Of a stretch of DNA of 64,000 nt, positions 1-64,000 are shown one piece after another (position 1 is the stretch's first letter; every line of letters begins with the position of its first letter). Location: positions 1,655,001 through 1,719,000 of the forward strand of contig NZ_JBBOOE010000001.1 of assembly GCF_038002965.1 (NCBI RefSeq), written 5' to 3'. The stretch comes from Robertmurraya sp. FSL R5-0851 (GTDB lineage Bacteria; Bacillota; Bacilli; Bacillales; Cytobacillaceae). The notes below the pieces were generated by a model. It was given only the letters and a program-made list of their open reading frames with translations, was not told the DNA's origin and searched no databases. A program made the position numbers and the translations under genes.

Positions 1-1043
1 AGCAATTTAGTCGCCAAGGAGCATCAGCGAATGCCTTTACATCTTTTACAAGAACCGCATATCTTTTTTCTAGTACATCAGACGTCGAGAAAAATTTAGA
101 AACATTAATCGATTTTGTCCAGTATCCTTATTTTTCTGAAAAAACGGTTGAAAAAGAAAAAGGAATAATTGGCCAAGAAATTGATATGTATGATGATAAT
201 CCAGACTGGCGTTTATATTTTGGTGCGATTCAAAACCTATTTGAAAACCACCCAGTGAAAATTGATATAGCAGGGACAAAAGAATCGATAGCTGAAATCA
301 CAAAGGATATGTTGTATGAGTGCTATCATACCTTTTATCATCCAAGCAATATGCTCTTGTTTATCGTTGGCCCTGTTCAAGTAGAGGAAATTATGAAGCA
401 GATTAAAGATAACCAGGCAAAGAAGTCGTTTCCTACACAAGTAGAAATTGAGCGTAAATTCGAAAGTGAAAAGGAAGATGTATCCGAAAAGAAATTAGTC
501 CTGCCTATGAATGTGCATTCTTCTAAATGCTTGGTTAGTATAAAAGCTACTGACACGGAAAAACAAGGCGAGGAAATGCTTAAACAGGAACTAACAACCA
601 ATGTGTTGTTGGAAATATTGTTTGGAAGAAGTAGCGAAAATTATGATAAGCTGTACAGCAGTGGACTTATCGATGATACCTTCTCTTTTGATTATACGCA
701 GGAGAAAGGGTTTGGTTTTGCGATGATTGGCGGAGATACCAATAGCCCAGATCAATTAGCGGATGAAATAAAAAGAATCCTAAAGGAAGAAAAAAGCTCA
801 AGTAACATAACGGTAGAGAGCTTAGAGCGTACAAAGAAGAAAAAAATTGGTGCGTTTCTACGTGCCGTTAATTCACCTGAGTACATTGCAAATCAATTTA
901 CACGATATGCATTTAACGACATGAATTTATTTGATGTGGTACCTGTATTAGAAGCAATTAAAATTGAGGATATTCAGGAAGTAGGTAAAAACTTAATTTC
1001 TGAAAATCGAATGGCCATTTGCCAAGTAGTGCCAAAAAGCTAA
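1..1043 (+). CDS. ymfH: M16-family peptidase-like protein YmfH (3' part)
   Basis: The reading frame is open from base 3, so the gene starts upstream of the window; 346 residues are visible. It reads as the M16 (pitrilysin/insulinase-like) fold: an N-terminal segment with FTSFTRTAYLFSSTSD, followed by GIIGQEIDMYDDNPDW and YHPSNMLLFIVGP, which are typical of the family. B. subtilis YmfH is about 430 residues, so roughly 80 are missing. The region that would carry an HxxEH zinc site lies outside the window, so catalytic competence cannot be judged. The downstream neighbours ymfI-ymfJ-ymfK are as in B. subtilis, which supports the name. The gene ends in a hairpin terminator. Confidence 0.9.
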   Translation, partial: QFSRQGASANAFTSFTRTAYLFSSTSDVEKNLETLIDFVQYPYFSEKTVEKEKGIIGQEIDMYDDNPDWRLYFGAIQNLFENHPVKIDIAGTKESIAEITKDMLYECYHTFYHPSNMLLFIVGPVQVEEIMKQIKDNQAKKSFPTQVEIERKFESEKEDVSEKKLVLPMNVHSSKCLVSIKATDTEKQGEEMLKQELTTNVLLEILFGRSSENYDKLYSSGLIDDTFSFDYTQEKGFGFAMIGGDTNSPDQLADEIKRILKEEKSSSNITVESLERTKKKKIGAFLRAVNSPEYIANQFTRYAFNDMNLFDVVPVLEAIKIEDIQEVGKNLISENRMAICQVVPKS

Positions 1044-1052
1044 TTAAAGTGA

Positions 1053-1076
1053 GGCGTCGTTTAACGGCGCCTTTTT
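1053..1076 (+). terminator. terminator after ymfH
   Basis: A 9-bp stem of GGCGTCGTT pairing AACGGCGCC (one G-U) is followed by a run of five T. It lies 10 bases after the ymfH stop codon. Confidence 0.75.
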
Positions 1077-1096
1077 GTTGAAGTGAGGAGAAGCTA

Positions 1097-1819
1097 GTGA
1101 AAAAATATGCGTTAATTACTGGAGCAAGCGGGGGGATCGGCTCATGCGTTGCGAAGAAGCTTGCAAAGGATGGGTTTTCTTTATACTTGCACTATCATAA
1201 GAATATAGAGGGAATGGAACGTTTGCTCCGTGAACTTTCAATTTTTGAAAATGAATACATTCCAATACAGGCGGATTTGACTGAGAAAAATGGGATTAAA
1301 AAGCTTTGCGAAAATATTTTTGCATTAAATGCAATCATACATAATTGTGGTCAGAGTCATTATGGGTTATTGGTTGACTTGAAGGAGGATGACCTTGAGG
1401 AAATCATGAAGCTCCAAGTTACGGCACCGATTTTAATAACGAAACGTTTGCTTCCGAAATTAATGGCTCAACACAATGGCCAAATTGTTGTTATTTCCTC
1501 TATCTGGGGACAGACGGGTGCTGCGTGTGAAGTCGCATATTCTGCTGCAAAGGGTGCTCAGATCGCGTTTGTTAAAGCGTTAAGTAAAGAAGTTGCATTA
1601 AGTGGAATTACCGTTAACGCGGTGGCGCCTGGTGCCATTCAAACGCCGATGTTAGAAAATTTCTCTGCTGACGAATTGCAGATGCTTAAGGATGAAATTC
1701 CTATTGGTAGACTAGGTTCAGGTGAGGATGTGGCTGATTCAGTTTCCTTTCTGCTCTCTTCTGGATCTAGGTATATTACAGGACAAACACTTGCGGTTAA
1801 TGGTGGATGGTATACATAA
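1097..1819 (+). CDS. ymfI: SDR-family oxidoreductase YmfI
   Basis: This is a 240-residue short-chain dehydrogenase/reductase. The cofactor-binding TGASGGIG lies at residues 8-15. The family Ser is in VISSIWGQTG and the YxxxK catalytic pair is in AYSAAKGA. The C-terminal GRLGSGEDVADSVSFLLS and TGQTLAVNGGWYT are typical of FabG-like SDRs. The usual NNAG is replaced by HNCG. GTG is the start, preceded by GAGGAG. The substrate is not known; similarity to 3-oxoacyl-ACP reductases gives the fold rather than the reaction. Synteny (ymfH-ymfI-ymfJ) supports the symbol. Confidence 0.9.
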   Translation: MKKYALITGASGGIGSCVAKKLAKDGFSLYLHYHKNIEGMERLLRELSIFENEYIPIQADLTEKNGIKKLCENIFALNAIIHNCGQSHYGLLVDLKEDDLEEIMKLQVTAPILITKRLLPKLMAQHNGQIVVISSIWGQTGAACEVAYSAAKGAQIAFVKALSKEVALSGITVNAVAPGAIQTPMLENFSADELQMLKDEIPIGRLGSGEDVADSVSFLLSSGSRYITGQTLAVNGGWYT

Positions 1820-1906
1820 TTCACAAAACGTTCACGGTACCTAAATGAATAATTCCGTCCTTTTCAAAGCAAAATAAGGTCGTAGTAAAAAAAAGGAGGT
1901 TATACA

Positions 1907-2152
1907 ATGTCTGTACTTGATAATTGGGAGCAGTGGAAAGACTTTTTAGGTGATCGCCTACAACATGCTCAGAATGAAGGTATGAACAAGCAAGTAGTTG
2001 GTGATCTTGCTTTCCAAATCGGAGACTATTTAGCGAAGCAAGTCGATCCGAAAAATGAACAAGAGCGCATTTTAGCTGACCTTTGGTCTGTTGCTACACC
2101 AGAAGAACAGCATGCTATTGCGAATATTATGGTTAAGCTTGTTCAAAAATAA
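1907..2152 (+). CDS. ymfJ: DUF3243 protein YmfJ
   Basis: This 81-residue soluble protein begins MSVLDNWEQWKDFLGDRL. It matches the small DUF3243 family found in Bacillus, and its place between ymfI and ymfK is conserved. Function is unknown. A very strong AGGAGG lies 7 bases before ATG, which suggests efficient translation. No transmembrane segment or cysteine is seen. A strong terminator follows, so it may be transcribed alone or at the end of a short unit. Confidence 0.88.
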   Translation: MSVLDNWEQWKDFLGDRLQHAQNEGMNKQVVGDLAFQIGDYLAKQVDPKNEQERILADLWSVATPEEQHAIANIMVKLVQK

Positions 2153-2184
2153 TGGATCCCATTAAGATGGATTAAATAGGTAAT

Positions 2185-2216
2185 AAAAAAGAGAGGCAAT
2201 CATCCTCTCTTTTTTT
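2185..2216 (+). terminator. terminator after ymfJ
   Basis: AAAAAGAGAGG pairs with CCTCTCTTTTT around a short loop, followed by more T. This is a classic intrinsic terminator, probably working in both directions. Confidence 0.85.
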
Positions 2217-2353
2217 CATATCATACAAATAAAGCTCCAAATTACGACTTGATCTTGTTTTTCCTTTCATCTTAATAGAAAATCATATATGATAGAAGAT
2301 GATTAATTTGCACCAATACTGGTCAAATATGGCGCTTCCCTTGGAGGTATTCT

Positions 2354-3151
2354 ATGGAAAAGATGAACAAAACAGAATGGTACTTGGAGTATGAAATTCA
2401 GAAAAATCGGCCAGGGTTGCTAGGGGATATTTCTTCTTTATTAGGAATGCTCTCCATTAATATTGTAACCATTAATGGGGTTGATGAAGGAAGACGAGGA
2501 TTGCTCATTCTTGCACAGGACTATGAACAAATCGAGCGACTCGAATCTATTTTAAAGACAATGGATACGATTAAGATAATCAAGCTTAGAGAACCTAAGT
2601 TAAGAGACCGATTAGCTGTGAGGCATGGTAGATACATACAAAGAGATGCTGATGACAAAAAGACCTTTCGATTTGTACGCGATGAACTAGGGCTTTTAGT
2701 AGATTTTATGGCAGAATTATTTAAGCAGGAAGGTCATAAGCTCATCGGTATCCGTGGAATGCCGCGTGTAGGAAAGACTGAGTCTATTGTTGCTTCAAGC
2801 GTCTGTGCGAACAAAAGATGGCTGTTTGTTTCCTCTACACTCTTAAAGCAAACCATTCGTAATCAACTCATTGAGGACGAATATAACGAGAACAATCTCT
2901 TTATTATTGACGGCATCGTTTCAACAAGAAGAGCAAACGAGCGACATTGGCAATTAGTTCGAGAAATTATGCGACTTCCGGCTGTGAAGGTTGTTGAGCA
3001 TCCGGACGTATTTGTCCAGAATACAGAGTACACACTCGATGATTTTGATTATATTATTGAGCTTAGAAACGATCCAGAAGAGGAAATCAAGTATGATATT
3101 GTAAGAAATACGATGTTTTCAGATTCTGATTTTGGGGGATTTGATTTTTAA
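2354..3151 (+). CDS. ymfK: YmfK, ACT-like N-terminus with P-loop-like motif (DUF3388)
   Basis: This 265-residue protein starts with an ACT-like module (residues about 8-75: GLLGDISSLLGMLSINIVTINGVDEG), which often binds small ligands. The C-terminal part contains GMPRVGKTES, resembling a Walker A loop, and a later LFIIDGIV stretch resembling a Walker B strand. It corresponds to B. subtilis YmfK (DUF3388) by position and length. Function is unknown. GGAGG lies 6 bases before ATG. The ACT and P-loop readings are my inference from motifs. Confidence 0.82.
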   Translation: MEKMNKTEWYLEYEIQKNRPGLLGDISSLLGMLSINIVTINGVDEGRRGLLILAQDYEQIERLESILKTMDTIKIIKLREPKLRDRLAVRHGRYIQRDADDKKTFRFVRDELGLLVDFMAELFKQEGHKLIGIRGMPRVGKTESIVASSVCANKRWLFVSSTLLKQTIRNQLIEDEYNENNLFIIDGIVSTRRANERHWQLVREIMRLPAVKVVEHPDVFVQNTEYTLDDFDYIIELRNDPEEEIKYDIVRNTMFSDSDFGGFDF

Positions 3152-3219
3152 AAAAGTCGTTTTCGTTTATGCATAAAACTTACGAAAGCGCCTTTAATAG
3201 CATTGGAAGGTGTTAGAAA

Positions 3220-4140
3220 TTGACAGAATTAAGTAACAAACTTAGAGAAGCTCGACTTTCACTCGGCTTGAGCTTGGATGACTTACAAATAACAACCAAA
3301 ATTCAAAAACGGTATTTGCAAGCGTTAGAAGAGGGGAATTATAGTATTATACCTGGTCCGTTTTATGTTCGTGCTTTTATTAAGCAATATGCGGAAGCTG
3401 TACAGCTCGATCCAGAAGAGCTATTCGCAGAGTATAAGTCTGAAATCCCATCTACTCATGGAGATGACTTTCCAGAAAAGCTTTCAAGGGTGCAAACTAG
3501 GAAGGATGTTGCACCAAGTAATTCGAAGATTTTTTCCGTTTTACCCAGGTTGCTAATTGGTGTTTTCGTTATTGGTGCGGTGGCCCTAGCCTACTTTTTA
3601 GTAGTTAATATTAAAGAAGATGGTGAATCGGCAGAGGAACCAGCAACAACTGATAGCGAACAAATACAGTACAATGACAACTTATCTGAGAAGGAAGCGG
3701 ATGAGGAAAATAAAACGGAAGCATCTGAGGGTGAGGAGAATCAAACATCTGGTGCCAATGAAGTAACAGAGGAAGAAGCGACTGAAGAAGAAACTTCCCC
3801 TACACAAGAGGTTACAGTTGCCGAATCAAAAGGGAAAGAAACCGTATATGAAGTAAAGAATGCAGAAAAATTTGAAGTAAAGCTTGTGTCTACCGGTGAA
3901 ACTTGGGTGAATATGCTAAATGGAAAAGGACATTCTTTTTGGCAAGGGATCTTAAAAACAGGTGCTGAGGATAATAAAGTAGTTGATTATTCAAAAGAGC
4001 AAGAAGCTGTTCTAGTGATTGGGAATTCTACAGCCACTGAAATATATGTGAATGATCAAAAGCTAGAATATGCTACACCTCCAGATGATCAAGTTAGACA
4101 GGATATCACAATTCGTTATGTACCAACAGTGAACGAATAG
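3220..4140 (+). CDS. rodZ: RodZ-like cell-shape protein (YmfM)
   Basis: Residues 1-72 form a RodZ-type helix-turn-helix (LREARLSLGLSLDDL, IIPGPFYVRAFIKQYA). A single membrane segment is at about 108-129 (LLIGVFVIGAVALAYFLVV). A Glu-rich linker follows (about 135-205), then an extracellular beta domain of the DUF4115 type (about 212-306). RodZ links MreB filaments to the elongation machinery at the membrane. The start is TTG after GGAAGGTG. The gene lies directly before pgsA, as in B. subtilis. The stop codon is inside the terminator stem. Confidence 0.92.
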   Translation: MTELSNKLREARLSLGLSLDDLQITTKIQKRYLQALEEGNYSIIPGPFYVRAFIKQYAEAVQLDPEELFAEYKSEIPSTHGDDFPEKLSRVQTRKDVAPSNSKIFSVLPRLLIGVFVIGAVALAYFLVVNIKEDGESAEEPATTDSEQIQYNDNLSEKEADEENKTEASEGEENQTSGANEVTEEEATEEETSPTQEVTVAESKGKETVYEVKNAEKFEVKLVSTGETWVNMLNGKGHSFWQGILKTGAEDNKVVDYSKEQEAVLVIGNSTATEIYVNDQKLEYATPPDDQVRQDITIRYVPTVNE

Positions 4141-4163
4141 TCATCGTATGGTGACTATTTTTT
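4136..4163 (+). terminator. terminator overlapping the rodZ stop codon
   Basis: AATAGTCA pairs with TGACTATT around an 8-base loop, followed by T5-6. The 5' arm includes the rodZ stop codon. Confidence 0.8.
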
Positions 4164-4258
4164 CGCTTTCTTTTCTATTTTGTTGTATGCTTGTTTTATT
4201 AAAAGAAGAAAGTAACAATAAGGAATTTTCTTTATAGGTTAAAATGGAGGTCTTTAAA

Positions 4259-4837
4259 TTGAATTTGCCTAATAAAATTACAGTCTCACGAATTTTATTA
4301 ATTCCACTATTTTTAGTAATTGTATACGATCCTTTTCATTGGGGGGATATGCAGTTCATTGGGGCGGAGCTTCCGGTTGCTCACTTTATCGCCGCTTTAA
4401 TCTTTATTTTTGCTTCTGCTACCGACTGGGTTGATGGCTATTATGCCAGAAAGTATAATTTGGTAACCAATCTTGGGAAGTTCCTTGACCCGTTAGCAGA
4501 TAAGTTGCTCGTATCAGCAGCATTAATTGTTTTAGTTGAATTTGGACTTGCGGCTTCGTGGTTAGTTATCATCATTATTTGCCGAGAGTTTGCTGTAACG
4601 GGTCTACGAGCCATCCTAGCGGGAGGCGGAGAGGTAGTTGCCGCAAATATGCTGGGTAAAATTAAGACTTGGACACAAATCGTTGCCATTTCAGCATTGT
4701 TATTACATAACACGATTTTTGAACTTGTGTCCCTTCCGTTTGCTGACATTGCTTTATGGGTTGCAACGTTCTTCACGATTTGGTCTGGTTGGGACTACTT
4801 TGCGAAAAATAAGCAGGTATTTATTAATTCTAAATAA
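4259..4837 (+). CDS. pgsA: CDP-diacylglycerol-glycerol-3-phosphate 3-phosphatidyltransferase
   Basis: PgsA makes phosphatidylglycerophosphate from CDP-diacylglycerol and glycerol-3-phosphate, the first committed step to phosphatidylglycerol. The full CDP-alcohol phosphotransferase signature is present: D59-G60-x2-A63-R64-x8-G73-x3-D77-x3-D81. Several hydrophobic helices make it an integral membrane protein. I place the start at TTG 4259, not at the in-frame ATG 4244. The bases ATGGAGGT at 4244 are themselves the ribosome binding site (GGAGG, 8 bases before TTG), and the protein then begins MNLPNKITVSR like its relatives (192 residues). Confidence 0.95.
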   Translation: MNLPNKITVSRILLIPLFLVIVYDPFHWGDMQFIGAELPVAHFIAALIFIFASATDWVDGYYARKYNLVTNLGKFLDPLADKLLVSAALIVLVEFGLAASWLVIIIICREFAVTGLRAILAGGGEVVAANMLGKIKTWTQIVAISALLLHNTIFELVSLPFADIALWVATFFTIWSGWDYFAKNKQVFINSK

Positions 4838-4862
4838 AACAGAGGCTAGGTGATTGTTTTTC

Positions 4863-6101
4863 ATGAATGCTGAAATCATTGCAGTGGGCTCAGAGTTGTT
4901 GCTTGGCCAAATTGTTAATACAAACGCTCGTTTCATTTCCAAACAACTAGCTAGTATTGGAACCAATGTGTTTTATCATACGGTAGTTGGTGATAATCCG
5001 ACCCGTTTGCAACAAGCGATTGCTGTGGCAGAAGGTCGTTCAAACTTAATTATCTTTACAGGTGGATTAGGTCCGACAAAGGATGATTTGACAAAGGAAA
5101 CAATTGCCAAACACCTCGGTAAGGAGCTTGAATTTGATCAAGCTGCTCTTGACTCTATCTCTCAGTACTTTATTCGTACAAACCGTGTCATGACAGAGAA
5201 TAATAAGAAGCAAGCATTGGTTCTTGCTGATTCTACTGTTTTGCCAAATGATAACGGAATGGCTCCTGGCATGCTTTTAACTACTAATACTCACCGTTAT
5301 ATGCTTTTACCAGGGCCACCGAAGGAAATGGAACCCATGTTTTTACATTATGCACTCCCACTATTACAAAAAGAACCAGACGTCTCTGAGACGATTGTTT
5401 CACGAGTGTTGCGTTTCTTTGGGATAGGAGAGGCTGCATTAGAAACAAAGATTGAGGATTTAATTGATGCGCAATCGAATCCTACGATTGCGCCCCTTGC
5501 TAGCGACGGGGAAGTGACGTTGAGGCTTACTGCTAAACACCAACAAACCGACGTTGCAAATGAACTCATTAATGAAACGGAAGAGAAGATACGTACACGT
5601 GTTGGTGAGTTCTTCTACGGGTATAATGAAACCTCGTTAATGAATGAGTTATTTACCCTGCTACAAAAGAACGATTTAACCATTGCTTGTGCAGAGAGCT
5701 TAACTGGAGGGATGTTTCAGCAGGAGCTGACAGCTATTCCAGGTTCTAGTGCGGTAGTAAAAGGCGGGGTCGTTTGCTATACGAATGACGTTAAGGAAAA
5801 GGTCCTTGGTGTTAAAAAGGAAACTCTGGAAAAATATGGAGCAGTAAGTGAAGAGTGTGCAAGGGAATTAGCTGAAAATGTGGCTTCATTACTTAACGCT
5901 GATATTGGAATTAGCTTTACTGGTGTAGCAGGGCCTGGTGCTGTTGAGGAGAAACCGGTAGGAACGGTGTATATTGGAATTTCAAAAAAAGGATCTCCAG
6001 TAAAAGTCGAAAAATTTCTTTTTGCTGGTACAAGAGAAGGCAATCGAGTGAGAAGTGTGAAGTACGGCTGTTTCTCACTAATCAATAGCTTGAAAGATTA
6101 A
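4863..6101 (+). CDS. cinA: competence/damage-inducible protein CinA
   Basis: This 412-residue protein has an N-terminal MoaB/MocF-like domain ([32 protein letters not shown]) and a C-terminal CinA domain ([23 protein letters not shown]). The C-terminal domain is known as an NMN deamidase in other bacteria. The gene precedes recA, as in many Firmicutes where it is a competence gene. ATG 4863 is preferred over TTG 4854 because AGGTGA ends right before the TTG but lies 9 bases before the ATG. The pgsA-cinA gap is 25 bases, which suggests cotranscription. Confidence 0.94.
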
Positions 6102-6131
6102 CAGAGCATATCATTTTGCTCTGTTTTTTTT
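6100..6131 (+). terminator. terminator after cinA
   Basis: ACAGAGC pairs with GCTCTGT around a 10-base loop, followed by T7. This separates recA from cinA transcription. Confidence 0.85.
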
Positions 6132-6252
6132 CTCTTTACCAAATTTAGAAATTGATTTAAAATAATATTTTTCTGCTATGAACATCGACGAAAAACCTAT
6201 TTTGTTAAGAGGAAAATAGAATTTTACAACTATATTTGGTAGTGAAAAAAAT

Positions 6253-6266
6253 CGAATGAATGTTCG
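6253..6266 (+). promoter_or_regulatory. LexA (DinR) operator of recA
   Basis: CGAATGAATGTTCG matches the Bacillus SOS box CGAACRNRYGTTCG at 13 of 14 positions. It lies 9 bases upstream of the recA -35 element. Confidence 0.85.
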
Positions 6267-6275
6267 ATTTTTTGC

Positions 6276-6304
6276 TCGACAAACAGAAATAAAACGAGTA
6301 TAGT
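6276..6304 (+). promoter_or_regulatory. sigma-A promoter of recA
   Basis: TCGACA (-35) and TATAGT (-10) are separated by 17 bases. Both are one base from consensus and sit just downstream of the LexA box. Confidence 0.75.
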
Positions 6305-6374
6305 AAAGATAGTGAAATGAACATGCAACGAATGATAGATAGATATATTCGTTTTAAATAAGGAGGAAATAGTA

Positions 6375-7424
6375 GTGGCAAATGATCGTCAAGCAGCCCT
6401 TGAAATGGCATTAAAACAAATAGAAAAACAATTTGGTAAAGGCTCTATCATGAAGTTAGGAGAGCAAACAGATCGTCAAATTTCTACTTCGAAAAGTGGA
6501 TCTTTAGCTCTTGATACAGCATTAGGAATAGGTGGATATCCAAAAGGCCGTATCATTGAAATCTATGGTCCTGAAAGCTCGGGTAAAACAACAGTTGCCC
6601 TTCATGCAATTGCTGAGGTACAAGCAGCAGGTGGACAAGCAGCATTTATTGATGCCGAGCATGCACTTGACCCTGATTATGCACAAAAACTTGGTGTGAA
6701 CATTGATGAGTTGCTGTTATCACAGCCAGACACTGGTGAACAAGCCCTTGAAATTGCAGAAGCATTGGTACGAAGTGGAGCAGTTGATATTCTAGTCATC
6801 GACTCAGTTGCTGCCCTTGTTCCAAAGGCAGAGATCGAAGGAGAAATGGGAGACTCTCACGTTGGACTACAAGCGCGTCTAATGTCACAGGCTCTTCGTA
6901 AACTTTCTGGTGCGATCAATAAGTCTAAAACAATTGCTATCTTTATTAACCAGATTCGTGAGAAGGTAGGAGTTATGTTTGGTAACCCGGAGACAACTCC
7001 TGGTGGACGTGCGCTTAAATTCTATTCTTCTGTTCGTTTAGAGGTTCGCCGTGCAGAAACGTTGAAGCAAGGCAATGATATGGTTGGTAACAAAACGAAA
7101 ATTAAAGTCGTGAAGAATAAAGTAGCTCCTCCATTCCGTACGGCTGAAGTAGATATTATGTACGGAGAAGGAATTTCGAAAGAGGGAGAAGCTCTTGATA
7201 TGGGATCAGAACTTGATATCGTACAAAAGAGTGGATCTTGGTATTCTTATAATGATGAGCGTCTTGGGCAAGGTCGTGAGAATGCGAAGTTGTTCTTGAA
7301 GGAAAATAAAGATTTATTAGCAGAGATCCAAAATAAGATTCGTGAACACTACGGTTTAGATGGAGTGAAGACTCTTCCGGAAGACCATGAAGAAGATCAA
7401 GAACAATTTGATTTAGTAGATTAA
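6375..7424 (+). CDS. recA: recombinase RecA
   Basis: RecA forms filaments on single-stranded DNA, drives strand exchange and triggers LexA self-cleavage. At 349 residues it is of normal length. Walker A GPESSGKT is at 65-72, Walker B is in [12 protein letters not shown], and the loop region [13 protein letters not shown] is intact. The acidic C-terminus ([14 protein letters not shown]) is typical. GTG start with AGGAGG 8 bases upstream. It is controlled by the LexA box and promoter described just upstream, and is followed by a strong terminator, so it is monocistronic. Confidence 0.99.
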
Positions 7425-7433
7425 TACAGATTA

Positions 7434-7466
7434 AACAGCAGACTACTATTTGGTCTGCTGTTTTTT
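7434..7466 (+). terminator. terminator after recA
   Basis: AACAGCAGAC pairs with GTCTGCTGT around a 9-base loop, followed by T6. Confidence 0.9.
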
Positions 7467-7603
7467 ATATTATTAGTCAAATTGACGGTTCGAAATTTGA
7501 AAAGTGAACTCGATTTATGAATGCTTTAACAACACTGGGTTTGACAAAGTTCACCATTATCTACCAATATAAACGAAATATTACAACCAAGCCGGACAAA
7601 CCC

Positions 7604-7632
7604 TTGACAATAAAAATTCACACATTTACAAT
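7604..7632 (+). promoter_or_regulatory. strong sigma-A-type promoter upstream of rny
   Basis: TTGACA and TACAAT are separated by exactly 17 bases. It lies in the 340-bp recA-rny gap, about 135 bases before the rny start. Another TTGACA at 7541 has no good -10. No gene is seen in this gap; the pbpX gene found here in B. subtilis is absent. Confidence 0.75.
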
Positions 7633-7767
7633 TAATATGTATATTTTATGTTTTTTAATGATGAATGAAGACGTGTAAAAGCCTTTGTGCTGTATATTGA
7701 CAAAACAATGTACATGCCGACATTTTAGAAAACGTAACACAAGTTAATAGCAAGAGGAGGTGAAATG

Positions 7768-9330
7768 ATGGATCTTTTTACAATGATCATCTCCATTTTG
7801 CTTGCTTTACCCGTCGGTGCAGTTGTTGGCTATTTTGTTCGTAAATCTTTTTCTGAAGCAAAAATTGCTGGAGCTAGAGGTGCTGCAGAGCAAATTCTAG
7901 AAGATGCAAAACGTGAAGCAGAAGCTTTAAAAAAGGAGTCGCTGCTTGAAGCAAAGGATGAGATTCATAAGCTTCGTACAGAAGCAGAACGTGAAGTTCG
8001 TGATCGTAGAAGCGAGCTGCAAAAGCAGGAAAACCGCTTACTTCAAAAAGAGGAAAATCTTGATCGAAAAGACGAATCGTTAGACAAACGTGAAGCACTT
8101 TTAGAGAAGAGGGACGATTCTCTTAACAAAAAACAACAGCATATTGAAGAGATGGAAAGCAAAGTGGACGAGATCGTAAAAATGCAACAGGCAGAGCTTG
8201 AACGCATCTCGGGCTTAACTCGTGATGAGGCGAAATCCATCATTTTAGAGCGTATGGAACAGGAGTTATCCCATGACATCGCTTTAATGATAAAAGAGAG
8301 TGAAAATAGAGCAAAAGAGGAAGCAGACAAAAAAGCAAAGGAAATTTTGTCGTTAGCTATTCAACGTTGTGCGGCTGATCACGTAGCAGAAACGACCGTT
8401 TCGGTAGTCACTCTTCCAAATGATGAGATGAAAGGTCGAATCATTGGTCGTGAAGGACGAAACATCCGTACACTTGAAACTCTTACTGGAATTGATCTCA
8501 TTATTGATGATACTCCAGAAGCAGTTATTTTATCTGGGTTTGATCCGATTCGAAGAGAAACAGCCCGCTTAGCGCTTGAAAAGCTTGTTCAAGATGGTCG
8601 TATCCATCCTGCTCGAATCGAAGAAATGGTTGATAAGGCACGCCGTGAAGTGGATGAACATATTCGTGAAATTGGTGAGCAAACAACTTTTGAGGTTGGA
8701 GTACATGGACTGCACCCAGATTTAATTAAAATTCTCGGTCGATTGAAATTCCGAACTAGCTATGGTCAAAATGTGTTGAAGCACTCTACTGAAGTTTCTC
8801 AATTAGCTGGATTGCTAGCTGCAGAACTTGGAGAAGATGAAACACTTGCTCGTCGTGCAGGCCTACTACACGATATTGGTAAGGCAATTGACCATGAAGT
8901 TGAAGGAAGCCACGTAGAAATCGGTGTCGAACTGGCTACTAAATATAAGGAGCATCCGGTGGTTATTAACTCGATTGCTTCTCACCATGGCGATTCCGAG
9001 CCTACTTCCGTTATTGCTGTTCTTGTTGCAGCGGCAGATGCACTATCCGCAGCAAGACCTGGTGCAAGACGTGAGACGCTTGAAAACTATATTCGACGTT
9101 TAGAAAAGCTTGAGGAAATCTCAGAATCGTATGATGGAGTGGAAAAGTCATTTGCCATCCAGGCTGGACGTGAAGTTCGTATCCTAGTGAAGCCAGAGCA
9201 AATTGACGACTTAGAGGCTCATCGTTTAGCTCGCGATATTCGTAAAAAAATCGAAGAGGAACTTGATTATCCAGGCCATATAAAGGTCACGGTAATTAGG
9301 GAAACGAGAGCAGTTGAATACGCAAAATAA
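7768..9330 (+). CDS. rny: ribonuclease Y
   Basis: RNase Y is the membrane-anchored endonuclease that starts mRNA decay in Bacillus. An N-terminal membrane helix (about 1-22) is followed by a long charged coiled coil (to about 195), a KH domain ([15 protein letters not shown]) and an HD domain ([33 protein letters not shown]). Two adjacent ATGs occur, at 7765 and 7768. AGGAGGTGA ends at 7763, so spacing favours the second (520 residues); the other is possible. The neighbour ymdB is conserved. Confidence 0.97.
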
Positions 9331-9359
9331 AGCGGTGCTTTAGCACCGCTTTTATTTTT
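9329..9359 (+). terminator. terminator after rny
   Basis: A perfect 10-bp stem, AAAGCGGTGC/GCACCGCTTT, with loop TTTA is followed by a T-rich tract. Confidence 0.9.
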
Positions 9360-9413
9360 GCTCATTACATATGATAAAATGAAAAGAAATACGGAAAAAG
9401 AAGGGTTTAATTG

Positions 9414-10211
9414 ATGAACATATTATTTGTTGGAGATGTCGTTGGTTCACCAGGAAGAGATATGGTGAAGGAATACGTCCCAAGATTAAAGGAAAAATAT
9501 CGTCCACACATTACCATTATAAATGGTGAAAATGCTGCAGGAGGAAAAGGGATTACAGAAAAAATCTATAGAGGTTTTTTAGAGGTCGGTGCGCAGGCTG
9601 TTACATTAGGAAACCACACATGGGATAACCGTGATATTTTTGAATTTATCGATGATGCAAAATACATGGTTAGACCAGCAAACTTTCCTGAAGATAACCC
9701 TGGTAAGGGAATTGTGTATTTAAAAATGAATCAAGATGAAATAGCAATCATCAGTCTGCAGGGGCGTACCTTTATGCAACCGAATAATTGTCCCTTCCGA
9801 AAAGCGGATGAACTGATCGAAGAAGCAAGGAAACGAACACCTATTATCTTTGTTGATTTCCATGCTGAGGCAACAAGTGAGAAGCTCGCTATGGGCTGGT
9901 ATTTAGATGGAAGAGTAACAGCGGTAGTTGGTACTCATACACATGTACAAACAGCTGACAATCGAATATTGCCCCAAGGAACAGCCTATATTTCGGATGT
10001 TGGAATGACAGGTCCATATGACGGGATACTGGGAATGGACAGAGAAATTGTTATTAGACGATTCCTATCCAACTTACCAGCAAGATTTGAAGTTCCAGAT
10101 ACAGATAAAACACAGCTTGGTGCCGTACATATTGAACTGGATAAAAAGACGGGAAAAGCCAAAAAAATCGATCGTATTCTCATCAATGACGATCATCCAT
10201 TTTTCTCCTAG
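9414..10211 (+). CDS. ymdB: metallophosphoesterase YmdB
   Basis: YmdB is a 2',3'-cyclic nucleotide phosphodiesterase that in B. subtilis influences biofilm formation and motility. Metal-site motifs are visible: GDVVGSPGRDM near the N-terminus, INGENAAGGKG, LGNHTWDNRD, VDFHAEATSEK and GTHTHVQTAD. ATG 9414 is chosen over TTG 9411 because AAGGG lies 8 bases before the ATG and the protein then begins MNILFVGDVVGS, like its relatives (265 residues). It is placed between rny and spoVS, as in B. subtilis. Confidence 0.94.
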   Translation: MNILFVGDVVGSPGRDMVKEYVPRLKEKYRPHITIINGENAAGGKGITEKIYRGFLEVGAQAVTLGNHTWDNRDIFEFIDDAKYMVRPANFPEDNPGKGIVYLKMNQDEIAIISLQGRTFMQPNNCPFRKADELIEEARKRTPIIFVDFHAEATSEKLAMGWYLDGRVTAVVGTHTHVQTADNRILPQGTAYISDVGMTGPYDGILGMDREIVIRRFLSNLPARFEVPDTDKTQLGAVHIELDKKTGKAKKIDRILINDDHPFFS

Positions 10212-10236
10212 AATTGTAAACCATATAGCCGACTAG

Positions 10237-10267
10237 CACCTGCAAAATAGACGCAGGTGTTTTTTTA
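10237..10267 (+). terminator. terminator after ymdB
   Basis: CACCTGC pairs with GCAGGTG around a 9-base loop, followed by T7-8. Confidence 0.88.
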
Positions 10268-10329
10268 TGTAAGCTTGATTGCAGGTGAAAACATATACAC
10301 TTTTCTTTTAATCTTACTTTTTTGTCCAA

Positions 10330-10357
10330 GCCGGAATATGTTAAAGCTTTTGCGAAT
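10330..10357 (+). promoter_or_regulatory. candidate sigma-H promoter of spoVS
   Basis: GCCGGAATA (-35, consensus RNAGGAWWW) and TGCGAAT (-10, RNNGAAT) are separated by 12 bases, the spacing expected for sigma-H. spoVS is known to be sigma-H dependent in B. subtilis. Two mismatches keep this tentative. Confidence 0.5.
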
Positions 10358-10437
10358 ATAGTAGCAATGGAATCATATATACCTGAGTTGTTCAATAACA
10401 AGAACATCAGGGGGGATTAAACAAGGAGGAGCTAGGA

Positions 10438-10698
10438 ATGGAAATATTAAAAGTTTCAGCAAAATCTAATCCCAATTCTGTAGCTGGTGCGCTCGCAGGA
10501 GTTCTGCGCGAAAGAGGTGCTGCAGAAATTCAGGCCATAGGTGCGGGTGCATTAAATCAAGCGGTAAAGGCAGTAGCCATTGCACGAGGATTTGTAGCAC
10601 CTAGCGGAGTCGATTTGATTTGTATCCCAGCATTCACAGACATATTAATTGATGGGGAAGAGCGCACAGCGATCAAATTAATCATTGAGCCAAGATGA
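10438..10698 (+). CDS. spoVS: stage V sporulation protein S
   Basis: SpoVS is a small (86-residue) Alba-like protein needed for normal septation and spore coat assembly. The sequence (MEILKVSAKSNPNSVAGALA, IQAIGAGALNQAVKAVAIAR) is almost unchanged from B. subtilis. AGGAGG lies before ATG. A sigma-H-like promoter upstream and a strong terminator downstream suggest a single-gene transcript. Confidence 0.98.
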   Translation: MEILKVSAKSNPNSVAGALAGVLRERGAAEIQAIGAGALNQAVKAVAIARGFVAPSGVDLICIPAFTDILIDGEERTAIKLIIEPR

Positions 10699-10712
10699 GG
10701 GAGTATCTTTTT

Positions 10713-10749
10713 CCTGTTTGCATTCTTATTGCAAACAGGTTCTTTTTTT
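10713..10749 (+). terminator. terminator after spoVS
   Basis: A 9-bp perfect stem, CCTGTTTGC/GCAAACAGG, is followed by TTCT7. Confidence 0.9.
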
Positions 10750-10801
10750 GTCAGTTTTGGTCTATGCTTTATATACAACGACTATGGAAGGGGTATAAAT
10801 C

Positions 10802-11728
10802 ATGAAAATTTTTGATGGGCATTGTGATGTATTATACAAAATGTTTATGAATCCGAAGCTTTCAAGCTTTTTAGATTCAAAGGAGCTTCAAGTTACGCTC
10901 GCGGGTATGAAGAAAAGTGGCGTTAAAGTACAATGCTTTGCCATCTATGTACCAGAGAATATTCACCCTGATCTTTCCTTCCATGCTGCTTTGCATATGA
11001 TAGACCTTTTCTATGAAAAAATTATCAAACCATATAAAGAAATTAAGTTGATTACAAGTCAAAGTGATTTAGCTAATCTTAAAGATGGTGAATTCGGAGC
11101 GATTCTTACACTTGAGGGGTGTGATTGTATCGGTTCCGATTTGCTGAAGTTAAAAACGCTGCTTCGTCTTGGGGTTACATCTGTTGGTTTAACGTGGAAT
11201 TTTTCTAATGCAGTTTCTGATGGGGCACTTGAAGAGCGGGGCGCGGGTCTATCCAGGTTCGGGAAAAGAGTCGTATCAACTCTTAATAAGGAGAGGGTAT
11301 GGTGTGATGTATCGCATCTATCAGAAAGCGGGTTTTGGGATGTGCTGGAGCTTGGAGATTATCCCTTTGCTTCACACTCTAATGCGTATTCTCTTTGTCC
11401 ACATCCGAGGAACTTACGAGATGAACAGATTGTGGCATTAATAGAAAGAGAAACAGTCATGGGGTTAACCTTTGTTACGCAATTCCTCTCTGGGAAAACA
11501 ACAGCAACTATTACTGACGTACTTCGTCATCTTGACCATATTTGCTCTCTTGGAGGTGAGGATTTTGTTGGATTTGGTTCTGATTTTGATGGAACCGAAC
11601 ATTGTGTTACAGGGCTTGAGCGGGTAGAAAATTATAGCAATCTTGTAAATGAACTAGGAAAATATTATTCCAGTATACAGGTTGAGAAGTTTTTGTACAA
11701 AAATATGGCGAAAAGATTTCCGAAATAA
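10802..11728 (+). CDS. M19-family membrane dipeptidase-like protein
   Basis: This 308-residue protein belongs to peptidase family M19 (renal dipeptidase type), zinc enzymes that cleave dipeptides with a C-terminal D- or L-residue. Metal-ligand motifs are visible: FDGHCDVLY (HxD) at the N-terminus, LTLEGCDCIG (bridging Glu), WCDVSHLSE, FASHSNAYS and GFGSDFDGTEH. No signal peptide is present, so it is probably cytoplasmic. It sits alone between the spoVS terminator and korA. In B. subtilis this place is taken by tdh-kbl, so the gene is a local replacement. The substrate is unknown. Confidence 0.88.
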   Translation: MKIFDGHCDVLYKMFMNPKLSSFLDSKELQVTLAGMKKSGVKVQCFAIYVPENIHPDLSFHAALHMIDLFYEKIIKPYKEIKLITSQSDLANLKDGEFGAILTLEGCDCIGSDLLKLKTLLRLGVTSVGLTWNFSNAVSDGALEERGAGLSRFGKRVVSTLNKERVWCDVSHLSESGFWDVLELGDYPFASHSNAYSLCPHPRNLRDEQIVALIERETVMGLTFVTQFLSGKTTATITDVLRHLDHICSLGGEDFVGFGSDFDGTEHCVTGLERVENYSNLVNELGKYYSSIQVEKFLYKNMAKRFPK

Positions 11729-12032
11729 AGAAGAGTGAATAAAGCGTTTTCATTTTTATTTAGACTAAACAGGTTGAAAAAAGACAGATAAAACTATTAT
11801 TTTCGCAAAAATAAAAAAATATTCATATTTTCGCCATTATTTGGGCGTAAAGGGTTGCTTTTTTTTTCACATAGGTCTAGAATTGAAAGCGTTTAGTACC
11901 CTTCCATTTCTCACATTTTTACTCTATGAATATTAGAGTCAAAATCTTCGTGTTACAATCGGAAAAGTGCTACACTATTGGTAAAATAAACGTTTTTACA
12001 TATTTCTTAACGTATCCAAAGGGGTGTAAGAC
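11729..12032 (+). promoter_or_regulatory. korAB upstream region with two cre-like sequences
   Basis: This 304-bp gap has no gene. ATAAAGCGTTTTCA (near 11743) and TGAAAGCGTTTAGT (11884-11897) each match 12 of 14 positions of the CcpA cre consensus TGWAANCGNTNWCA. No convincing -35/-10 pair was found. Catabolite control of korAB is therefore only suggested. Confidence 0.35.
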
Positions 12033-13763
12033 ATGATCAATCAACTTTCTTGGAAAGTTGGCGGGCAGCAAGGGGAAGGGATTGAAAGTACTGGGGAGAT
12101 TTTCTCTATTGCTTTGAATCGATTAGGTTACTATTTATATGGGTACCGCCACTTTTCATCTCGTATTAAAGGTGGACACACTAATAACAAAATCCGTGTA
12201 AGCACGTCACAGGTTCGCTCTATTTCAGACGACTTAGACATCTTAGTGGCATTTGATCAGGAAACGCTTGACTTAAATTACAAAGAACTACATGACAATG
12301 GTGTGATGATTGCAGATGCGAAGTTTAATCCTGTGAAACCTACGGATACAAATGCAACTTTGTATGCGGTTCCATTTACAGATATTGCAACTGAATTAGG
12401 TACATCATTAATGAAAAACATGGTGGCAGTTGGGGCTACTTGTGCAGTACTAGATTTAGATATTAACGTTTTTGAGACGGTAGTTCAAGAGATTTTTGGG
12501 CGTAAAGGACAGTCTGTGGTTGATAAGAACATGGAAGCGATCCAAGCTGGTTATACAGCAATGAAAGAACAAGCTCAAGAAGCCGCTACCATGGTATTAG
12601 CAAAGGCAGATGGAAAACAACGGTTGTTCATGATTGGTAACGATGCGATTGCGCTAGGGGCCTTAGCTGGCGGATGTCGCTTTATGGCAGCTTATCCAAT
12701 TACTCCTGCTTCTGAAATCATGGAGTATCTAATTAAAAAACTACCTGCTCTTGGTGGAACAGTAATTCAAACTGAAGATGAAATTGCGGCATGTACAATG
12801 GCGATCGGTGCAAACTATGCAGGCGTTCGTGCGATCACTGCATCAGCTGGTCCGGGATTATCGTTGAAGATGGAAGCAATCGGTCTTTCAGGAATTACCG
12901 AAACACCAATTGTAATTGTCGATACACAGCGTGGTGGTCCGTCTACCGGTCTACCAACCAAGCAAGAACAATCTGATTTAATGGCCATGATCTATGGTAC
13001 TCACGGAGAAATTCCAAAGATCGTAATGGCTCCAAGTACTGTACAAGAAGCGTTCTACGATACAGCTGAGGCATTTAACCTTGCTGAAGAGTACCAAGTA
13101 CCTGTTATCGTCTTATCTGACCTTCAACTTTCTTTAGGAAAGCAAACAGTTGAGCCTTTAGACTTTAGTAAGGTAGAAATTCGACGCGGAAAACTTGTAA
13201 CTGAACTACCAGAATCAGATTCTAAAGATTACTTTAAACGTTACGAAGTGACTGAAGATGGTATCTCTCCTCGTGTAATTCCTGGGGTAAAGGGTGGAAT
13301 TCACCACGTAACAGGTGTAGAACATGATGAAACAGGTAAACCGTCTGAATCAGCATTAAACCGTAATGCACAAATGGATAAACGTTTCCGTAAAGTTGAG
13401 AACATCAAATTTAATACACCAATTCACGTTCATGCTCCACATGAGGATGCGGATGTACTAGTTGTTGGTTTTAACTCAACTAGAGGAGCAATTGAAGAAG
13501 CAATGACACGCCTTGAGAAGGATGGAGTGAAAGTGAATCATGCGCATGTACGTTTGATTCATCCGTTCCCTACTGACGAAATGCTTCCACTAGTCAAATC
13601 AGCTAAAAAGGTTGTAGTTGTTGAAAATAACGCAACTGGACAGTTAGCAAACATCCTTAAGATGAATGTAGGACATGCTGAGAAAGTAGTAAAGCATTTA
13701 AAGTATGACGGAAATCCATTCCTACCACATGAAATCCATTCAAAGATCAAGGAGTTGTTCTAA
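12033..13763 (+). CDS. korA: 2-oxoacid:ferredoxin oxidoreductase subunit alpha (gamma-alpha fusion)
   Basis: This 576-residue subunit probably acts with KorB to decarboxylate a 2-oxoacid oxidatively, most likely 2-oxoglutarate, to its CoA ester while reducing ferredoxin. The N-terminal 190 residues are the gamma domain (WKVGGQQGEGIESTGEIFS). The rest is the pyrimidine-binding alpha domain (GGCRFMAAYPITPASEIMEY, GGPSTGLPTKQEQSDLMAM) plus the C-terminal transketolase-C-like part. AAAGGGGTG precedes ATG. The gene ends 3 bases before korB. Substrate choice (2-oxoglutarate versus pyruvate) cannot be settled from sequence alone. Confidence 0.9.
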   Translation: MINQLSWKVGGQQGEGIESTGEIFSIALNRLGYYLYGYRHFSSRIKGGHTNNKIRVSTSQVRSISDDLDILVAFDQETLDLNYKELHDNGVMIADAKFNPVKPTDTNATLYAVPFTDIATELGTSLMKNMVAVGATCAVLDLDINVFETVVQEIFGRKGQSVVDKNMEAIQAGYTAMKEQAQEAATMVLAKADGKQRLFMIGNDAIALGALAGGCRFMAAYPITPASEIMEYLIKKLPALGGTVIQTEDEIAACTMAIGANYAGVRAITASAGPGLSLKMEAIGLSGITETPIVIVDTQRGGPSTGLPTKQEQSDLMAMIYGTHGEIPKIVMAPSTVQEAFYDTAEAFNLAEEYQVPVIVLSDLQLSLGKQTVEPLDFSKVEIRRGKLVTELPESDSKDYFKRYEVTEDGISPRVIPGVKGGIHHVTGVEHDETGKPSESALNRNAQMDKRFRKVENIKFNTPIHVHAPHEDADVLVVGFNSTRGAIEEAMTRLEKDGVKVNHAHVRLIHPFPTDEMLPLVKSAKKVVVVENNATGQLANILKMNVGHAEKVVKHLKYDGNPFLPHEIHSKIKELF

Positions 13764-13766
13764 ATT

Positions 13767-14633
13767 ATGGCGACGTTTAAAGATTTTCGAAACAACGTGA
13801 AGCCTAACTGGTGTCCAGGCTGCGGCGATTTCTCTGTTCAAGCGGCAATTCAACGTGCTGCTGCGAATGTAGGGTTAGAGCCAGATAATTTAGCGGTTAT
13901 TTCTGGTATCGGTTGCTCTGGACGTATTTCAGGATATATTAACTCTTACGGATTCCATTCCATTCACGGACGTTCTTTACCGATTGCCCAAGGAGTAAAA
14001 ATGGCGAATCGTGATTTAACAGTTATTGCATCTGGGGGAGATGGAGATGGTTTCGCGATCGGAATGGGTCATACCATTCACTCTATCCGTCGAAACATCG
14101 ATATCACTTACATCGTAATGGATAACCAAATTTATGGTTTAACAAAGGGCCAAACATCCCCGAGATCGGCAGCAGGCTTCAAAACGAAGTCTACGCCACA
14201 AGGATCAATCGAACAGCCGATTTCTCCAATGGAAATGGCATTAACTGCTGGTGCAACGTTTGTGGCACAAAGCTTCTCTACAGACTTAAAAGACTTAACA
14301 GCGATTATTGAAGCTGGTATCAAGCATAAAGGTTTCTCTTTAATCAACGTGTTCAGTCCATGTGTAACATACAATAAAATCAACACATACGACTGGTTTA
14401 AGGAAAACCTAACAAAGCTTGCTGATGTGGAAGGCTATGATTCATCTAATCGTGAAATGGCGATGCAAACTCTAATGCAGCATAACGGATTAGTAACAGG
14501 CTTGATTTATCAAGATACAGAACGTAAATCTTACCAGGAACTAATAAACGGTTACTCTGAAACCCCGTTATCTCAGCATGATCTTCAATTAGATGAAGCT
14601 CATTTTAATAAATTAGTTTCCGAGTTTATGTAA
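13767..14633 (+). CDS. korB: 2-oxoacid:ferredoxin oxidoreductase subunit beta
   Basis: This 288-residue subunit binds thiamine diphosphate. The motif GDGDGFAIGMGHTIH continues to the NQIYGLTKGQTSPRS segment. Cysteines in WCPGCGDF and GIGCSGR fit ligands of a [4Fe-4S] cluster. It is the partner of KorA, starting 4 bases after its stop, so the two are cotranscribed. The pair adjacent to miaB is seen in several Bacillus-group genomes. A perfect 11-bp terminator follows. Confidence 0.92.
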   Translation: MATFKDFRNNVKPNWCPGCGDFSVQAAIQRAAANVGLEPDNLAVISGIGCSGRISGYINSYGFHSIHGRSLPIAQGVKMANRDLTVIASGGDGDGFAIGMGHTIHSIRRNIDITYIVMDNQIYGLTKGQTSPRSAAGFKTKSTPQGSIEQPISPMEMALTAGATFVAQSFSTDLKDLTAIIEAGIKHKGFSLINVFSPCVTYNKINTYDWFKENLTKLADVEGYDSSNREMAMQTLMQHNGLVTGLIYQDTERKSYQELINGYSETPLSQHDLQLDEAHFNKLVSEFM

Positions 14634-14647
14634 GCTAGAACGAACAA

Positions 14648-14676
14648 GAAACCCCGAGTACATCTCGGGGTTTCTC
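14648..14676 (+). terminator. terminator after korB
   Basis: An 11-bp perfect stem, GAAACCCCGAG/CTCGGGGTTTC, has a 5-base loop; the U-tract is formed by the 3' arm. Confidence 0.85.
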
Positions 14677-14878
14677 TATGAGTATATTTCTAAATACTTG
14701 TGATAACTATCACTTTCAATGAACGTGATAAGGAGTAAAATTATTTGCTGTAATGAATGAAACCGCTATCGATTGGTTAAGTTTTTTATATTGTGTTCAG
14801 TTGTTCAAGCATTTATACTTAACTAATGTGATTCATTCTACTATCAAAGTACTAACTATACGAAAATAATATTATTTT

Positions 14879-14887
14879 AGTTTGGTT
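14879..14887 (+). repeat. left target-site duplication of the IS4-type element
   Basis: AGTTTGGTT is identical to the copy at 16291-16299 on the other side of the element. Confidence 0.9.
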
Positions 14888-16290
14888 CACTAGTGTTGCA
14901 TTAATTTAATTTCACTATTAAAAATACTCAAAATGTTCAACTTTATTATATTGTGCAAAGAAAAAGTCCTTTATAATGGATAAGTCAGGTGGTAACCCGT
15001 CCAAATCCACTAAAAAGGACACATCTCATGGACAAGATTACACGAAAAACTTCATTTGGACAATGGTTTTCACCAATTAATATTCAATTATTTGAAGAAC
15101 AGGTGAAAACGATGAAATTAGATTACTATACGAAAAAATTAACGACAGAGTCTTTCCTAAAATTACTACTTTTTGCCCAGCTAGAAGAAATCGAAAGCCT
15201 GCATGCGCTAGGTGATTGTCTATTCGATGACCAACTTCAAAAAGGGATTGACCTTGATTCGATCAGTATTTCTCAGCTGTCACGGCGATTAAATGGCATG
15301 AACCCAGATCTATTTCAAAGGCTTTTCCTTGATTTGGTCGTACAAATTCATGCCAAGACACACTATACGAAACTGGTCATGCCGTTAAAAATCATTGATT
15401 CAAGCACATTGCCACTTAATTTGACCAATCATAAATGGGCAAAGTTCCGTAAGACAAAAGCCGGTGTGAAGTTGCATCTACGCCTTGTGTTTATGGAAAA
15501 AGGTGCGTCCTATCCCGAAAAAGCAGTCATAACAACGGCAAACGAACATGATCGTGGTCAACTTGAAATCATGGTCGATGACAAGGAATGCATGTATGTG
15601 TTTGACCGTGGCTATCTAGACTACGAGCGCTTTGATCGCATGACAGATGATGGTTACTTTTTTCTATCAAGGCTAAGAAAAAACGCCGTTATACGGGAGG
15701 TTTATGATTTTAAACTACCCGAGGATTCCGCTGTTTTATCAGATCAAATGGTCCTGATTGGTACAACCCAAAACCGTGCTGAAAATTACTTTCGCCTTCT
15801 AAAAGTGCTTGATTCCAAAGGAAATGAACTCCATTTAATCACCAATCGCTTTGATTTGAACGCTGAAGAAATTTCAGAGATGTATAAATCAAGGTGGGCC
15901 ATTGAGTTGTTTTTTAAATGGATCAAACAGCACCTTAGCATCAAAAAGTTCTACGGACAAAGCGAATGGGCCATTCAAAATCAAGTGTTTATCGCACTTA
16001 TCGTTTTTTGCCTACATGTTCTTGTTCAACTTGAGACAAATAGTAAGCGAAAAACCTTAAAAATTAGCCGTTATCTACGGGCTGCCCTTTGGAAACCAGC
16101 CCATATTTGGCTCCGAAAAATTGAAGGAAAAGCCATTCCTTGATAAGAAAGTTGTCGTCGTCACACAGGTCTAATTGTAAATAAATTTCCAAATGGATGG
16201 AGCCACCTTTGTTGGGTATTTACTTTTTTGGCTCTAAATAGAGAATATAATTAAACTGAAAATTACGAAATTATTTATGCAACACTTGTG
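14888..16290 (+). mobile_element. complete IS4-family insertion sequence (1403 bp)
   Basis: The element is bounded by inverted repeats: the left end CACTAGTGTTGCATTAAT and the complement of the right end CACAAGTGTTGCATAAAT agree at 16 of 18 bases. It is flanked on both sides by the 9-bp direct repeat AGTTTGGTT. It contains one transposase gene. Length, terminal repeat size and transposase type recall IS4Bsu1 of B. subtilis natto; this name is from memory. It looks intact and recent, because the target duplication is perfect. Confidence 0.92.
15028..16143 (+). CDS. IS4-family DDE transposase
   Basis: This 371-residue transposase has the IS4-type catalytic triad: D124 (KIIDSSTLPL), D193 (YVFDRGYLDYERF) and E293 in the signature Y286-x2-R289-x3-E293-x6-K300 (YKSRWAIELFFKWIK). 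The frame is open further upstream to a GTG at 14989. ATG 15028 with AAAGGA before it gives MDKITRKTSFGQWFSP, the usual family beginning. TATAAT at 14972-14977 may be its -10 element. The frame is unbroken, so the protein is probably functional. Confidence 0.93.
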   Translation: MDKITRKTSFGQWFSPINIQLFEEQVKTMKLDYYTKKLTTESFLKLLLFAQLEEIESLHALGDCLFDDQLQKGIDLDSISISQLSRRLNGMNPDLFQRLFLDLVVQIHAKTHYTKLVMPLKIIDSSTLPLNLTNHKWAKFRKTKAGVKLHLRLVFMEKGASYPEKAVITTANEHDRGQLEIMVDDKECMYVFDRGYLDYERFDRMTDDGYFFLSRLRKNAVIREVYDFKLPEDSAVLSDQMVLIGTTQNRAENYFRLLKVLDSKGNELHLITNRFDLNAEEISEMYKSRWAIELFFKWIKQHLSIKKFYGQSEWAIQNQVFIALIVFCLHVLVQLETNSKRKTLKISRYLRAALWKPAHIWLRKIEGKAIP

Positions 16291-16299
16291 AGTTTGGTT
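16291..16299 (+). repeat. right target-site duplication of the IS4-type element
   Basis: AGTTTGGTT is identical to the copy at 14879-14887. Confidence 0.9.
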
Positions 16300-16343
16300 G
16301 TATGTTTAAATGTTTGATTATTGCAGTGAAAGGAGAAACATTT

Positions 16344-17891
16344 ATGAACGAAAAGCAACGATTAGAAAGCCAACAAGCAGTGCAGGAAGGTAATTCTTCG
16401 GACAAAAAATCCGGTAAGGATTACAGTAAATATTTTGAAACAGTATATACTCCACCATCGCTAAAAGACGCGAAAAAGCGTGGGAAAGAAGAAGTAAAGT
16501 ACCATAAGGATTTCTCACTTCCTGAAGAATTTAAAGGGATGGGACAAGGTCGTAAGTTTTATATTCGTACGTACGGCTGTCAAATGAATGAGCATGATAC
16601 AGAAGTAATGGCTGGTATTTTCATGGGGCTAGGTTATGAGCCGACAGACTCTGTTGATGATGCAAATGTTATTTTATTAAATACTTGTGCGATCCGTGAG
16701 AATGCTGAAAACAAAGTGTTTGGTGAGCTAGGTCATCTTAAACATTTGAAGCAGCAAAACCCAGATGTATTAATCGGAGTTTGTGGCTGTATGTCTCAAG
16801 AGGAATCGGTTGTTAATAAAATTCTTAAAACATACCATCAAGTGGATATGATCTTTGGAACGCATAATATTCACCGTTTACCAAACATCCTGCACGAAGC
16901 ATACATGTCCAAGGAAATGGTTGTAGAAGTGTGGTCTAAAGAAGGAGATGTTATTGAGAACCTTCCGAAGATCCGTCGTGGAAATATTAAAGCATGGGTA
17001 AATATTATGTACGGCTGTGATAAGTTCTGTACGTATTGTATCGTTCCATTTACTCGCGGAAAAGAGCGCAGTCGTCGTCCTGACGATATCATTCAAGAAG
17101 TTCGTCAGCTAGCAGCGCAAGGATATCAGGAAATTACTCTTCTTGGACAAAACGTTAATGCTTACGGAAAAGACTTTGAAGACATGAAGTATGGTTTAGG
17201 TGACTTAATGGATGAAATCCGAAAGATTGATATTCCACGTATCCGTTTTACAACGAGTCATCCGCGTGATTTTGACGATCACTTAATTGATGTTCTTGCT
17301 AAGGGTGGTAACTTAGTTGAGCATATTCACCTTCCAGTTCAGTCTGGTTCTACAGAAGTACTAAAAATCATGGCTCGTAAGTATACAAGAGAACAATACC
17401 TTGAGCTTGTTCGTAAAATTAAAGCAGCTATTCCTAATGCTTCTTTCACTACAGATATCATAGTAGGGTATCCGAATGAAACGGAAGAACAATTCGAAGA
17501 AACACTTTCCTTATATCGTGAAGTTGGATATGAATCTGCATATACATTCATCTATTCTCCACGTGAAGGGACGCCAGCGGCTAAAATACAGGATAACGTT
17601 CCAATGGAAGTGAAGAAGGAACGTCTACAGCGATTAAACGCTTTGGTAAATGAAATGTCTGCAGAAGCGATGAAGAAGTATCAAGGGGAAGTAGTGGAAG
17701 TATTAGTTGAAGGGGAAAGTAAAAATAACCCTGATGTTCTTGCTGGTTACACACGCAAAAGCAAGTTAGTAAACTTTGTTGGGCCAAAAACGGCAATCGG
17801 TAAGCTTGTAAAAGTAAAAATCACAGAAGCAAAAACATGGTCATTAAACGGGGAAATGGTGGAAGAAACTCAAAGTGTAGAGGTGAAATAA
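16344..17891 (+). CDS. miaB: tRNA (N6-isopentenyl adenosine(37)-C2)-methylthiotransferase MiaB
   Basis: MiaB adds the methylthio group to i6A37 of tRNAs, acting after MiaA (encoded at 26139). This 515-residue protein has the N-terminal UPF0004 domain with cluster cysteines ([34 protein letters not shown]). The radical SAM motif [14 protein letters not shown] follows, and a C-terminal TRAM domain comes after about residue 440. ATG 16344 is chosen over an upstream in-frame ATG (16302) because AAAGGAGAAA precedes it. An insertion sequence ends only 53 bases upstream, so its native promoter has probably been displaced. Confidence 0.97.
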
Positions 17892-18326
17892 ATGGAAAAG
17901 TACACAAAAGACGATATTATAGCGCGTGCAAAAGAACTAGCTTCCATGATTGCGAGCACGGAAGAAGTAGATTTTTTCAAGAAAGCGGAAGCGCAAATTC
18001 ATAGTAATGAAAAAGTAAGTTCACTTATTTCGCAAATAAAAGGGTTGCAAAAGCAAGCCGTTAATTTACAACACTATGGAAAAGCAGAAGCTCTAAAGAA
18101 AACAGAAGATAAAATTGCTTCTATTGAAGAGGAGCTAGATTCTATCCCTGTCGTACAGGAATTTAAGCAATCACAAATAGACGTAAATGAATTACTACAA
18201 TTGGTGGCTAACACCATCTCCAACAAAGTAACAGATGAAGTCATCTTATCAACGGGTGGAAATGTCCTAAGTGGAGAAACAGGTGCAGAGGTTAATAATA
18301 AAAATCAAAGCTGTTCACATCACTAA
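17892..18326 (+). CDS. ricA: RicA (YmcA), component of the RicAFT complex
   Basis: RicA (144 residues) joins RicF and RicT in an iron-sulfur complex that affects mRNA maturation with RNase Y, competence, sporulation and biofilm formation. The sequence is a helical YlbF/YmcA-family protein (ELASMIASTEEVDFFKKAEA, SLISQIKGLQKQAVNLQHY). Its single cysteine is residue 141 near the C-terminus (QSCSHH). That position agrees with the cluster-ligand cysteine reported for the B. subtilis protein, as I recall it. The start codon directly follows the miaB stop and AGAGGTGA lies inside miaB, so the two are translationally coupled. Confidence 0.95.
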   Translation: MEKYTKDDIIARAKELASMIASTEEVDFFKKAEAQIHSNEKVSSLISQIKGLQKQAVNLQHYGKAEALKKTEDKIASIEEELDSIPVVQEFKQSQIDVNELLQLVANTISNKVTDEVILSTGGNVLSGETGAEVNNKNQSCSHH

Positions 18327-18343
18327 GATGTGAGAATGGAAAG

Positions 18344-18369
18344 ACCCTCGTGGAAACGGGGGTTTTTTC
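18344..18369 (+). terminator. terminator after ricA
   Basis: ACCCTCGT pairs with ACGGGGGT (one T-G) around GGAA, followed by T6. A second small hairpin (TCACATC/GATGTGA) overlaps the ricA stop codon just upstream. Confidence 0.8.
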
Positions 18370-18549
18370 TATGCATCAAAATCATTCCCATTCTCCCATA
18401 TAATTTCTCACCTTTCCTAGGTATTCGCATAGAATGCACTATATCCGCCACCGAATGCCGAAGGAAATACAAACATGAAAAATATTATCACACTAGTCTA
18501 ATGTCCCGCATAGGATGAAGTGAAAATGAATGAGGAGGGTTCGCTCGCA

Positions 18550-19089
18550 ATGGCAGATTACAGAGAGATTATTACAAAAGCGGTCGTAGCGAAAGGACGT
18601 AAGTTTACACAGTCTAACGATACGATTCGCCCGGATCACCAACCGACTAGCATCCTTGGTTGCTGGATTATCAATCATACGTATGAAGCTAAAAAGGTTG
18701 GAAAAAAAGTCGAAATTCACGGCTACTATGACACTAACGTTTGGTACTCCTATAATGATAATACAAGAACTGAAGTAGTAACTGCACGAGTTGACTATGT
18801 TGACGTCATTAAGTTAAAGTACCGCGATCCAGATTGCCATGATGACAACGATGTTATTGCTCGTGTCGTTCAGCAGCCAAACTGCATAGAAGCTGTTATC
18901 TCACCAAACGGTAATGCAATTATCGTTCATGCAGAAAGAGAGTTTCTTGTTGAAGTAATTGGAGAAACAGTGGTTTGTGTAGCAGTTTACGATGATTGTG
19001 ACTGCGACGACGACTGGGGATTAGATGTCGAAGACGAAGAGTTTGAAGATTTAAATCCAGATTTCCTAATCTGTGACGAAGAAGAGTAA
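18550..19089 (+). CDS. cotE: outer spore coat morphogenetic protein CotE
   Basis: CotE (179 residues) is needed to assemble the outer coat around the forespore. The N-terminus [18 protein letters not shown] and [18 protein letters not shown] follow B. subtilis CotE closely. The C-terminal 35 residues are very acidic (DCDCDDDW to [11 protein letters not shown]), as in the family. The frame is open 30 bases upstream, but that stretch contains the GAGGAGG binding site, so ATG 18550 is chosen. CATAGAAT at 18428 resembles a sporulation-sigma -10, but I found no matching -35. Confidence 0.97.
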
Positions 19090-19094
19090 TGGTG

Positions 19095-19123
19095 AACTAG
19101 GAAGGTTTCACTTCCTAGTTTTT
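19095..19123 (+). terminator. terminator after cotE
   Basis: A perfect 10-bp stem, AACTAGGAAG/CTTCCTAGTT, with a 6-base loop is followed by T3 and more T-rich sequence. Confidence 0.88.
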
Positions 19124-19226
19124 CTTTGTGGCTGATATTTACAGCTTTCAAAAAACCTTTCCCTTCTTTCTTTATGTTATAATAATGAACGGAATGAAAG
19201 AAAGAATTAGTGTTTTGGAGGATTGT

Positions 19227-21821
19227 ATGGCTACATATACGCCGATGATACAGCAATATTTAAAGGTAAAGGCAGAGTATCAGGATGCCTTTTTATTTTT
19301 TCGTCTTGGGGATTTTTATGAGATGTTTTTTGATGATGCCGTGAAGGCGTCGCAAGTATTAGAAATTACACTAACTAGCAGAGATGGTGGTTCAGAAGAC
19401 CGTATCCCAATGTGTGGGGTTCCTTACCATGCTGCTCCTCAATATATTGAACAGTTAATTGAAAAAGGCTTTAAAGTCGCAATTTGCGAACAAACAGAAG
19501 ATCCGAAGCAGGCAAAAGGTGTGGTTCGGAGAGAAGTAGTTCAGTTAATCACACCTGGAACGATGATGGAAGGAAAAGGACTGAACGAAAGAGAAAACAA
19601 TTATTTAGCATCCATCTCTCGGTTCGCCGATGATCAGTATGGGTTTGCGGTGAGTGATTTGACTACAGGGGAATCTCAAGTAACGATTACAAAGAGCATG
19701 GATGAAGTTTTAAATGAACTTGCAACTTCTGGTGCACGTGAGGTGGTCATCTCTGCTTCGCATACGGACGAGCTACAGAAGAAAATTCGTGAGCGAGGTC
19801 AAGTGACCCTTTCAATGGAAGAAGATATTCAAAGTTATGTATCTTTTGAAGCTCTTTTGTCACACTTAACCAATGTTGAGATTAAGCAGACGGCCGCAAG
19901 ATTATTTAATTACTTATATCGAACACAAAAAAGATCGCTGGATCACCTTCAAGCCGTTCGTTTTTATACAGTAGATCAGTATATGAAAATAGATTATTAC
20001 TCAAAACGTAATCTCGAGTTAACAGAAACGATTCGCTCGAAAGGGAAAAAAGGCTCTCTTCTTTGGCTATTGGATGAAACAAAAACAGCAATGGGAAGCA
20101 GAATGCTCAAGTCATGGGTAGATCGTCCTCTTATCAATCAGCAACAAATTGAACTTCGCCATTCTGTTGTAGATACTCTTTTTAGCTGCTACTTTGAACG
20201 CCAAGAAATCCGTGAAAAGTTAACGGAAGTGTATGACTTAGAGCGTCTTGCAGGACGAATTGCATTTGGCAATGTGAATGCAAGAGATCTCATTCAGTTA
20301 AAGAAATCCCTTCTGCAAATTCCATTGTTGAAAAGTATGGTAGAGAATTTACCAAATGAAGCAACAAAACAATTAGCCGACAAGCTTGAACCATGCGAGG
20401 AAATAACCGACTTATTAGAAAGAGCAATTGTTGATAATCCACCTCTCTCTATTAAAGAGGGAAATATCATTTCCGATGGATATAACGAAGAACTTGATCG
20501 CTATCGTTATGCAAGTCGTAATGGAAAGCAGTGGATTGCTGAGCTTGAAAAAGAAGAGCGTGAAAAAACGGGAATCAAATCGCTAAAAATCGGATACAAC
20601 CGTGTGTTTGGTTATTATATTGAAGTGACTCGCGCGAATCTTTCCTTATTAAAAGAAGGTCAGTACGAAAGAAAGCAAACTCTAGCAAACGCTGAACGGT
20701 TTATAACTCCGGATTTAAAAGAAAAAGAGACATTGATTTTAGAAGCGGAAGAAAAAAGCACAGAGCTTGAGTATGAGTTATTTACAACTATTCGTGAGTA
20801 CGTAAAGGAATATATTCCGCAGATACAGAGATTAGCTAAGGTCGTAAGTGAGCTAGACGTTTTACAATGCTTTGCTGAAATTAGTGAAGCACGTCATTAC
20901 ACGAAGCCAAGCTTTACGACTGACAGACGATTGGTAATAAAAAATGGTCGTCATCCAGTAGTTGAAAAAGTTATGAATGCTCAGGAATACGTACCAAATG
21001 ACTGCCATATGGGGGATGAGCGAGAGATTCTGTTAATTACTGGACCCAATATGTCAGGGAAAAGTACGTACATGAGACAAGTTGCCCTTACCTCAATCCT
21101 TGCACAAATTGGCTGTTATGTACCAGCAGATGAGGCCAAACTCCCAATCTTTGACCAAGTGTTTACGAGAATTGGAGCAGCAGATGATTTAATTTCTGGA
21201 CAAAGTACCTTTATGGTGGAAATGCTTGAAGCAAAAAATGCCATTGTAAATGCCACCAGAAATAGCTTAATTCTATTTGATGAAATCGGGAGAGGAACTT
21301 CAACTTATGACGGAATGGCGTTAGCGCAGTCAATCATTGAATATATTCATGAACGAATTGAGGCGAAAACATTATTCTCAACTCATTACCATGAATTAAC
21401 CGTTCTGGGAGAGCAGCTTTCGATGTTAAATAACGTCCATGTAAGCGCGATTGAACAAAATGGTAAAGTGGTGTTCCTTCATAAAATCAAAGAAGGAGCA
21501 GCTGATAAGAGCTATGGAATTCACGTGGCAGAGCTAGCGGAGCTGCCAAAGGAACTGATTGCTCGAGCGAATGAAATTTTACAAGCATTAGAGTCAGGTG
21601 ACAACACCAGTTCCAAAGAAGAAAAGAAAGTAGTACCGAATAAGGTGTCAGAAGATGCACAACTGTCCTTTTTTGCTGAACCAAAGGTGGAAGTAAAAGC
21701 AAACCTATCATCAAAGGAAAAGAAGACACTAGAGTCTTTGAAATCACTAAATATATTAGAAATGACTCCTATGCAGGCCTTTAATATTTTATTTGATCTT
21801 CATAAGCAAGCAAAGAGCTAA
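19227..21821 (+). CDS. mutS: DNA mismatch repair ATPase MutS
   Basis: MutS recognises mismatches and recruits MutL. This protein is 864 residues from ATG 19227 ([15 protein letters not shown]), the usual beginning, with GGAGG 5 bases upstream. The frame extends 33 codons further without a good binding site. The mismatch-binding phenylalanine region lies in [15 protein letters not shown]. Walker A is [10 protein letters not shown], Walker B is [16 protein letters not shown], and the ATPase H loop is LFSTHYHEL. MutL starts 21 bases after the stop, making a mutSL operon. Confidence 0.98.
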
Positions 21822-21842
21822 ACATCTCAGGGAGGTGAGACG

Positions 21843-23696
21843 ATGGGGAAAATCATTCAATTAGATGACCGACTATCGAATAAAATTGCTGCCGGAGAAG
21901 TGGTTGAACGACCGGCATCTGTTGTAAAGGAACTGGTAGAAAATGCAATTGATGCAGGTAGTACTGTCATTGAAGTAGAGGTTGAGGAAGCGGGATTAGG
22001 TAAGATCAGAATACTCGACAACGGTGACGGTATTTCGGAAGAGGATGTGCTAATGGCGTTTCAGCGTCACGCTACTAGTAAAATAAAAAATGATGATGAC
22101 TTGTTTCGAATCCGAACACTAGGGTTTCGTGGAGAAGCATTGCCCAGTATCGCTTCGGTAAGTCATTTTGAAATGAAAACATCAACCGGTGATGTGGGTT
22201 CAAGAGTCGTGTTTGAGGGCGGAGTTTTGCAGGTTCATGAGGCAGCGGCTGCCAGAAAAGGAACCGATATTATTGTTACGGACCTATTCTTCAACACGCC
22301 TGCCCGCTTGAAATATTTGAAGACCGTTCACACAGAGCTTGGGAATATTACGGATATTATGAACCGTCTTGCGCTCAGCCATCCTGAAATTTCGTTTCGC
22401 CTGATTCATAATGATCGAAAGCTCCTTCACACTACGGGAAACGGTGATGTCCGGCAAGTATTAGCTGCCATTTATGGAGTAAACATCGTGAAGAAAATGG
22501 TACCTATTTCAGCTACTTCACTAGATTATCAGGTAAAAGGTTGGATCGCTCTTCCTGAGATTACGAGAGCGTCAAGGAACTATATTTCTACCATGATTAA
22601 TGGACGATTTATTAAAAACTATCCCCTCGTAAAAGCGGTGCAGGAAGGTTATCATACCTTATTACCCATTGGTCGTTATCCGATTGTCTTATTGTCAGTC
22701 GAAATGGATCCTATTTTAGTAGACGTAAATGTGCATCCGTCTAAGATGGAGGTCCGTTTAAGTAAGGAACAAGAGTTAAACCAACTCGTCACAGATGCCA
22801 TTAAAAAGGTATTTAAAAGCCAAGAGCTGATTCCATCCGGTTTTATTCAACAGGAGAAAAAAGAAAAGCCACAATCAGAGCAAACCTTTTTCGAGCTGGA
22901 TCATGTGGTGGAAAAAGAGCTCCCTGTTGAGAGAACCGTTTTTACAGAGTCCATTTTAAGAGAACCTATTACAACGGAAAGAGTCGAAGTGATTCAAAGG
23001 CCTGTTAGCATTGTTAAAGAAGAAACCTTGGCACCGGTTAGGACGGAAACGGTTGCGGAGATTGAGATAGAAGAAATTGTAGATGAAAGGGATCATCTAC
23101 AAGAGACCAAAATGAGAGTTCCTCCATTTTATCCAATCGGTCAAATGCATGGGACGTATATTCTAGCTCAAAATGAAAAAGGGCTTTATATTATTGATCA
23201 GCATGCGGCACAGGAAAGAATTAAATATGAGTACTTCCGTGAAAAGGTGGGAGATGTTCAAAATGAGCTTCAAGAGTTACTTGTGCCGATAACGCTTGAG
23301 TATTCTTCTGACGAAGCGTTAAAGATTCTAGAACATCAACACGAGTTAGAGAAAGTGGGTGTGTTTTTAGAGCCGTTTGGTCACAACAGCTTTATTCTTC
23401 GCTCACATCCACAGTGGCTTCCGAAAGGGGAAGAGAAAGAACTTATGGAGGAAATGATCGAGCAGCTTCTACAAATGAAAAAGGTCGATATTCATAAACT
23501 TCGTGAAGAAGCGGCAATTATGATGAGCTGTAAGGCATCCATAAAAGCAAACCATCATTTGCGGCAGGATGAAATACAGGCACTTTTAGATGAGTTGCGG
23601 TCTACTTCAGATCCGTTTACCTGTCCGCATGGAAGGCCAATTATTATTCATTATTCTACCTATGAGATGGAAAAAATGTTTAAACGTGTAATGTAA
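21843..23696 (+). CDS. mutL: DNA mismatch repair protein MutL
   Basis: MutL couples MutS recognition to strand incision. This protein is 617 residues. The N-terminal GHKL ATPase has [19 protein letters not shown] and [11 protein letters not shown]. The C-terminal part has the endonuclease motif [12 protein letters not shown] and zinc-site motifs [11 protein letters not shown] and CPHGRP, so it is a nicking MutL as expected for a bacterium without MutH. The linker (about 345-425) is Glu-rich and variable. GGGAGGTGA precedes ATG. Confidence 0.98.
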
Positions 23697-23732
23697 GAAC
23701 TGGATTCAATAGAATCCAGTTCTTCTTTTTTT
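23695..23732 (+). terminator. terminator after mutL
   Basis: An 11-bp perfect stem, GAACTGGATTC/GAATCCAGTTC, with loop AATA is followed by TTCT8. It starts at the mutL stop codon. Confidence 0.92.
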
Positions 23733-23845
23733 TATTATTAGAGTAATTTTACACAAAAAGGGTAAAATCGAGAAAAGTGTCGAACAAATTGTATAGCATG
23801 CGCATCATTAATCCTATATATTGAAGGTAGAAAGGGGGAGGATCA

Positions 23846-24292
23846 ATGTTTGTTTTTGGTTTGCTAACGACAATTCTTCCTGCTGTAATCGTTATTTTTG
23901 CCATTGCTTATATTGCGAAAAACAAAAACAAGGAGGATGATGAAACCATGATACGGCACTTATACACATATTTAGTATTATTCGCGACATTAATGATGGT
24001 CATCGGTGGTGGGATTTCCATATTTATGGTTACTGCTGACTTAGTGAGTCCATCAGGGTATTATCAAAGTTTTTCCGATTACGAGATGATGCGTGAGAGT
24101 GAAAAGGTAGGAGGAAACACGCAAATTAGCGAGGAAGAGCTACGAGCTGATTATGAACAGTTGGTAGAAGATGAAAAAGCAAGAATTAGAGAAAATGCCA
24201 AAAATCAAATGATTAAAAGCTTAGGATTTATCGTCATTCCTCTACCTATATTTATTTATTTTAACAGATTGAGAAGAAAGCATATTGAGTAG
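23846..24292 (+). CDS. small membrane protein of unknown function
   Basis: This 148-residue protein has three hydrophobic segments: about 3-24 (VFGLLTTILPAVIVIFAIAY), 40-64 (YLVLFATLMMVIGGGISIFM) and 125-140 (SLGFIVIPLPIFIYFN). A charged stretch (ISEEELRADYEQLVEDEKAR) that may be helical lies between the last two. The arrangement vaguely recalls DUF5671-type membrane proteins, but I do not recognise it with certainty. AAAGGGGGAGG precedes ATG. It sits alone between two terminators. Confidence 0.7.
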   Translation: MFVFGLLTTILPAVIVIFAIAYIAKNKNKEDDETMIRHLYTYLVLFATLMMVIGGGISIFMVTADLVSPSGYYQSFSDYEMMRESEKVGGNTQISEEELRADYEQLVEDEKARIRENAKNQMIKSLGFIVIPLPIFIYFNRLRRKHIE

Positions 24293-24319
24293 AGCTCCTT
24301 TTCTTTGGGGGCTTTTTTT
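24293..24319 (+). terminator. probable terminator after the small membrane protein gene
   Basis: AGCTCC pairs with GGGGCT (one T-G) around a loop of about 9 bases, followed by T7. Confidence 0.65.
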
Positions 24320-24343
24320 ATGAGCCTATTTATCCGTGATATA

Positions 24344-24373
24344 TACCCGTTTTTAGGATAAGTACATATAGTA
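24344..24373 (+). promoter_or_regulatory. candidate sigma-K promoter before the Gly/Tyr-rich gene
   Basis: CATATAGTA (24365-24373) is an exact match to the sigma-K -10 CATANNNTA. TACC at 24344-24347 fits the -35 (core AC) with a 17-base spacer. The predicted start falls about 14 bases before the ribosome binding site of the next gene. Confidence 0.5.
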
Positions 24374-24408
24374 TTTTGTATACAACCTAGAAAAAAGGGG
24401 AATGCCAA

Positions 24409-24816
24409 TTGAAACGAGGAATGAGAAGACCTTTCCCTTTCGGTATGGGGAATCTTGGTGGATATCCAAACTACAACCCGTTTTCCCAATTTGATAGTTT
24501 TGGTTATCCTGATGCTAAATACTATGGATTTGAAGACCAGGTACCAAGTACGGTCGGTGTTGGAGGTTCAAAATATAGTCCCTTTTTTGGCTATGGAGCA
24601 CCCAAGTTTGGTCATTCAGGCTATGGATACCCTTCTCCTTATGGAGGACCTGGATTTACTCCTGGGTTTGGAGGGGGATTCGGCTTAGGTTATGGCGGTG
24701 GTCCTGGAGTGGGATATGGCGGAGGAATTAGTCCGCTCGGTGCAGGGTTACTAGGATTTGGTGCGGGGTTGCTCGGTGGAGCCCTTTTTGATAATAAAGG
24801 TAGATGGTATTATTGA
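24409..24816 (+). CDS. Gly/Tyr/Pro-rich protein, probable spore coat component
   Basis: This 135-residue low-complexity protein is basic at the start (MKRGMRRPFPFGMG). It then has repeated Gly-Tyr-Pro-Phe units (HSGYGYPSPYGGPGF, GLGYGGGPGVGYGGG) and a short hydrophobic Gly-Leu segment near the end (GAGLLGFGAGLLGGALF). It ends DNKGRWYY. Such Tyr/Gly-rich proteins are common in the spore coat and crust, where tyrosines may be cross-linked. The start is TTG, with AAAGGGG 8 bases upstream. The sigma-K-like promoter supports mother-cell expression. I do not recognise a named homologue. Confidence 0.72.
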   Translation: MKRGMRRPFPFGMGNLGGYPNYNPFSQFDSFGYPDAKYYGFEDQVPSTVGVGGSKYSPFFGYGAPKFGHSGYGYPSPYGGPGFTPGFGGGFGLGYGGGPGVGYGGGISPLGAGLLGFGAGLLGGALFDNKGRWYY

Positions 24817-24818
24817 AA

Positions 24819-24856
24819 CGAAAAAGTCCCAACGGGTAGACCGTGGGACTTTTTCG
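24819..24856. terminator. bidirectional terminator between converging genes
   Basis: CGAAAAAGTCCC-AACGG pairs with CCGT-GGGACTTTTTCG. A- and T-runs on both sides let it serve both the Gly-rich gene (+) and mreBH (-). Confidence 0.88.
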
Positions 24857-24871
24857 AAGATTGTGGGTATC

Positions 24872-25879
24872 TTACCTTGCAACAGAAGGTAACTTGTGAA
24901 GAAAATCAAGTGCCCTACCCGTACCGATGGCTACTGATTCTAAGGGTTCATTTGCTAAATGAACGGGAACGAAGATTTGCTCGCTTAGCCACTGCTCCAT
25001 GCCTTTTAATAAAGATCCACCACCAGTTAAAATGACTCCTCGGTCTACAATATCACCGCTTAACTCGGCTGGACTGTCTTCTAACGTAGCACGAACTGCT
25101 TCTAGTATATGAAGTAGTGATTCTTTAATAGCATCACGAACTTCGTAGGAATGTAGTTCGATCGTTTTTGGTAAACCGGTTAGCAGGTCTCTTCCTCGAA
25201 CTTCAAGCACTTCTTTTTCATGGTCCACTAGGGCATAACCGATTTCCATCTTAATTTGCTCGGCAGTGGGCTCTCCAATTAGAACATTGTATTCTTTTCT
25301 TACATACTGAATAATATCGTCATCCAAATGATCGCCACCAATGCGAATAGAGTGGCAGGCAACGACGCCTCCGAATGATATGATCGCAACTTCAGTAGAA
25401 CCTCCGCCAATATCTACTACCACATTGGCTACAGGTTCGTCCACGGGAAGTCCGGCTCCGATCGCTGCGGCCACTGGTTCTTCAATAAGAAAGACCTTTT
25501 TGGCACCTGCGTTTCTTGCGGCATCCTGGATGGCTCTCTTGTCCACACTCGTAGAGCCAGCTGGTGTACAAATGACCACATTCGGTTTTCGAATCGTTAA
25601 CCCCATTCTGGTTGATGCTTTTGTAATAATGTACTTTAATAATTCCGAAGTGATATCATAATCGGCAATCACTCCGTTTTTTAGAGGACGAATCGCTGTA
25701 ATTTTACCAGGAGTTTTTCCAATCATTGCTTTTGCTTCTAGTCCCACCGCAACGACTTTATTCGTTGTAGTATCTAGAGCGACAACAGAAGGCTCATTAA
25801 AGACAATTCCTTTATTTTTACTATATACAAGTACGTTTGCTGTACCTAAATCAATTCCAATCTCTAACGTTCCAAACAT
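24872..25879 (-). CDS. mreBH: MreB-like rod-shape protein MreBH
   Basis: MreBH is an actin-like ATPase filament that directs cell-wall synthesis and LytE in B. subtilis. The protein is 335 residues, with phosphate-1 motif [33 protein letters not shown], phosphate-2 [13 protein letters not shown] and adenosine motif [12 protein letters not shown]. The start is ATG with a weak GGTGGGAT upstream. In B. subtilis mreBH depends on SigI; GGGGGTT at 25941-25947 (AACCCCC on this strand) may be part of such a promoter. It could also be called Mbl-like, but length and context favour MreBH. Confidence 0.87.
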
Positions 25880-26138
25880 ATCTATCCCACCAATTCATTT
25901 TAAGTCTCTTTACACTCTTCATATAAAGTAGCACGAATTTGGGGGTTCTCTGTCGATTGTTATCGAATCGTTATATAATTGTAATGAAAAAAGAAAGAAA
26001 TGGAAGTGTATGACAAAGGTATAACGGGTTGAAATCTGGTTATAATGCATAGAGGCTAACCTGCTTCTAGTTTTATGTTAATGGAGTTACATGTTATACT
26101 ACAAAGCATCTAAAGAAATTTGTAAAGGCAGTGTCAAC

Positions 26139-27137
26139 ATGAAACAGGAGAAGGAAAAAGTCGTCGTCCTCATTGGACCAACAGCCGTTGGGAAAACGAA
26201 GACGAGCATTGAATTAGCTAAGCGGTTTAATGGTGAAATAATTAGTGGCGACTCAATGCAAATATATAAAGAAATGAATATAGGAACAGCCAAGATTAAG
26301 CAAGAAGAAATGGAAGGAATTACTCATCATCTCATTGATATTAAGGATCCAGAAGAGACGTTTTCAGTAGCGGAGTTTCAAGAGCTTGTACGACTGAAAA
26401 TTACGGAAATCACCAATCGAGGAAAGCTACCAATGATTGTTGGTGGAACGGGGTTGTACATTCAATCAGCCATCTATGACTACCAATTTTCTGATGCTCC
26501 CAATAATGAGGAACTGAGACAAAAGCTGGAAGAGCAAGTGAAGACAGATGGGGTGGAAGTTCTTCATAAGAAGTTGTCTGAAGTAGATCCAATAAGTGCT
26601 AGGCGTATACATCCAAATAACGTACGTCGTGTCATCCGTGCATTAGAGGTTTATTTAACAACAGGGCAAACATTAACAGAAATACAATCGGAGCAAGTGA
26701 TTGAACCGTTGTATGATATTTCCATCATTGGGTTAACCATGGAACGTGAGCGTCTGTACGATCGTATTAATGCAAGAGTTGATGAAATGATAACTGAAGG
26801 TTTAGAAGAAGAAGTGAGAAAATTGTATGACAAAGGGCTTATGCATACACAGGCTTTACAAGCCATTGGTTATAAGGAATGGTTTCATTATTTTTCAAAA
26901 GAACAATCGCTTGAATCAACGATCGAACAATTAAAGCAGAACTCTCGACGATATGCAAAACGTCAGCTCACATGGTTCAGAAATAAAATGGATGTTACTT
27001 GGTTTGATATGACACATGTGACAAATGAGCAACAGATTCGAAAAAAAATTAAGGAAATTTCTACGTATATTGAAGGAAAGCTAAAAATAAAATCGAATAC
27101 ATATGAAATAGAGATAAAAGAGGAGGATTTATTATGA
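26139..27137 (+). CDS. miaA: tRNA dimethylallyltransferase MiaA
   Basis: MiaA adds the isopentenyl group to A37 of tRNAs that read UNN codons; MiaB then modifies it further. The protein is 332 residues from ATG 26139. Walker A is [13 protein letters not shown], followed by [29 protein letters not shown] and the late [10 protein letters not shown] motif. An upstream in-frame ATG (26091) with GGAGTT only 4 bases away would add 16 residues; related proteins begin just before the P-loop, so I prefer 26139, although its binding site is weak. The stop overlaps the hfq start. Confidence 0.95.
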
Positions 27138-27370
27138 AGCAAGCCATTAATATCCAGGATCAATTTTTAAATCAACTTCGCAAAGACAGTACAAATTGTA
27201 CGGTGTTTTTGTTGAATGGCTTCCAATTAAGAGGAACAATTAAAGGCTTTGATAACTTTACGATTCTATTTGAATGTGAAGGGAAGCAACAGCTTGTATA
27301 TAAGCATGCCATTTCCACATTCTCTCCATTGCGTAATGTGCAAATTGATTTAGATGGTCAAAATCAATAA
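27134..27370 (+). CDS. hfq: RNA chaperone Hfq
   Basis: Hfq is an Sm-like hexamer that binds small RNAs and A-rich RNA. This protein is 78 residues. The Sm1 motif is [20 protein letters not shown] and the Sm2 motif is [12 protein letters not shown], with the conserved YKH. ATG overlaps the miaA stop by 4 bases, and GAGGA lies inside miaA, so translation is coupled. A strong terminator follows. Confidence 0.98.
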
Positions 27371-27383
27371 TGGAACTTCATTC

Positions 27384-27420
27384 AAGACCCGCTTTCTTCA
27401 CGGAAGCGGGTCTTTGATTT
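27384..27420 (+). terminator. terminator after hfq
   Basis: An 11-bp perfect stem, AAGACCCGCTT/AAGCGGGTCTT, with a 9-base loop is followed by a T-rich tract. Confidence 0.88.
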
Positions 27421-27573
27421 CTAAAATAAATATTTTTGAATACATATAGAGTAATCGCTTAAATAATGGGAAAAGCATGACTACTTTGAGACCATGAATA
27501 TAGCTGATTATAGGCATTTGTCACAAATCATGCACCAAGCGCGTATACTGTTTTATTATGTGAGGTGAAAGCT

Positions 27574-28515
27574 TTGGACCAACCAATTCGAATGAAAAAC
27601 AATGGACAAATCAGCATTGTCTTAAATTCACAGAAACGAAAACCCACTGTTACCGAACCATATGTGGCTCCAAAGGCCATTCCCCCTGAGCATGCAGCAT
27701 TAAAGGAGATTGAGGAAGAACTTGGTGCGCTTGTTGGAATGGAAGAAATGAAGCGAATGATAAAGGAAATTTACGCATGGATATATGTGAACAAAAAAAG
27801 AGAAGCTGCTGGATTAAAAGCAGGAAAACAAGCGCTCCATATGATGTTTAAAGGCAATCCTGGAACAGGGAAAACGACGGTTGCTAGGTTGATTGGGAAG
27901 TTATTTCTACGAATGAATGTCCTAACGAAAGGTCATTTAATTGAAGCGGAACGGGCTGATCTAGTCGGTGAATACATCGGACATACTGCCCAAAAAACAA
28001 GAGATCTCGTAAAGAAGGCTCTCGGAGGGATTCTTTTTGTTGATGAAGCCTACTCTCTTGGTAGGGGTGGGGAGAAAGACTTTGGTAAAGAAGCCATTGA
28101 TACACTCGTCAAACATATGGAGGATAAGCAACATGAATTCATTTTAATTTTGGCAGGGTATTCGAGAGAAATGGATGAGTTTCTCACACTCAATCCTGGA
28201 TTGCATTCTCGATTTCCGCTTGTTATCGATTTTCCGGATTACAGCATTGAGCAACTTATGGAAATTGGGCAAAGAATGCTGAAGGAAAAGGAATACACCT
28301 TGAGCCATGAAGCAGAAAGAAAGCTTCGAGAACATCTCATTTGGGTGAAATCTGCGTTTAGTCCAGCTGGTTTCTCGAATGGACGATACGTAAGAAATGT
28401 ACTTGAAAAATCGATTCGTGCCCAGGCAATGAGGTTGTTAATGATAAACAACTTCGATCGGCATGATTTAATGACCATACGAAGCAATGATCTTATATTT
28501 GAAGAAGATGAGTAA
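27574..28515 (+). CDS. spoVK: stage V sporulation protein K
   Basis: SpoVK is an AAA+ ATPase of the CbxX/CfqX type required for spore maturation in the mother cell. The protein is 313 residues. Walker A is MMFKGNPGTGKTTVAR and Walker B is GGILFVDEAYSL. Further motifs are KHMEDKQHEFILILAGYSRE and the C-terminal SNGRYVRNVLEKSIRAQA. The frame opens at GTG 27565, but that codon overlaps the binding site GAGGTGA. TTG 27574, 5-6 bases after it, is the better start. It lies between hfq and hflX, as in B. subtilis. Confidence 0.95.
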   Translation: MDQPIRMKNNGQISIVLNSQKRKPTVTEPYVAPKAIPPEHAALKEIEEELGALVGMEEMKRMIKEIYAWIYVNKKREAAGLKAGKQALHMMFKGNPGTGKTTVARLIGKLFLRMNVLTKGHLIEAERADLVGEYIGHTAQKTRDLVKKALGGILFVDEAYSLGRGGEKDFGKEAIDTLVKHMEDKQHEFILILAGYSREMDEFLTLNPGLHSRFPLVIDFPDYSIEQLMEIGQRMLKEKEYTLSHEAERKLREHLIWVKSAFSPAGFSNGRYVRNVLEKSIRAQAMRLLMINNFDRHDLMTIRSNDLIFEEDE

Positions 28516-28522
28516 AAAGGGG

Positions 28523-28550
28523 GCAGGCTACAAGTAGCCTGCTTTATTTG
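28523..28550 (+). terminator. terminator after spoVK
   Basis: GCAGGCTAC and GTAGCCTGC form a stem with a very short loop, followed by TTTATTTG. Confidence 0.8.
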
Positions 28551-28618
28551 TTATTAGCAAATTAGTATTAAAAACAATTATTTGGTATGATATGAAAAAA
28601 GGATAATGAGGTGATTTC

Positions 28619-29875
28619 TTGGATCAAAAGCATGAATATGAAAAGGTGATTCTCGTTGGTTGTCAAACGATTGAGGATGACGAAAGATTTCACTATTCGA
28701 TGGAGGAACTCGCTTCTTTAACGGAGACCGCGAAAGGTACAGTACAAGCAACATTATCTCAAAAGAGAGACAGAATCCATCCATCTACATACATAGGTAA
28801 AGGGAAAGTTGAAGAGTTAAGAGCGTTAGAGGAGGAAACAGAAGCAAATATTATCATATTTAATGATGAGCTTTCGCCGAGTCAGGTACGAAATCTATCA
28901 AAAGACATCTCTGCGAGAATTATTGATCGAACGCAGTTGATTTTGGATATTTTTGCCCAACGTGCACGTTCGAAAGAAGGGAAGCTTCAAGTCGAATTGG
29001 CCCAGCTTCAATATCTACTTCCCAGATTGGGTGGGCAAGGAACACAGCTTTCTCGACTGGGTGCTGGAATAGGGACGAGAGGTCCGGGGGAAACCCAGCT
29101 TGAGACCGACCGAAGACATATTCGAAGACGAATTGACGATATTAAAGCCCAGCTCGCAGTAATCGTGCAGCATCGTGATCGATATCGTGAGCGTCGGAAA
29201 AAGAATAAAGCCTTTCAAGTGGCGCTTGTTGGATATACGAATGCGGGGAAATCGACAATTTTCAATCGCTTAACGGAAGCAGATTCGTTCGAGGAAAATC
29301 AGCTGTTTGCCACACTTGACCCTATGACGAGAAAAATGATTCTTCCAAGCGGTTTTAGTACATTACTAACAGACACGGTTGGATTTATTCAAGACCTTCC
29401 AACAACTTTGGTTGCTGCCTTTCGTTCTACCTTGGAGGAAGTACGAGAAGCAGATCTTCTTTTACACGTCGTGGATATGTCGAGTGCGGACTCATATCAG
29501 CATGAACAAACCGTACATAAGTTACTCGAGGATTTAGATATTCAGCAAATCCCACAATTGACCGTTTATAATAAGAGAGATATGAAAAATCCTGACTTTG
29601 TTCCAACTGCCAAAACGGAAACTTTGCAGATTTCTGCATTTAGTGAAGAAGATCGCTTTTTATTAAAGCAAAAAATGGAACAGGTGATTATTTCAGAAAT
29701 GAAATTTTACCAAGTTGAGGTTCCTTCCACAGAAGGAAAGCTGTTAGCTCAATTAAAAAATGATACGATACTAAGGGAGCTAGCATTCGAAGAAGAAAAG
29801 GATATGTATCTATGCAAAGGATATGTACTCAATGATCACCAAATATTAGGACAAATAAATCAATACAGCATTTAG
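28619..29875 (+). CDS. hflX: ribosome-associated GTPase HflX
   Basis: HflX binds the ribosome and can split or rescue stalled ribosomes. The protein is 418 residues. The N-terminal HflX domain contains [14 protein letters not shown] and the glycine-rich [20 protein letters not shown]. The G domain has G1 [10 protein letters not shown]3 [10 protein letters not shown] and G4 YNKRDM. The start is TTG with GAGGTGA 5-6 bases upstream. This is the B. subtilis ynbA position. ynbB follows after 13 bases, so they form one unit. Confidence 0.96.
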
Positions 29876-29888
29876 TTAGGAGAACATC

Positions 29889-31160
29889 ATGTATCAGCAT
29901 TTCACATTTGGGGAAGCATTAAAGCCGATTGTTCGGCAGGTCGAAGAGCAAATTTTTATGAAGCATCAACAAATTGACCTGACGGTGGAAGCGAATCAGT
30001 TTCGCGTTTTAGAAAGCTATCAACGTCATCAAGTAAGTGATTCACACTTTATCCCTTCAACAGGGTATGGCTATGATGATATTGGTAGAGATACTTTAGA
30101 GAAAATTTATGCCGATGTGTTTGGTGGAGAAGCAGGGCTTGTTCGTCCGCAAATCATCTCCGGGACGCATGCCATTTCCATCGCTTTATTTGGTGTGTTA
30201 AGACCAGGAGATGAGCTCTTGTACATAACGGGAAAACCGTATGATACATTGGAGGAAATAGTAGGGATTCGTGGGAATGGTGTAGGTTCATTAAAGGAAT
30301 TTGGGATATCCTATCAAAGTGTGGACTTAAAAGAGGATGGACAGGTCAATTACGAATATGTAAAAACCATGATCAAACCAAATACAAAAATGATCGGTAT
30401 TCAGCGTTCTAAAGGGTATGCAAATCGACCTTCTTTTACCATTGATCAAATTAGAGAAATGATTGAATTTGTTAAAAATATAAAAGAAGATGTTGTCGTA
30501 TTTGTTGATAATTGTTATGGTGAATTTGTGGAGTTAATGGAGCCTTGTCATGTAGGAGCTGACTTAATGGCAGGCTCCTTAATTAAGAACCCTGGTGGGG
30601 GACTTGCCAAAACCGGTGGGTATATCGTTGGAAAAGAAAAATATGTAGAAGCATGCGCCTATAGGATGACCTCACCAGGTATCGGAGCAGAAGCGGGTGC
30701 CTCTCTTTATAGCCTTCAAGAAATGTACCAAGGTTTCTTTTTAGCTCCGCATGTGGTTGGACAAGCATTAAAGGGTGCGGTTTTTACATCAGCTATTCTT
30801 GATAGATTAGGAATGAACACAAATCCGTCCTGGGACGCAGAACGGACAGATTTAATTCAATCGGTTCAGTTTGATGACAAAGAGAAAATGATTGCCTTTT
30901 GTCAAGCTATTCAATTTGCTTCTCCTATTAATTCACATGTAACGGCATACCCGGCTTATATGCCTGGTTATGAAGATGATGTGATTATGGCTGCGGGAAC
31001 ATTTATTCAAGGAGCGAGCATTGAACTGAGCGCCGATGGACCGATTCGACCACCGTACGTTGCTTATGTACAAGGGGGACTAACTTATTCTCATGTGAAA
31101 TTGGCCATACTGATTGCGTTGAACCGATTAGCAGAAAAACAACTAATTAGTCTCAACTAA
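29889..31160 (+). CDS. ynbB: PLP-dependent protein YnbB (methionine gamma-lyase-like family)
   Basis: This 423-residue fold-type I PLP enzyme belongs to the family often labelled aluminium-resistance or methionine gamma-lyase-related. The lysine in AGSLIKNPGGGLAKTGG probably binds PLP, and FVDNCYGEFVE gives the aspartate for the pyridine ring. The beginning TFGEALKPIVRQVEEQ and the segment SGTHAISIALFGVLRPGDEL are typical. The true substrate is unknown. AGGAGA precedes ATG, 13 bases after hflX. The gene just upstream of glnR is conserved in Bacillus. Confidence 0.9.
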   Translation: MYQHFTFGEALKPIVRQVEEQIFMKHQQIDLTVEANQFRVLESYQRHQVSDSHFIPSTGYGYDDIGRDTLEKIYADVFGGEAGLVRPQIISGTHAISIALFGVLRPGDELLYITGKPYDTLEEIVGIRGNGVGSLKEFGISYQSVDLKEDGQVNYEYVKTMIKPNTKMIGIQRSKGYANRPSFTIDQIREMIEFVKNIKEDVVVFVDNCYGEFVELMEPCHVGADLMAGSLIKNPGGGLAKTGGYIVGKEKYVEACAYRMTSPGIGAEAGASLYSLQEMYQGFFLAPHVVGQALKGAVFTSAILDRLGMNTNPSWDAERTDLIQSVQFDDKEKMIAFCQAIQFASPINSHVTAYPAYMPGYEDDVIMAAGTFIQGASIELSADGPIRPPYVAYVQGGLTYSHVKLAILIALNRLAEKQLISLN

Positions 31161-31210
31161 GTAGATTATGTAGGGTATTTTAATATTTCTCTTTTTCTAC
31201 AAAAATTCCA

Positions 31211-31227
31211 TGTTATATAAACTAACA
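31211..31227 (+). promoter_or_regulatory. GlnR/TnrA operator 1 of glnRA
   Basis: TGTTATATAAACTAACA matches the TGTNAN7TNACA consensus exactly. It sits just upstream of the promoter. Confidence 0.92.
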
Positions 31228-31232
31228 TTATG

Positions 31233-31261
31233 TTGACAGAAAAACTGACATTTCATATAAT
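31233..31261 (+). promoter_or_regulatory. sigma-A promoter of glnRA
   Basis: Perfect TTGACA and TATAAT are spaced 17 bases apart. The -35 lies inside the second GlnR operator, which explains repression. Confidence 0.92.
31234..31250 (+). promoter_or_regulatory. GlnR operator 2 of glnRA
   Basis: TGACAGAAAAACTGACA matches the GlnR box with one mismatch and overlaps the -35 element. Confidence 0.88.
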
Positions 31262-31295
31262 GAAAATATGAAAGAGAGAAATGGAGGGACTACAA

Positions 31296-31703
31296 ATGAG
31301 CGGAAGTGATATCCGTCGTTCCATGCCATTATTTCCAATTGGAATTGTGATGCAGCTTACAGAACTATCTGCAAGACAAATTCGATATTATGAAGAGCAC
31401 CAATTGATCTCTCCGGCTAGAACAGAGGGAAACAGAAGAATGTTTTCTTTGAATGACATTGATCAACTTTTAGAAATAAAAGATCTGATCGAGCAAGGTG
31501 TGAATCTTGCAGGAATTAAGCAAATTTTTTCTGTGAAAGAGCAACAGGTGCTTTCAGAAGAAATGGTGAAGGAAGCAGAGAAAGCAAGACGTGATCTGTC
31601 CGATGATGAGTTACGAAAAATGTTGCGCTCAGAGCTTATGCATGCTGGCCGCTTTAATCGTTCGTCATTGCGCCAAGGTGATATGTCACGCTTTTTCCAC
31701 TAA
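31296..31703 (+). CDS. glnR: nitrogen regulator GlnR
   Basis: GlnR is a MerR-type repressor of glnRA and other nitrogen genes under nitrogen excess. It is activated by feedback-inhibited glutamine synthetase. At 135 residues it equals the B. subtilis protein in length. The winged helix contains [19 protein letters not shown] and [10 protein letters not shown]. An in-frame ATG at 31281 is part of the GGAGGG binding site, so ATG 31296 ([16 protein letters not shown]) is the start. Its own two operators lie upstream. Confidence 0.98.
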
Positions 31704-31738
31704 TAAAAAGAGATTTACTATTCAAGGGAGGAAACAAA

Positions 31739-33073
31739 ATGGCTAAGTTTACAAGAGATGATATTACAAGAATGGCAGAAGAACAAAATGTAAAGTTTAT
31801 TCGTTTGCAATTCACTGACATCTTAGGAACTATCAAAAACGTGGAGATTCCTATCAGTCAGCTTGAAAAAGCTTTAGACAACAAAATGATGTTTGACGGT
31901 TCTTCTATCGAAGGTTTTGTTCGTATTGAAGAGTCAGACATGTACTTATATCCAGACTTAGACACATGGGTGGTTTTCCCTTGGACAGCTGAAAAAGGTA
32001 AAGTGGCACGTTTAATCTGTGACATCTACAATCCAGATGGAACTCCATTTGCAGGTGACCCACGTAACAACTTAAGAAGAATTATTAAAGAAATGCAAGA
32101 CTTAGGATTTTCTGATTTCAATCTTGGACCTGAGCCAGAATTTTTCTTATTCAAGCTTGACCAAGCTGGAGAACCTACACTTGAATTAAACGACAACGGT
32201 GGATATTTCGACCTTGCTCCAACGGACCTTGGTGAAAACTGCCGTCGTGATATCGTGTTAGAGCTTGAAGAAATGGGCTTTGAAATTGAAGCATCACACC
32301 ATGAGGTTGCTCCAGGACAACACGAAATCGACTTCAAATATGCTGATGCATTAAGCGCTTGTGACCAAATCCAAACGTTCAAGCTTGTTGTTAAAACAAT
32401 TGCACGTAAGCACGGTCTACATGCAACATTCATGCCGAAGCCATTATTCGGAGTAAACGGTTCTGGAATGCACTGTAACGTTTCATTATTCAAAGAAGGC
32501 AAGAACGCATTCTTTGATCCAACTGGAAACCTAGAACTAAGCGACACTGCTCGTCAGTTCATCGCTGGTATCATTAAGCACGCTCCTAACTTTACAGCTG
32601 TAACGAACCCAACTGTAAACTCTTATAAGCGTTTAGTACCTGGTTACGAAGCACCTTGCTACGTTGCATGGTCTGCTAGAAACCGTTCACCGCTAATCCG
32701 TATCCCTGCATCTCGTGGAATTTCCACTCGTGTAGAAGTACGTAGCGTTGACCCTGCTGCTAACCCTTACTTAGCAATGGCTGTATTACTTGCTGCTGGT
32801 CTTGACGGAGTGAAGAACTCTTTAACACCGCCAGCTCCAGTTGACCGTAACATCTACGTTATGAACAAAGAAGAGCGTCAAGCTGTTGGTATCGAAGATC
32901 TACCAGCTACACTTGCTGCTGCTTTAGATAACTTAAAATCAGACGAAACAATGATTACCGCTCTTGGAGAGCATATCTTCGAACACTTCGTGGAAGCAAA
33001 AGAGATCGAGTGGGATATGTTCCGTACACAAGTACATCCATGGGAGCGTGAGCAATACATGTCAATGTATTAA
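31739..33073 (+). CDS. glnA: glutamine synthetase, type I
   Basis: GlnA makes glutamine from glutamate, ammonia and ATP. At 444 residues it is the Gram-positive GSI-alpha type. Motifs seen: [18 protein letters not shown] (holding the Arg used in feedback inhibition), [64 protein letters not shown] and [15 protein letters not shown]. There is no adenylylation-site loop. GGGAGG precedes ATG. It is cotranscribed with glnR (35-base gap). Confidence 0.99.
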
Positions 33074-33085
33074 TCCTTATAAAGA

Positions 33086-33120
33086 AACCCTCAACACTTT
33101 CTGGTGTTGAGGGTTCTTTG
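33086..33120 (+). terminator. terminator after glnA
   Basis: A perfect 12-bp stem, AACCCTCAACAC/GTGTTGAGGGTT, with a 6-base loop is followed by CTTTG. Confidence 0.9.
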
Positions 33121-33206
33121 TATGATTGAATGTAAATGGTGAGGTGGCGTTTATGAATAATAATCTCAATGTTCAGTCGAAGAAAGAGCTTTGATCCATT
33201 GTATGT

Positions 33207-33243
33207 AAAAAAAGAAAGCAAGCATTTATTGATGCTTGCTTTC
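33207..33243 (-). terminator. terminator after lexA
   Basis: On the reverse strand GAAAGCAAGCAT pairs perfectly with ATGCTTGCTTTC, followed by a run of seven T. Confidence 0.9.
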
Positions 33244-33248
33244 CTTTA

Positions 33249-33875
33249 TTAATGAATATGACGATATACTCCGATAACTTTTCCTAGGATAGACACATTT
33301 CGTAGGATAATTGGTGTTAGAGAAGAGTTCTCCGGCTGTAAACGAACATAATCTTTTTCTTTGAAGAATCTCTTAACTGTCGCCTCATCTTCCTCGGTCA
33401 TGGCAACAACGATGTCTCCGTTATTCGCTGTTTGCTGCTGCTTCACGATCACGTAATCTCCATCAAGGATTCCAGCTTCAATCATACTGTCTCCCATAAC
33501 CTCAAGCATAAATACTTGTTCATCCGCGGGGGCAAGGCGTTCCGGGAGAGGAAAATACTCTTCAACATTTTCAATAGCAGTTATAGGTATACCAGCTGTT
33601 ACTTTTCCGACTACAGGAACGTTAACGATATTATATTTTGGTATATTGCTTACCACCTCATCAAGATCCAGAATCTCAATAGCTCTTGGCTTTGTTGGAT
33701 CTCTTCGAATATACCCTTTGCTTTCAAGTCTAGCTAAATGGCCGTGTACGGTTGAGCTTGAAGCTAAACCAACCGCTTCCCCAATTTCACGAACGGAAGG
33801 CGGATAGCCCTTTTGCTTAACTTCTTCTTTTATATATTCTAGTATATCGACCTGACGTTTTGATAGTTTTGTCAT
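33249..33875 (-). CDS. lexA: SOS repressor LexA (DinR)
   Basis: LexA represses DNA-damage genes until RecA filaments cause its self-cleavage. The protein is 208 residues. The N-terminal winged helix contains [20 protein letters not shown]. The cleavage site Ala94-Gly95 is in VTAGIPITA, catalytic Ser130 in [10 protein letters not shown] and Lys168 in ATVKRF. It is divergent from yneA, with LexA boxes between them, so it regulates itself and the neighbours. Confidence 0.98.
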
Positions 33876-33908
33876 ACTTACCGCCCCTCATTGGTTAATC
33901 TTGACTAT

Positions 33909-33937
33909 ATTATAGCATGTTCTACCAGTGCATACAA
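33909..33937 (-). promoter_or_regulatory. sigma-A promoter of lexA
   Basis: On the reverse strand TTGTAT and TATAAT have a 17-base spacer. A LexA box (33935-33948) overlaps the -35. Confidence 0.65.
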
Positions 33938-33948
33938 ACATAAGTTCG
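33935..33948 (-). promoter_or_regulatory. LexA box near lexA
   Basis: CAAACATAAGTTCG (read on +) matches the SOS box at 12 of 14 positions. It overlaps the lexA -35 region. Confidence 0.7.
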
Positions 33949-33956
33949 AATAATTG

Positions 33957-33986
33957 TTGACACAAAACAAATGTTCGGTCTATAAT
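33957..33986 (+). promoter_or_regulatory. sigma-A promoter of yneA
   Basis: Perfect TTGACA and TATAAT are spaced 18 bases apart, with a LexA box in the spacer. Confidence 0.85.
33964..33977 (+). promoter_or_regulatory. LexA box within the yneA promoter
   Basis: AAAACAAATGTTCG matches the SOS box at 12 of 14 positions and lies between the -35 and -10 elements. Confidence 0.8.
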
Positions 33987-33999
33987 AATAACATAAATA

Positions 34000-34013
34000 C
34001 GAACATACATTCT
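34000..34013 (+). promoter_or_regulatory. LexA box downstream of the yneA promoter
   Basis: CGAACATACATTCT keeps the CGAAC half-site intact and has a weak second half. It lies just before the yneA ribosome binding site. Confidence 0.6.
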
Positions 34014-34029
34014 AATAGAGGTGTTTTAC

Positions 34030-35051
<1,022 letters not shown>

Positions 35052-35147
35052 GTTATTCGTACCTCTTTACGCTTCTTCCTTGTCAAAGACTATATCTTTT
35101 AGTAACATGATTTCTATTGGTAAAACTAAAAGTGAAGGAGCAAAGAG

Positions 35148-35381
35148 ATGCTACCGAAGGAAAGAATCGCTAGAATTAATGAACTAGCAAAAAAAGCAAA
35201 AGCTGAAGGGTTAACAGAAGCGGAAGCAAAGGAGCAGTCAAAGCTTCGTAGTGAATATTTACAAATATTTCGATCATCTATGCTAGGAACGCTCGAAGGT
35301 GTAAAAATTATTGATCCTTTGGGCGAGGATGTAACACCTGAAAAGCTTAAGAAACTAAAAAATAGCAAAAAACTACATTAA
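35148..35381 (+). CDS. ynzC: DUF896 protein YnzC
   Basis: This 77-residue charged helical protein (ERIARINELAKKAKAEGLTE, EQSKLRSEYLQIFRSSMLGT) belongs to the YnzC/YmlA-like DUF896 family. B. subtilis YnzC folds as a helical hairpin; its role is unknown. AAGGAG precedes ATG. It stands 114 bases downstream of yneB, with a terminator between, so it may have its own promoter here. Confidence 0.93.
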   Translation: MLPKERIARINELAKKAKAEGLTEAEAKEQSKLRSEYLQIFRSSMLGTLEGVKIIDPLGEDVTPEKLKKLKNSKKLH

Positions 35382-35540
35382 TTTCTAAATTTATTCACCA
35401 GGAAATGATAGAATACACAGAAAATTATAAAATATGTGTTTTTTTCAAAATTTATTTAGCCAATCTGTTGTATAAATAGTAGAGCAGATATAATATTAAA
35501 AAGTGGGATTATTAGATAAAGAATAGGAAGGGTTGAAAAA

Positions 35541-37541
35541 ATGTTTGAACAAAATGATGTACTAGCAATAAACGCAATACGTACTTTATCAATTGATGCG
35601 ATTGAAAAAGCTAATTCCGGTCATCCGGGTATGCCGATGGGTGCTGCTCCAATGGCTTATACATTATGGTCGCGCTTTATGAATCATAATCCTAAAAACC
35701 CAGAGTGGTTTAACCGTGATCGTTTTGTTTTATCTGCAGGGCATGGTTCTGCATTGCTGTATAGTCTTCTTCACTTATCAGGCTATGACGTAACGATGGA
35801 TGATCTTAAGAGCTTCCGTCAATGGGGAAGTAAAACTCCAGGTCATCCTGAATTTGGACATACACCAGGTATAGATGCAACCACTGGACCACTAGGGCAA
35901 GGAATTGCAATGGCAGTTGGTATGGCGATGGCTGAAAGACATTTAGCTGCTACTTATAACAAAGGTAACTACAATGTAGTAGATCATTATACATATAGCA
36001 TTTGTGGTGACGGAGACTTAATGGAAGGTGTTTCTGCTGAAGCTGCTTCACTTGCAGGACATTTAAAACTTGGTCGTCTAGTTGTATTATATGATTCAAA
36101 TGATATCTCTCTTGATGGTGACTTAGACCGTTCATTCTCTGAAAGTGTTGAAAAACGTTTTGATTCATATGGATGGCAATACATTCGTGTAGAGGATGGA
36201 AATAACCTTGAGGAAATTGCAAAAGCAATTGAAGATGCTCAAGGTGATCAACACCGTCCTACACTAATTGAAGTAAAAACTGTAATCGGTTATGGTTCAC
36301 CAAACAAATCTGGTAAATCAGATGTTCATGGTGCCCCACTTGGAGCAAATGAATTAAAGCTAACGAAAGAAGCTTACCAATGGACGTTTGAAGAAGATTT
36401 CCATGTTCCCACAGAAGTATATGATACATTTAATAAATACATTGTGGAAACTGGTGTAAAGAAAGAAAACGAGTGGAACGACATGTTCGCTTCTTATAAA
36501 AATGACTACCCAGAGCTTGCTCAACAGTTATCAGCTGCTATTAAAGGTGAGCTTCCAGAAGGTTGGGACAAGGATCTTCCTGTATATCCTGAAGGAAAAG
36601 CACTTGCTAGCCGTGCATCATCAGGTGAAGCTCTTAATGCAATCGCTAAGAACACGCCTTCATTTATCGGGGGTTCAGCTGACCTTGCTGGTTCTAACAA
36701 AACAATGATTAAAGGTGTAGGTGATTTTACTCCTGAATCGTTTGAAGGTAAGAACATTTGGTTTGGCGTTCGTGAATTTGCGATGGGTGCTGCGTTAAAT
36801 GGTATGGCTCTACATGGTGGAGTAAAGGTATTTGGAGGAACTTTCTTTGTATTCTCTGACTACTTACGTCCAGCTATTAGATTAGCTGCATTAATGGGTC
36901 TTCCTGTAACGTATGTGTTCACTCATGACTCAATTGCAGTTGGGGAAGATGGACCAACACATGAGCCAGTTGAACAGCTTGCTGCATTACGTGCAATGCC
37001 AAACTTAGGTGTTATTCGTCCGGCTGATGGTAATGAAACAGCAGCAGCTTGGAAGCTTGCACTTGAATCAACTGATCTTCCAACAGCTTTAGTGTTAACA
37101 AGACAGGATTTACCTACCATTAAAGACACAGATAAAAATGCATATGAAGGCGTTAAGAAAGGTGCTTATGTTATTTCACCAGCATCTAAAGAACAAGCAG
37201 ATGTATTATTGCTTGCTGCTGGTTCAGAAGTAGGTTTAGCTGTTGAAGCACAAAAAGCACTTGATGCAGAAGGAATTTCAGCTTCAGTAGTAAGTATGCC
37301 TTCATGGGATCGCTTCGAAAAGCAATCTCGTGAATATAAGCAAAGTGTTATTCCTCCAACTGTTAAGAAGCGTTTAGCTATTGAAATGGGATCATCTCTA
37401 GGATGGCATCGTTATGCAGGAGATGAAGGGGAAGTATTAGGAATTGATACATTCGGTGCTTCTGCTCCTGGTGAAAAAATCATGGCAGAATACGGATTTA
37501 CAGTAGAAAATGTAGTTGCTAGAGTTAAGGCTCTATTATAA
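35541..37541 (+). CDS. tkt: transketolase
   Basis: Transketolase moves two-carbon units between sugar phosphates in the pentose phosphate pathway. The protein is 666 residues, the usual length. Motifs: [15 protein letters not shown], the TPP loop [18 protein letters not shown] with the DSNDISLDG strand, the second-domain [14 protein letters not shown] and the C-terminal domain [21 protein letters not shown] precedes ATG. It is followed by a strong terminator and then sirA. Confidence 0.98.
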
Positions 37542-37547
37542 GTTTGA

Positions 37548-37581
37548 AAAGGTTGTTCTAGAAATAGAACAGCCTTTTTTT
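37548..37581 (+). terminator. terminator after tkt
   Basis: AAAGGTTGTTCTA pairs with TAGAACAGCCTTT (one mismatch or G-T) around GAAA, followed by T7. Confidence 0.9.
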
Positions 37582-37712
37582 CATGCATCAAGATCTACGA
37601 CTTTTTCCGACAAAAATAGTGGAAGTTTTTGACGACGTAAGACAAACGTTCTATTTCTACTTCTTTATAATAGAGAGAAATAACATTATTTGGTCAGACG
37701 AGGAGGAGCTTG

Positions 37713-38150
37713 GTGAGAACATATCAGTTGTATTTAATCGATGATGAATTTGCCTCTCATTATTTTGGTAGAGAAAAGATGTTCTTTGATCTGTTTGCTG
37801 AGTATAATGAATCCTTCGGTGAACTGAAAAATATATTAAAAAAACAAATCCAGTTTATTACAAAACCTCTATCGACACTTCGCCTTCAACAATATATTCT
37901 TCAACAACTAGGAAAAAATCAGGATTTTGAACACAAACAGGGGATATACTATATTCAAAATGGACATGTAAGCTCTGCCAAACTAGAGATATTCGAAAAG
38001 CATATTACTATTCATGCATTTGGTAGTTACGATGCGGAGACACTTTTCTTCGAAGTTTTACGTAAAAGTGAAAGCTCATTTTTGGCAATTGACCTCGGAC
38101 ATGAGCGTTACGGGTGGCTCAGACCAATTAAGGAAAGAAAGTTAATTTAA
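37713..38150 (+). CDS. sirA: sporulation inhibitor of replication SirA (YneE)
   Basis: SirA binds domain I of DnaA and blocks new replication rounds during sporulation, under Spo0A control. The protein is 145 residues. The beginning YQLYLIDDEFASHYFGRE and the end AETLFFEVLRKSESSFLAID followed by RYGWLRPIKERK match the family. GTG 37713 is preferred over TTG 37710 because AGGAGG is 6 bases from the former. TATAAT at 37666 has no good -35; an AAGACAAA just upstream could be a weak 0A box. Confidence 0.93.
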   Translation: MRTYQLYLIDDEFASHYFGREKMFFDLFAEYNESFGELKNILKKQIQFITKPLSTLRLQQYILQQLGKNQDFEHKQGIYYIQNGHVSSAKLEIFEKHITIHAFGSYDAETLFFEVLRKSESSFLAIDLGHERYGWLRPIKERKLI

Positions 38151-38237
38151 AATAGGAGAAATTGCACAGCAAATATTGTATAATAGCATTTGGTTTAGTA
38201 CACTGTATGATAGACAACATGAAGGAGGAAGTTTAGT

Positions 38238-38453
38238 ATGTGGACGCATATTCTAGTAGGCGTACTTGCTTTAGCAGCAGGTGTTGCACTAGGTTTTTTC
38301 ATTGCTCGCCGTTACATGATGAGCTACTTAAAGAAAAACCCACCAATCAATGAACAAATGCTAAAAATGATGATGATGCAAATGGGAATGAAACCATCTC
38401 AGAAGAAAATCAATCAAATGATGTCAGCAATGAACAAGCAAACGGGCAAGTAA
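38238..38453 (+). CDS. yneF: UPF0154 membrane protein YneF
   Basis: This 71-residue protein has one N-terminal membrane helix (about 5-24, [20 protein letters not shown]) and a Met-rich cytoplasmic tail ([20 protein letters not shown]). It belongs to UPF0154; function is unknown. GAAGGAGG precedes ATG. The order tkt-sirA-yneF is conserved. Confidence 0.95.
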
Positions 38454-38516
38454 TTTGTCACGGACAAGCCCTGTACATAGGCTTATGTTTTGATTGACTC
38501 AATCCCAAATAAAGAC

Positions 38517-38555
38517 CACCTTTTCTGCACAAACAAACAGAAAAGGTGTTTTTTT
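38517..38555. terminator. terminator between yneF and the gene remnant
   Basis: A perfect 11-bp stem, CACCTTTTCTG/CAGAAAAGGTG, is followed by T7 on the plus strand. It also overlaps the stop codon of the reverse-strand remnant. Confidence 0.85.
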
Positions 38556-38850
38556 ATTCTGCTGAATTTTTTTCCTTTTTTCGCCTCTTCCTTATCGGAG
38601 GTTCTTTATAAGTTAAGCTATGGACTTCAGTTCGAATAATGTTTTTAAGAAAATGCTCTAAGAAGGGATAGACTCTACCTGTATAGTCCTCTAATGATTT
38701 ACATTCATAATGTGCAGGTAGGTAGACACTATATTTACATGTAACCTCATATGCGGGTCTATTATATTGATCAGCAATTTCTTTGTAGCTGAATCAATTT
38801 CATAATTGCCTTCTTTTAAAAAAGTCGAGAAAATCCCTAATGAGAAATTG
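38554..38850 (-). pseudogene. 3' remnant of an unidentified gene, frameshifted
   Basis: On the reverse strand one frame ends in a coding-like stretch (YEVTCKYSVYLPAHYECKS, YTGRVYPFLEHFLKNIIRTE, then a Lys/Arg-rich tail) stopping at 38554. Upstream, a stop interrupts this frame near 38790, but another frame continues with sense-like sequence (KYNFSLGIFSTFLKEGNYEI). This points to a frameshift near 38770-38790. The 5' part is missing where the transposase gene begins. I do not recognise the protein. No start codon or binding site remains. Confidence 0.6.
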
Positions 38851-38863
38851 TACTTTTTTAAAA

Positions 38864-40219
38864 TTAAGCTACTTGTTTTTGTTGGATTTCCATTTGTTTT
38901 CTAATACGGTCTACAGCTAATTTTGAAGCATTGTAAACAAGTGTGACAAAATCAAAATGAAGTTTTGCTTTTTTTCCCTTTCGATGACGGACATTACCTA
39001 ATTGGAAAAATTCTTTCAAATACGCATTTACCCGTTCAACAGCTGTTCTTTCTGCGAAAAGGGTTTTCCATTTTTCTGAACCTCGTGCTGGTGCTGTGTA
39101 TTTTCTGAGGTCTGTTTCGATTCTGACTTTATAGACTTTTTGACATAACGAGTCTTTTGCTAAAGGACAATCTTTACACTCTTTTGGCCGAACAAATTTT
39201 AAAGATTTATATGTCTTGTCATAGCTATCATAGCGGTACGAGTGCTCTCTGACGCAAGTAGGAGCGAAATGTTGATCATAACCAACTATTTCACCTTCAC
39301 CACGTTTGTTATAAGCGATAATGGAGTGAGCATCCATCCGAAAAAGTTGTTGATAGATTGGAACAAAATCATAGCCTGCATCCATGGAGCCATACTGAAT
39401 AGAAAGCGGAAGTTGTTGAATACCCTTTAAAAGAGGTATCGCAGCCTTGCCATCATTCAAGTTACCAGAACTCATAATGGATTGAAGAATATATTGACTC
39501 TTCGAGCCAACCGCAAGGTGGGCTTTGTATCCATACCAGAACTCGTTTTTTCCTTCGCTGTTTTTCTTAATCCCCCATGCGGGTTCTACAGGCATTTCTG
39601 AGCGGAGCTCTTCTAGGGAAACATCAAGTTGGGCGGAAATAGGCTTTTCGTAAAGAGTCATATTCAGCTGTTCTTCGAGTTTTTGTTGATCAAATTGTTC
39701 TTTTTCTTCTTTCTTTTTACGGCCACGCTTTTTCGGTTCTGGTTTTGGTTTTTTTTCTTGGGCAGGTGCATGATCCCTTGCTTCAAAATGTGTGGCATCA
39801 ATCGCTATGTTTTCATCATTAACAAAACCTTCTTCAATGGCATGAAGAAGAATGGATTCCTTAGTTTTCTCAATGGCGTTTGTTTCTGATAGCTTCTCAA
39901 TTAAACGGGAATATGAAGCTTCAGAAGGAATCTGATCCGAAACTAAAAATCCGCATTCAAGACGAAAGATAAAATCATGTTTAAGTCTTTTAATAAGATC
40001 CTTGATTGTAGGAATACGCTCGATAAATCTAGCCACCAAAGAATAGATCATCGCAGAGTAATTCAACTCTGTTGGAGCACCTAACCAGGATTTTTTTGAG
40101 ACGGCAAAAACAGCAGTGTCCATGTCAATAGTTGAGAAAATGGCATTATATCGTTGGGTAGGTTCTAGATCGAATAAATCTTGAATGCTAAATAGGCTTC
40201 CTTGTCTTATAATAGGCAT
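38864..40219 (-). CDS. DDE transposase, IS1182-like
   Basis: This 451-residue protein has an N-terminal domain of the DUF772/IS5-IS1182 type (MPIIRQGSLFSIQDLFDLEP, YSAMIYSLVARFIERIP). Catalytic residues are D141 (IAIDATHFEARD), the Asp in YGSMDAGYDFVPIY and the Glu in AERTAVERVNAYLKE. A Cys-containing segment (ECKDCPLAKDSLC) and a basic Pro/Lys-rich insert (about 152-175) are notable. The frame is open to a GTG at 40258, but GGAGGA lies 9 bases before ATG 40219. It is unbroken. Family assignment is from motifs, not a search. Confidence 0.85.
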   Translation of the reverse strand: MPIIRQGSLFSIQDLFDLEPTQRYNAIFSTIDMDTAVFAVSKKSWLGAPTELNYSAMIYSLVARFIERIPTIKDLIKRLKHDFIFRLECGFLVSDQIPSEASYSRLIEKLSETNAIEKTKESILLHAIEEGFVNDENIAIDATHFEARDHAPAQEKKPKPEPKKRGRKKKEEKEQFDQQKLEEQLNMTLYEKPISAQLDVSLEELRSEMPVEPAWGIKKNSEGKNEFWYGYKAHLAVGSKSQYILQSIMSSGNLNDGKAAIPLLKGIQQLPLSIQYGSMDAGYDFVPIYQQLFRMDAHSIIAYNKRGEGEIVGYDQHFAPTCVREHSYRYDSYDKTYKSLKFVRPKECKDCPLAKDSLCQKVYKVRIETDLRKYTAPARGSEKWKTLFAERTAVERVNAYLKEFFQLGNVRHRKGKKAKLHFDFVTLVYNASKLAVDRIRKQMEIQQKQVA

Positions 40220-40302
40220 AGGGAGTCTTCCTCCAGTCGTTAGAGTTGGTTTGGTCACTTACTCATTTCGACATTTGGGGAGGTACTCCTTTTTTAGTAT
40301 CT

Positions 40303-40328
40303 AAAAAACCTTGAGCCCGTAGGGCTCA
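40303..40328 (-). terminator. hairpin with T-run upstream of the transposase gene
   Basis: On the reverse strand TGAGCCC-TAC-GGGCTCA is followed by AGG and six T. It would stop outside transcription from entering the transposase gene. The rest of 40329-40571 has no gene; ATTATA at 40489 may be a reverse-strand -10. Confidence 0.7.
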
Positions 40329-40571
40329 TAATTATGAAATTCATTCAGCTATGTAGTTTAATTACATTATGGTTCTTTCGAATAGAAAATTTTTGATTTA
40401 GTTCATATGTTAAAAACGTGACATATCCTATTGCATTAACCACCTAATCACACTCACCCTGTAATTATTATCTCATCTATTATACAGGACATTGTGATTT
40501 CGTCCATCACTATCTAAATATTGATAAGTATGATGGGAAATGTCCATCCTATAGAGGAGGAGGTGGGAAAT

Positions 40572-40736
40572 ATGGTACGCATTCATAACCCAGTTAAAGG
40601 GGATAAAAGTAAGCTAGGTGCAGACAACCAGATGCATGGTGGAACGATGGAAGAAGTCGACCAATTTTCAAATGCTATTTACCAGGCCGTTCATCCAGGT
40701 AAGGGTGACGATAAAAACAATAATAGTACGCAATGA
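40572..40736 (+). CDS. small hydrophilic protein of unknown function
   Basis: This 54-residue protein begins MVRIHNPVKGDKSKLGADNQ and ends in a Lys/Asp/Asn-rich tail. It has no membrane segment or cysteine. A very strong binding site (GAGGAGGAGGTGGG) precedes ATG 40572. The frame is open to an upstream ATG at 40521, but that start lacks a site. A terminator follows directly. I do not recognise it; the excellent ribosome binding site argues that it is real. Confidence 0.7.
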   Translation: MVRIHNPVKGDKSKLGADNQMHGGTMEEVDQFSNAIYQAVHPGKGDDKNNNSTQ

Positions 40737-40760
40737 AAACGCCATCATGGCGTTTTTTAT
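40736..40760 (+). terminator. terminator after the 54-residue protein gene
   Basis: AAAACGCC pairs with GGCGTTTT around ATCAT, followed by more T. Confidence 0.85.
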
Positions 40761-40780
40761 TGTGAAGGACTAATTTAGCG

Positions 40781-41136
40781 CCTATGGTTACCAGTATTTA
40801 GTGGAAAGAGGGAACTAAATTTGATTTTAAGACCTATGAATTCCAAGAATTAGTGGAATGAGGGAACTAAATTTGATTTTAAGACCTATGAATTCCAGGA
40901 ATTAGTGGAATGAGGGAACTAAATTTGATTTTGAGACCTATGAATTCCAGTATTTAGTGGAATGAGGGAACTAAATTTGATTTTAAGACCTATGAATTCC
41001 AGTATTTAGTGGAATGAGGGAACTAAATTTGATTTTAAGACCTATGAATTCCAGGAATTAGTGGAATGAGGGAACTAAATTTGATTTTAAAGCCTATGAT
41101 TTCCAGGAATTAGTGGGACGAAGGAACTAAATTATG
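40781..41136. repeat. seven tandem copies of a 52-bp repeat
   Basis: Copies begin with CCTATG at 40781, 40833, 40885, 40937, 40989, 41041 and 41093, exactly 52 bases apart; the last is shortened. Inner copies are nearly identical. The first and last are the most diverged. Small changes cluster at CCAGTATT versus CCAGGAAT. Each unit carries the inverted repeat ATTCCA-N8-TGGAAT and the block GAGGGAACTAAATTTGATT. No open frame spans the array. It fills most of the gap before the ABC transporter genes. Confidence 0.95.
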
Positions 41137-41272
41137 AAGTTGAAATACCAATACTTCACCCATTCATTAAACTACAATACCAAAACACTGCAAGTATCTT
41201 CCTTATTTTCACAAGATTTGGTAAACTATTCTAGTTACAGGAATTGTTTTTTAGGGTTGGGGGTTGTGGGGA

Positions 41273-43021
41273 ATGAAAGTTTTTATTGATTTGATGTGGT
41301 TTTTCAAGCAGGAGAAAAAAGCATATATTACTGGGGTTCTTCTGTTGTTAATTGTTGCATTTTTGCAGCTTGTTCCTCCAAAAGTGATTGGGCTTGTAGT
41401 CGATCATATTGAGCAAGGGTCCTTAACGATGAAGATATTAGGGACATATTTGCTCCTACTTGTAGGGGCTGCTCTAATGATGTACATACTTAGGTATTAT
41501 TGGAGAATCATGATTTTTGGTTCAGCAGTTAAGCTCTCCATGCAATTACGAAATCGATTGTTTCATCATTTTACTTCAATGTCACAATCCTTTTACCAAA
41601 GAAGAAGAACGGGAGACTTGATGGCACATGCGACCAATGATATTCAAGCGATACAGCAGACGGCAGGTGTAGGGGTACTCACCTTTGTCGATTCCCTTTC
41701 TACAGGTGGCTTTGTCATTCTTGCCATGGCTTTTACCATCAGCTGGAAGCTTACGTTAATTAGCTTGATTCCGATGCCGTTTATGGCGATTTTAACCAGT
41801 TGGTACGGAACGTTACTACACAGGCGTTTTCATCTCGCGCAGGAGGCCTTTTCATCGTTAAACGATAAAACACAGGAAAGTATCACAGGAATAAAAGTGA
41901 TAAAAACCTTTGGTCAGGAAAAAGAAGATATAGAAGATTTTCGAAAGCAATCCAATGATGTAGTAGATAAAAATATTTCCGTTGCACGGGTGGACTCCTT
42001 GTTTGATCCGACGATTTCTATTATTGTAGGAATTTCATTTTTTCTTTCTCTTACATTTGGTGCTAGATATGTAATAAATGGTGAGTTAACGATTGGACAG
42101 TTGGTTTCTTTTACAACCTATTTAGGCTTATTAATTTGGCCTATGCTTGCCTTCGGGTGGTTGTTTAATATCGTTGAAAGAGGTAGAGCTTCTTATGATC
42201 GCGTTATCTCACTATTAAATGAAAAAGCGGATATTGTCGATGAAGAAGCAGCGTTAAATGTGACTCCAAGCGGAGATATTCAATATGAGATTCAGCAATT
42301 TACTTATCCGAACGAAGCAGAACCCATCCTACATGATATTCATTTTGAGTTGAAAAGGGGACAAACACTTGGAATTGTAGGGAAAACAGGTGCCGGGAAG
42401 ACGACATTATTAAAGCTATTGATCAGGGAATATGATGTTACCGATGGTCAAATCATATTCGGTGGTCAGCACATTACACGATATAAAATCGACAAATTAA
42501 GAGAGGCAGTCGGCTATGTTCCACAGGACCATTTCCTATTTTCTGCTACGATCGGTGAAAATATCTCTTTCGCCAAGTCTCTATGTGAAAAAGAAGAGAT
42601 CCACGAGGCAGCGAAAATAGCTAATATTCATGATGATATAACTCAGTTTACTGATGGGTATGATACGGTCGTCGGAGAACGAGGCGTTTCGTTATCTGGT
42701 GGGCAAAAACAGCGTATTTCCATTGCTCGTGCTCTATTATTAAATCCGGAAGTGCTCATTCTAGATGATTCTCTTTCAGCGGTCGATGCTAAAACAGAAG
42801 AGGCGATTTTAACATCACTTAAAGAAAACCGAGAGGGGAAAACAACAATCATTACCTCTCACCGACTAAGTGCCATTCAGCATGCTGATCTTATTATAGT
42901 CATTGATAATGGACAGATCGCGCAATCGGGTACACATGATACGTTAATGGATCAAGAGGGATGGTACAAGGAAATGTACCTAAGGCAACAGCTGGAAGAT
43001 CTTGTGGAGCATGGAGGATAA
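41273..43021 (+). CDS. heterodimeric ABC exporter subunit, degenerate-site half
   Basis: This 582-residue half-transporter has six membrane helices (about 1-310) followed by an ATPase. Walker A is GIVGKTGAGKTTLLK, the signature is VSLSGGQKQRISIARALL and Walker B is VLILDDSLSAVDA. The Walker B catalytic Glu is replaced by Asp (LDDS), the pattern of the inactive site in heterodimeric exporters such as BmrCD or LmrCD. It pairs with the next gene. ATG 41273 is preferred over TTG 41264 from spacing to the G-run. Multidrug export is likely, but the substrate is unknown. Confidence 0.9.
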   Translation: MKVFIDLMWFFKQEKKAYITGVLLLLIVAFLQLVPPKVIGLVVDHIEQGSLTMKILGTYLLLLVGAALMMYILRYYWRIMIFGSAVKLSMQLRNRLFHHFTSMSQSFYQRRRTGDLMAHATNDIQAIQQTAGVGVLTFVDSLSTGGFVILAMAFTISWKLTLISLIPMPFMAILTSWYGTLLHRRFHLAQEAFSSLNDKTQESITGIKVIKTFGQEKEDIEDFRKQSNDVVDKNISVARVDSLFDPTISIIVGISFFLSLTFGARYVINGELTIGQLVSFTTYLGLLIWPMLAFGWLFNIVERGRASYDRVISLLNEKADIVDEEAALNVTPSGDIQYEIQQFTYPNEAEPILHDIHFELKRGQTLGIVGKTGAGKTTLLKLLIREYDVTDGQIIFGGQHITRYKIDKLREAVGYVPQDHFLFSATIGENISFAKSLCEKEEIHEAAKIANIHDDITQFTDGYDTVVGERGVSLSGGQKQRISIARALLLNPEVLILDDSLSAVDAKTEEAILTSLKENREGKTTIITSHRLSAIQHADLIIVIDNGQIAQSGTHDTLMDQEGWYKEMYLRQQLEDLVEHGG

Positions 43022-43024
43022 ATG

Positions 43025-44815
43025 ATGGAAAATCAGCAATTATCAGAAGGGAAACAACAGTGGAAAGTATTAGTTCGGCTCCTAGCCTATGCGAAGCCTC
43101 ACTCGAAAACGATAGGGTTGGCTTTTTGTCTCCTAATTCTTACAACAGTTGGTGATATACTTGGACCCATTTTAGTCAAAGTATTTATAGATGATTACTT
43201 AAAGCCTAGAAATCTTTCGTTTGAACCGTTATTCATGCTAGGTGCCGCGTATTTAGGTATTCAAATTTTAAACGTCATTATCTCCTATTTTCAGCTCTTA
43301 AAATTCCAAGAAATTGCCTTGAAAATTATTCAAGAGATTCGTATTGATGTCTTCTCAAAGGTTCAATCACTTGGATTGAAATTTTTTGACAAAACACCTG
43401 CTGGAAGCATTGTATCAAGAGTGACGAATGATACCGAAGCGATTAAAGATATGTTTGTGACGGTGTTAGTAACGTTTATCCAAAGCGGGTTCCTCATTAC
43501 GGGTATTTTTATCGCAATGTTTATTTTGGATGTTAAACTAGCATTGTTTTGTTTAGTCATTCTACCAGTGATTTTTTTTATTATGAACTTGTACCGAAAA
43601 CTAAGCTCGAAATTTTACCATGATATGAGGGAGCGACTAAGCCAGCTGAATGCAAAGCTTAGTGAATCGATTCAAGGGATGGGAATCATTCAAGTATTTC
43701 GTCAGGAAAAAAGAATGCGTGAAGAATTTGGAGTGACCAATGAGAAGCATTATACTGCCGGTATGAGGAATATAAAAGTAGATGGTTTGCTTTTGCGTCC
43801 TGCGATTGACCTGGTTTATGTGGGAGCCTTGATTATCGTTCTTAGCTATTTTGGTGTTTCGTCATTTGAAAGTCCTATCCAAATCGGAGTGTTGTATGCG
43901 TTTGTTAACTATCTAGATCGATTCTTTGAGCCGGTGAACAATATGATGATGCGCTTATCTTTATACCAACAAGCAATTGTCGCAGCTTCTAGGGTATTCA
44001 ATGTTCTTGATGAACAGGAGGTATCACCTTCACAAAAAGAAACAGCCAATAGGATTCAAGAAGGCGAAATAGAATTTCGTGATGTCAGTTTTTCATATGA
44101 TGGGAAAAGAGATGTATTAAAAAATATTTCCTTCACTGCAAAACCAGGTGAAACAGTCGCCCTGGTTGGTCACACCGGAAGTGGCAAGAGCTCGATTATT
44201 AATTTAATGATGAGATTTTATGAATTTGAAAGAGGAGAAATTTTAGTGGATGGGCATTCCATTAAAGAATATCCCGAAAAAGAACTTCGGACAAAGATGG
44301 GTCTGGTTCTTCAAGATCCTTTCTTGTTTTTTGGAACCGTCGCAGACAATATTCGTTTGCATAATGAGAAGATGAGCATGGAAGAGGTAGAAGCAGCTGC
44401 GAAGTTTGTTCAAGCACATCCATTTATTGAGAAGCTTGAGGGAGGATACGAGCATCAAATGGTGGAGAGAGGGTCTACGCTATCAAGTGGGCAACGGCAA
44501 CTGATTGCCTTTGCTCGGACGGTAGCAGCTAGTCCAAAAATATTAATTTTGGACGAAGCAACCGCCAATATTGATACAGAGACTGAAGAAGCGATTCAAG
44601 AGGCGCTTTCACGTATGCGAAAAGGTCGAACAACGATTGCCATTGCCCACCGATTGTCGACCATTCAAGATGCCGAACTGATCTTAGTGTTGCATCAAGG
44701 GGAAATCGTCGAGAGGGGTAGTCATCAGGAACTGCTATCACTAAGAGGTTTGTACTATAAGATGTATCTTCTCCAAAATAATTTAGCCGATAGAATAGAG
44801 GATGTTGTCAGCTAA
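43025..44815 (+). CDS. heterodimeric ABC exporter subunit, active-site half
   Basis: This 596-residue half-transporter has six membrane helices and an ATPase with Walker A VALVGHTGSGKSSIIN, signature STLSSGQRQLIAFARTVA and Walker B ILILDEATANIDT, where the catalytic Glu is intact. The signature is LSSGQ rather than LSGGQ. It starts 3 bases after the partner (GGAGG overlaps the partner's end; ATG 43025 gives 7-base spacing, ATG 43022 only 4). The pair resembles YheI/YheH or YfiB/YfiC of B. subtilis; I cannot choose. Confidence 0.9.
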   Translation: MENQQLSEGKQQWKVLVRLLAYAKPHSKTIGLAFCLLILTTVGDILGPILVKVFIDDYLKPRNLSFEPLFMLGAAYLGIQILNVIISYFQLLKFQEIALKIIQEIRIDVFSKVQSLGLKFFDKTPAGSIVSRVTNDTEAIKDMFVTVLVTFIQSGFLITGIFIAMFILDVKLALFCLVILPVIFFIMNLYRKLSSKFYHDMRERLSQLNAKLSESIQGMGIIQVFRQEKRMREEFGVTNEKHYTAGMRNIKVDGLLLRPAIDLVYVGALIIVLSYFGVSSFESPIQIGVLYAFVNYLDRFFEPVNNMMMRLSLYQQAIVAASRVFNVLDEQEVSPSQKETANRIQEGEIEFRDVSFSYDGKRDVLKNISFTAKPGETVALVGHTGSGKSSIINLMMRFYEFERGEILVDGHSIKEYPEKELRTKMGLVLQDPFLFFGTVADNIRLHNEKMSMEEVEAAAKFVQAHPFIEKLEGGYEHQMVERGSTLSSGQRQLIAFARTVAASPKILILDEATANIDTETEEAIQEALSRMRKGRTTIAIAHRLSTIQDAELILVLHQGEIVERGSHQELLSLRGLYYKMYLLQNNLADRIEDVVS

Positions 44816-44819
44816 AAAA

Positions 44820-44857
44820 TAAACAGCTTGAGTTGCTTTCGGCTCAAGCTGTTTTTA
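44820..44857. terminator. terminator between the ABC exporter and the Spo0E-like gene
   Basis: AAACAGCTTGAG pairs with CTCAAGCTGTTT around a 10-base loop, followed by T5. The stop codon of the reverse-strand gene overlaps its end. Confidence 0.88.
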
Positions 44858-45025
44858 ATAGGTGGGAACCTTTTTTAAAAAGATACGGTTATATTCATTT
44901 AAAAGATTGTCCAATTCCTGACTGTAATGAAGGGCAGTAGAAGAATTCAGTCCACTGATCATAGCGATCTCGATTAGCTCCGCTCGTTTCTTTTCAATGA
45001 GTGCTAAAAATTCCTGTTTTGACAA
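44855..45025 (-). CDS. ynzD: Spo0E-like aspartyl-phosphate phosphatase
   Basis: A 56-residue protein on the reverse strand, below the usual gene-calling size, begins MSKQEFLALIEKKRAELIEI. It holds the Spo0E-family signature SQELDNLLNEYN. Members dephosphorylate Spo0A~P and delay sporulation. B. subtilis has a Spo0E-like gene (ynzD) at this place between yneF and ccdA. The start is TTG, with GGAAGGGA about 10 bases upstream, so the exact start is less sure than the identity. Confidence 0.85.
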   Translation of the reverse strand: MSKQEFLALIEKKRAELIEIAMISGLNSSTALHYSQELDNLLNEYNRIFLKKVPTY

Positions 45026-45302
45026 TTCTGTTTAGTCCCTTCCAAATAATATCCAAAATCTTTCGTGAAACTATATACATAGTATACCCAAGAAATAGGA
45101 GAATTTCAAAAGAAAAAATCTAGAAATAGACAATTTTGTTTGGTGATTAACATTTTTTCAGGGTTCTTACATACAGTTATATGGAGTCTGGAGCTTGCCC
45201 GATTTTTGTTGCTGTCACAGAATGTTCAAATATTAATTATTATCTTTTCTATTTATCTTTTGATAAAATTAATAAGAATGATTTTTTTAGGAGTGGTTAC
45301 AT

Positions 45303-46010
45303 TTGACCGATGTAAACGTATTAATTGCACTTGGAGCCGGCTTTTTGAGCTTTATTTCTCCTTGCTGTCTTCCTTTATATCCTGCGTTCCTCTCGTATAT
45401 TACTGGTATGTCAGTAGGAGAACTGAAGACGGATAATGCCATGCTACAAAGACGCAGCTTATTACATACCTTGTTTTTCTTAGTTGGATTTTCCATTATC
45501 TTTATTGCGATCGGCTTTGGAAGCTCCTTTATTGGTGAAATTTTTGCTGGCTATCAGGATCTCATTCGTCAATTAGGCGCCATTGTGATCGTCTTTTTTG
45601 GTTTCGTGGTCGTTGGTATTCTGAAACCGGATTCGTTGATGAGGGAAAAAAGATATGAGTTTAAACACCGTCCGTCAGGATATTTTGGTTCGGTTTTAAT
45701 AGGAATTGCTTTTGCGGCTGGCTGGACACCTTGTACGGGTCCTATCTTAATGTCAGTAATTGCCCTAGCTGCGACAAATCCTGGTTCAGGTATGGTATAC
45801 ATGGTTGCTTATATACTTGGTTTTGCCATTCCATTTTTTATCCTATCTTTCTTTATAGGGAAATTACAATGGATCAAGCGCCACAATGTTTTAATAATGA
45901 AAATTGGTGGCTATATTATGATAGTAATGGGAATTGTCCTATTTTTTGATTGGATGACAAAGATTATTATCATTTTTACCAATATGTTTGGTGGTTTTAC
46001 AGGCTTTTGA
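45303..46010 (+). CDS. ccdA: thiol-disulfide transport protein CcdA
   Basis: CcdA passes electrons from cytoplasmic thioredoxin across the membrane for cytochrome c maturation and spore synthesis. The protein is 235 residues with six hydrophobic helices. The two redox Cys sites are in [14 protein letters not shown] and [13 protein letters not shown]. The start is TTG with TAGGAG 6-8 bases upstream. The order ccdA-yneI-yneJ is as in B. subtilis. Confidence 0.95.
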
Positions 46011-46176
46011 TTTAGCTATCTTTCTGTTATAATATAGGAAAATAGTCTTAAGTCATTTTGATACAACTGTCAAAAATAGTCGAAATATTCTTTTTGTCAT
46101 TGAATGTAATTTTCGTTATATTTAAATATGTATTTTAGAGATATGATTCTGTTGTAGTGTTGAGGGGGTACCAGCG

Positions 46177-46536
46177 ATGGCAAAAATATTAATCGTAGAT
46201 GATGCAAAATTTATGAGAATGACCCTTTCAGACATTCTAATTCGAAATAACCACGAGATCGTGGGAGAGGCTGAAAATGGCAGAGAAGCAATCGCTCTTT
46301 TTCATGAGCGACAACCAGATTTGGTTACAATGGACATTACAATGCCTGAGATGAGTGGCTTAGAGGCCATGAAAGAAATTAGACAGAACTACCCACAAGC
46401 AAAAGTGATCATGTGTTCTGCAATGGGCCAACAGCGTATGGTCGTAGAAGCGATTGAAGCCGGAGCTAAAGACTTCATTGTAAAACCCTTTGATGAAGGA
46501 AGGGTAATTGAAGCCGTGAATCGTGTTTTAACCTAA
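46177..46536 (+). CDS. yneI: CheY-like response regulator YneI (CcdB)
   Basis: This 119-residue single receiver domain has the acidic pocket in ILIVDDAKFM, the phosphorylated Asp in PDLVTMDITMPEMSG and the conserved Lys in IVKPFDEG. It has no output domain. In B. subtilis it lies between ccdA and ccdC but is not needed for cytochrome c. AGGGGG precedes ATG. The partner kinase is unknown. Confidence 0.95.
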   Translation: MAKILIVDDAKFMRMTLSDILIRNNHEIVGEAENGREAIALFHERQPDLVTMDITMPEMSGLEAMKEIRQNYPQAKVIMCSAMGQQRMVVEAIEAGAKDFIVKPFDEGRVIEAVNRVLT

Positions 46537-46545
46537 ATATAATAG

Positions 46546-46583
46546 ATGCTGACTAGTCGTTGATAGTCAGCATTCTTTATTTT
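46546..46583 (+). terminator. terminator after yneI
   Basis: A perfect 10-bp stem, ATGCTGACTA/TAGTCAGCAT, with an 8-base loop is followed by a T-rich tract. Confidence 0.85.
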
Positions 46584-46660
46584 AAAAAATATTATAATAT
46601 TGGAAGTGTATCCGCTATAATTATAGGGAAAATATATTTCTTAGATTGGAATGAAAGTAT

Positions 46661-47137
46661 ATGAACAACATGGTTGTTATTGCTTCTTCAATAGGGGCCA
46701 TTGGAATGGCGATTTTGGCCATGTTCGTCCGTATGAAAGCGGCGAAAAAACCTGCCACTGCAAGGAAAATTATACTACCACCTGTGTTTATGAGTACAGG
46801 TGCACTAATGTTTGTTGTTCCGATGTTTCGAGTGACATATTTAGAATTGTTTGAAGCGATGGCTGTTGGACTAGTCTTTTCTATTTTGTTAATAAAAACT
46901 TCAAAGTTTGAGATACGTGAGAATGAAATATACCTAAAACGTTCACGTGCTTTTGTGTTTATTTTGTTCGGACTCCTCGTGTTACGAATCATTCTAAAGT
47001 TACTATTAAGCTCTTCAATTGACTATGGGGAACTAAGCGGAATGTTCTTTATATTAGCTTTTTCCATGATCCTTCCGTGGAGAATTGCTATGTATCTTCA
47101 ATTTAGAAGATTCCAGGAAAAACTGACAAAATTATGA
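46661..47137 (+). CDS. ccdC: cytochrome c biogenesis-associated membrane protein CcdC (YneJ)
   Basis: This 158-residue protein has about five hydrophobic segments (MVVIASSIGAIGMAILAMFV, IILPPVFMSTGALMFVVPMF, LFEAMAVGLVFSILLI, AFVFILFGLLVLRIILKLLL, GMFFILAFSMILPWRIAMYL). It matches the CcdC family (DUF1453 type). It is dispensable for cytochrome c in B. subtilis and its role is unclear. The ribosome binding site is weak (TTGGAATG). The position after yneI supports the name. Confidence 0.9.
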   Translation: MNNMVVIASSIGAIGMAILAMFVRMKAAKKPATARKIILPPVFMSTGALMFVVPMFRVTYLELFEAMAVGLVFSILLIKTSKFEIRENEIYLKRSRAFVFILFGLLVLRIILKLLLSSSIDYGELSGMFFILAFSMILPWRIAMYLQFRRFQEKLTKL

Positions 47138-47144
47138 GGTTTTG

Positions 47145-47176
47145 AACGTCAAATCATAATGGATTTGGCGTTTTTT
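47145..47176 (+). terminator. terminator after ccdC
   Basis: AACGTCAAATC pairs with GATTTGGCGTT (one T-G) around a 6-base loop, followed by T4. Confidence 0.85.
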
Positions 47177-47177
47177 A

Positions 47178-47213
47178 AAAAATAAAAGACCGCTTCATGT
47201 AAAGCAGTCTTTT
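47178..47213 (-). terminator. terminator after yneK
   Basis: On the reverse strand AAAAGACTGCTT pairs with AAGCGGTCTTTT (one T-G), followed by ATTTTTT. Confidence 0.85.
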
Positions 47214-47637
47214 AAAATAAGTGTTGATAGGGTGACATGTCTATTTTGTTTTCAGCAAGCTTCTTTTTCAAAAATTTATGGTCCCGTTTTGGAGTGGCTA
47301 AAATATATCCTCGAATCACGAGCTCTTCGGTAATCGACGGACGTTTTTCCTCTACGGCTAGCTCACCAATTTTTCCAGCGATTTTTTGTCGAGCCACATC
47401 GCGAAAAAGTTCTGGTACAGGGCTCACAAGATCTTCAAGAAGATCCTTTTCCGGCTGTTGCCAAAGATCACGAGTCTCATTCACAAAGTGCTCTTCCCAA
47501 TCGAGGACAGACTTGCCGTCTTCAAGAGGCATTCTTTTTAAAAACTTACGAAACATAAAAAATCCACCGATTGCAAACGAACCGACTAGTATTAACACCC
47601 AAAAAATAATAAATATTGAAAACCATCCACTTAACAT
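47212..47637 (-). CDS. yneK: DUF2621 membrane protein YneK
   Basis: This 141-residue protein has one N-terminal membrane helix (about 5-28, WFSIFIIFWVLILVGSFAIG) and a cytoplasmic domain (RMPLEDGKSVLDWEEHFVNE, LVSPVPELFRDVARQKI, RDHKFLKKKLAENKIDMSPY). It belongs to the Bacillus DUF2621 family, function unknown. AGGTGAG precedes ATG. It converges on ccdC and is the last gene in the window with conserved B. subtilis order. Confidence 0.92.
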   Translation of the reverse strand: MLSGWFSIFIIFWVLILVGSFAIGGFFMFRKFLKRMPLEDGKSVLDWEEHFVNETRDLWQQPEKDLLEDLVSPVPELFRDVARQKIAGKIGELAVEEKRPSITEELVIRGYILATPKRDHKFLKKKLAENKIDMSPYQHLF

Positions 47638-47744
47638 AAACTCACCTACAAAACATGATTAATACTATTATTATAGCCAAACTTCTAGCAGGGAGACAAG
47701 CAAACGTTTTAAAAGCGATTTAAAAATGGGAGAAGGAGAACAGT

Positions 47745-48551
47745 ATGACGAAACTATATATATTCGAAGGAGTCCCTGGTTCAGGAAAAACGACCAGTGC
47801 CAAATGGTTAGCAAATAGATTAGGAGATAATGCAAAACTATATTTGGAGGGTAATCGAGAACATCCGGCTGATCATGAGTCTGTCGCTTGTCTAACTGAG
47901 GAGCAATTGAATGTGGTTGAACAAGAGTGTCCTTCGGTACGGGGGATGGCAACTCGAAAAGGCGAGAGATATTACATTTCGTACGCGAGTTTGTATGAAA
48001 AAGATCCAGAGTTATTTGAGAGATTAAAAGCGTTCGATGTATATGAGCTTCCAGTAGAAGATTACGTAGAGGTTGCTTTGGAAAAGTGGAAGGAATTTGT
48101 TGAAAAAGCAAAATCAGGAGCACATGAGTACATACTAGAATGCTGTTATTTACAAAATCCTTTTACGTTTTTACTAGCAAAACATAATTGTTCAAAAGAG
48201 ATTATTTTCAATTTCTTAAATCAGATAACCAATGTAATTACGGAGCTCGATCCAGTAATCGTTTATTTTGAACAGGATAATGTAGCAGAAAACCTAGAGA
48301 AAATTCGGCAGGAACGTCCTGTGGAATGGTTTGATTTTATAACCTGGTATTACACAGGTCAGGAGTATGGGAAAGAAAGGGGACTGTCAGGGGTAAGTGG
48401 AGTTCTGCATTTCTTGGAAGAGAGGAAGCAGTCTGAGAACGAGTTTCTCCGAGGTGTACCGATAAGATCATTGATTATAAACAACACTAATGCAGATTGG
48501 GATAATATCCATAATCGACTTGCTTTTGAATTAGCACTAACAGAAAGGTAG
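47745..48551 (+). CDS. P-loop NTPase, kinase-like, unknown substrate
   Basis: This 268-residue soluble protein begins MTKLYIFEGVPGSGKTTSAK, a Walker A in the style of small-molecule or nucleoside kinases. A later YILECCYLQNPF may carry the acidic residue that activates the acceptor. No nucleic-acid-binding domain is seen. GAAGGAGAA precedes ATG. It lies 118 bases upstream of selC. Similar stand-alone P-loop proteins occur widely in Bacillaceae, so linkage to selC may be chance. Function is unknown. Confidence 0.75.
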   Translation: MTKLYIFEGVPGSGKTTSAKWLANRLGDNAKLYLEGNREHPADHESVACLTEEQLNVVEQECPSVRGMATRKGERYYISYASLYEKDPELFERLKAFDVYELPVEDYVEVALEKWKEFVEKAKSGAHEYILECCYLQNPFTFLLAKHNCSKEIIFNFLNQITNVITELDPVIVYFEQDNVAENLEKIRQERPVEWFDFITWYYTGQEYGKERGLSGVSGVLHFLEERKQSENEFLRGVPIRSLIINNTNADWDNIHNRLAFELALTER

Positions 48552-48612
48552 TTTGCACGTGGTATATTAGGATAAACTACTTGAAAAATAGAGTTAAGTG
48601 CTCCATAATAGA

Positions 48613-48661
48613 AACCGTGTCTTAAACTGTTGTCTATAAATAAACAACTTTGAACACGGTT
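48613..48661 (+). other. large imperfect stem-loop just upstream of selC
   Basis: AACCGTGT pairs with ACACGGTT, and inside it GTTGT pairs with ACAAC. The structure ends 9 bases before the tRNA and is followed by TCTTCTT. It may terminate the P-loop gene or belong to the tRNA precursor. Confidence 0.5.
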
Positions 48662-48669
48662 CTTCTTAC

Positions 48670-48766
48670 GGGGCTGATTGGGGTACTGGTGTCCTCCACG
48701 GTCTTCAAAACCGCTTGTGTCCTGCGTGCCAGGATAGCTGGGTTCGATTCCCAGGCAGTCCCGCCA
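48670..48766 (+). tRNA. selC: selenocysteine tRNA, anticodon UCA
   Basis: This 97-base tRNA with encoded CCA has acceptor GGGGCTG pairing CAGTCCC (one G-U). The anticodon loop is CTTCAAA with anticodon TCA at 48705-48707. A long variable arm has a 7-bp stem (TGTCCTG/CAGGATA), and the T arm CTGGG-TTCGATT-CCCAG is regular. The UCA anticodon with a long extra arm and total length of 97 are diagnostic for tRNA-Sec rather than tRNA-Ser or a suppressor. The eighth acceptor pair would be A-G, a small departure from the bacterial 8+5 pattern. SelA, SelB and SelD genes are not in the window. Confidence 0.93.
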
Positions 48767-48895
48767 AAAAGCTAAAGTTATGAAATGTTTTAATCAGTTT
48801 CTGGTTAACGATGATATGTCTTCAAAAAAGTCACTTGCATTTTTTCGGTAAACTACATAGACCTAGTGTGACCGAATTATGTTAATAGGGTGCAT

Positions 48896-48932
48896 AATCC
48901 GCTAATTCTTTAAAAGGAATAGTGGATTTTTT
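48896..48932 (+). terminator. terminator downstream of selC
   Basis: AATCCGCTAATTC pairs with GGAATAGTGGATT with one mismatch and one bulge, followed by T7. There is no gene between selC and this hairpin, so it probably ends the tRNA transcript. Confidence 0.65.
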
Positions 48933-49261
48933 TATAGGTTGTTATTTTAGGAAAACATATAACTTTTTTGTAATGTTCAAAGGTTCATATATTACAAGCA
49001 AACAGAATGTCAGTAAGAATAACCAATGAAGGTGCTTTGCTTAAGTTACCTTATTCTAGTGAAAAATAGGAGTAGCCAAAATCTTAGGTATAATATATTT
49101 CCTCGTAGCCTATAGTATGTAGGATATAATTATTTTAATGCTTTTCGTGGTTTAACTTAATTGATAAATTTTTATAACAAATGACCTAAATACAATTATA
49201 TAGTATGTGTTTTTGGGGAAATATACGTATGATTTCAATGTTTTATAGTATAGCTTAAGAG

Positions 49262-49470
49262 TGTGATAGAGAGGGTAATCGGTCAGTCCACACCTATATC
49301 GGTGTGAGACGTAGCTAATATCGATATAGGTACAATGGTTACTGGTGGTTTATCTTGTTAGCATGGTTAACTTACATTAGAAAGAAGATTAGAAATAAAA
49401 AAGTAATCTCCGGATTCTACATTCCAAAGATTACCCGCTGGTAGACCGGTTAATTGATCGGCCACCTAAA
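49262..49470. other. structured non-coding region with competing hairpins
   Basis: This lies in the 740-bp gene-free stretch between selC and the next gene. Inverted repeats: CACACC/GGTGTG (49289-49294, 49301-49306); ACCTATATCG/CGATATAGGT (49292-49301, 49322-49331); GTAATCT/AGATTAC (49403-49409, 49428-49434); GGGTAATC/GATTACCC (49273-49280, 49429-49436). The first two share bases and exclude each other, as do the last two. No known RNA family was recognised, and no open frame of useful size crosses it. Confidence 0.55.
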
Positions 49471-49510
49471 AACATTGCTAATGTTCTTATACTAATGAAA
49501 AAAAATACAT

Positions 49511-50215
49511 TTACTGTTCTATTTTATCAACTAAAACACCTGGTATTGATATTTGGCCGCCCATTGTAGATTCGTAAGTGATTAAACCACTAGACAAACC
49601 CATGATCGTTATAATGTCATCTTCCAAGACTCTGGATGAAACAACAGAAGAATCAAATTCTGCAAAAAGAATGGTGTCGTAATTTTCATTAACAGCCAAT
49701 CTTATTTGAGTCGTGCCATCGCCTTCCATTACTTGAACTACTTTTCCACGAAATTTAACTTTTTGAGTAATGAAATCATCTGGTGTTCTTGCCAACTGGT
49801 CATAGGTAATCCCTGTATCATAGCCTTTCTTTGCTTCTGCTTCAGCCCTAGCTGCTGCATCTGCTTCAGCCTTTGCTTTAGCTGCCGCCTCAGCCTCAGC
49901 CTTTGCCTTTTCTTCTGCTAAGCGTTTTTCTTCGGCTGCCTTAGCTTCCGCTTCTTTTTGTTTACGCTCGTCGTCTTTCATTTGAAACCAAGGAGCAGCT
50001 TCATCTACCTTCGCTTGTAATTCTTTGTTAGTAACTTCTAAACTTGCTACTGTTTCCTCTTTTACTAATAGTTTTTTATTCAAAGAATTAACTTTGCCTT
50101 GTACCTTATCCAGTTGCTCTTGCGATGGCCCGGCGGACGCTCCAATAGCAAAAGCAACTAATCCAGTTAATACATATTTCCATCTTTTTTTAAAAAAAAC
50201 TAATACTTTTTCCAA
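49511..50215 (-). CDS. membrane-anchored coiled-coil protein with C-terminal OB-like domain
   Basis: This 234-residue protein starts with a basic stretch and one membrane helix (about 13-29, WKYVLTGLVAFAIGASAG). A coiled coil follows (about 32-75). Then comes a long Ala/Glu/Lys helix (about 82-130) coded by near-repetitive codons. The C-terminal domain of about 100 residues (FITQKVKFRGKVVQVMEGDG, TILFAEFDSS, DDIITIMGLSSGLITY) looks like a beta-barrel. Similar proteins in Bacillus are sometimes labelled toxin regulator, with no clear function. The start is ATG after GAGGAAG. It is between selC and the Wadjet operon. Confidence 0.78.
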   Translation of the reverse strand: MEKVLVFFKKRWKYVLTGLVAFAIGASAGPSQEQLDKVQGKVNSLNKKLLVKEETVASLEVTNKELQAKVDEAAPWFQMKDDERKQKEAEAKAAEEKRLAEEKAKAEAEAAAKAKAEADAAARAEAEAKKGYDTGITYDQLARTPDDFITQKVKFRGKVVQVMEGDGTTQIRLAVNENYDTILFAEFDSSVVSSRVLEDDIITIMGLSSGLITYESTMGGQISIPGVLVDKIEQ

Positions 50216-50675
50216 TATACTTCCTCTTTTCTATTTTGATAGGTTAATTATACATGAAAAAAGGACTGGGTAATATGGTCTAACTTAAAAGAAATTGACA
50301 ATTTTAGGAACCGAATCATTGGAATTGAACAGTTTTTCTACTAGTAGATTAGGACCGGTATCTACGGTATTTATTAAATAATTATACGCTAGTGATGTCG
50401 TGAGATTAGCTGGTTATGCACTGTTATTTAATAAAGTTTTGACTGATGGGATCTATTGCTGAACACCGGATGAGGAATGAATACCTTATTCACATCTTGA
50501 ATGTGAATAAAAAGAATGCTTAACAGATTATTCCTTCCGAAACAGAAATCAAGCTGGTTGATTTGTCACATTATCGGTCAATTAAATAAATGTTCTCGTT
50601 TTATATGTAAACTAATAGCTTAAGGACATGTTTTCTAAAATCAACCATGTCCTTTTTTTTTAACCAACAATTCAC
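50216..50675. other. gene-free stretch with one isolated hairpin
   Basis: No convincing gene or remnant is seen on either strand. A perfect hairpin TTATTCACAT-CTTGA-ATGTGAATAA lies at 50486-50510, without a T-run. An intrinsic terminator ends the stretch although no gene precedes it. Confidence 0.5.
50622..50662 (+). terminator. orphan terminator upstream of the Wadjet operon
   Basis: AAGGACATG pairs perfectly with CATGTCCTT around a 15-base loop, followed by a long T-run. The nearest plus-strand RNA gene upstream is selC. Confidence 0.85.
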
Positions 50676-50705
50676 TTACAAACAACAGACCAACTAGTTT
50701 ATAAT
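50676..50705 (+). promoter_or_regulatory. candidate promoter of the jet operon
   Basis: TATAAT at 50700-50705 has only a weak -35 (TTACAA, 18-base spacer), just after the orphan terminator and about 57 bases before jetD. Confidence 0.45.
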
Positions 50706-50761
50706 AAAAGGATGTCCAAATAGGATAACAGTAGGACTTTGACACGAAGTAAAGTAAGTAG

Positions 50762-51835
50762 GTGATTACTATAGATATCATTGAAACACGGGTGAGAGGT
50801 TTTATTGGAGATATTCAACACCCTAAACAAAAAAAGAAGATTAATATTAACGATTTAGAGTTTCAGTTGCGTAAGCTGATGGAGGATTATTTTGAGATGG
50901 ATGGTTATTCGTTGTTTTATCATTCCATTGAAACATTGCAAGCAGAAGGACAATTGATTCCTATTCAAAATAATCAATATAACGGAAGAACACCGGCGCT
51001 CCCCTTATATTACTGGGTGAATATCAAAGTTCAGTCTACCAAGTGGGATCGTTTGGAGATGATGAAGTTAAGTGATCAGTTTGATTTTTCTTATTATGAA
51101 CGTCATCCTGAATGGCAAACGGTTGAGGAATGGAAACGAATCCATAATGTTTATACTTTTCTCCAAAGCAATCAGGAACGGGAAATCGTTTCATTTGAAG
51201 AAAGAAGCTTGGAACTGTTTGGTTATGAAAAATTTTTATTAGATGGTGACAGTTTCCCCGAAGGCAAAGGCTTTTTAGCTAGAATTGGAGTGTCAGAAGA
51301 GCAACTGAAAATGGTGAGCTACGGGGAGCCTTTTGTATTTTGGATGAAACAAGGAAAAGAAATAAAAGATATTCAGAGGGTTCTAATTGTTGAGAATCTA
51401 TCTTTCTTTCATACTTCCATTAAATTATTGGAGGACAACGTACTGGATTATGAACCTGAACTAATTATTTATGGGGAAGGGACAAAAATTGAACGTAGTT
51501 TTTCCTTTTTCTTTCGAATGTTTCCGCCCAAATCCTATCTGTTCTATTACGCAGGAGATCTAGATGCCTCAGGATATGGAATCTTGGTTCGGCTTATTGA
51601 AAAGTATCCTGAATGCTGTATTCAGCCTGCCTTAAAGATCTATCGGAAAATGCTTGAATGTACAGAACAAAGAAATGACCAGAAATCTGGTCAGACGCAA
51701 AATAGCAAATACCGCGATTCCTTTTTCCAATGGTTCACTGAAGAGGAACAAGCATTATTGCTAGAATTGTGGCAGGAAAATAAGCGGATCCCGCAAGAAG
51801 TGTTAACAATCGAAACATGGAGGAGATGGATGTGA
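50762..51835 (+). CDS. jetD: Wadjet subunit JetD, Toprim-domain nuclease
   Basis: JetD is the DNA-cutting subunit of the Wadjet (MksBEFG/Ept) anti-plasmid complex. The protein is 357 residues. The C-terminal Toprim-like region shows Glu211 in VLIVENLSFFHT and the DxD pair Asp266/Asp268 in YYAGDLDASGYGIL, as in DUF2220-type JetD proteins. The N-terminal half fits the arm domain. The start is uncertain: GTG 50762 overlaps the only good binding site (TAGGTGA), which would rather serve ATT/ATA codons a few bases on. The stop overlaps the jetA start (GTGA). Confidence 0.85.
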   Translation: MITIDIIETRVRGFIGDIQHPKQKKKININDLEFQLRKLMEDYFEMDGYSLFYHSIETLQAEGQLIPIQNNQYNGRTPALPLYYWVNIKVQSTKWDRLEMMKLSDQFDFSYYERHPEWQTVEEWKRIHNVYTFLQSNQEREIVSFEERSLELFGYEKFLLDGDSFPEGKGFLARIGVSEEQLKMVSYGEPFVFWMKQGKEIKDIQRVLIVENLSFFHTSIKLLEDNVLDYEPELIIYGEGTKIERSFSFFFRMFPPKSYLFYYAGDLDASGYGILVRLIEKYPECCIQPALKIYRKMLECTEQRNDQKSGQTQNSKYRDSFFQWFTEEEQALLLELWQENKRIPQEVLTIETWRRWM

Positions 51836-53340
51836 ACGAATCATGGGAAGGCTTCGCCCAGCGAATGCAGCGATTAAATCCTCTATTTGAGCTTGGGAGA
51901 GGAATGGAAGTAGGGGAATTGAAACCTCATATCCAAACCATCCTCATGCAAGTGCTCCTCACCATTTTTTATAGAGAACTAAATGATGATGATCATCGAA
52001 GCAAATCAGATATCAAGTATATGGTCGAAGATTCGATTAAACAAATGAGACTTTTAGCAGATGACAAACACATTGAACGAATCACGAGTGGTCTTTTATA
52101 TCAGGGGAAAGAGGAATATAGTAGACCATTTGAAGCCTTATATTACGACGAAATAAGGCAATCTTGGGAAACGCAAACTTTCCGATACGTCACAATGGAT
52201 GAATTATATACGAATCTAGAAATAGGCGGCTCAATTGTCTATAAATTAACAGATGTCGCTCAGGAAATGATATTTATGAGCCGAGAAATGGCTGAGGAAT
52301 TCTCGATAACGATTGAACAGCTCTATAGTATGCAGTTGATAAAAAACGGTAATTTTAGAAAAGCTACTCGAAACCTCGATCACCTCATTTCACGAGTAAA
52401 CCGCTTAATGGCAAATGAATTCACCTTCCAAAAGGAAATGATCAACAATCCCAAAATTTTATTGGTTGAAGAGGAAAGGCAAAGAGCAGACAATCGTGTG
52501 GAAATAGAAAAGCAATTTGAAGAGGAAAAAAATCACTTTCGTACGATTACTAGTATGATAGAAAAAACGAAACGTAGAAATGAAGCAGATGATTATATTC
52601 AGAGGGAATTGATTCTTCTTCAAGAAAAAATAGGTCATACAAGGCAATTGCATGATCGTTTTGCAAAGCTCGTTATTCAAAATATATCGTATGAACTAAA
52701 ATTAAAAGCAGAAAATCCGTCATTGTTTTGGGAAAAGAGCATGGTTTCCTTTCGCGAGCATGTGTATGAAAATTGGTTATTTAAAGAAGGCGTTCAGGAT
52801 TTTAAAGCCATTGAAAACGTAATCTCTTCGTTATTTTCACCGAGAAATGAGTTTATTTTGCCTCTTGATTGGATTTGGGGAGAACAAGAATTTGATGAAC
52901 AACAATTATCGGATGTTGAAGTGATAGAAGAAGCAGAAGAAAACGAAACTCGTCCACGGGTGACGAACTGGGATTCGGTAATAAGTGCGTGGAGTTATGT
53001 GTTTCAATTTTTACAAACAAATAGAGAGTTTTCATTATCCGATCTTGCAACCATGCCATTAGAAGTGCAGGATTTGTGGTTCGAGGAATCTGAAACGATT
53101 GATTTATGGATGATGTTTGATAAAAAGCCGTTAAAGGTTCAAGTGCTGCACCGGAAGGAAGAAACACTGAGCGATGAAAGAGAAATTCTTCTCCATAAAT
53201 TAATGAAAGAATATCCACAATTTCAAGTGTTTGAAGGATCAAAAATCTTTACCATGTTTGATCCTGAAGCCGACCCTATCGTTTGGTACCAAACAAAAAT
53301 CACCCCTTTTAAATTATGTATAGAGGAGGAGAAACGATGA
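51832..53340 (+). CDS. jetA: Wadjet subunit JetA (MksF/kleisin-like)
   Basis: This 502-residue protein is the probable kleisin-like subunit that bridges the SMC-like JetC dimer. Helical segments are predicted around 200-300 (EEERQRADNRVEIEKQFEEE). The C-terminal part has winged-helix-like stretches (PRVTNWDSVISAWSYVFQFL). It appears to be the DUF5716-type JetA rather than the DUF3375 type; this is from memory. GTG 51832 is chosen because GGAGG lies 8 bases upstream; the ATG at 51817 is part of that site. Its stop overlaps jetB. Confidence 0.8.
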   Translation: MNESWEGFAQRMQRLNPLFELGRGMEVGELKPHIQTILMQVLLTIFYRELNDDDHRSKSDIKYMVEDSIKQMRLLADDKHIERITSGLLYQGKEEYSRPFEALYYDEIRQSWETQTFRYVTMDELYTNLEIGGSIVYKLTDVAQEMIFMSREMAEEFSITIEQLYSMQLIKNGNFRKATRNLDHLISRVNRLMANEFTFQKEMINNPKILLVEEERQRADNRVEIEKQFEEEKNHFRTITSMIEKTKRRNEADDYIQRELILLQEKIGHTRQLHDRFAKLVIQNISYELKLKAENPSLFWEKSMVSFREHVYENWLFKEGVQDFKAIENVISSLFSPRNEFILPLDWIWGEQEFDEQQLSDVEVIEEAEENETRPRVTNWDSVISAWSYVFQFLQTNREFSLSDLATMPLEVQDLWFEESETIDLWMMFDKKPLKVQVLHRKEETLSDEREILLHKLMKEYPQFQVFEGSKIFTMFDPEADPIVWYQTKITPFKLCIEEEKR

Positions 53341-54083
53341 ATGCTGAAACGATCAAAAAAGCGTCAGCGGTCTATTTTACGTTATTAAAAGATAAAGTCA
53401 TCGAAGAAAATAGTGAACACTTCCAAACCTTCTTTGACCCGGAAGTCAGACAGACGGTTTTATTATTAGCAGACGAATCAGGTACGTATATCATTGAATC
53501 GCCCAAACGCATCCATTTAGTCGTTCAGCCAACTGGCTCGGTGTTTGCAACGAATTTCACTCATATGAAAGAGAAGCATCGCCAGATCGAAACGAAAAAA
53601 CATTTTCACCTGATCAGCGTGATCATCATGTCATTCTTAGCATCGATAGACCGCAACCAGGCGGCAAAAATTCGAACGAAACGGGAAGGCATTAGCTACT
53701 ATGCCTTAGAACGGTATGTTAATGACTTGATGATGAATTGGGAGAAGATTCTTAAAGTGAAACCTAATTTCGGAGAAGAAGAACGACTGGATATGAAGGA
53801 AATGGTGACTACATGGAAATACATGGAGGTCGACACCGAGGATTATGGATTGAAAAAAGGCAATAGAAGAACGAGAATCGGATTAATTGCCAGCGCTATG
53901 CGGTTATTAGAGACAGAAGGGTTAATCGTCATTCTGGATCGGGATGATATTCCAAAGGTGATTCCAAAACAGGAGCTATTTGAGAGAATTGAATACTTGT
54001 ATCATGATTATGACCGTTACGAAGTTTTAAAAAAATTAATGACATCAGAGGAGAATGAGCATGCCGAAAATCCATCGAATTAG
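53337..54083 (+). CDS. jetB: Wadjet subunit JetB (MksE/KITE-like)
   Basis: This 248-residue protein sits in the position and size class of the KITE subunit that binds JetA and the JetC heads. The C-terminal part has a winged-helix look (RRTRIGLIASAMRLLETEGL, IVILDRDDIPKVIPKQELFE). It resembles the DUF6063 group from memory; DUF4194 is the other Wadjet JetB type. ATG 53337 overlaps the jetA stop (ATGA) with GGAGGAG upstream, so translation is coupled. It runs 23 bases into jetC. Confidence 0.8.
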   Translation: MNAETIKKASAVYFTLLKDKVIEENSEHFQTFFDPEVRQTVLLLADESGTYIIESPKRIHLVVQPTGSVFATNFTHMKEKHRQIETKKHFHLISVIIMSFLASIDRNQAAKIRTKREGISYYALERYVNDLMMNWEKILKVKPNFGEEERLDMKEMVTTWKYMEVDTEDYGLKKGNRRTRIGLIASAMRLLETEGLIVILDRDDIPKVIPKQELFERIEYLYHDYDRYEVLKKLMTSEENEHAENPSN

Positions 54084-57000
54084 AATTGTTGGCCTGAAAT
54101 ATGATGGCATGCAAAAGCAATATAAAGATACGACCTTTAACTTCCATAATGAAGAAACGTCAACTAATGGTCTCATCGCTATGATGAACGGGGGCGGAAA
54201 AGGGGTGTTTCTGCAAACGGTCTTCCAAATTCTCAAACCTGGAACATCTTGGGGAAAACAAAACAATCGTTATTATCAGCAATTTTTCTTTAATAATAAA
54301 GAGCAGTTTATTCCTTATACCTTTCATGTTCTCATTCAATGGGAACTAGACGGTGCCGATCGCAGACATCTAATCACTGGAGGAATGTTCTCTGCTGAAC
54401 AGAGAATTTCGATGAGTGAAGAAGGTGGAAATGAAAGTAAATCTTTAGAGCAGGAAGCAAAGATTCTCCCTAATATTACATTTTACACGAGAGAATTTGA
54501 ACGGAAAGAAGAGGCCGCCGTTGAGCATATTCCACTTTATGAAAATGACGAGGTTGCTGACAGTGAAAGTTTGAAAGATTATCTGAAATGGAATGGATAT
54601 GACGTTTATAAAGATATAAAGAAGCACTATCGCATCCTTGATACATACGGAATTAACCGTAAAGATTGGGACATTATGAAGGATATCAACAAGGATGAAG
54701 GTGGAGTAGGAAAATATTTTGAGGGAGCTGAAGATGATCATTCCCTTTTCCAAAAACGAATTATTCCTACCGTTAGTCAAGTCTTGCATCGAACGGAACA
54801 CCAAAAGAATGATCTGGTCGAGATTTTTAAGAGTCAGGCTAGTATTGCCAAGGATCTGCCTGTTCTTTTAAAAAGAGAGCAAGCCCATAAAGAATTTTTA
54901 GAAGATATTGTTCCCTTTGAAGAGCATTTAGCTAAAGGGGTCGAACATAAAGAAATTGTTCAGGAAAGTATCAAGGTCGGAAGACAACTTCTTGGTGCAT
55001 TAGAACTTTTGAAGACAACAGAAACGGAAATGTTACTTACTTTAGAAAAAGACCTAGAGAAGTTAACACTCAAGCAAGAAGACCTACGCTATCAAAAAGA
55101 TAATTTGGAGTATGCAAAAGCTCATCGAGAGGTAATGGCGTGGGATAAGAAATTAGTAGAAGAAAGAAAAAAACACACCTCCTCTCAAGAAATAGTGAAA
55201 GAGAAACTGGAACGAAAAGAACAGCTCGTCTTTCAGTTATTATTGAAAGAGTGGAGTGAGAACGAACAAACGATTCGTTCCCTGTCACAGCAGATTGCCA
55301 TCTTAGAGCAAAATAGTGGCTTAGAGCAAGTGAATCAAAGAATGGATGAAATCAAAAAAGAAGTAGCACAACAATGGGAGCATTCTTATCTAACCATACA
55401 AGAAGGTGTAAGGCAGTACTTGGGCTATCAGAAGTTCTTAAAGAAAAAAGAAACGGAGCTCTCGCAACAGGATAAGCAGAAGACAAAAGAAATCGCGCAA
55501 ATTAGTACGGAAATGGATTTTCTTTATACACAAATACATGCTTTTGAATCAAAAGATGAGGCACTCATCAAAGAATTTGGTGACCGCTTAACGTATGACT
55601 TAAAGGGCTTGATCGAGTCTTTCTCAAAACAAATTGAGGACAAAAACACGAGCTTAGAAGAGATACAAGCAAAAGATAAAGAATCTAGTGAAAAGCAAAA
55701 TTCACTTGCCTCTTCCCATGGTACGCTCGTCCAATCCATTCAGTTTTCAGAAGAAAAGTGCACGGAATTAAAGGTAGCAAATAACGAGCAAGAGCAAAGA
55801 GAATCAAAACTATTAGATAAGCTTCATGGTTTATTAGATGATGTCACAGCACCGTTTACTCACTCTCTTTTATCAAAGTATGCGTTACAGATAGAAGAAC
55901 TTCTGGCGGGTAACAGACAACAAGGGGAACAAATTAAAAAAGAACTTTGGGAAACGCAGCTTGATCATTCCTTAAATGATGAGGGGTTTTGGATTGCTAA
56001 TAAAGATGTAAAAGAATTAAAAGAATGGATCGACGAGAAGACAGGCATTGATGTGTTTTATGGTACACAGTTTCTTCAATCATTACGTGCAGAAGATATG
56101 GCGAATTATTGCTTAACATATCCGCTCCTTCCGTACGGTTTAGTCGTAAGTCAGCATCAGTGGCAAAAAATTAATCAGCAGGTTCTATCAGGAAGAATGT
56201 TTAAAAGTCCGGTTCCGATTTTCATGCGTGAGGAAATGAACAGCGACAATCACCCATCTTCCTTTGTCATCATTAACGGAACCGAAAAAGAGTTGTTATC
56301 GGATAAGAATCAATTCACCCACTGGAAAATTAGTATGGCTAAACAAATAGAAGAAAAGAAAGATACACTGATTGAGATTGAAAAAACAGAAAACTCCTTA
56401 CGTCGTATGTTAAAAGAAATCGATCGGTTTTTATCAGGCGAATTATCTAGTGATATCGTAAAAAAACTTAATCAGGAACAGAACGCTCTTCTTACTAAGA
56501 AAGCTAATTTGCAGGAAATCATCATTCAACAAGAAAAGGAAAAGGAATTTCAGCTTCAGTTAAAAGAGCAATTGGAACACACAAAGCGAAAAATAGAAAA
56601 GCTTACAAAAGATGTGGAAACATTAGAGGAGTTTGAAAAAGAAAAAACACTTCATCAAGAAAATAAACGGGTGAAAGAAGAAAAAGAGAAACTAAAGGAA
56701 GCCTTGGTCCTACAGCAACAAGAATTAGGAAAAGAGCACCAACAGATTGTGGAGCTGCAAACCAAGTGGAATCATACGTATGTAGAATGGAAGCTGACAA
56801 CCGAACAGAATATAAAGGAGATTGCGTTCTTTATGGAAGGAGCAGCTTTTCCACCTGATGAAAAAGTCGACCAAAGTGAAGAAGTTCCACGCCTATCCAC
56901 TCATTTATTAGAAGAGATAAATGGGAGAATGGAAGAGTTGAAACAGCTTCAAAAATCAAAGGAAGAACAAGCTAGAGAGTTGCTCGTTATTCAAGCAAAG

Positions 57001-58524
57001 AAAGAAACCGAACAAAAGCAGCAAACAAAATTAGAGAAAAAACTCAAAGCAGCAAATGAGGAGTGGGAAAAGGCCTCTGCACCTGACGAACCTATTAGTA
57101 TCTTAGAAAATATGCTGCAAACGGCACAGAAGGAAGCAAAGGCTGCGGAAAAGGAAGAACGTGAACAAGGAACGGCTGTAACGGTGGCTGAAACATCGTT
57201 GCAGCATGCGACTGAACAGCGTGAAAAGACTGGAAAAAAGATAGCTAAGCATGAAAGACAGCCTGAAGAATGGGCAGATCTTGACTTAGAAGTAAAGGAA
57301 GTAGAAATAAAAGACCAAACGAAGATAACGAAGGATGAAGTAAAGAAGACGGAAAAACGTCAGAAAGAAACAGAAACCAATATTGCTAGTTATGAAGGGG
57401 ACTTGTTAACTCTATCCGTGATCTTAAAGGAAGATGCAGCAGTCTTTACCGAACATGAGCTAGAGTTAATTAAGACTCAAGGGAAAGCATGTATCTTATC
57501 CTGGTGCGAAAAACATCAAGAGATTTTAGAAGAAGGACAAGAAAAGCATGCAAAAATTGATCAATCCTTGCGTAACTTAAAGCTTGCAATTGAAGGAAAA
57601 GATTGGGAGATTCGTTTTAAGAATGAAGTGTTAACGACATTAGACCATATGGATACAAGGCATTACTCGCATATTCAAAGCATTGTGAAAAATATGAAGC
57701 GATTCTCACAAAGTGGTTTAGAACAATTAGAACGAGACAAAGAAAGGGCAGAAAAGGCTCAAAACTTCTGGGCTAGCCGTGCTAGTATGAAAGTGATGAG
57801 TATTTCAGAAGCCATTCGTTCCATGATTGTGAAAATGAAGTTGAAAAATGAACGAGGATCTTTCCCTCTCGTCCAATTAAAAGAAGACATCCTGCCTAAA
57901 AAGGCGGAAGATATTGAACCGTTATTAAAGCAGCACTTTGTTTCAGCGATAAATAAAATTACAAAGCAATTTGATATGATTGATGATCATAATCGATTAT
58001 TAGACCAGGAAATTAAACAGCTTATTAGTGACGAGCAAATTTTGTTTGTATCACTGAGAAATCGATATCCTGAGCTACTTGTCTATAATATGAGAACGGA
58101 TAATGCCTTTATGTATGGGAAACCGCAAAGAGAGCATTACTCCACTTGGCAGACCATTAATCAAGGTTCTAAGACAAAATCGGATGGCAGTGGTGGACAA
58201 AAGTTATCAGCTCGCATGGTGATGATGATGATGTTATTATCAGTTAAAAGCGAAACCGATCAAAGCTGGGTTCCTTTAGTCTGCGATAATCCGTTCGGAC
58301 AAGCTGCATCCACACATGTCCTTGACCCAATCTTTGCAGTTGCCGATAAGTTAAAGTTCCAATTTATCGTTGTCACTCCGCCCGAGCTCGTGAAAACAGA
58401 AATCAGCCAACGATTTGACTCCTACTATAAACTGGACTTCATTCGTGAAAAAGGAAAAGAAATAGTCTCCGACACCATCGTTCCAGCCTATCGGATATTT
58501 CAAGGAGAAGAAGTCCTTCAATAG
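54061..58524 (+). CDS. jetC: Wadjet subunit JetC (MksB), SMC-like ATPase
   Basis: This 1487-residue motor of the anti-plasmid complex forms dimers that extrude DNA loops and measure circle size. The N-terminal head holds a P-loop-like NGGGKG at 43-48. Two very long coiled coils (about 290-560 and 750-1240) flank a hinge-like region near 575-720. The C-terminal head has the ABC signature SGGQKLSAR (from about 1377) and Walker B in VPLVCDNPFGQA. The base after the P-loop lysine codes Gly, not Ser/Thr. ATG 54061 fits AGAGGAG spacing better than ATG 54055. Confidence 0.87.
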   Translation: MPKIHRIRIVGLKYDGMQKQYKDTTFNFHNEETSTNGLIAMMNGGGKGVFLQTVFQILKPGTSWGKQNNRYYQQFFFNNKEQFIPYTFHVLIQWELDGADRRHLITGGMFSAEQRISMSEEGGNESKSLEQEAKILPNITFYTREFERKEEAAVEHIPLYENDEVADSESLKDYLKWNGYDVYKDIKKHYRILDTYGINRKDWDIMKDINKDEGGVGKYFEGAEDDHSLFQKRIIPTVSQVLHRTEHQKNDLVEIFKSQASIAKDLPVLLKREQAHKEFLEDIVPFEEHLAKGVEHKEIVQESIKVGRQLLGALELLKTTETEMLLTLEKDLEKLTLKQEDLRYQKDNLEYAKAHREVMAWDKKLVEERKKHTSSQEIVKEKLERKEQLVFQLLLKEWSENEQTIRSLSQQIAILEQNSGLEQVNQRMDEIKKEVAQQWEHSYLTIQEGVRQYLGYQKFLKKKETELSQQDKQKTKEIAQISTEMDFLYTQIHAFESKDEALIKEFGDRLTYDLKGLIESFSKQIEDKNTSLEEIQAKDKESSEKQNSLASSHGTLVQSIQFSEEKCTELKVANNEQEQRESKLLDKLHGLLDDVTAPFTHSLLSKYALQIEELLAGNRQQGEQIKKELWETQLDHSLNDEGFWIANKDVKELKEWIDEKTGIDVFYGTQFLQSLRAEDMANYCLTYPLLPYGLVVSQHQWQKINQQVLSGRMFKSPVPIFMREEMNSDNHPSSFVIINGTEKELLSDKNQFTHWKISMAKQIEEKKDTLIEIEKTENSLRRMLKEIDRFLSGELSSDIVKKLNQEQNALLTKKANLQEIIIQQEKEKEFQLQLKEQLEHTKRKIEKLTKDVETLEEFEKEKTLHQENKRVKEEKEKLKEALVLQQQELGKEHQQIVELQTKWNHTYVEWKLTTEQNIKEIAFFMEGAAFPPDEKVDQSEEVPRLSTHLLEEINGRMEELKQLQKSKEEQARELLVIQAKKETEQKQQTKLEKKLKAANEEWEKASAPDEPISILENMLQTAQKEAKAAEKEEREQGTAVTVAETSLQHATEQREKTGKKIAKHERQPEEWADLDLEVKEVEIKDQTKITKDEVKKTEKRQKETETNIASYEGDLLTLSVILKEDAAVFTEHELELIKTQGKACILSWCEKHQEILEEGQEKHAKIDQSLRNLKLAIEGKDWEIRFKNEVLTTLDHMDTRHYSHIQSIVKNMKRFSQSGLEQLERDKERAEKAQNFWASRASMKVMSISEAIRSMIVKMKLKNERGSFPLVQLKEDILPKKAEDIEPLLKQHFVSAINKITKQFDMIDDHNRLLDQEIKQLISDEQILFVSLRNRYPELLVYNMRTDNAFMYGKPQREHYSTWQTINQGSKTKSDGSGGQKLSARMVMMMMLLSVKSETDQSWVPLVCDNPFGQAASTHVLDPIFAVADKLKFQFIVVTPPELVKTEISQRFDSYYKLDFIREKGKEIVSDTIVPAYRIFQGEEVLQ

Positions 58525-58534
58525 GAACATAATG

Positions 58535-58572
58535 AAAAAATCCACCTTCTATATAGGAAGGTGGGATTTTTT
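58535..58572. terminator. bidirectional terminator after jetC
   Basis: AAAAAATCC-ACCTTC pairs with GAAGGT-GGGATTTTTT. T-runs occur on both strands, so it also ends the reverse-strand UPF0210 operon. Confidence 0.88.
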
Positions 58573-58633
58573 CTAGTAGAGAATCTCGACGTATGGAAAA
58601 TTTGAAAACACTGTTTTTTTCTTAATTCTAAAA

Positions 58634-59995
58634 TTAATTAATCAGTGCTTGTAGGGGTGCGGGAATTCTTCCGCCGCGATTAATCATATTCTGTGAGCTG
58701 AATGGATTTACCCCCATAACGGGTGCTCTCCCAAGTAGTCCTCCAAATTCAACCATTTCTCCTTCTTGCTTTCCAGGTACAGGGATGACCCTTACTGCTG
58801 TTGTTTTTTTGTTTATCATTCCGATAGCTGCTTCATCTGCAATCATTGCGGATAGGGTAGCAGGCGTAACATCTCCTGTTATAGCAATCATATCAAGTCC
58901 AACTGAACAGACGCATGTCATTGCTTCAAGTTTTGATAAACTTAAAGCACCGTCGATAATTCCTCGAATCATTCCATTATCTTCACTGACCGGAATAAAA
59001 GCTCCACTTAATCCACCAACATAAGAACTGGCCATGGCTCCACCTTTTTTCACCGCGTCATTCATGAGGGCCAAGGCTGCGATTGTTCCATGAGTACCCA
59101 CGCGCTCAAGGCCAATTTCCTCTAAGATTTCTGCAACACTATCATTAATGGCATTGGTAGGAGCCAAAGAGAGGTCCATAATCCCAAACGGAATATCGAG
59201 CCTCTCGGCTACCACTCTACCAATAAGCTCACCTGCACGTGTAATTTTGAACGCTGTTTTTTTGATAATATCAGATACTTCTCCAAGGTCAGCATGTGGG
59301 TGTTTTTTTAACGCGTTCAATACGACACCAGGGCCACTAACACCAACGTTAATAACCGCTTCGCCTTCTCCAGCTCCATGAAAAGCTCCAGCCATAAATG
59401 GATTATCTTCAACAGGATTACAAAACACAACGAGCTTAGCACAAGCAATTCCATTTTGATCCTTTGTCCGCTCGGCTGCTTCTTTGATAACAAAACCTAA
59501 TTGCTTAACCGCATCCATATTAATACCGGTACGAGTAGTCGCCACTGAAACAGAGGCGCAAACTCTTTCTGTTACACTAAGTGCTTCTGGCAAGGCTTTA
59601 AGTAAGGTCTCATCACCTTTAGAAAAACCTTTGTGAACTAGGGCAGAGAATCCTCCGATAAAATCCACACCTAATTGCTTTGCCGCTAGATCAAGTGTTT
59701 TTGCAAGCTCTACCGTTTGTTCAACGGTTGCGTTTCCTAGGATTTCAGCAATGGGCGTAATAGATATACGCTTATTAATAATCGGCACGCCAAATTCTTT
59801 TTCTGTTTCTACTGCTACTTTCGTTAAATCCTTAGCATAAGTAGTAATTTTATGAAATACATTTTGCTGCATTTTATGGAAATCGGAATCCGCACAATCA
59901 CGGAGACTGATTCCCATTGTTACGGTTCGAATATCTAGGTTTTCCATCTGAACCATTCGTATAGTTTGAAGGATTTCATCCATTGCAATTGTCAT
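58634..59995 (-). CDS. PFL-family protein, UPF0210 (DUF711)
   Basis: This 453-residue protein is of the UPF0210/DUF711 family, distantly related in fold to pyruvate formate-lyase-like proteins. Typical stretches are [74 protein letters not shown] and [15 protein letters not shown]. The function is not established. ATG 59995 has AGGTGGGGA 7 bases upstream. It lies 17 bases after the ACT-domain gene, and both sit behind a glycine riboswitch. A glycine-linked role is therefore inferred. Confidence 0.9.
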
Positions 59996-60012
59996 AGTCT
60001 GTCCCCACCTAA

Positions 60013-60288
60013 CTAAATTCTGTGCATCGCTTGAAAAATCTCTTCAAGCTGAATGTTTATTTTTAAGTCCATTTCCTCCCCAACTAAATCCAGTTGGTCA
60101 CGGAGTTGTGACAAATTTTCGTTACCGGTCACATCAATAATCATCATCATCGTAAAAAAGTCTTGTAAAATAGTTTGGCTGATATCCAAAATATTCATGT
60201 TATTATCAGCAAGAATCGTTGTTACTTTAGAAATAATGCCAACCTTGTCCTTTCCGATCACACTTACCACTGCACGTCTTCTTTCCAT
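60013..60288 (-). CDS. ACT domain protein, UPF0237
   Basis: This 91-residue protein is a single ACT domain: [40 protein letters not shown] and [14 protein letters not shown]0237 proteins resemble the N-terminal part of glycine-cleavage regulators. The long upstream open stretch (to 60363) is the riboswitch terminator region and not coding; GAGGTGG lies before ATG 60288. It is the first gene of the operon with the UPF0210 gene. The ACT domain could itself sense an amino acid such as glycine. Confidence 0.9.
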
Positions 60289-60313
60289 TTGTTCCACCTC
60301 ATTATTTTTTTGA

Positions 60314-60343
60314 AATAAAAAAAGATTGGAGTATCTCCAATCT
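60314..60343 (-). terminator. riboswitch-associated intrinsic terminator
   Basis: On the reverse strand a perfect 9-bp stem AGATTGGAG-ATA-CTCCAATCT is followed by T7. It sits between the glycine aptamer and the UPF0237 start. Confidence 0.9.
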
Positions 60344-60383
60344 CGGGTAAGAAGAGTGTGCAAAAATATTATTATGCAAACAT

Positions 60384-60453
60384 TCTCTTCTGTCCTTTTG
60401 CCTGAGATTGTGAATCCTTCGGCGCCGTATGCATACGGTCTCTCCAGAAGCTG
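60384..60453 (-). promoter_or_regulatory. glycine riboswitch, single aptamer
   Basis: On the reverse strand CTTCTGGAGAGACC is followed by the hairpin GTATGCATAC, then GGCGCCGAAGGA, AATCTCAGGCAAAAGGACAG and AAGAG. These are the conserved blocks of the glycine aptamer. P1 is CTTCT/AGAAG. Only one aptamer is present. The 3' strand of P1 (AGAAGAG) can also pair with CTCTTCT at 60350-60356 before the terminator, a plausible switching helix. Whether glycine turns the operon on or off is not settled by this pairing. Confidence 0.92.
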
Positions 60454-60685
60454 CTCCGGTAATAGTTTGATCCACTACCATCATGGCGGCTGTATTGAAT
60501 TAAGTTAGATATTATCAATAAATAATAATTCAGTCAATTAAAATTTGAGAAAAATAAAAAAAGACTATATCAATTTTGACTTTTCTGAAAATTGTTATTG
60601 AAAAATGGTAAAAAAGAACATATAATCAAAAATGAGCATAAACGATCAAAAACATCCACGTTTATGAATGAATGCAAATGATTTA

Positions 60686-60699
60686 TGAAAGCGCTCTAT
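60686..60699 (+). promoter_or_regulatory. cre-like (CcpA) site upstream of the sugar transporter
   Basis: TGAAAGCGCTCTAT matches TGWAANCGNTNWCA at 12 of 14 positions. Catabolite control of a sugar transporter would be expected. Confidence 0.4.
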
Positions 60700-60790
60700 T
60701 TTTGGAGGTGAGGCTTATACATAATAAAGGAAAATCTATTAGATAGTGAATTTTTATTTTACTTTACAGAAAAAAGCAAGAAAAAAGTAC

Positions 60791-60833
60791 GATTCAGGGG
60801 GACCCACGGCCAAATGGAAAAAACCCCTAAATC
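60791..60833 (+). other. stem-loop in the leader of the sugar-binding protein gene
   Basis: GATT-c-AGGGG pairs with CCCCT-a-AATC around a 23-base loop that holds GACCCACGGCC. It is not followed by a T-run. It lies 140 bases before the start codon. The remainder of 60500-60972 shows no supported gene. Confidence 0.5.
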
Positions 60834-60972
60834 ATACCTCTATTTGAGTATGCCTAAAATTATATAGAATTTTAGAACTCATTTTTATGGTATGGCAAAA
60901 CAGACTTTTTTTCAAGTATTTTAAAAAAACGACTATTATTCTAGGAAATTATTATTTGGAGGTTTTGATACC

Positions 60973-61944
60973 ATGAAAATTATGAAGAGATTTCACATTA
61001 TATTATTCGTATTACTTTTAACTTTATTAAATGCTTGTAGCAGTGGAGAGAGTTCTTCTACGAATGCTACGGATGAAAATAATACTGAAGATAAAGAAAA
61101 GCAACTGAAGATCGGGTTGACGGTTCCAACTTTGGGGAATCCATTCTTCGTAGCCATGTCCAAAGGAGCTGAAGAAGTTGCTGCTAAGTATGATGCTGAA
61201 GTCATTACAGTGAGTGCCGATCATGATCTGGCAAAGCAAACGGCTCAAATTGAAGACTTTATTACAAAGAAAGTGGATCTTATTTTATTAAGTCCATTTG
61301 ATTCAGCTGGAATTGCAGGTGCAGTTAGTCAAGCAAAAGCAGCAGGAATTCCGGTTGTTGCTCTTGACGGTTTTGCAGAAGGTGGAATCGATACAGTGGT
61401 GATGTCAGATAATGTTCAAGCGGGGAGATTAGCTGCTGAGTACCTAGTAGAGCAATTGAATGAAAAAGGAAATATTGTCATTATTGATGGACCTCCTGTA
61501 TCAGCGGTTACAGACCGAATTAAGGGCTTTAATGAAGTGATAAGCAAATATCCTGACATTAAAGTGGTTGCTAACCAAAACGGTGAAGGTAACCGTGAGA
61601 AGGCGCTAACTGTAATGGAAGGAATATTATCTGCAAATAAGAAAATTGATGCCGTTTTCACGATCAACGACGAAGAAGCGGTTGGAGTACAAATTGCTCA
61701 AGAACAAGCTGGTAGAGAAGATGAGTTCTTCCTCGTAAGTGTTGATGGTGCTCCAGCTGCTGTTGATGCACTAAATAAAGGTGGTAGCTTTGCCGGAACT
61801 TCAGCACAGTTCCCTAATCAAATGGTAATTGATGGTGTAGCTTTAGCATTAAAAATAATAGATGGAGAGAAAGTTGACTCAGAAGTTCTTATCCCTACTG
61901 AATTCATTACTCAAGAAAATGTTGATTCATATAGTGGGTGGTAA
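60973..61944 (+). CDS. sugar ABC transporter substrate-binding lipoprotein (RbsB-like)
   Basis: This 323-residue extracellular binding protein has a lipoprotein signal with lipobox LLNAC (Cys22) and then a Ser/Thr/Asn/Glu-rich linker. The periplasmic-binding-protein type I fold is clear: LKIGLTVPTLGNPFFVAMSK, ILLSPFDSAGIAGAVSQAKA, IPVVALDGFAEGG and VFTINDEEAVGVQIAQE. Ribose, xylose, galactose or inositol are all possible ligands. GGAGG precedes ATG. The ATPase and permease genes follow. Confidence 0.9.
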   Translation: MKIMKRFHIILFVLLLTLLNACSSGESSSTNATDENNTEDKEKQLKIGLTVPTLGNPFFVAMSKGAEEVAAKYDAEVITVSADHDLAKQTAQIEDFITKKVDLILLSPFDSAGIAGAVSQAKAAGIPVVALDGFAEGGIDTVVMSDNVQAGRLAAEYLVEQLNEKGNIVIIDGPPVSAVTDRIKGFNEVISKYPDIKVVANQNGEGNREKALTVMEGILSANKKIDAVFTINDEEAVGVQIAQEQAGREDEFFLVSVDGAPAAVDALNKGGSFAGTSAQFPNQMVIDGVALALKIIDGEKVDSEVLIPTEFITQENVDSYSGW

Positions 61945-61969
61945 TCCATACCCCTCGGAATGAAAAGAT

Positions 61970-62001
61970 AAACATAGTGCTCAATATCGAGCACTATGTT
62001 T
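61970..62001 (+). other. intercistronic hairpin between binding-protein and ATPase genes
   Basis: A perfect 13-bp stem, AAACATAGTGCTC/GAGCACTATGTTT, has a 6-base loop. It is followed by ACACC, not a T-run, so it is more likely an RNA-stabilising or attenuating structure than a full terminator. Confidence 0.75.
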
Positions 62002-62031
62002 ACACCAAATGTAAAGTAAGGAGGGGCAGGA

Positions 62032-63585
62032 ATGAATGTAACGAAAGAGCAACAAACGAAGCATCAATCTATAAATATACAACCTATTATGAGTATGAAG
62101 GACGTATCAAAGCAGTTTTCTGGTGTGAAGGTGTTACATAATGTTGAAATTGATCTTTTTAAAGGGGAAGTTCATGCATTAATGGGTGAGAATGGTGCAG
62201 GGAAATCTACTTTAATGAAAATAATGGCAGGTGTGTACCAGCCGGATGGTGGATCGATCGTCTATAAAGGTGAAGAAGTGCGGTGGAATCATCCCATGGA
62301 TGCTAGAAGTAAAGGCATTAGTGTGATTCATCAAGAGATAAGCTTATCTCCCAACTTATCGATTGGAGAAAATATATTAATGGGTACCAGTTTAAAGAAA
62401 AATAGAATGGGTTTAATCAGCTGGAATGATATTTATGAGAAGGCAGAGAAAATTTTAACATCGATTGGTTCTACATTGGATCCTCGAGCAGATGTTAGTT
62501 CATTAAGTGTCGCTCAACAACAAATGGTAGAAATAGCTCGTGCACTATCACTTAACTCAGAAATATTAATCATGGATGAACCAACCGCCTCTTTAACAGA
62601 CAAAGAAATAGAGAAGCTTTTTACAATCATAGATGAATTAAAAAGAAAAGGTGTTGCGATTGTTTATATTTCCCACCGAATGGATGAAATTTTTAAAATT
62701 TCCAATCGTTTTACCGTACTTCGAGACGGTCGATTGGTCACAAGCGGTCCAATATCTGAAACAAATCCTACGCACCTAGTAAAACTTATGGTAGGACGAG
62801 AATTAAATGAGCTGTTTGTAAGAGAGAGAAAGGAAAATAATATAGGAACGAAGAATCAACCAGTACTCGAGTTGAAAGGTGTCTCAGACAAAAAGATCGT
62901 GAAAAATGTCTCTTTGAAAATTTATCCTGGGGAAATTGTTGGTTTAGCAGGACTTGTTGGAGCTGGTCGAACAGAGCTTGTAAGAACCATCTTTGGATTA
63001 TCAGAATTGTCTGAGGGCGAAATCATCATAGAAGGTAACTTGGTTCAAATAAAAAATCCAATTGATGCAATAAAGCTAGGAATAGCCCATGTACCTGAAA
63101 GCAGGAAAGAACAGGGTTTATTACCCAATCTATCTGTTAAAGAAAATATCATGATGGTACAGTTTCCTATGTACCGTAAATTTAAGTTCTTGCAGTACAA
63201 GAAAATCAACCGTGAAGCGGATCGTTATATTGAGGAACTTGGAGTCAGAACGGCATCTAAAGAACATAACGTAATGGGCCTTAGCGGTGGAAATCAGCAA
63301 AAAGTCGTTATTGCAAAATGGCTTTCTATTGGTCCAAAAGTATTGTTACTCGACGAGCCAACACGTGGGGTAGATATAGGTGCGAAAACAGAGATTCATA
63401 AAATTATTAATCAACTAGCTGAGAAAGGGCTTGCTGTATTGATGATTTCTTCTGAATTACCCGAAATTCTTGGAGTGAGTGATCGCATATTAGTAATGCA
63501 CGAAGGTAAATTAAAAGTTGAACTGTCTCATGAGGAAGCAACACAGGAAAAAATCATGTACTATGCTACAGGAGAGGTTAAATGA
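62032..63585 (+). CDS. sugar ABC transporter ATP-binding protein (RbsA-like)
   Basis: This 517-residue protein has two fused ATPase domains. Domain 1: Walker A GENGAGKST, signature LSVAQQQMVEIARAL, Walker B ILIMDEPTASLT. Domain 2: degenerate P-loop GLVGAGRTEL without Lys, signature LSGGNQQKVVIAKWL, Walker B LLLDEPTRGVDIG. This asymmetry is normal for RbsA/XylG/MglA. AGGAGGGG precedes ATG. It overlaps or abuts the permease start (ATGATG). Confidence 0.92.
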   Translation: MNVTKEQQTKHQSINIQPIMSMKDVSKQFSGVKVLHNVEIDLFKGEVHALMGENGAGKSTLMKIMAGVYQPDGGSIVYKGEEVRWNHPMDARSKGISVIHQEISLSPNLSIGENILMGTSLKKNRMGLISWNDIYEKAEKILTSIGSTLDPRADVSSLSVAQQQMVEIARALSLNSEILIMDEPTASLTDKEIEKLFTIIDELKRKGVAIVYISHRMDEIFKISNRFTVLRDGRLVTSGPISETNPTHLVKLMVGRELNELFVRERKENNIGTKNQPVLELKGVSDKKIVKNVSLKIYPGEIVGLAGLVGAGRTELVRTIFGLSELSEGEIIIEGNLVQIKNPIDAIKLGIAHVPESRKEQGLLPNLSVKENIMMVQFPMYRKFKFLQYKKINREADRYIEELGVRTASKEHNVMGLSGGNQQKVVIAKWLSIGPKVLLLDEPTRGVDIGAKTEIHKIINQLAEKGLAVLMISSELPEILGVSDRILVMHEGKLKVELSHEEATQEKIMYYATGEVK

Positions 63586-64000
63586 TGAATATAAATGTAC
63601 AATCTACTAATCCAACAGTAGTTACGTTCAAGGATCGTTCCAAACAAATATTTAATCAGCTGGGCATGTTAATCATTCTTGCTTTGTTAATCGTAGTTAT
63701 GAGTGTAATAGCACCAAATTTCACAGATTCAAGTAATATATTAAACGTATTGAAGCAAAGCTCGATTACAGCAATCCTGGCTGCTGGAATGACGGTAGTG
63801 ATTCTAACAGGTGGGATAGATTTATCAGTTGGTTCGACTCTCGCTTTAAGCGGTGTTATATCTGTTTTACTTTCAAATGCTGGTGCTCCTGTTGGTTTAG
63901 CGATGTTAGCTGGAGCTGGTGTTGGATATGTGGCTGGGGCGATTAACGGTTATTTAACAGCAGTACCCAAGCTTCCGGCGTTTATCGTCACACTTGGTAG
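63585..64000 (+). CDS. sugar ABC transporter permease (RbsC-like), 5' part
   Basis: 138 residues are visible before the window ends. The N-terminus is polar, and membrane helices follow (LGMLIILALLIVVMSVIAP, AILAAGMTVVILTGG). The permease signature GGIDLSVGSTLALSG is present. ATG 63585 overlaps the ATPase stop and has GGAGAGG 7 bases upstream; ATG 63582 is the alternative. It continues beyond the right edge. Confidence 0.9.
   Translation, partial: MNINVQSTNPTVVTFKDRSKQIFNQLGMLIILALLIVVMSVIAPNFTDSSNILNVLKQSSITAILAAGMTVVILTGGIDLSVGSTLALSGVISVLLSNAGAPVGLAMLAGAGVGYVAGAINGYLTAVPKLPAFIVTLG

Follow-up and report, generated by a model that had tools for sequence, protein, structure and literature searches.

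The window, which is the whole stretch of 64,000 nucleotides analysed here, corresponds to C1:1655001-1719000 in the 5.32-Mb, two-contig genome of Robertmurraya sp. FSL R5-0851. It carries a selenocysteine tRNA gene (tRNA-Sec, selC; starting at C1:1703670), which lies between a conserved series of genes on the 5' side and a region of variable content on the 3' side (Table 1).

Table 1. Features of the window (plain positions) and of the selenocysteine system elsewhere in the host genome (C1 positions).
Feature	Position	Strand	Basis or content
tRNA-Sec (selC) gene, anticodon UCA, encoded CCA	48670..48766	+	ARAGORN, Rfam RF01852; identical in 3/4 same-genus genomes compared
Candidate promoter-like site, TTGAAA-17-CATAAT	48581..48609	+	Consensus scan, 10/12 consensus; ~60 bases 5' of tRNA-Sec
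Conserved 5' neighbourhood	41264..48551	.	Two presumed ABC transporter genes, CcdA, response regulator, CcdC, DUF2621 (-), kinase-like gene
Wadjet type III, jetD-jetA-jetB-jetC, complete	50762..58524	+	PADLOC models
selA	C1:1969418-1970797	-	Profile match 559.6 bits, cut-off 267.9
selB	C1:2028068-2029924	-	Profile match 368 bits, cut-off 242.25
selD	C1:1971982-1972911	+	Profile match 405.4 bits, cut-off 125; one TGA inside
SelW-like gene	Divergent, upstream of selD	-	77 residues; UGA at codon 13, CMMU near N terminus

The tRNA-Sec gene and its surroundings

ARAGORN returned a single tRNA gene in the window, tRNA-Sec with anticodon TCA, and the covariance model RF01852 matched positions 48670-48762 with all 91 model positions covered and a score of 58.9 bits, compared with a gathering score of 47. 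The associated E-value of 2.2e-9 for the window makes chance a poor explanation of the match. Both results agree with the sequence-only reading, which had proposed tRNAscan-SE or ARAGORN as a check and had described a 97-base tRNA with a UCA anticodon, a long variable arm and an encoded CCA. The RNA has a G preceding the CCA, a variable arm of seven pairs in the minimum free energy (MFE) fold, a T stem of five pairs and an acceptor helix of seven standard pairs with an A.G mismatch at the eighth position; the acceptor and T stack of bacterial tRNA-Sec comprises 13 bp, in the 8/5 form. Since the fold is only mildly better than that of shuffled sequences (z -1.18, with 24 of 200 shuffles folding at least as well), the evidence for the gene comes from the covariance model and from conservation: three same-genus genomes (G187, G188 and G190) have an identical 97-mer, and a fourth (G189) shows a few differences. 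The existence of a tRNA-Sec gene at exactly the position in Table 1 is confirmed. A promoter scan of a 601-base stretch found three sites, where 1.9 were expected in shuffles.

The order of genes 5' of tRNA-Sec is kept in all four same-genus genomes as far as the compared stretches reach (blastp synteny), with the first ABC gene being within reach in two of the four. The names CcdA, CcdC and DUF2621 are taken from a Cytobacillus spongiae record, whereas the response regulator was assigned by PF00072; two further genes, which carry the ABC transporter label in the same record, are presumed to have that identity in the host also. An AAA_18 match in this neighbourhood falls below the Pfam cut-off. 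The 3' side varies between congeners. A type III Wadjet system stands there in the host and, in the corresponding position, in G190 (L198); G187 has a truncated tyrosine recombinase, and G188 carries yet other genes. The Wadjet operon is a neighbour within this variable region and lies outside the selenocysteine system.

Twenty further family genomes were picked from among the tRNA-Sec matches, two of them for their double copies, and open frames were scanned in 13. In at least 9 of the 20, the tRNA-Sec 3' end has a gene or gene fragment of the phage integrase family no more than about 0.7 kb away; stretches with tyrosine recombinase genes or fragments at this position are L197, L204, L205, L210, L215, L216, L217, L218, L221 and L222. 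In two of these (L204 and L205) the 97-base tRNA-Sec gene occurs twice, the copies being separated by 16 to 19 kb and differing at 0 and 1 positions, and L213 has a second, less similar copy. The recombinases and the double copies suggest that elements integrate at tRNA-Sec. In E. coli, selC is an integration hot spot. The two situations share tyrosine recombinase genes at the 3' end and downstream content that varies among relatives; they differ in that the present case concerns Bacillaceae, that two genomes have a double tRNA-Sec, and that neither an integrase beside tRNA-Sec nor a second copy of its 27-base 3' end (an att repeat, allowing up to 3 mismatches) was seen in the window. Phage records gave no match to the tRNA-Sec stretch. 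On plasmid pSHB26 of Peribacillus simplex (L203), a tRNA-Sec copy with acceptor mismatches occupies positions 5998-6090, scoring 49.1 bits and receiving no ARAGORN call, and is followed downstream by a phage-integrase-family piece, with an IS110 transposase gene between the two.

Recombinases flanking the 3' end in at least 9 of 20 genomes, together with a decayed copy beside integrase pieces on a Peribacillus plasmid, are what might be expected if the window gene were itself a relic, or the remnant of a mobile-element attachment site, left by a system that has decayed. This is considered very improbable, as the window tRNA-Sec is complete, identical in three congeners and above the Rfam cut-off, no second copy of its 3' end was found in the window, and the frames of selA, selB and the Sec-type selD and selW, described below, are open save for one TGA each in the latter two.

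A glycine riboswitch aptamer (51.6 bits) is also present in the window at 60380-60457 on the minus strand, upstream on that strand of a small gene, which we take to encode an ACT-domain protein, and a DUF711 gene.

Machinery, in-frame UGAs and downstream hairpins

The sequence-only reading had predicted that SelA, SelB, SelD and at least one selenoprotein would be encoded elsewhere, and had suggested a genome search for the three genes. All were found at the sequence level, with SelA, SelB and SelD above curated cut-offs and with the SelB-wing_2 and SelB-wing_3 winged-helix domains present in SelB; a B. subtilis control genome gave no SelA match. The selA and selB genes are open throughout, and selD and selW are open apart from a single TGA each. 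The system belongs to the known bacterial selenocysteine-decoding trait, which, as outlined in the relevant parts of PMC1794560 and PMC5029168, it resembles in its four components (SelA, SelB, SelC and SelD), in the in-frame UGA and in the hairpin directly downstream inside the coding sequence. It differs in that no Sec-type FdhA was found in the host genome and in that there is no selA-selB-selC operon, the genes being scattered across approximately 326 kb, from the tRNA to selA, selW and selD at 1969-1973 kb and selB at 2028 kb.

The selD gene starts with an ATG at L015:16961 and has its TGA at codon 18, in the motif KAG-U-GCKIG. A TGA occupies this codon in 81 of 81 loci, comprising the host and 80 named relatives labelled mostly as Robertmurraya, Neobacillus, Mesobacillus, Cytobacillus or Bacillus sp. 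When one strand of 30 further family selD loci was scanned, 14 had TGA and 4 had TGC, the other 12 not fitting the motif pattern. A comparison of in-frame TGA codons with open flanks across 113 loci (7855 sequence windows) yielded, among the 40 largest clusters listed, SelD (81 loci) and one more protein-like cluster (74 loci), that of the short SelW-like gene. By eye, the remaining clusters among these 40 appeared to be shadows, antisense or out of frame, of conserved genes or of the tRNA itself.

The SelW-like redox protein, which together with SelD makes two predicted selenoproteins in the host, matches the Rdx family (PF10262) with 74.3 bits, relative to a cut-off of 22.6, and has a CxxU motif; among its relatives of solved structure are chains named SelT/selW/selH selenoprotein domain and selenoprotein W-related. 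A stricter SelW motif was found in 74 of the 81 loci, with TGA in 73 and TGT in one (L119, Cytobacillus eiseniae). The selW and selD UGAs are divergent and separated by less than 450 bases in 70 of the 81 loci (approximately 270 in the host; median 233 over the 74) and by 1.9 to 3.5 kb in four more, while selW was not found in seven. SelW-like selenoproteins with CxxU are listed in Table 1 and section 7 of PMC13188914, and the host protein shares with them the N-terminal CxxU and the family match; it differs in that its gene is paired divergently with selD, an arrangement not found described in those parts of that paper. Three genomes (G019, G022 and G024; L163-L165) each have two TGA-bearing SelW-like copies, one of which lies about 58 kb (G019) or 21 kb (G022) from tRNA-Sec.

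UGA should not be taken for a stop in every case in these genomes, where selD and selW are liable to be truncated or overlooked. A mechanical list of open reading frames reduces selD to 315 residues starting after the TGA and, at a minimum of 70 residues, misses selW altogether; the earlier warning that genes of this kind would be wrongly called as truncated or as pseudogenes is to this extent a reasonable one.

A short hairpin lies downstream of each UGA, with seven pairs in selD and six in selW and a loop of three bases; the first loop base is G, and the second is T in no fewer than 90% of the 35 sequences aligned (36 distinct 17-mers were collected, and the divergent L172 was left out of the alignment). 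A two-hairpin structure for selD, examined over 45 sequences (44 distinct), showed 38 doubly changed cells compared with 7.3 in shuffles, a value reached by none of 500 shuffles, and four pairs covary, three of them inside the hairpin downstream of the UGA. The long-range fold after the selD UGA that is MFE-preferred in the host genome was rejected because it lacks an excess of covariation (3 cells compared with 1.9, reached by 134 of 500 shuffles). For the selW hairpin (29 sequences), 6 doubly changed cells were counted compared with 2.2 in shuffles (0 of 500), all from one pair; in controls, the count of covarying pairs was no higher than in shuffles (473 of 500) and the structure slid by -1 reached 5 cells. 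Covariation is therefore good for selD and weaker for selW, and an in-frame UGA followed by a conserved hairpin is seen clearly in the former and with this weaker covariation in the latter.

A 17-position model of the shared hairpin, whose training set includes the host's own selD and selW hairpins, was used to scan the host genome up to E 10, with 150 of 1583 first-look candidates being scored. The matches were selW (27.6 bits), selD (24.5 bits) and a third site at C1:931910 (18.4 bits), the last being a chance match antisense within a long open frame, presumably that of an efflux transporter. No third credible site was found among the scored candidates, a result that is informative but limited, since the selD and selW hits are members of the training set and 150 of the 1583 candidates were scored.

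Occurrence in the host family

tRNA-Sec was found above the RF01852 cut-off in 172 of 193 family genomes, SelD in 181 and Rdx/SelW in 160. The figure of 172 may include a few false tRNA-Sec genes because the model is imperfectly specific: 5 of 14 control genomes were also above its cut-off, compared with 1 of 14 for SelA, and the part of PMC5330540 concerned describes false positives with RF01852 and, in large numbers, with ARAGORN. Among the 150 SelD matches listed, 143 have one TGA and seven have none; all seven come from genomes without tRNA-Sec above the cut-off, and TGC was observed in four of them. The family genomes in which tRNA-Sec does not exceed the cut-off, 21 in all, comprise 11 without SelD, the seven with TGA-less SelD, G162 (85% complete), which has a TGA-bearing SelD, and G079 and G175, whose SelD matches fall outside those with a listed codon. 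SelD is missing from one genome (80% complete) that has tRNA-Sec. Among the 150 SelW matches listed, 149 have one TGA and one (G032) has none. tRNA-Sec and SelW occur together in 158 of the 193 genomes, with tRNA-Sec only in 14, SelW only in two (66% and 85% complete) and neither in 19 (Fisher p 1.7e-15, a value that overstates independence as the genomes are related). Across the family, tRNA-Sec tracks SelD and SelW.

A tRNA with this anticodon could instead act as a UGA suppressor or have some role outside selenocysteine insertion. Nothing specific was found in favour of this, and it is scarcely credible given the co-occurrence of tRNA-Sec with SelD and SelW over 193 genomes, the presence of SelA and SelB in the host and the absence of SelD, or of its TGA, from most genomes that lack tRNA-Sec.

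The general statement that most Bacillus species lack the selenocysteine system, from which the sequence-only reading had set out, does not hold for the host family, a large family of Bacillaceae in which the trait is common, not rare, and looks like the norm; the B. subtilis control gave no SelA match. Selenocysteine in Bacillales is not new, because PMC1794560, in the part concerned, already counts three selenoprotein families in Firmicutes/Bacillales, and the corresponding part of PMC5029168 has selenocysteine used by aerobes as well as anaerobes. Within the portions of the literature searched, supplements aside, neither near-universal selenocysteine in the host family nor the divergent selW-selD pair was found described.

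Function of the system and its possible clients

In selenocysteine decoding, SerRS charges tRNA-Sec with serine, SelA converts this to selenocysteine using selenophosphate from SelD, and SelB delivers the selenocysteyl-tRNA to a UGA with a SECIS hairpin downstream. The best explanation of the window gene, to which a probability of about 0.95 is assigned, is that it is the working tRNA-Sec of such a UGA-recoding system, which would read at least two UGAs. At the level of sequence, this reading draws on the tRNA, on SelA and the winged-helix-bearing SelB, and on the two in-frame UGAs, which are conserved and followed by hairpins. Charging, expression and selenium insertion at the UGAs are presumed: serine would be loaded onto the tRNA by SerRS and turned by SelA into selenocysteine, with SelD as the probable source of selenophosphate, and SelB would carry the charged tRNA to a UGA followed by a SECIS hairpin, such that codon 18 of selD and codon 13 of the SelW-like gene would both be read as selenocysteine. 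SelD and the SelW-like protein would then be the main clients that keep the system in the host.

Formate dehydrogenase and glycine reductase, which had been put forward as clients, were not borne out in the host genome. None of its five molybdopterin-family matches contains an in-frame TGA, and hence Sec-type FdhA was not found; all five have Cys at the aligned FdhA position, the alignment of L051 being loose. The GRDB, UGSC and CC/Se profiles found no match in the host genome, which is a weak negative as the control genomes were silent too. Within the window, 257 TGA-read-through frames were listed and 16 stretches inspected, none of which was selenoprotein-like.

It is possible, although we lean against it, that the selenoproteome extends beyond SelD and SelW to further selenoproteins that use SECIS elements of other shapes. 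The families searched were few, a fraction of the hairpin candidates was scored, and G187, of the same genus, has a Sec-type FdhA whose TGA lies in the motif RT-U-HAPS and precedes a predicted hairpin that differs in its loop. Set against this are the five molybdopterin matches free of in-frame stops, the unmatched profiles (a weak point, for the reason given), the lack of a third credible hairpin among those scored and the 16 inspected stretches of the window.

A bolder proposal is that SelD and the divergent SelW-like protein make up a selenium module that sustains itself and is sufficient to retain the machinery on its own in the host and in similar genomes, with the SelW-like protein handling selenium or delivering it to SelD. 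This is regarded as unlikely; were it true, the 21st amino acid could be kept without a metabolic selenoenzyme such as FdhA. The pair formed by selD and selW, for which close relatives show Sec, Cys and no-gene states, offers a handy system for studying what maintains the trait. Molybdopterin-family matches were compared in 26 hand-picked genomes with tRNA-Sec, namely the host, the 14 that lack SelW and 11 more. A match with one TGA occurs in at least 16 of the 26, the position of this TGA having been checked in G187 only. Eleven of the 14 without SelW show such a TGA-bearing match, and the other three, G008 (two matches) and G050 and G099 (three of four matches listed in each), are candidates for genomes in which SelD is the only selenoprotein.
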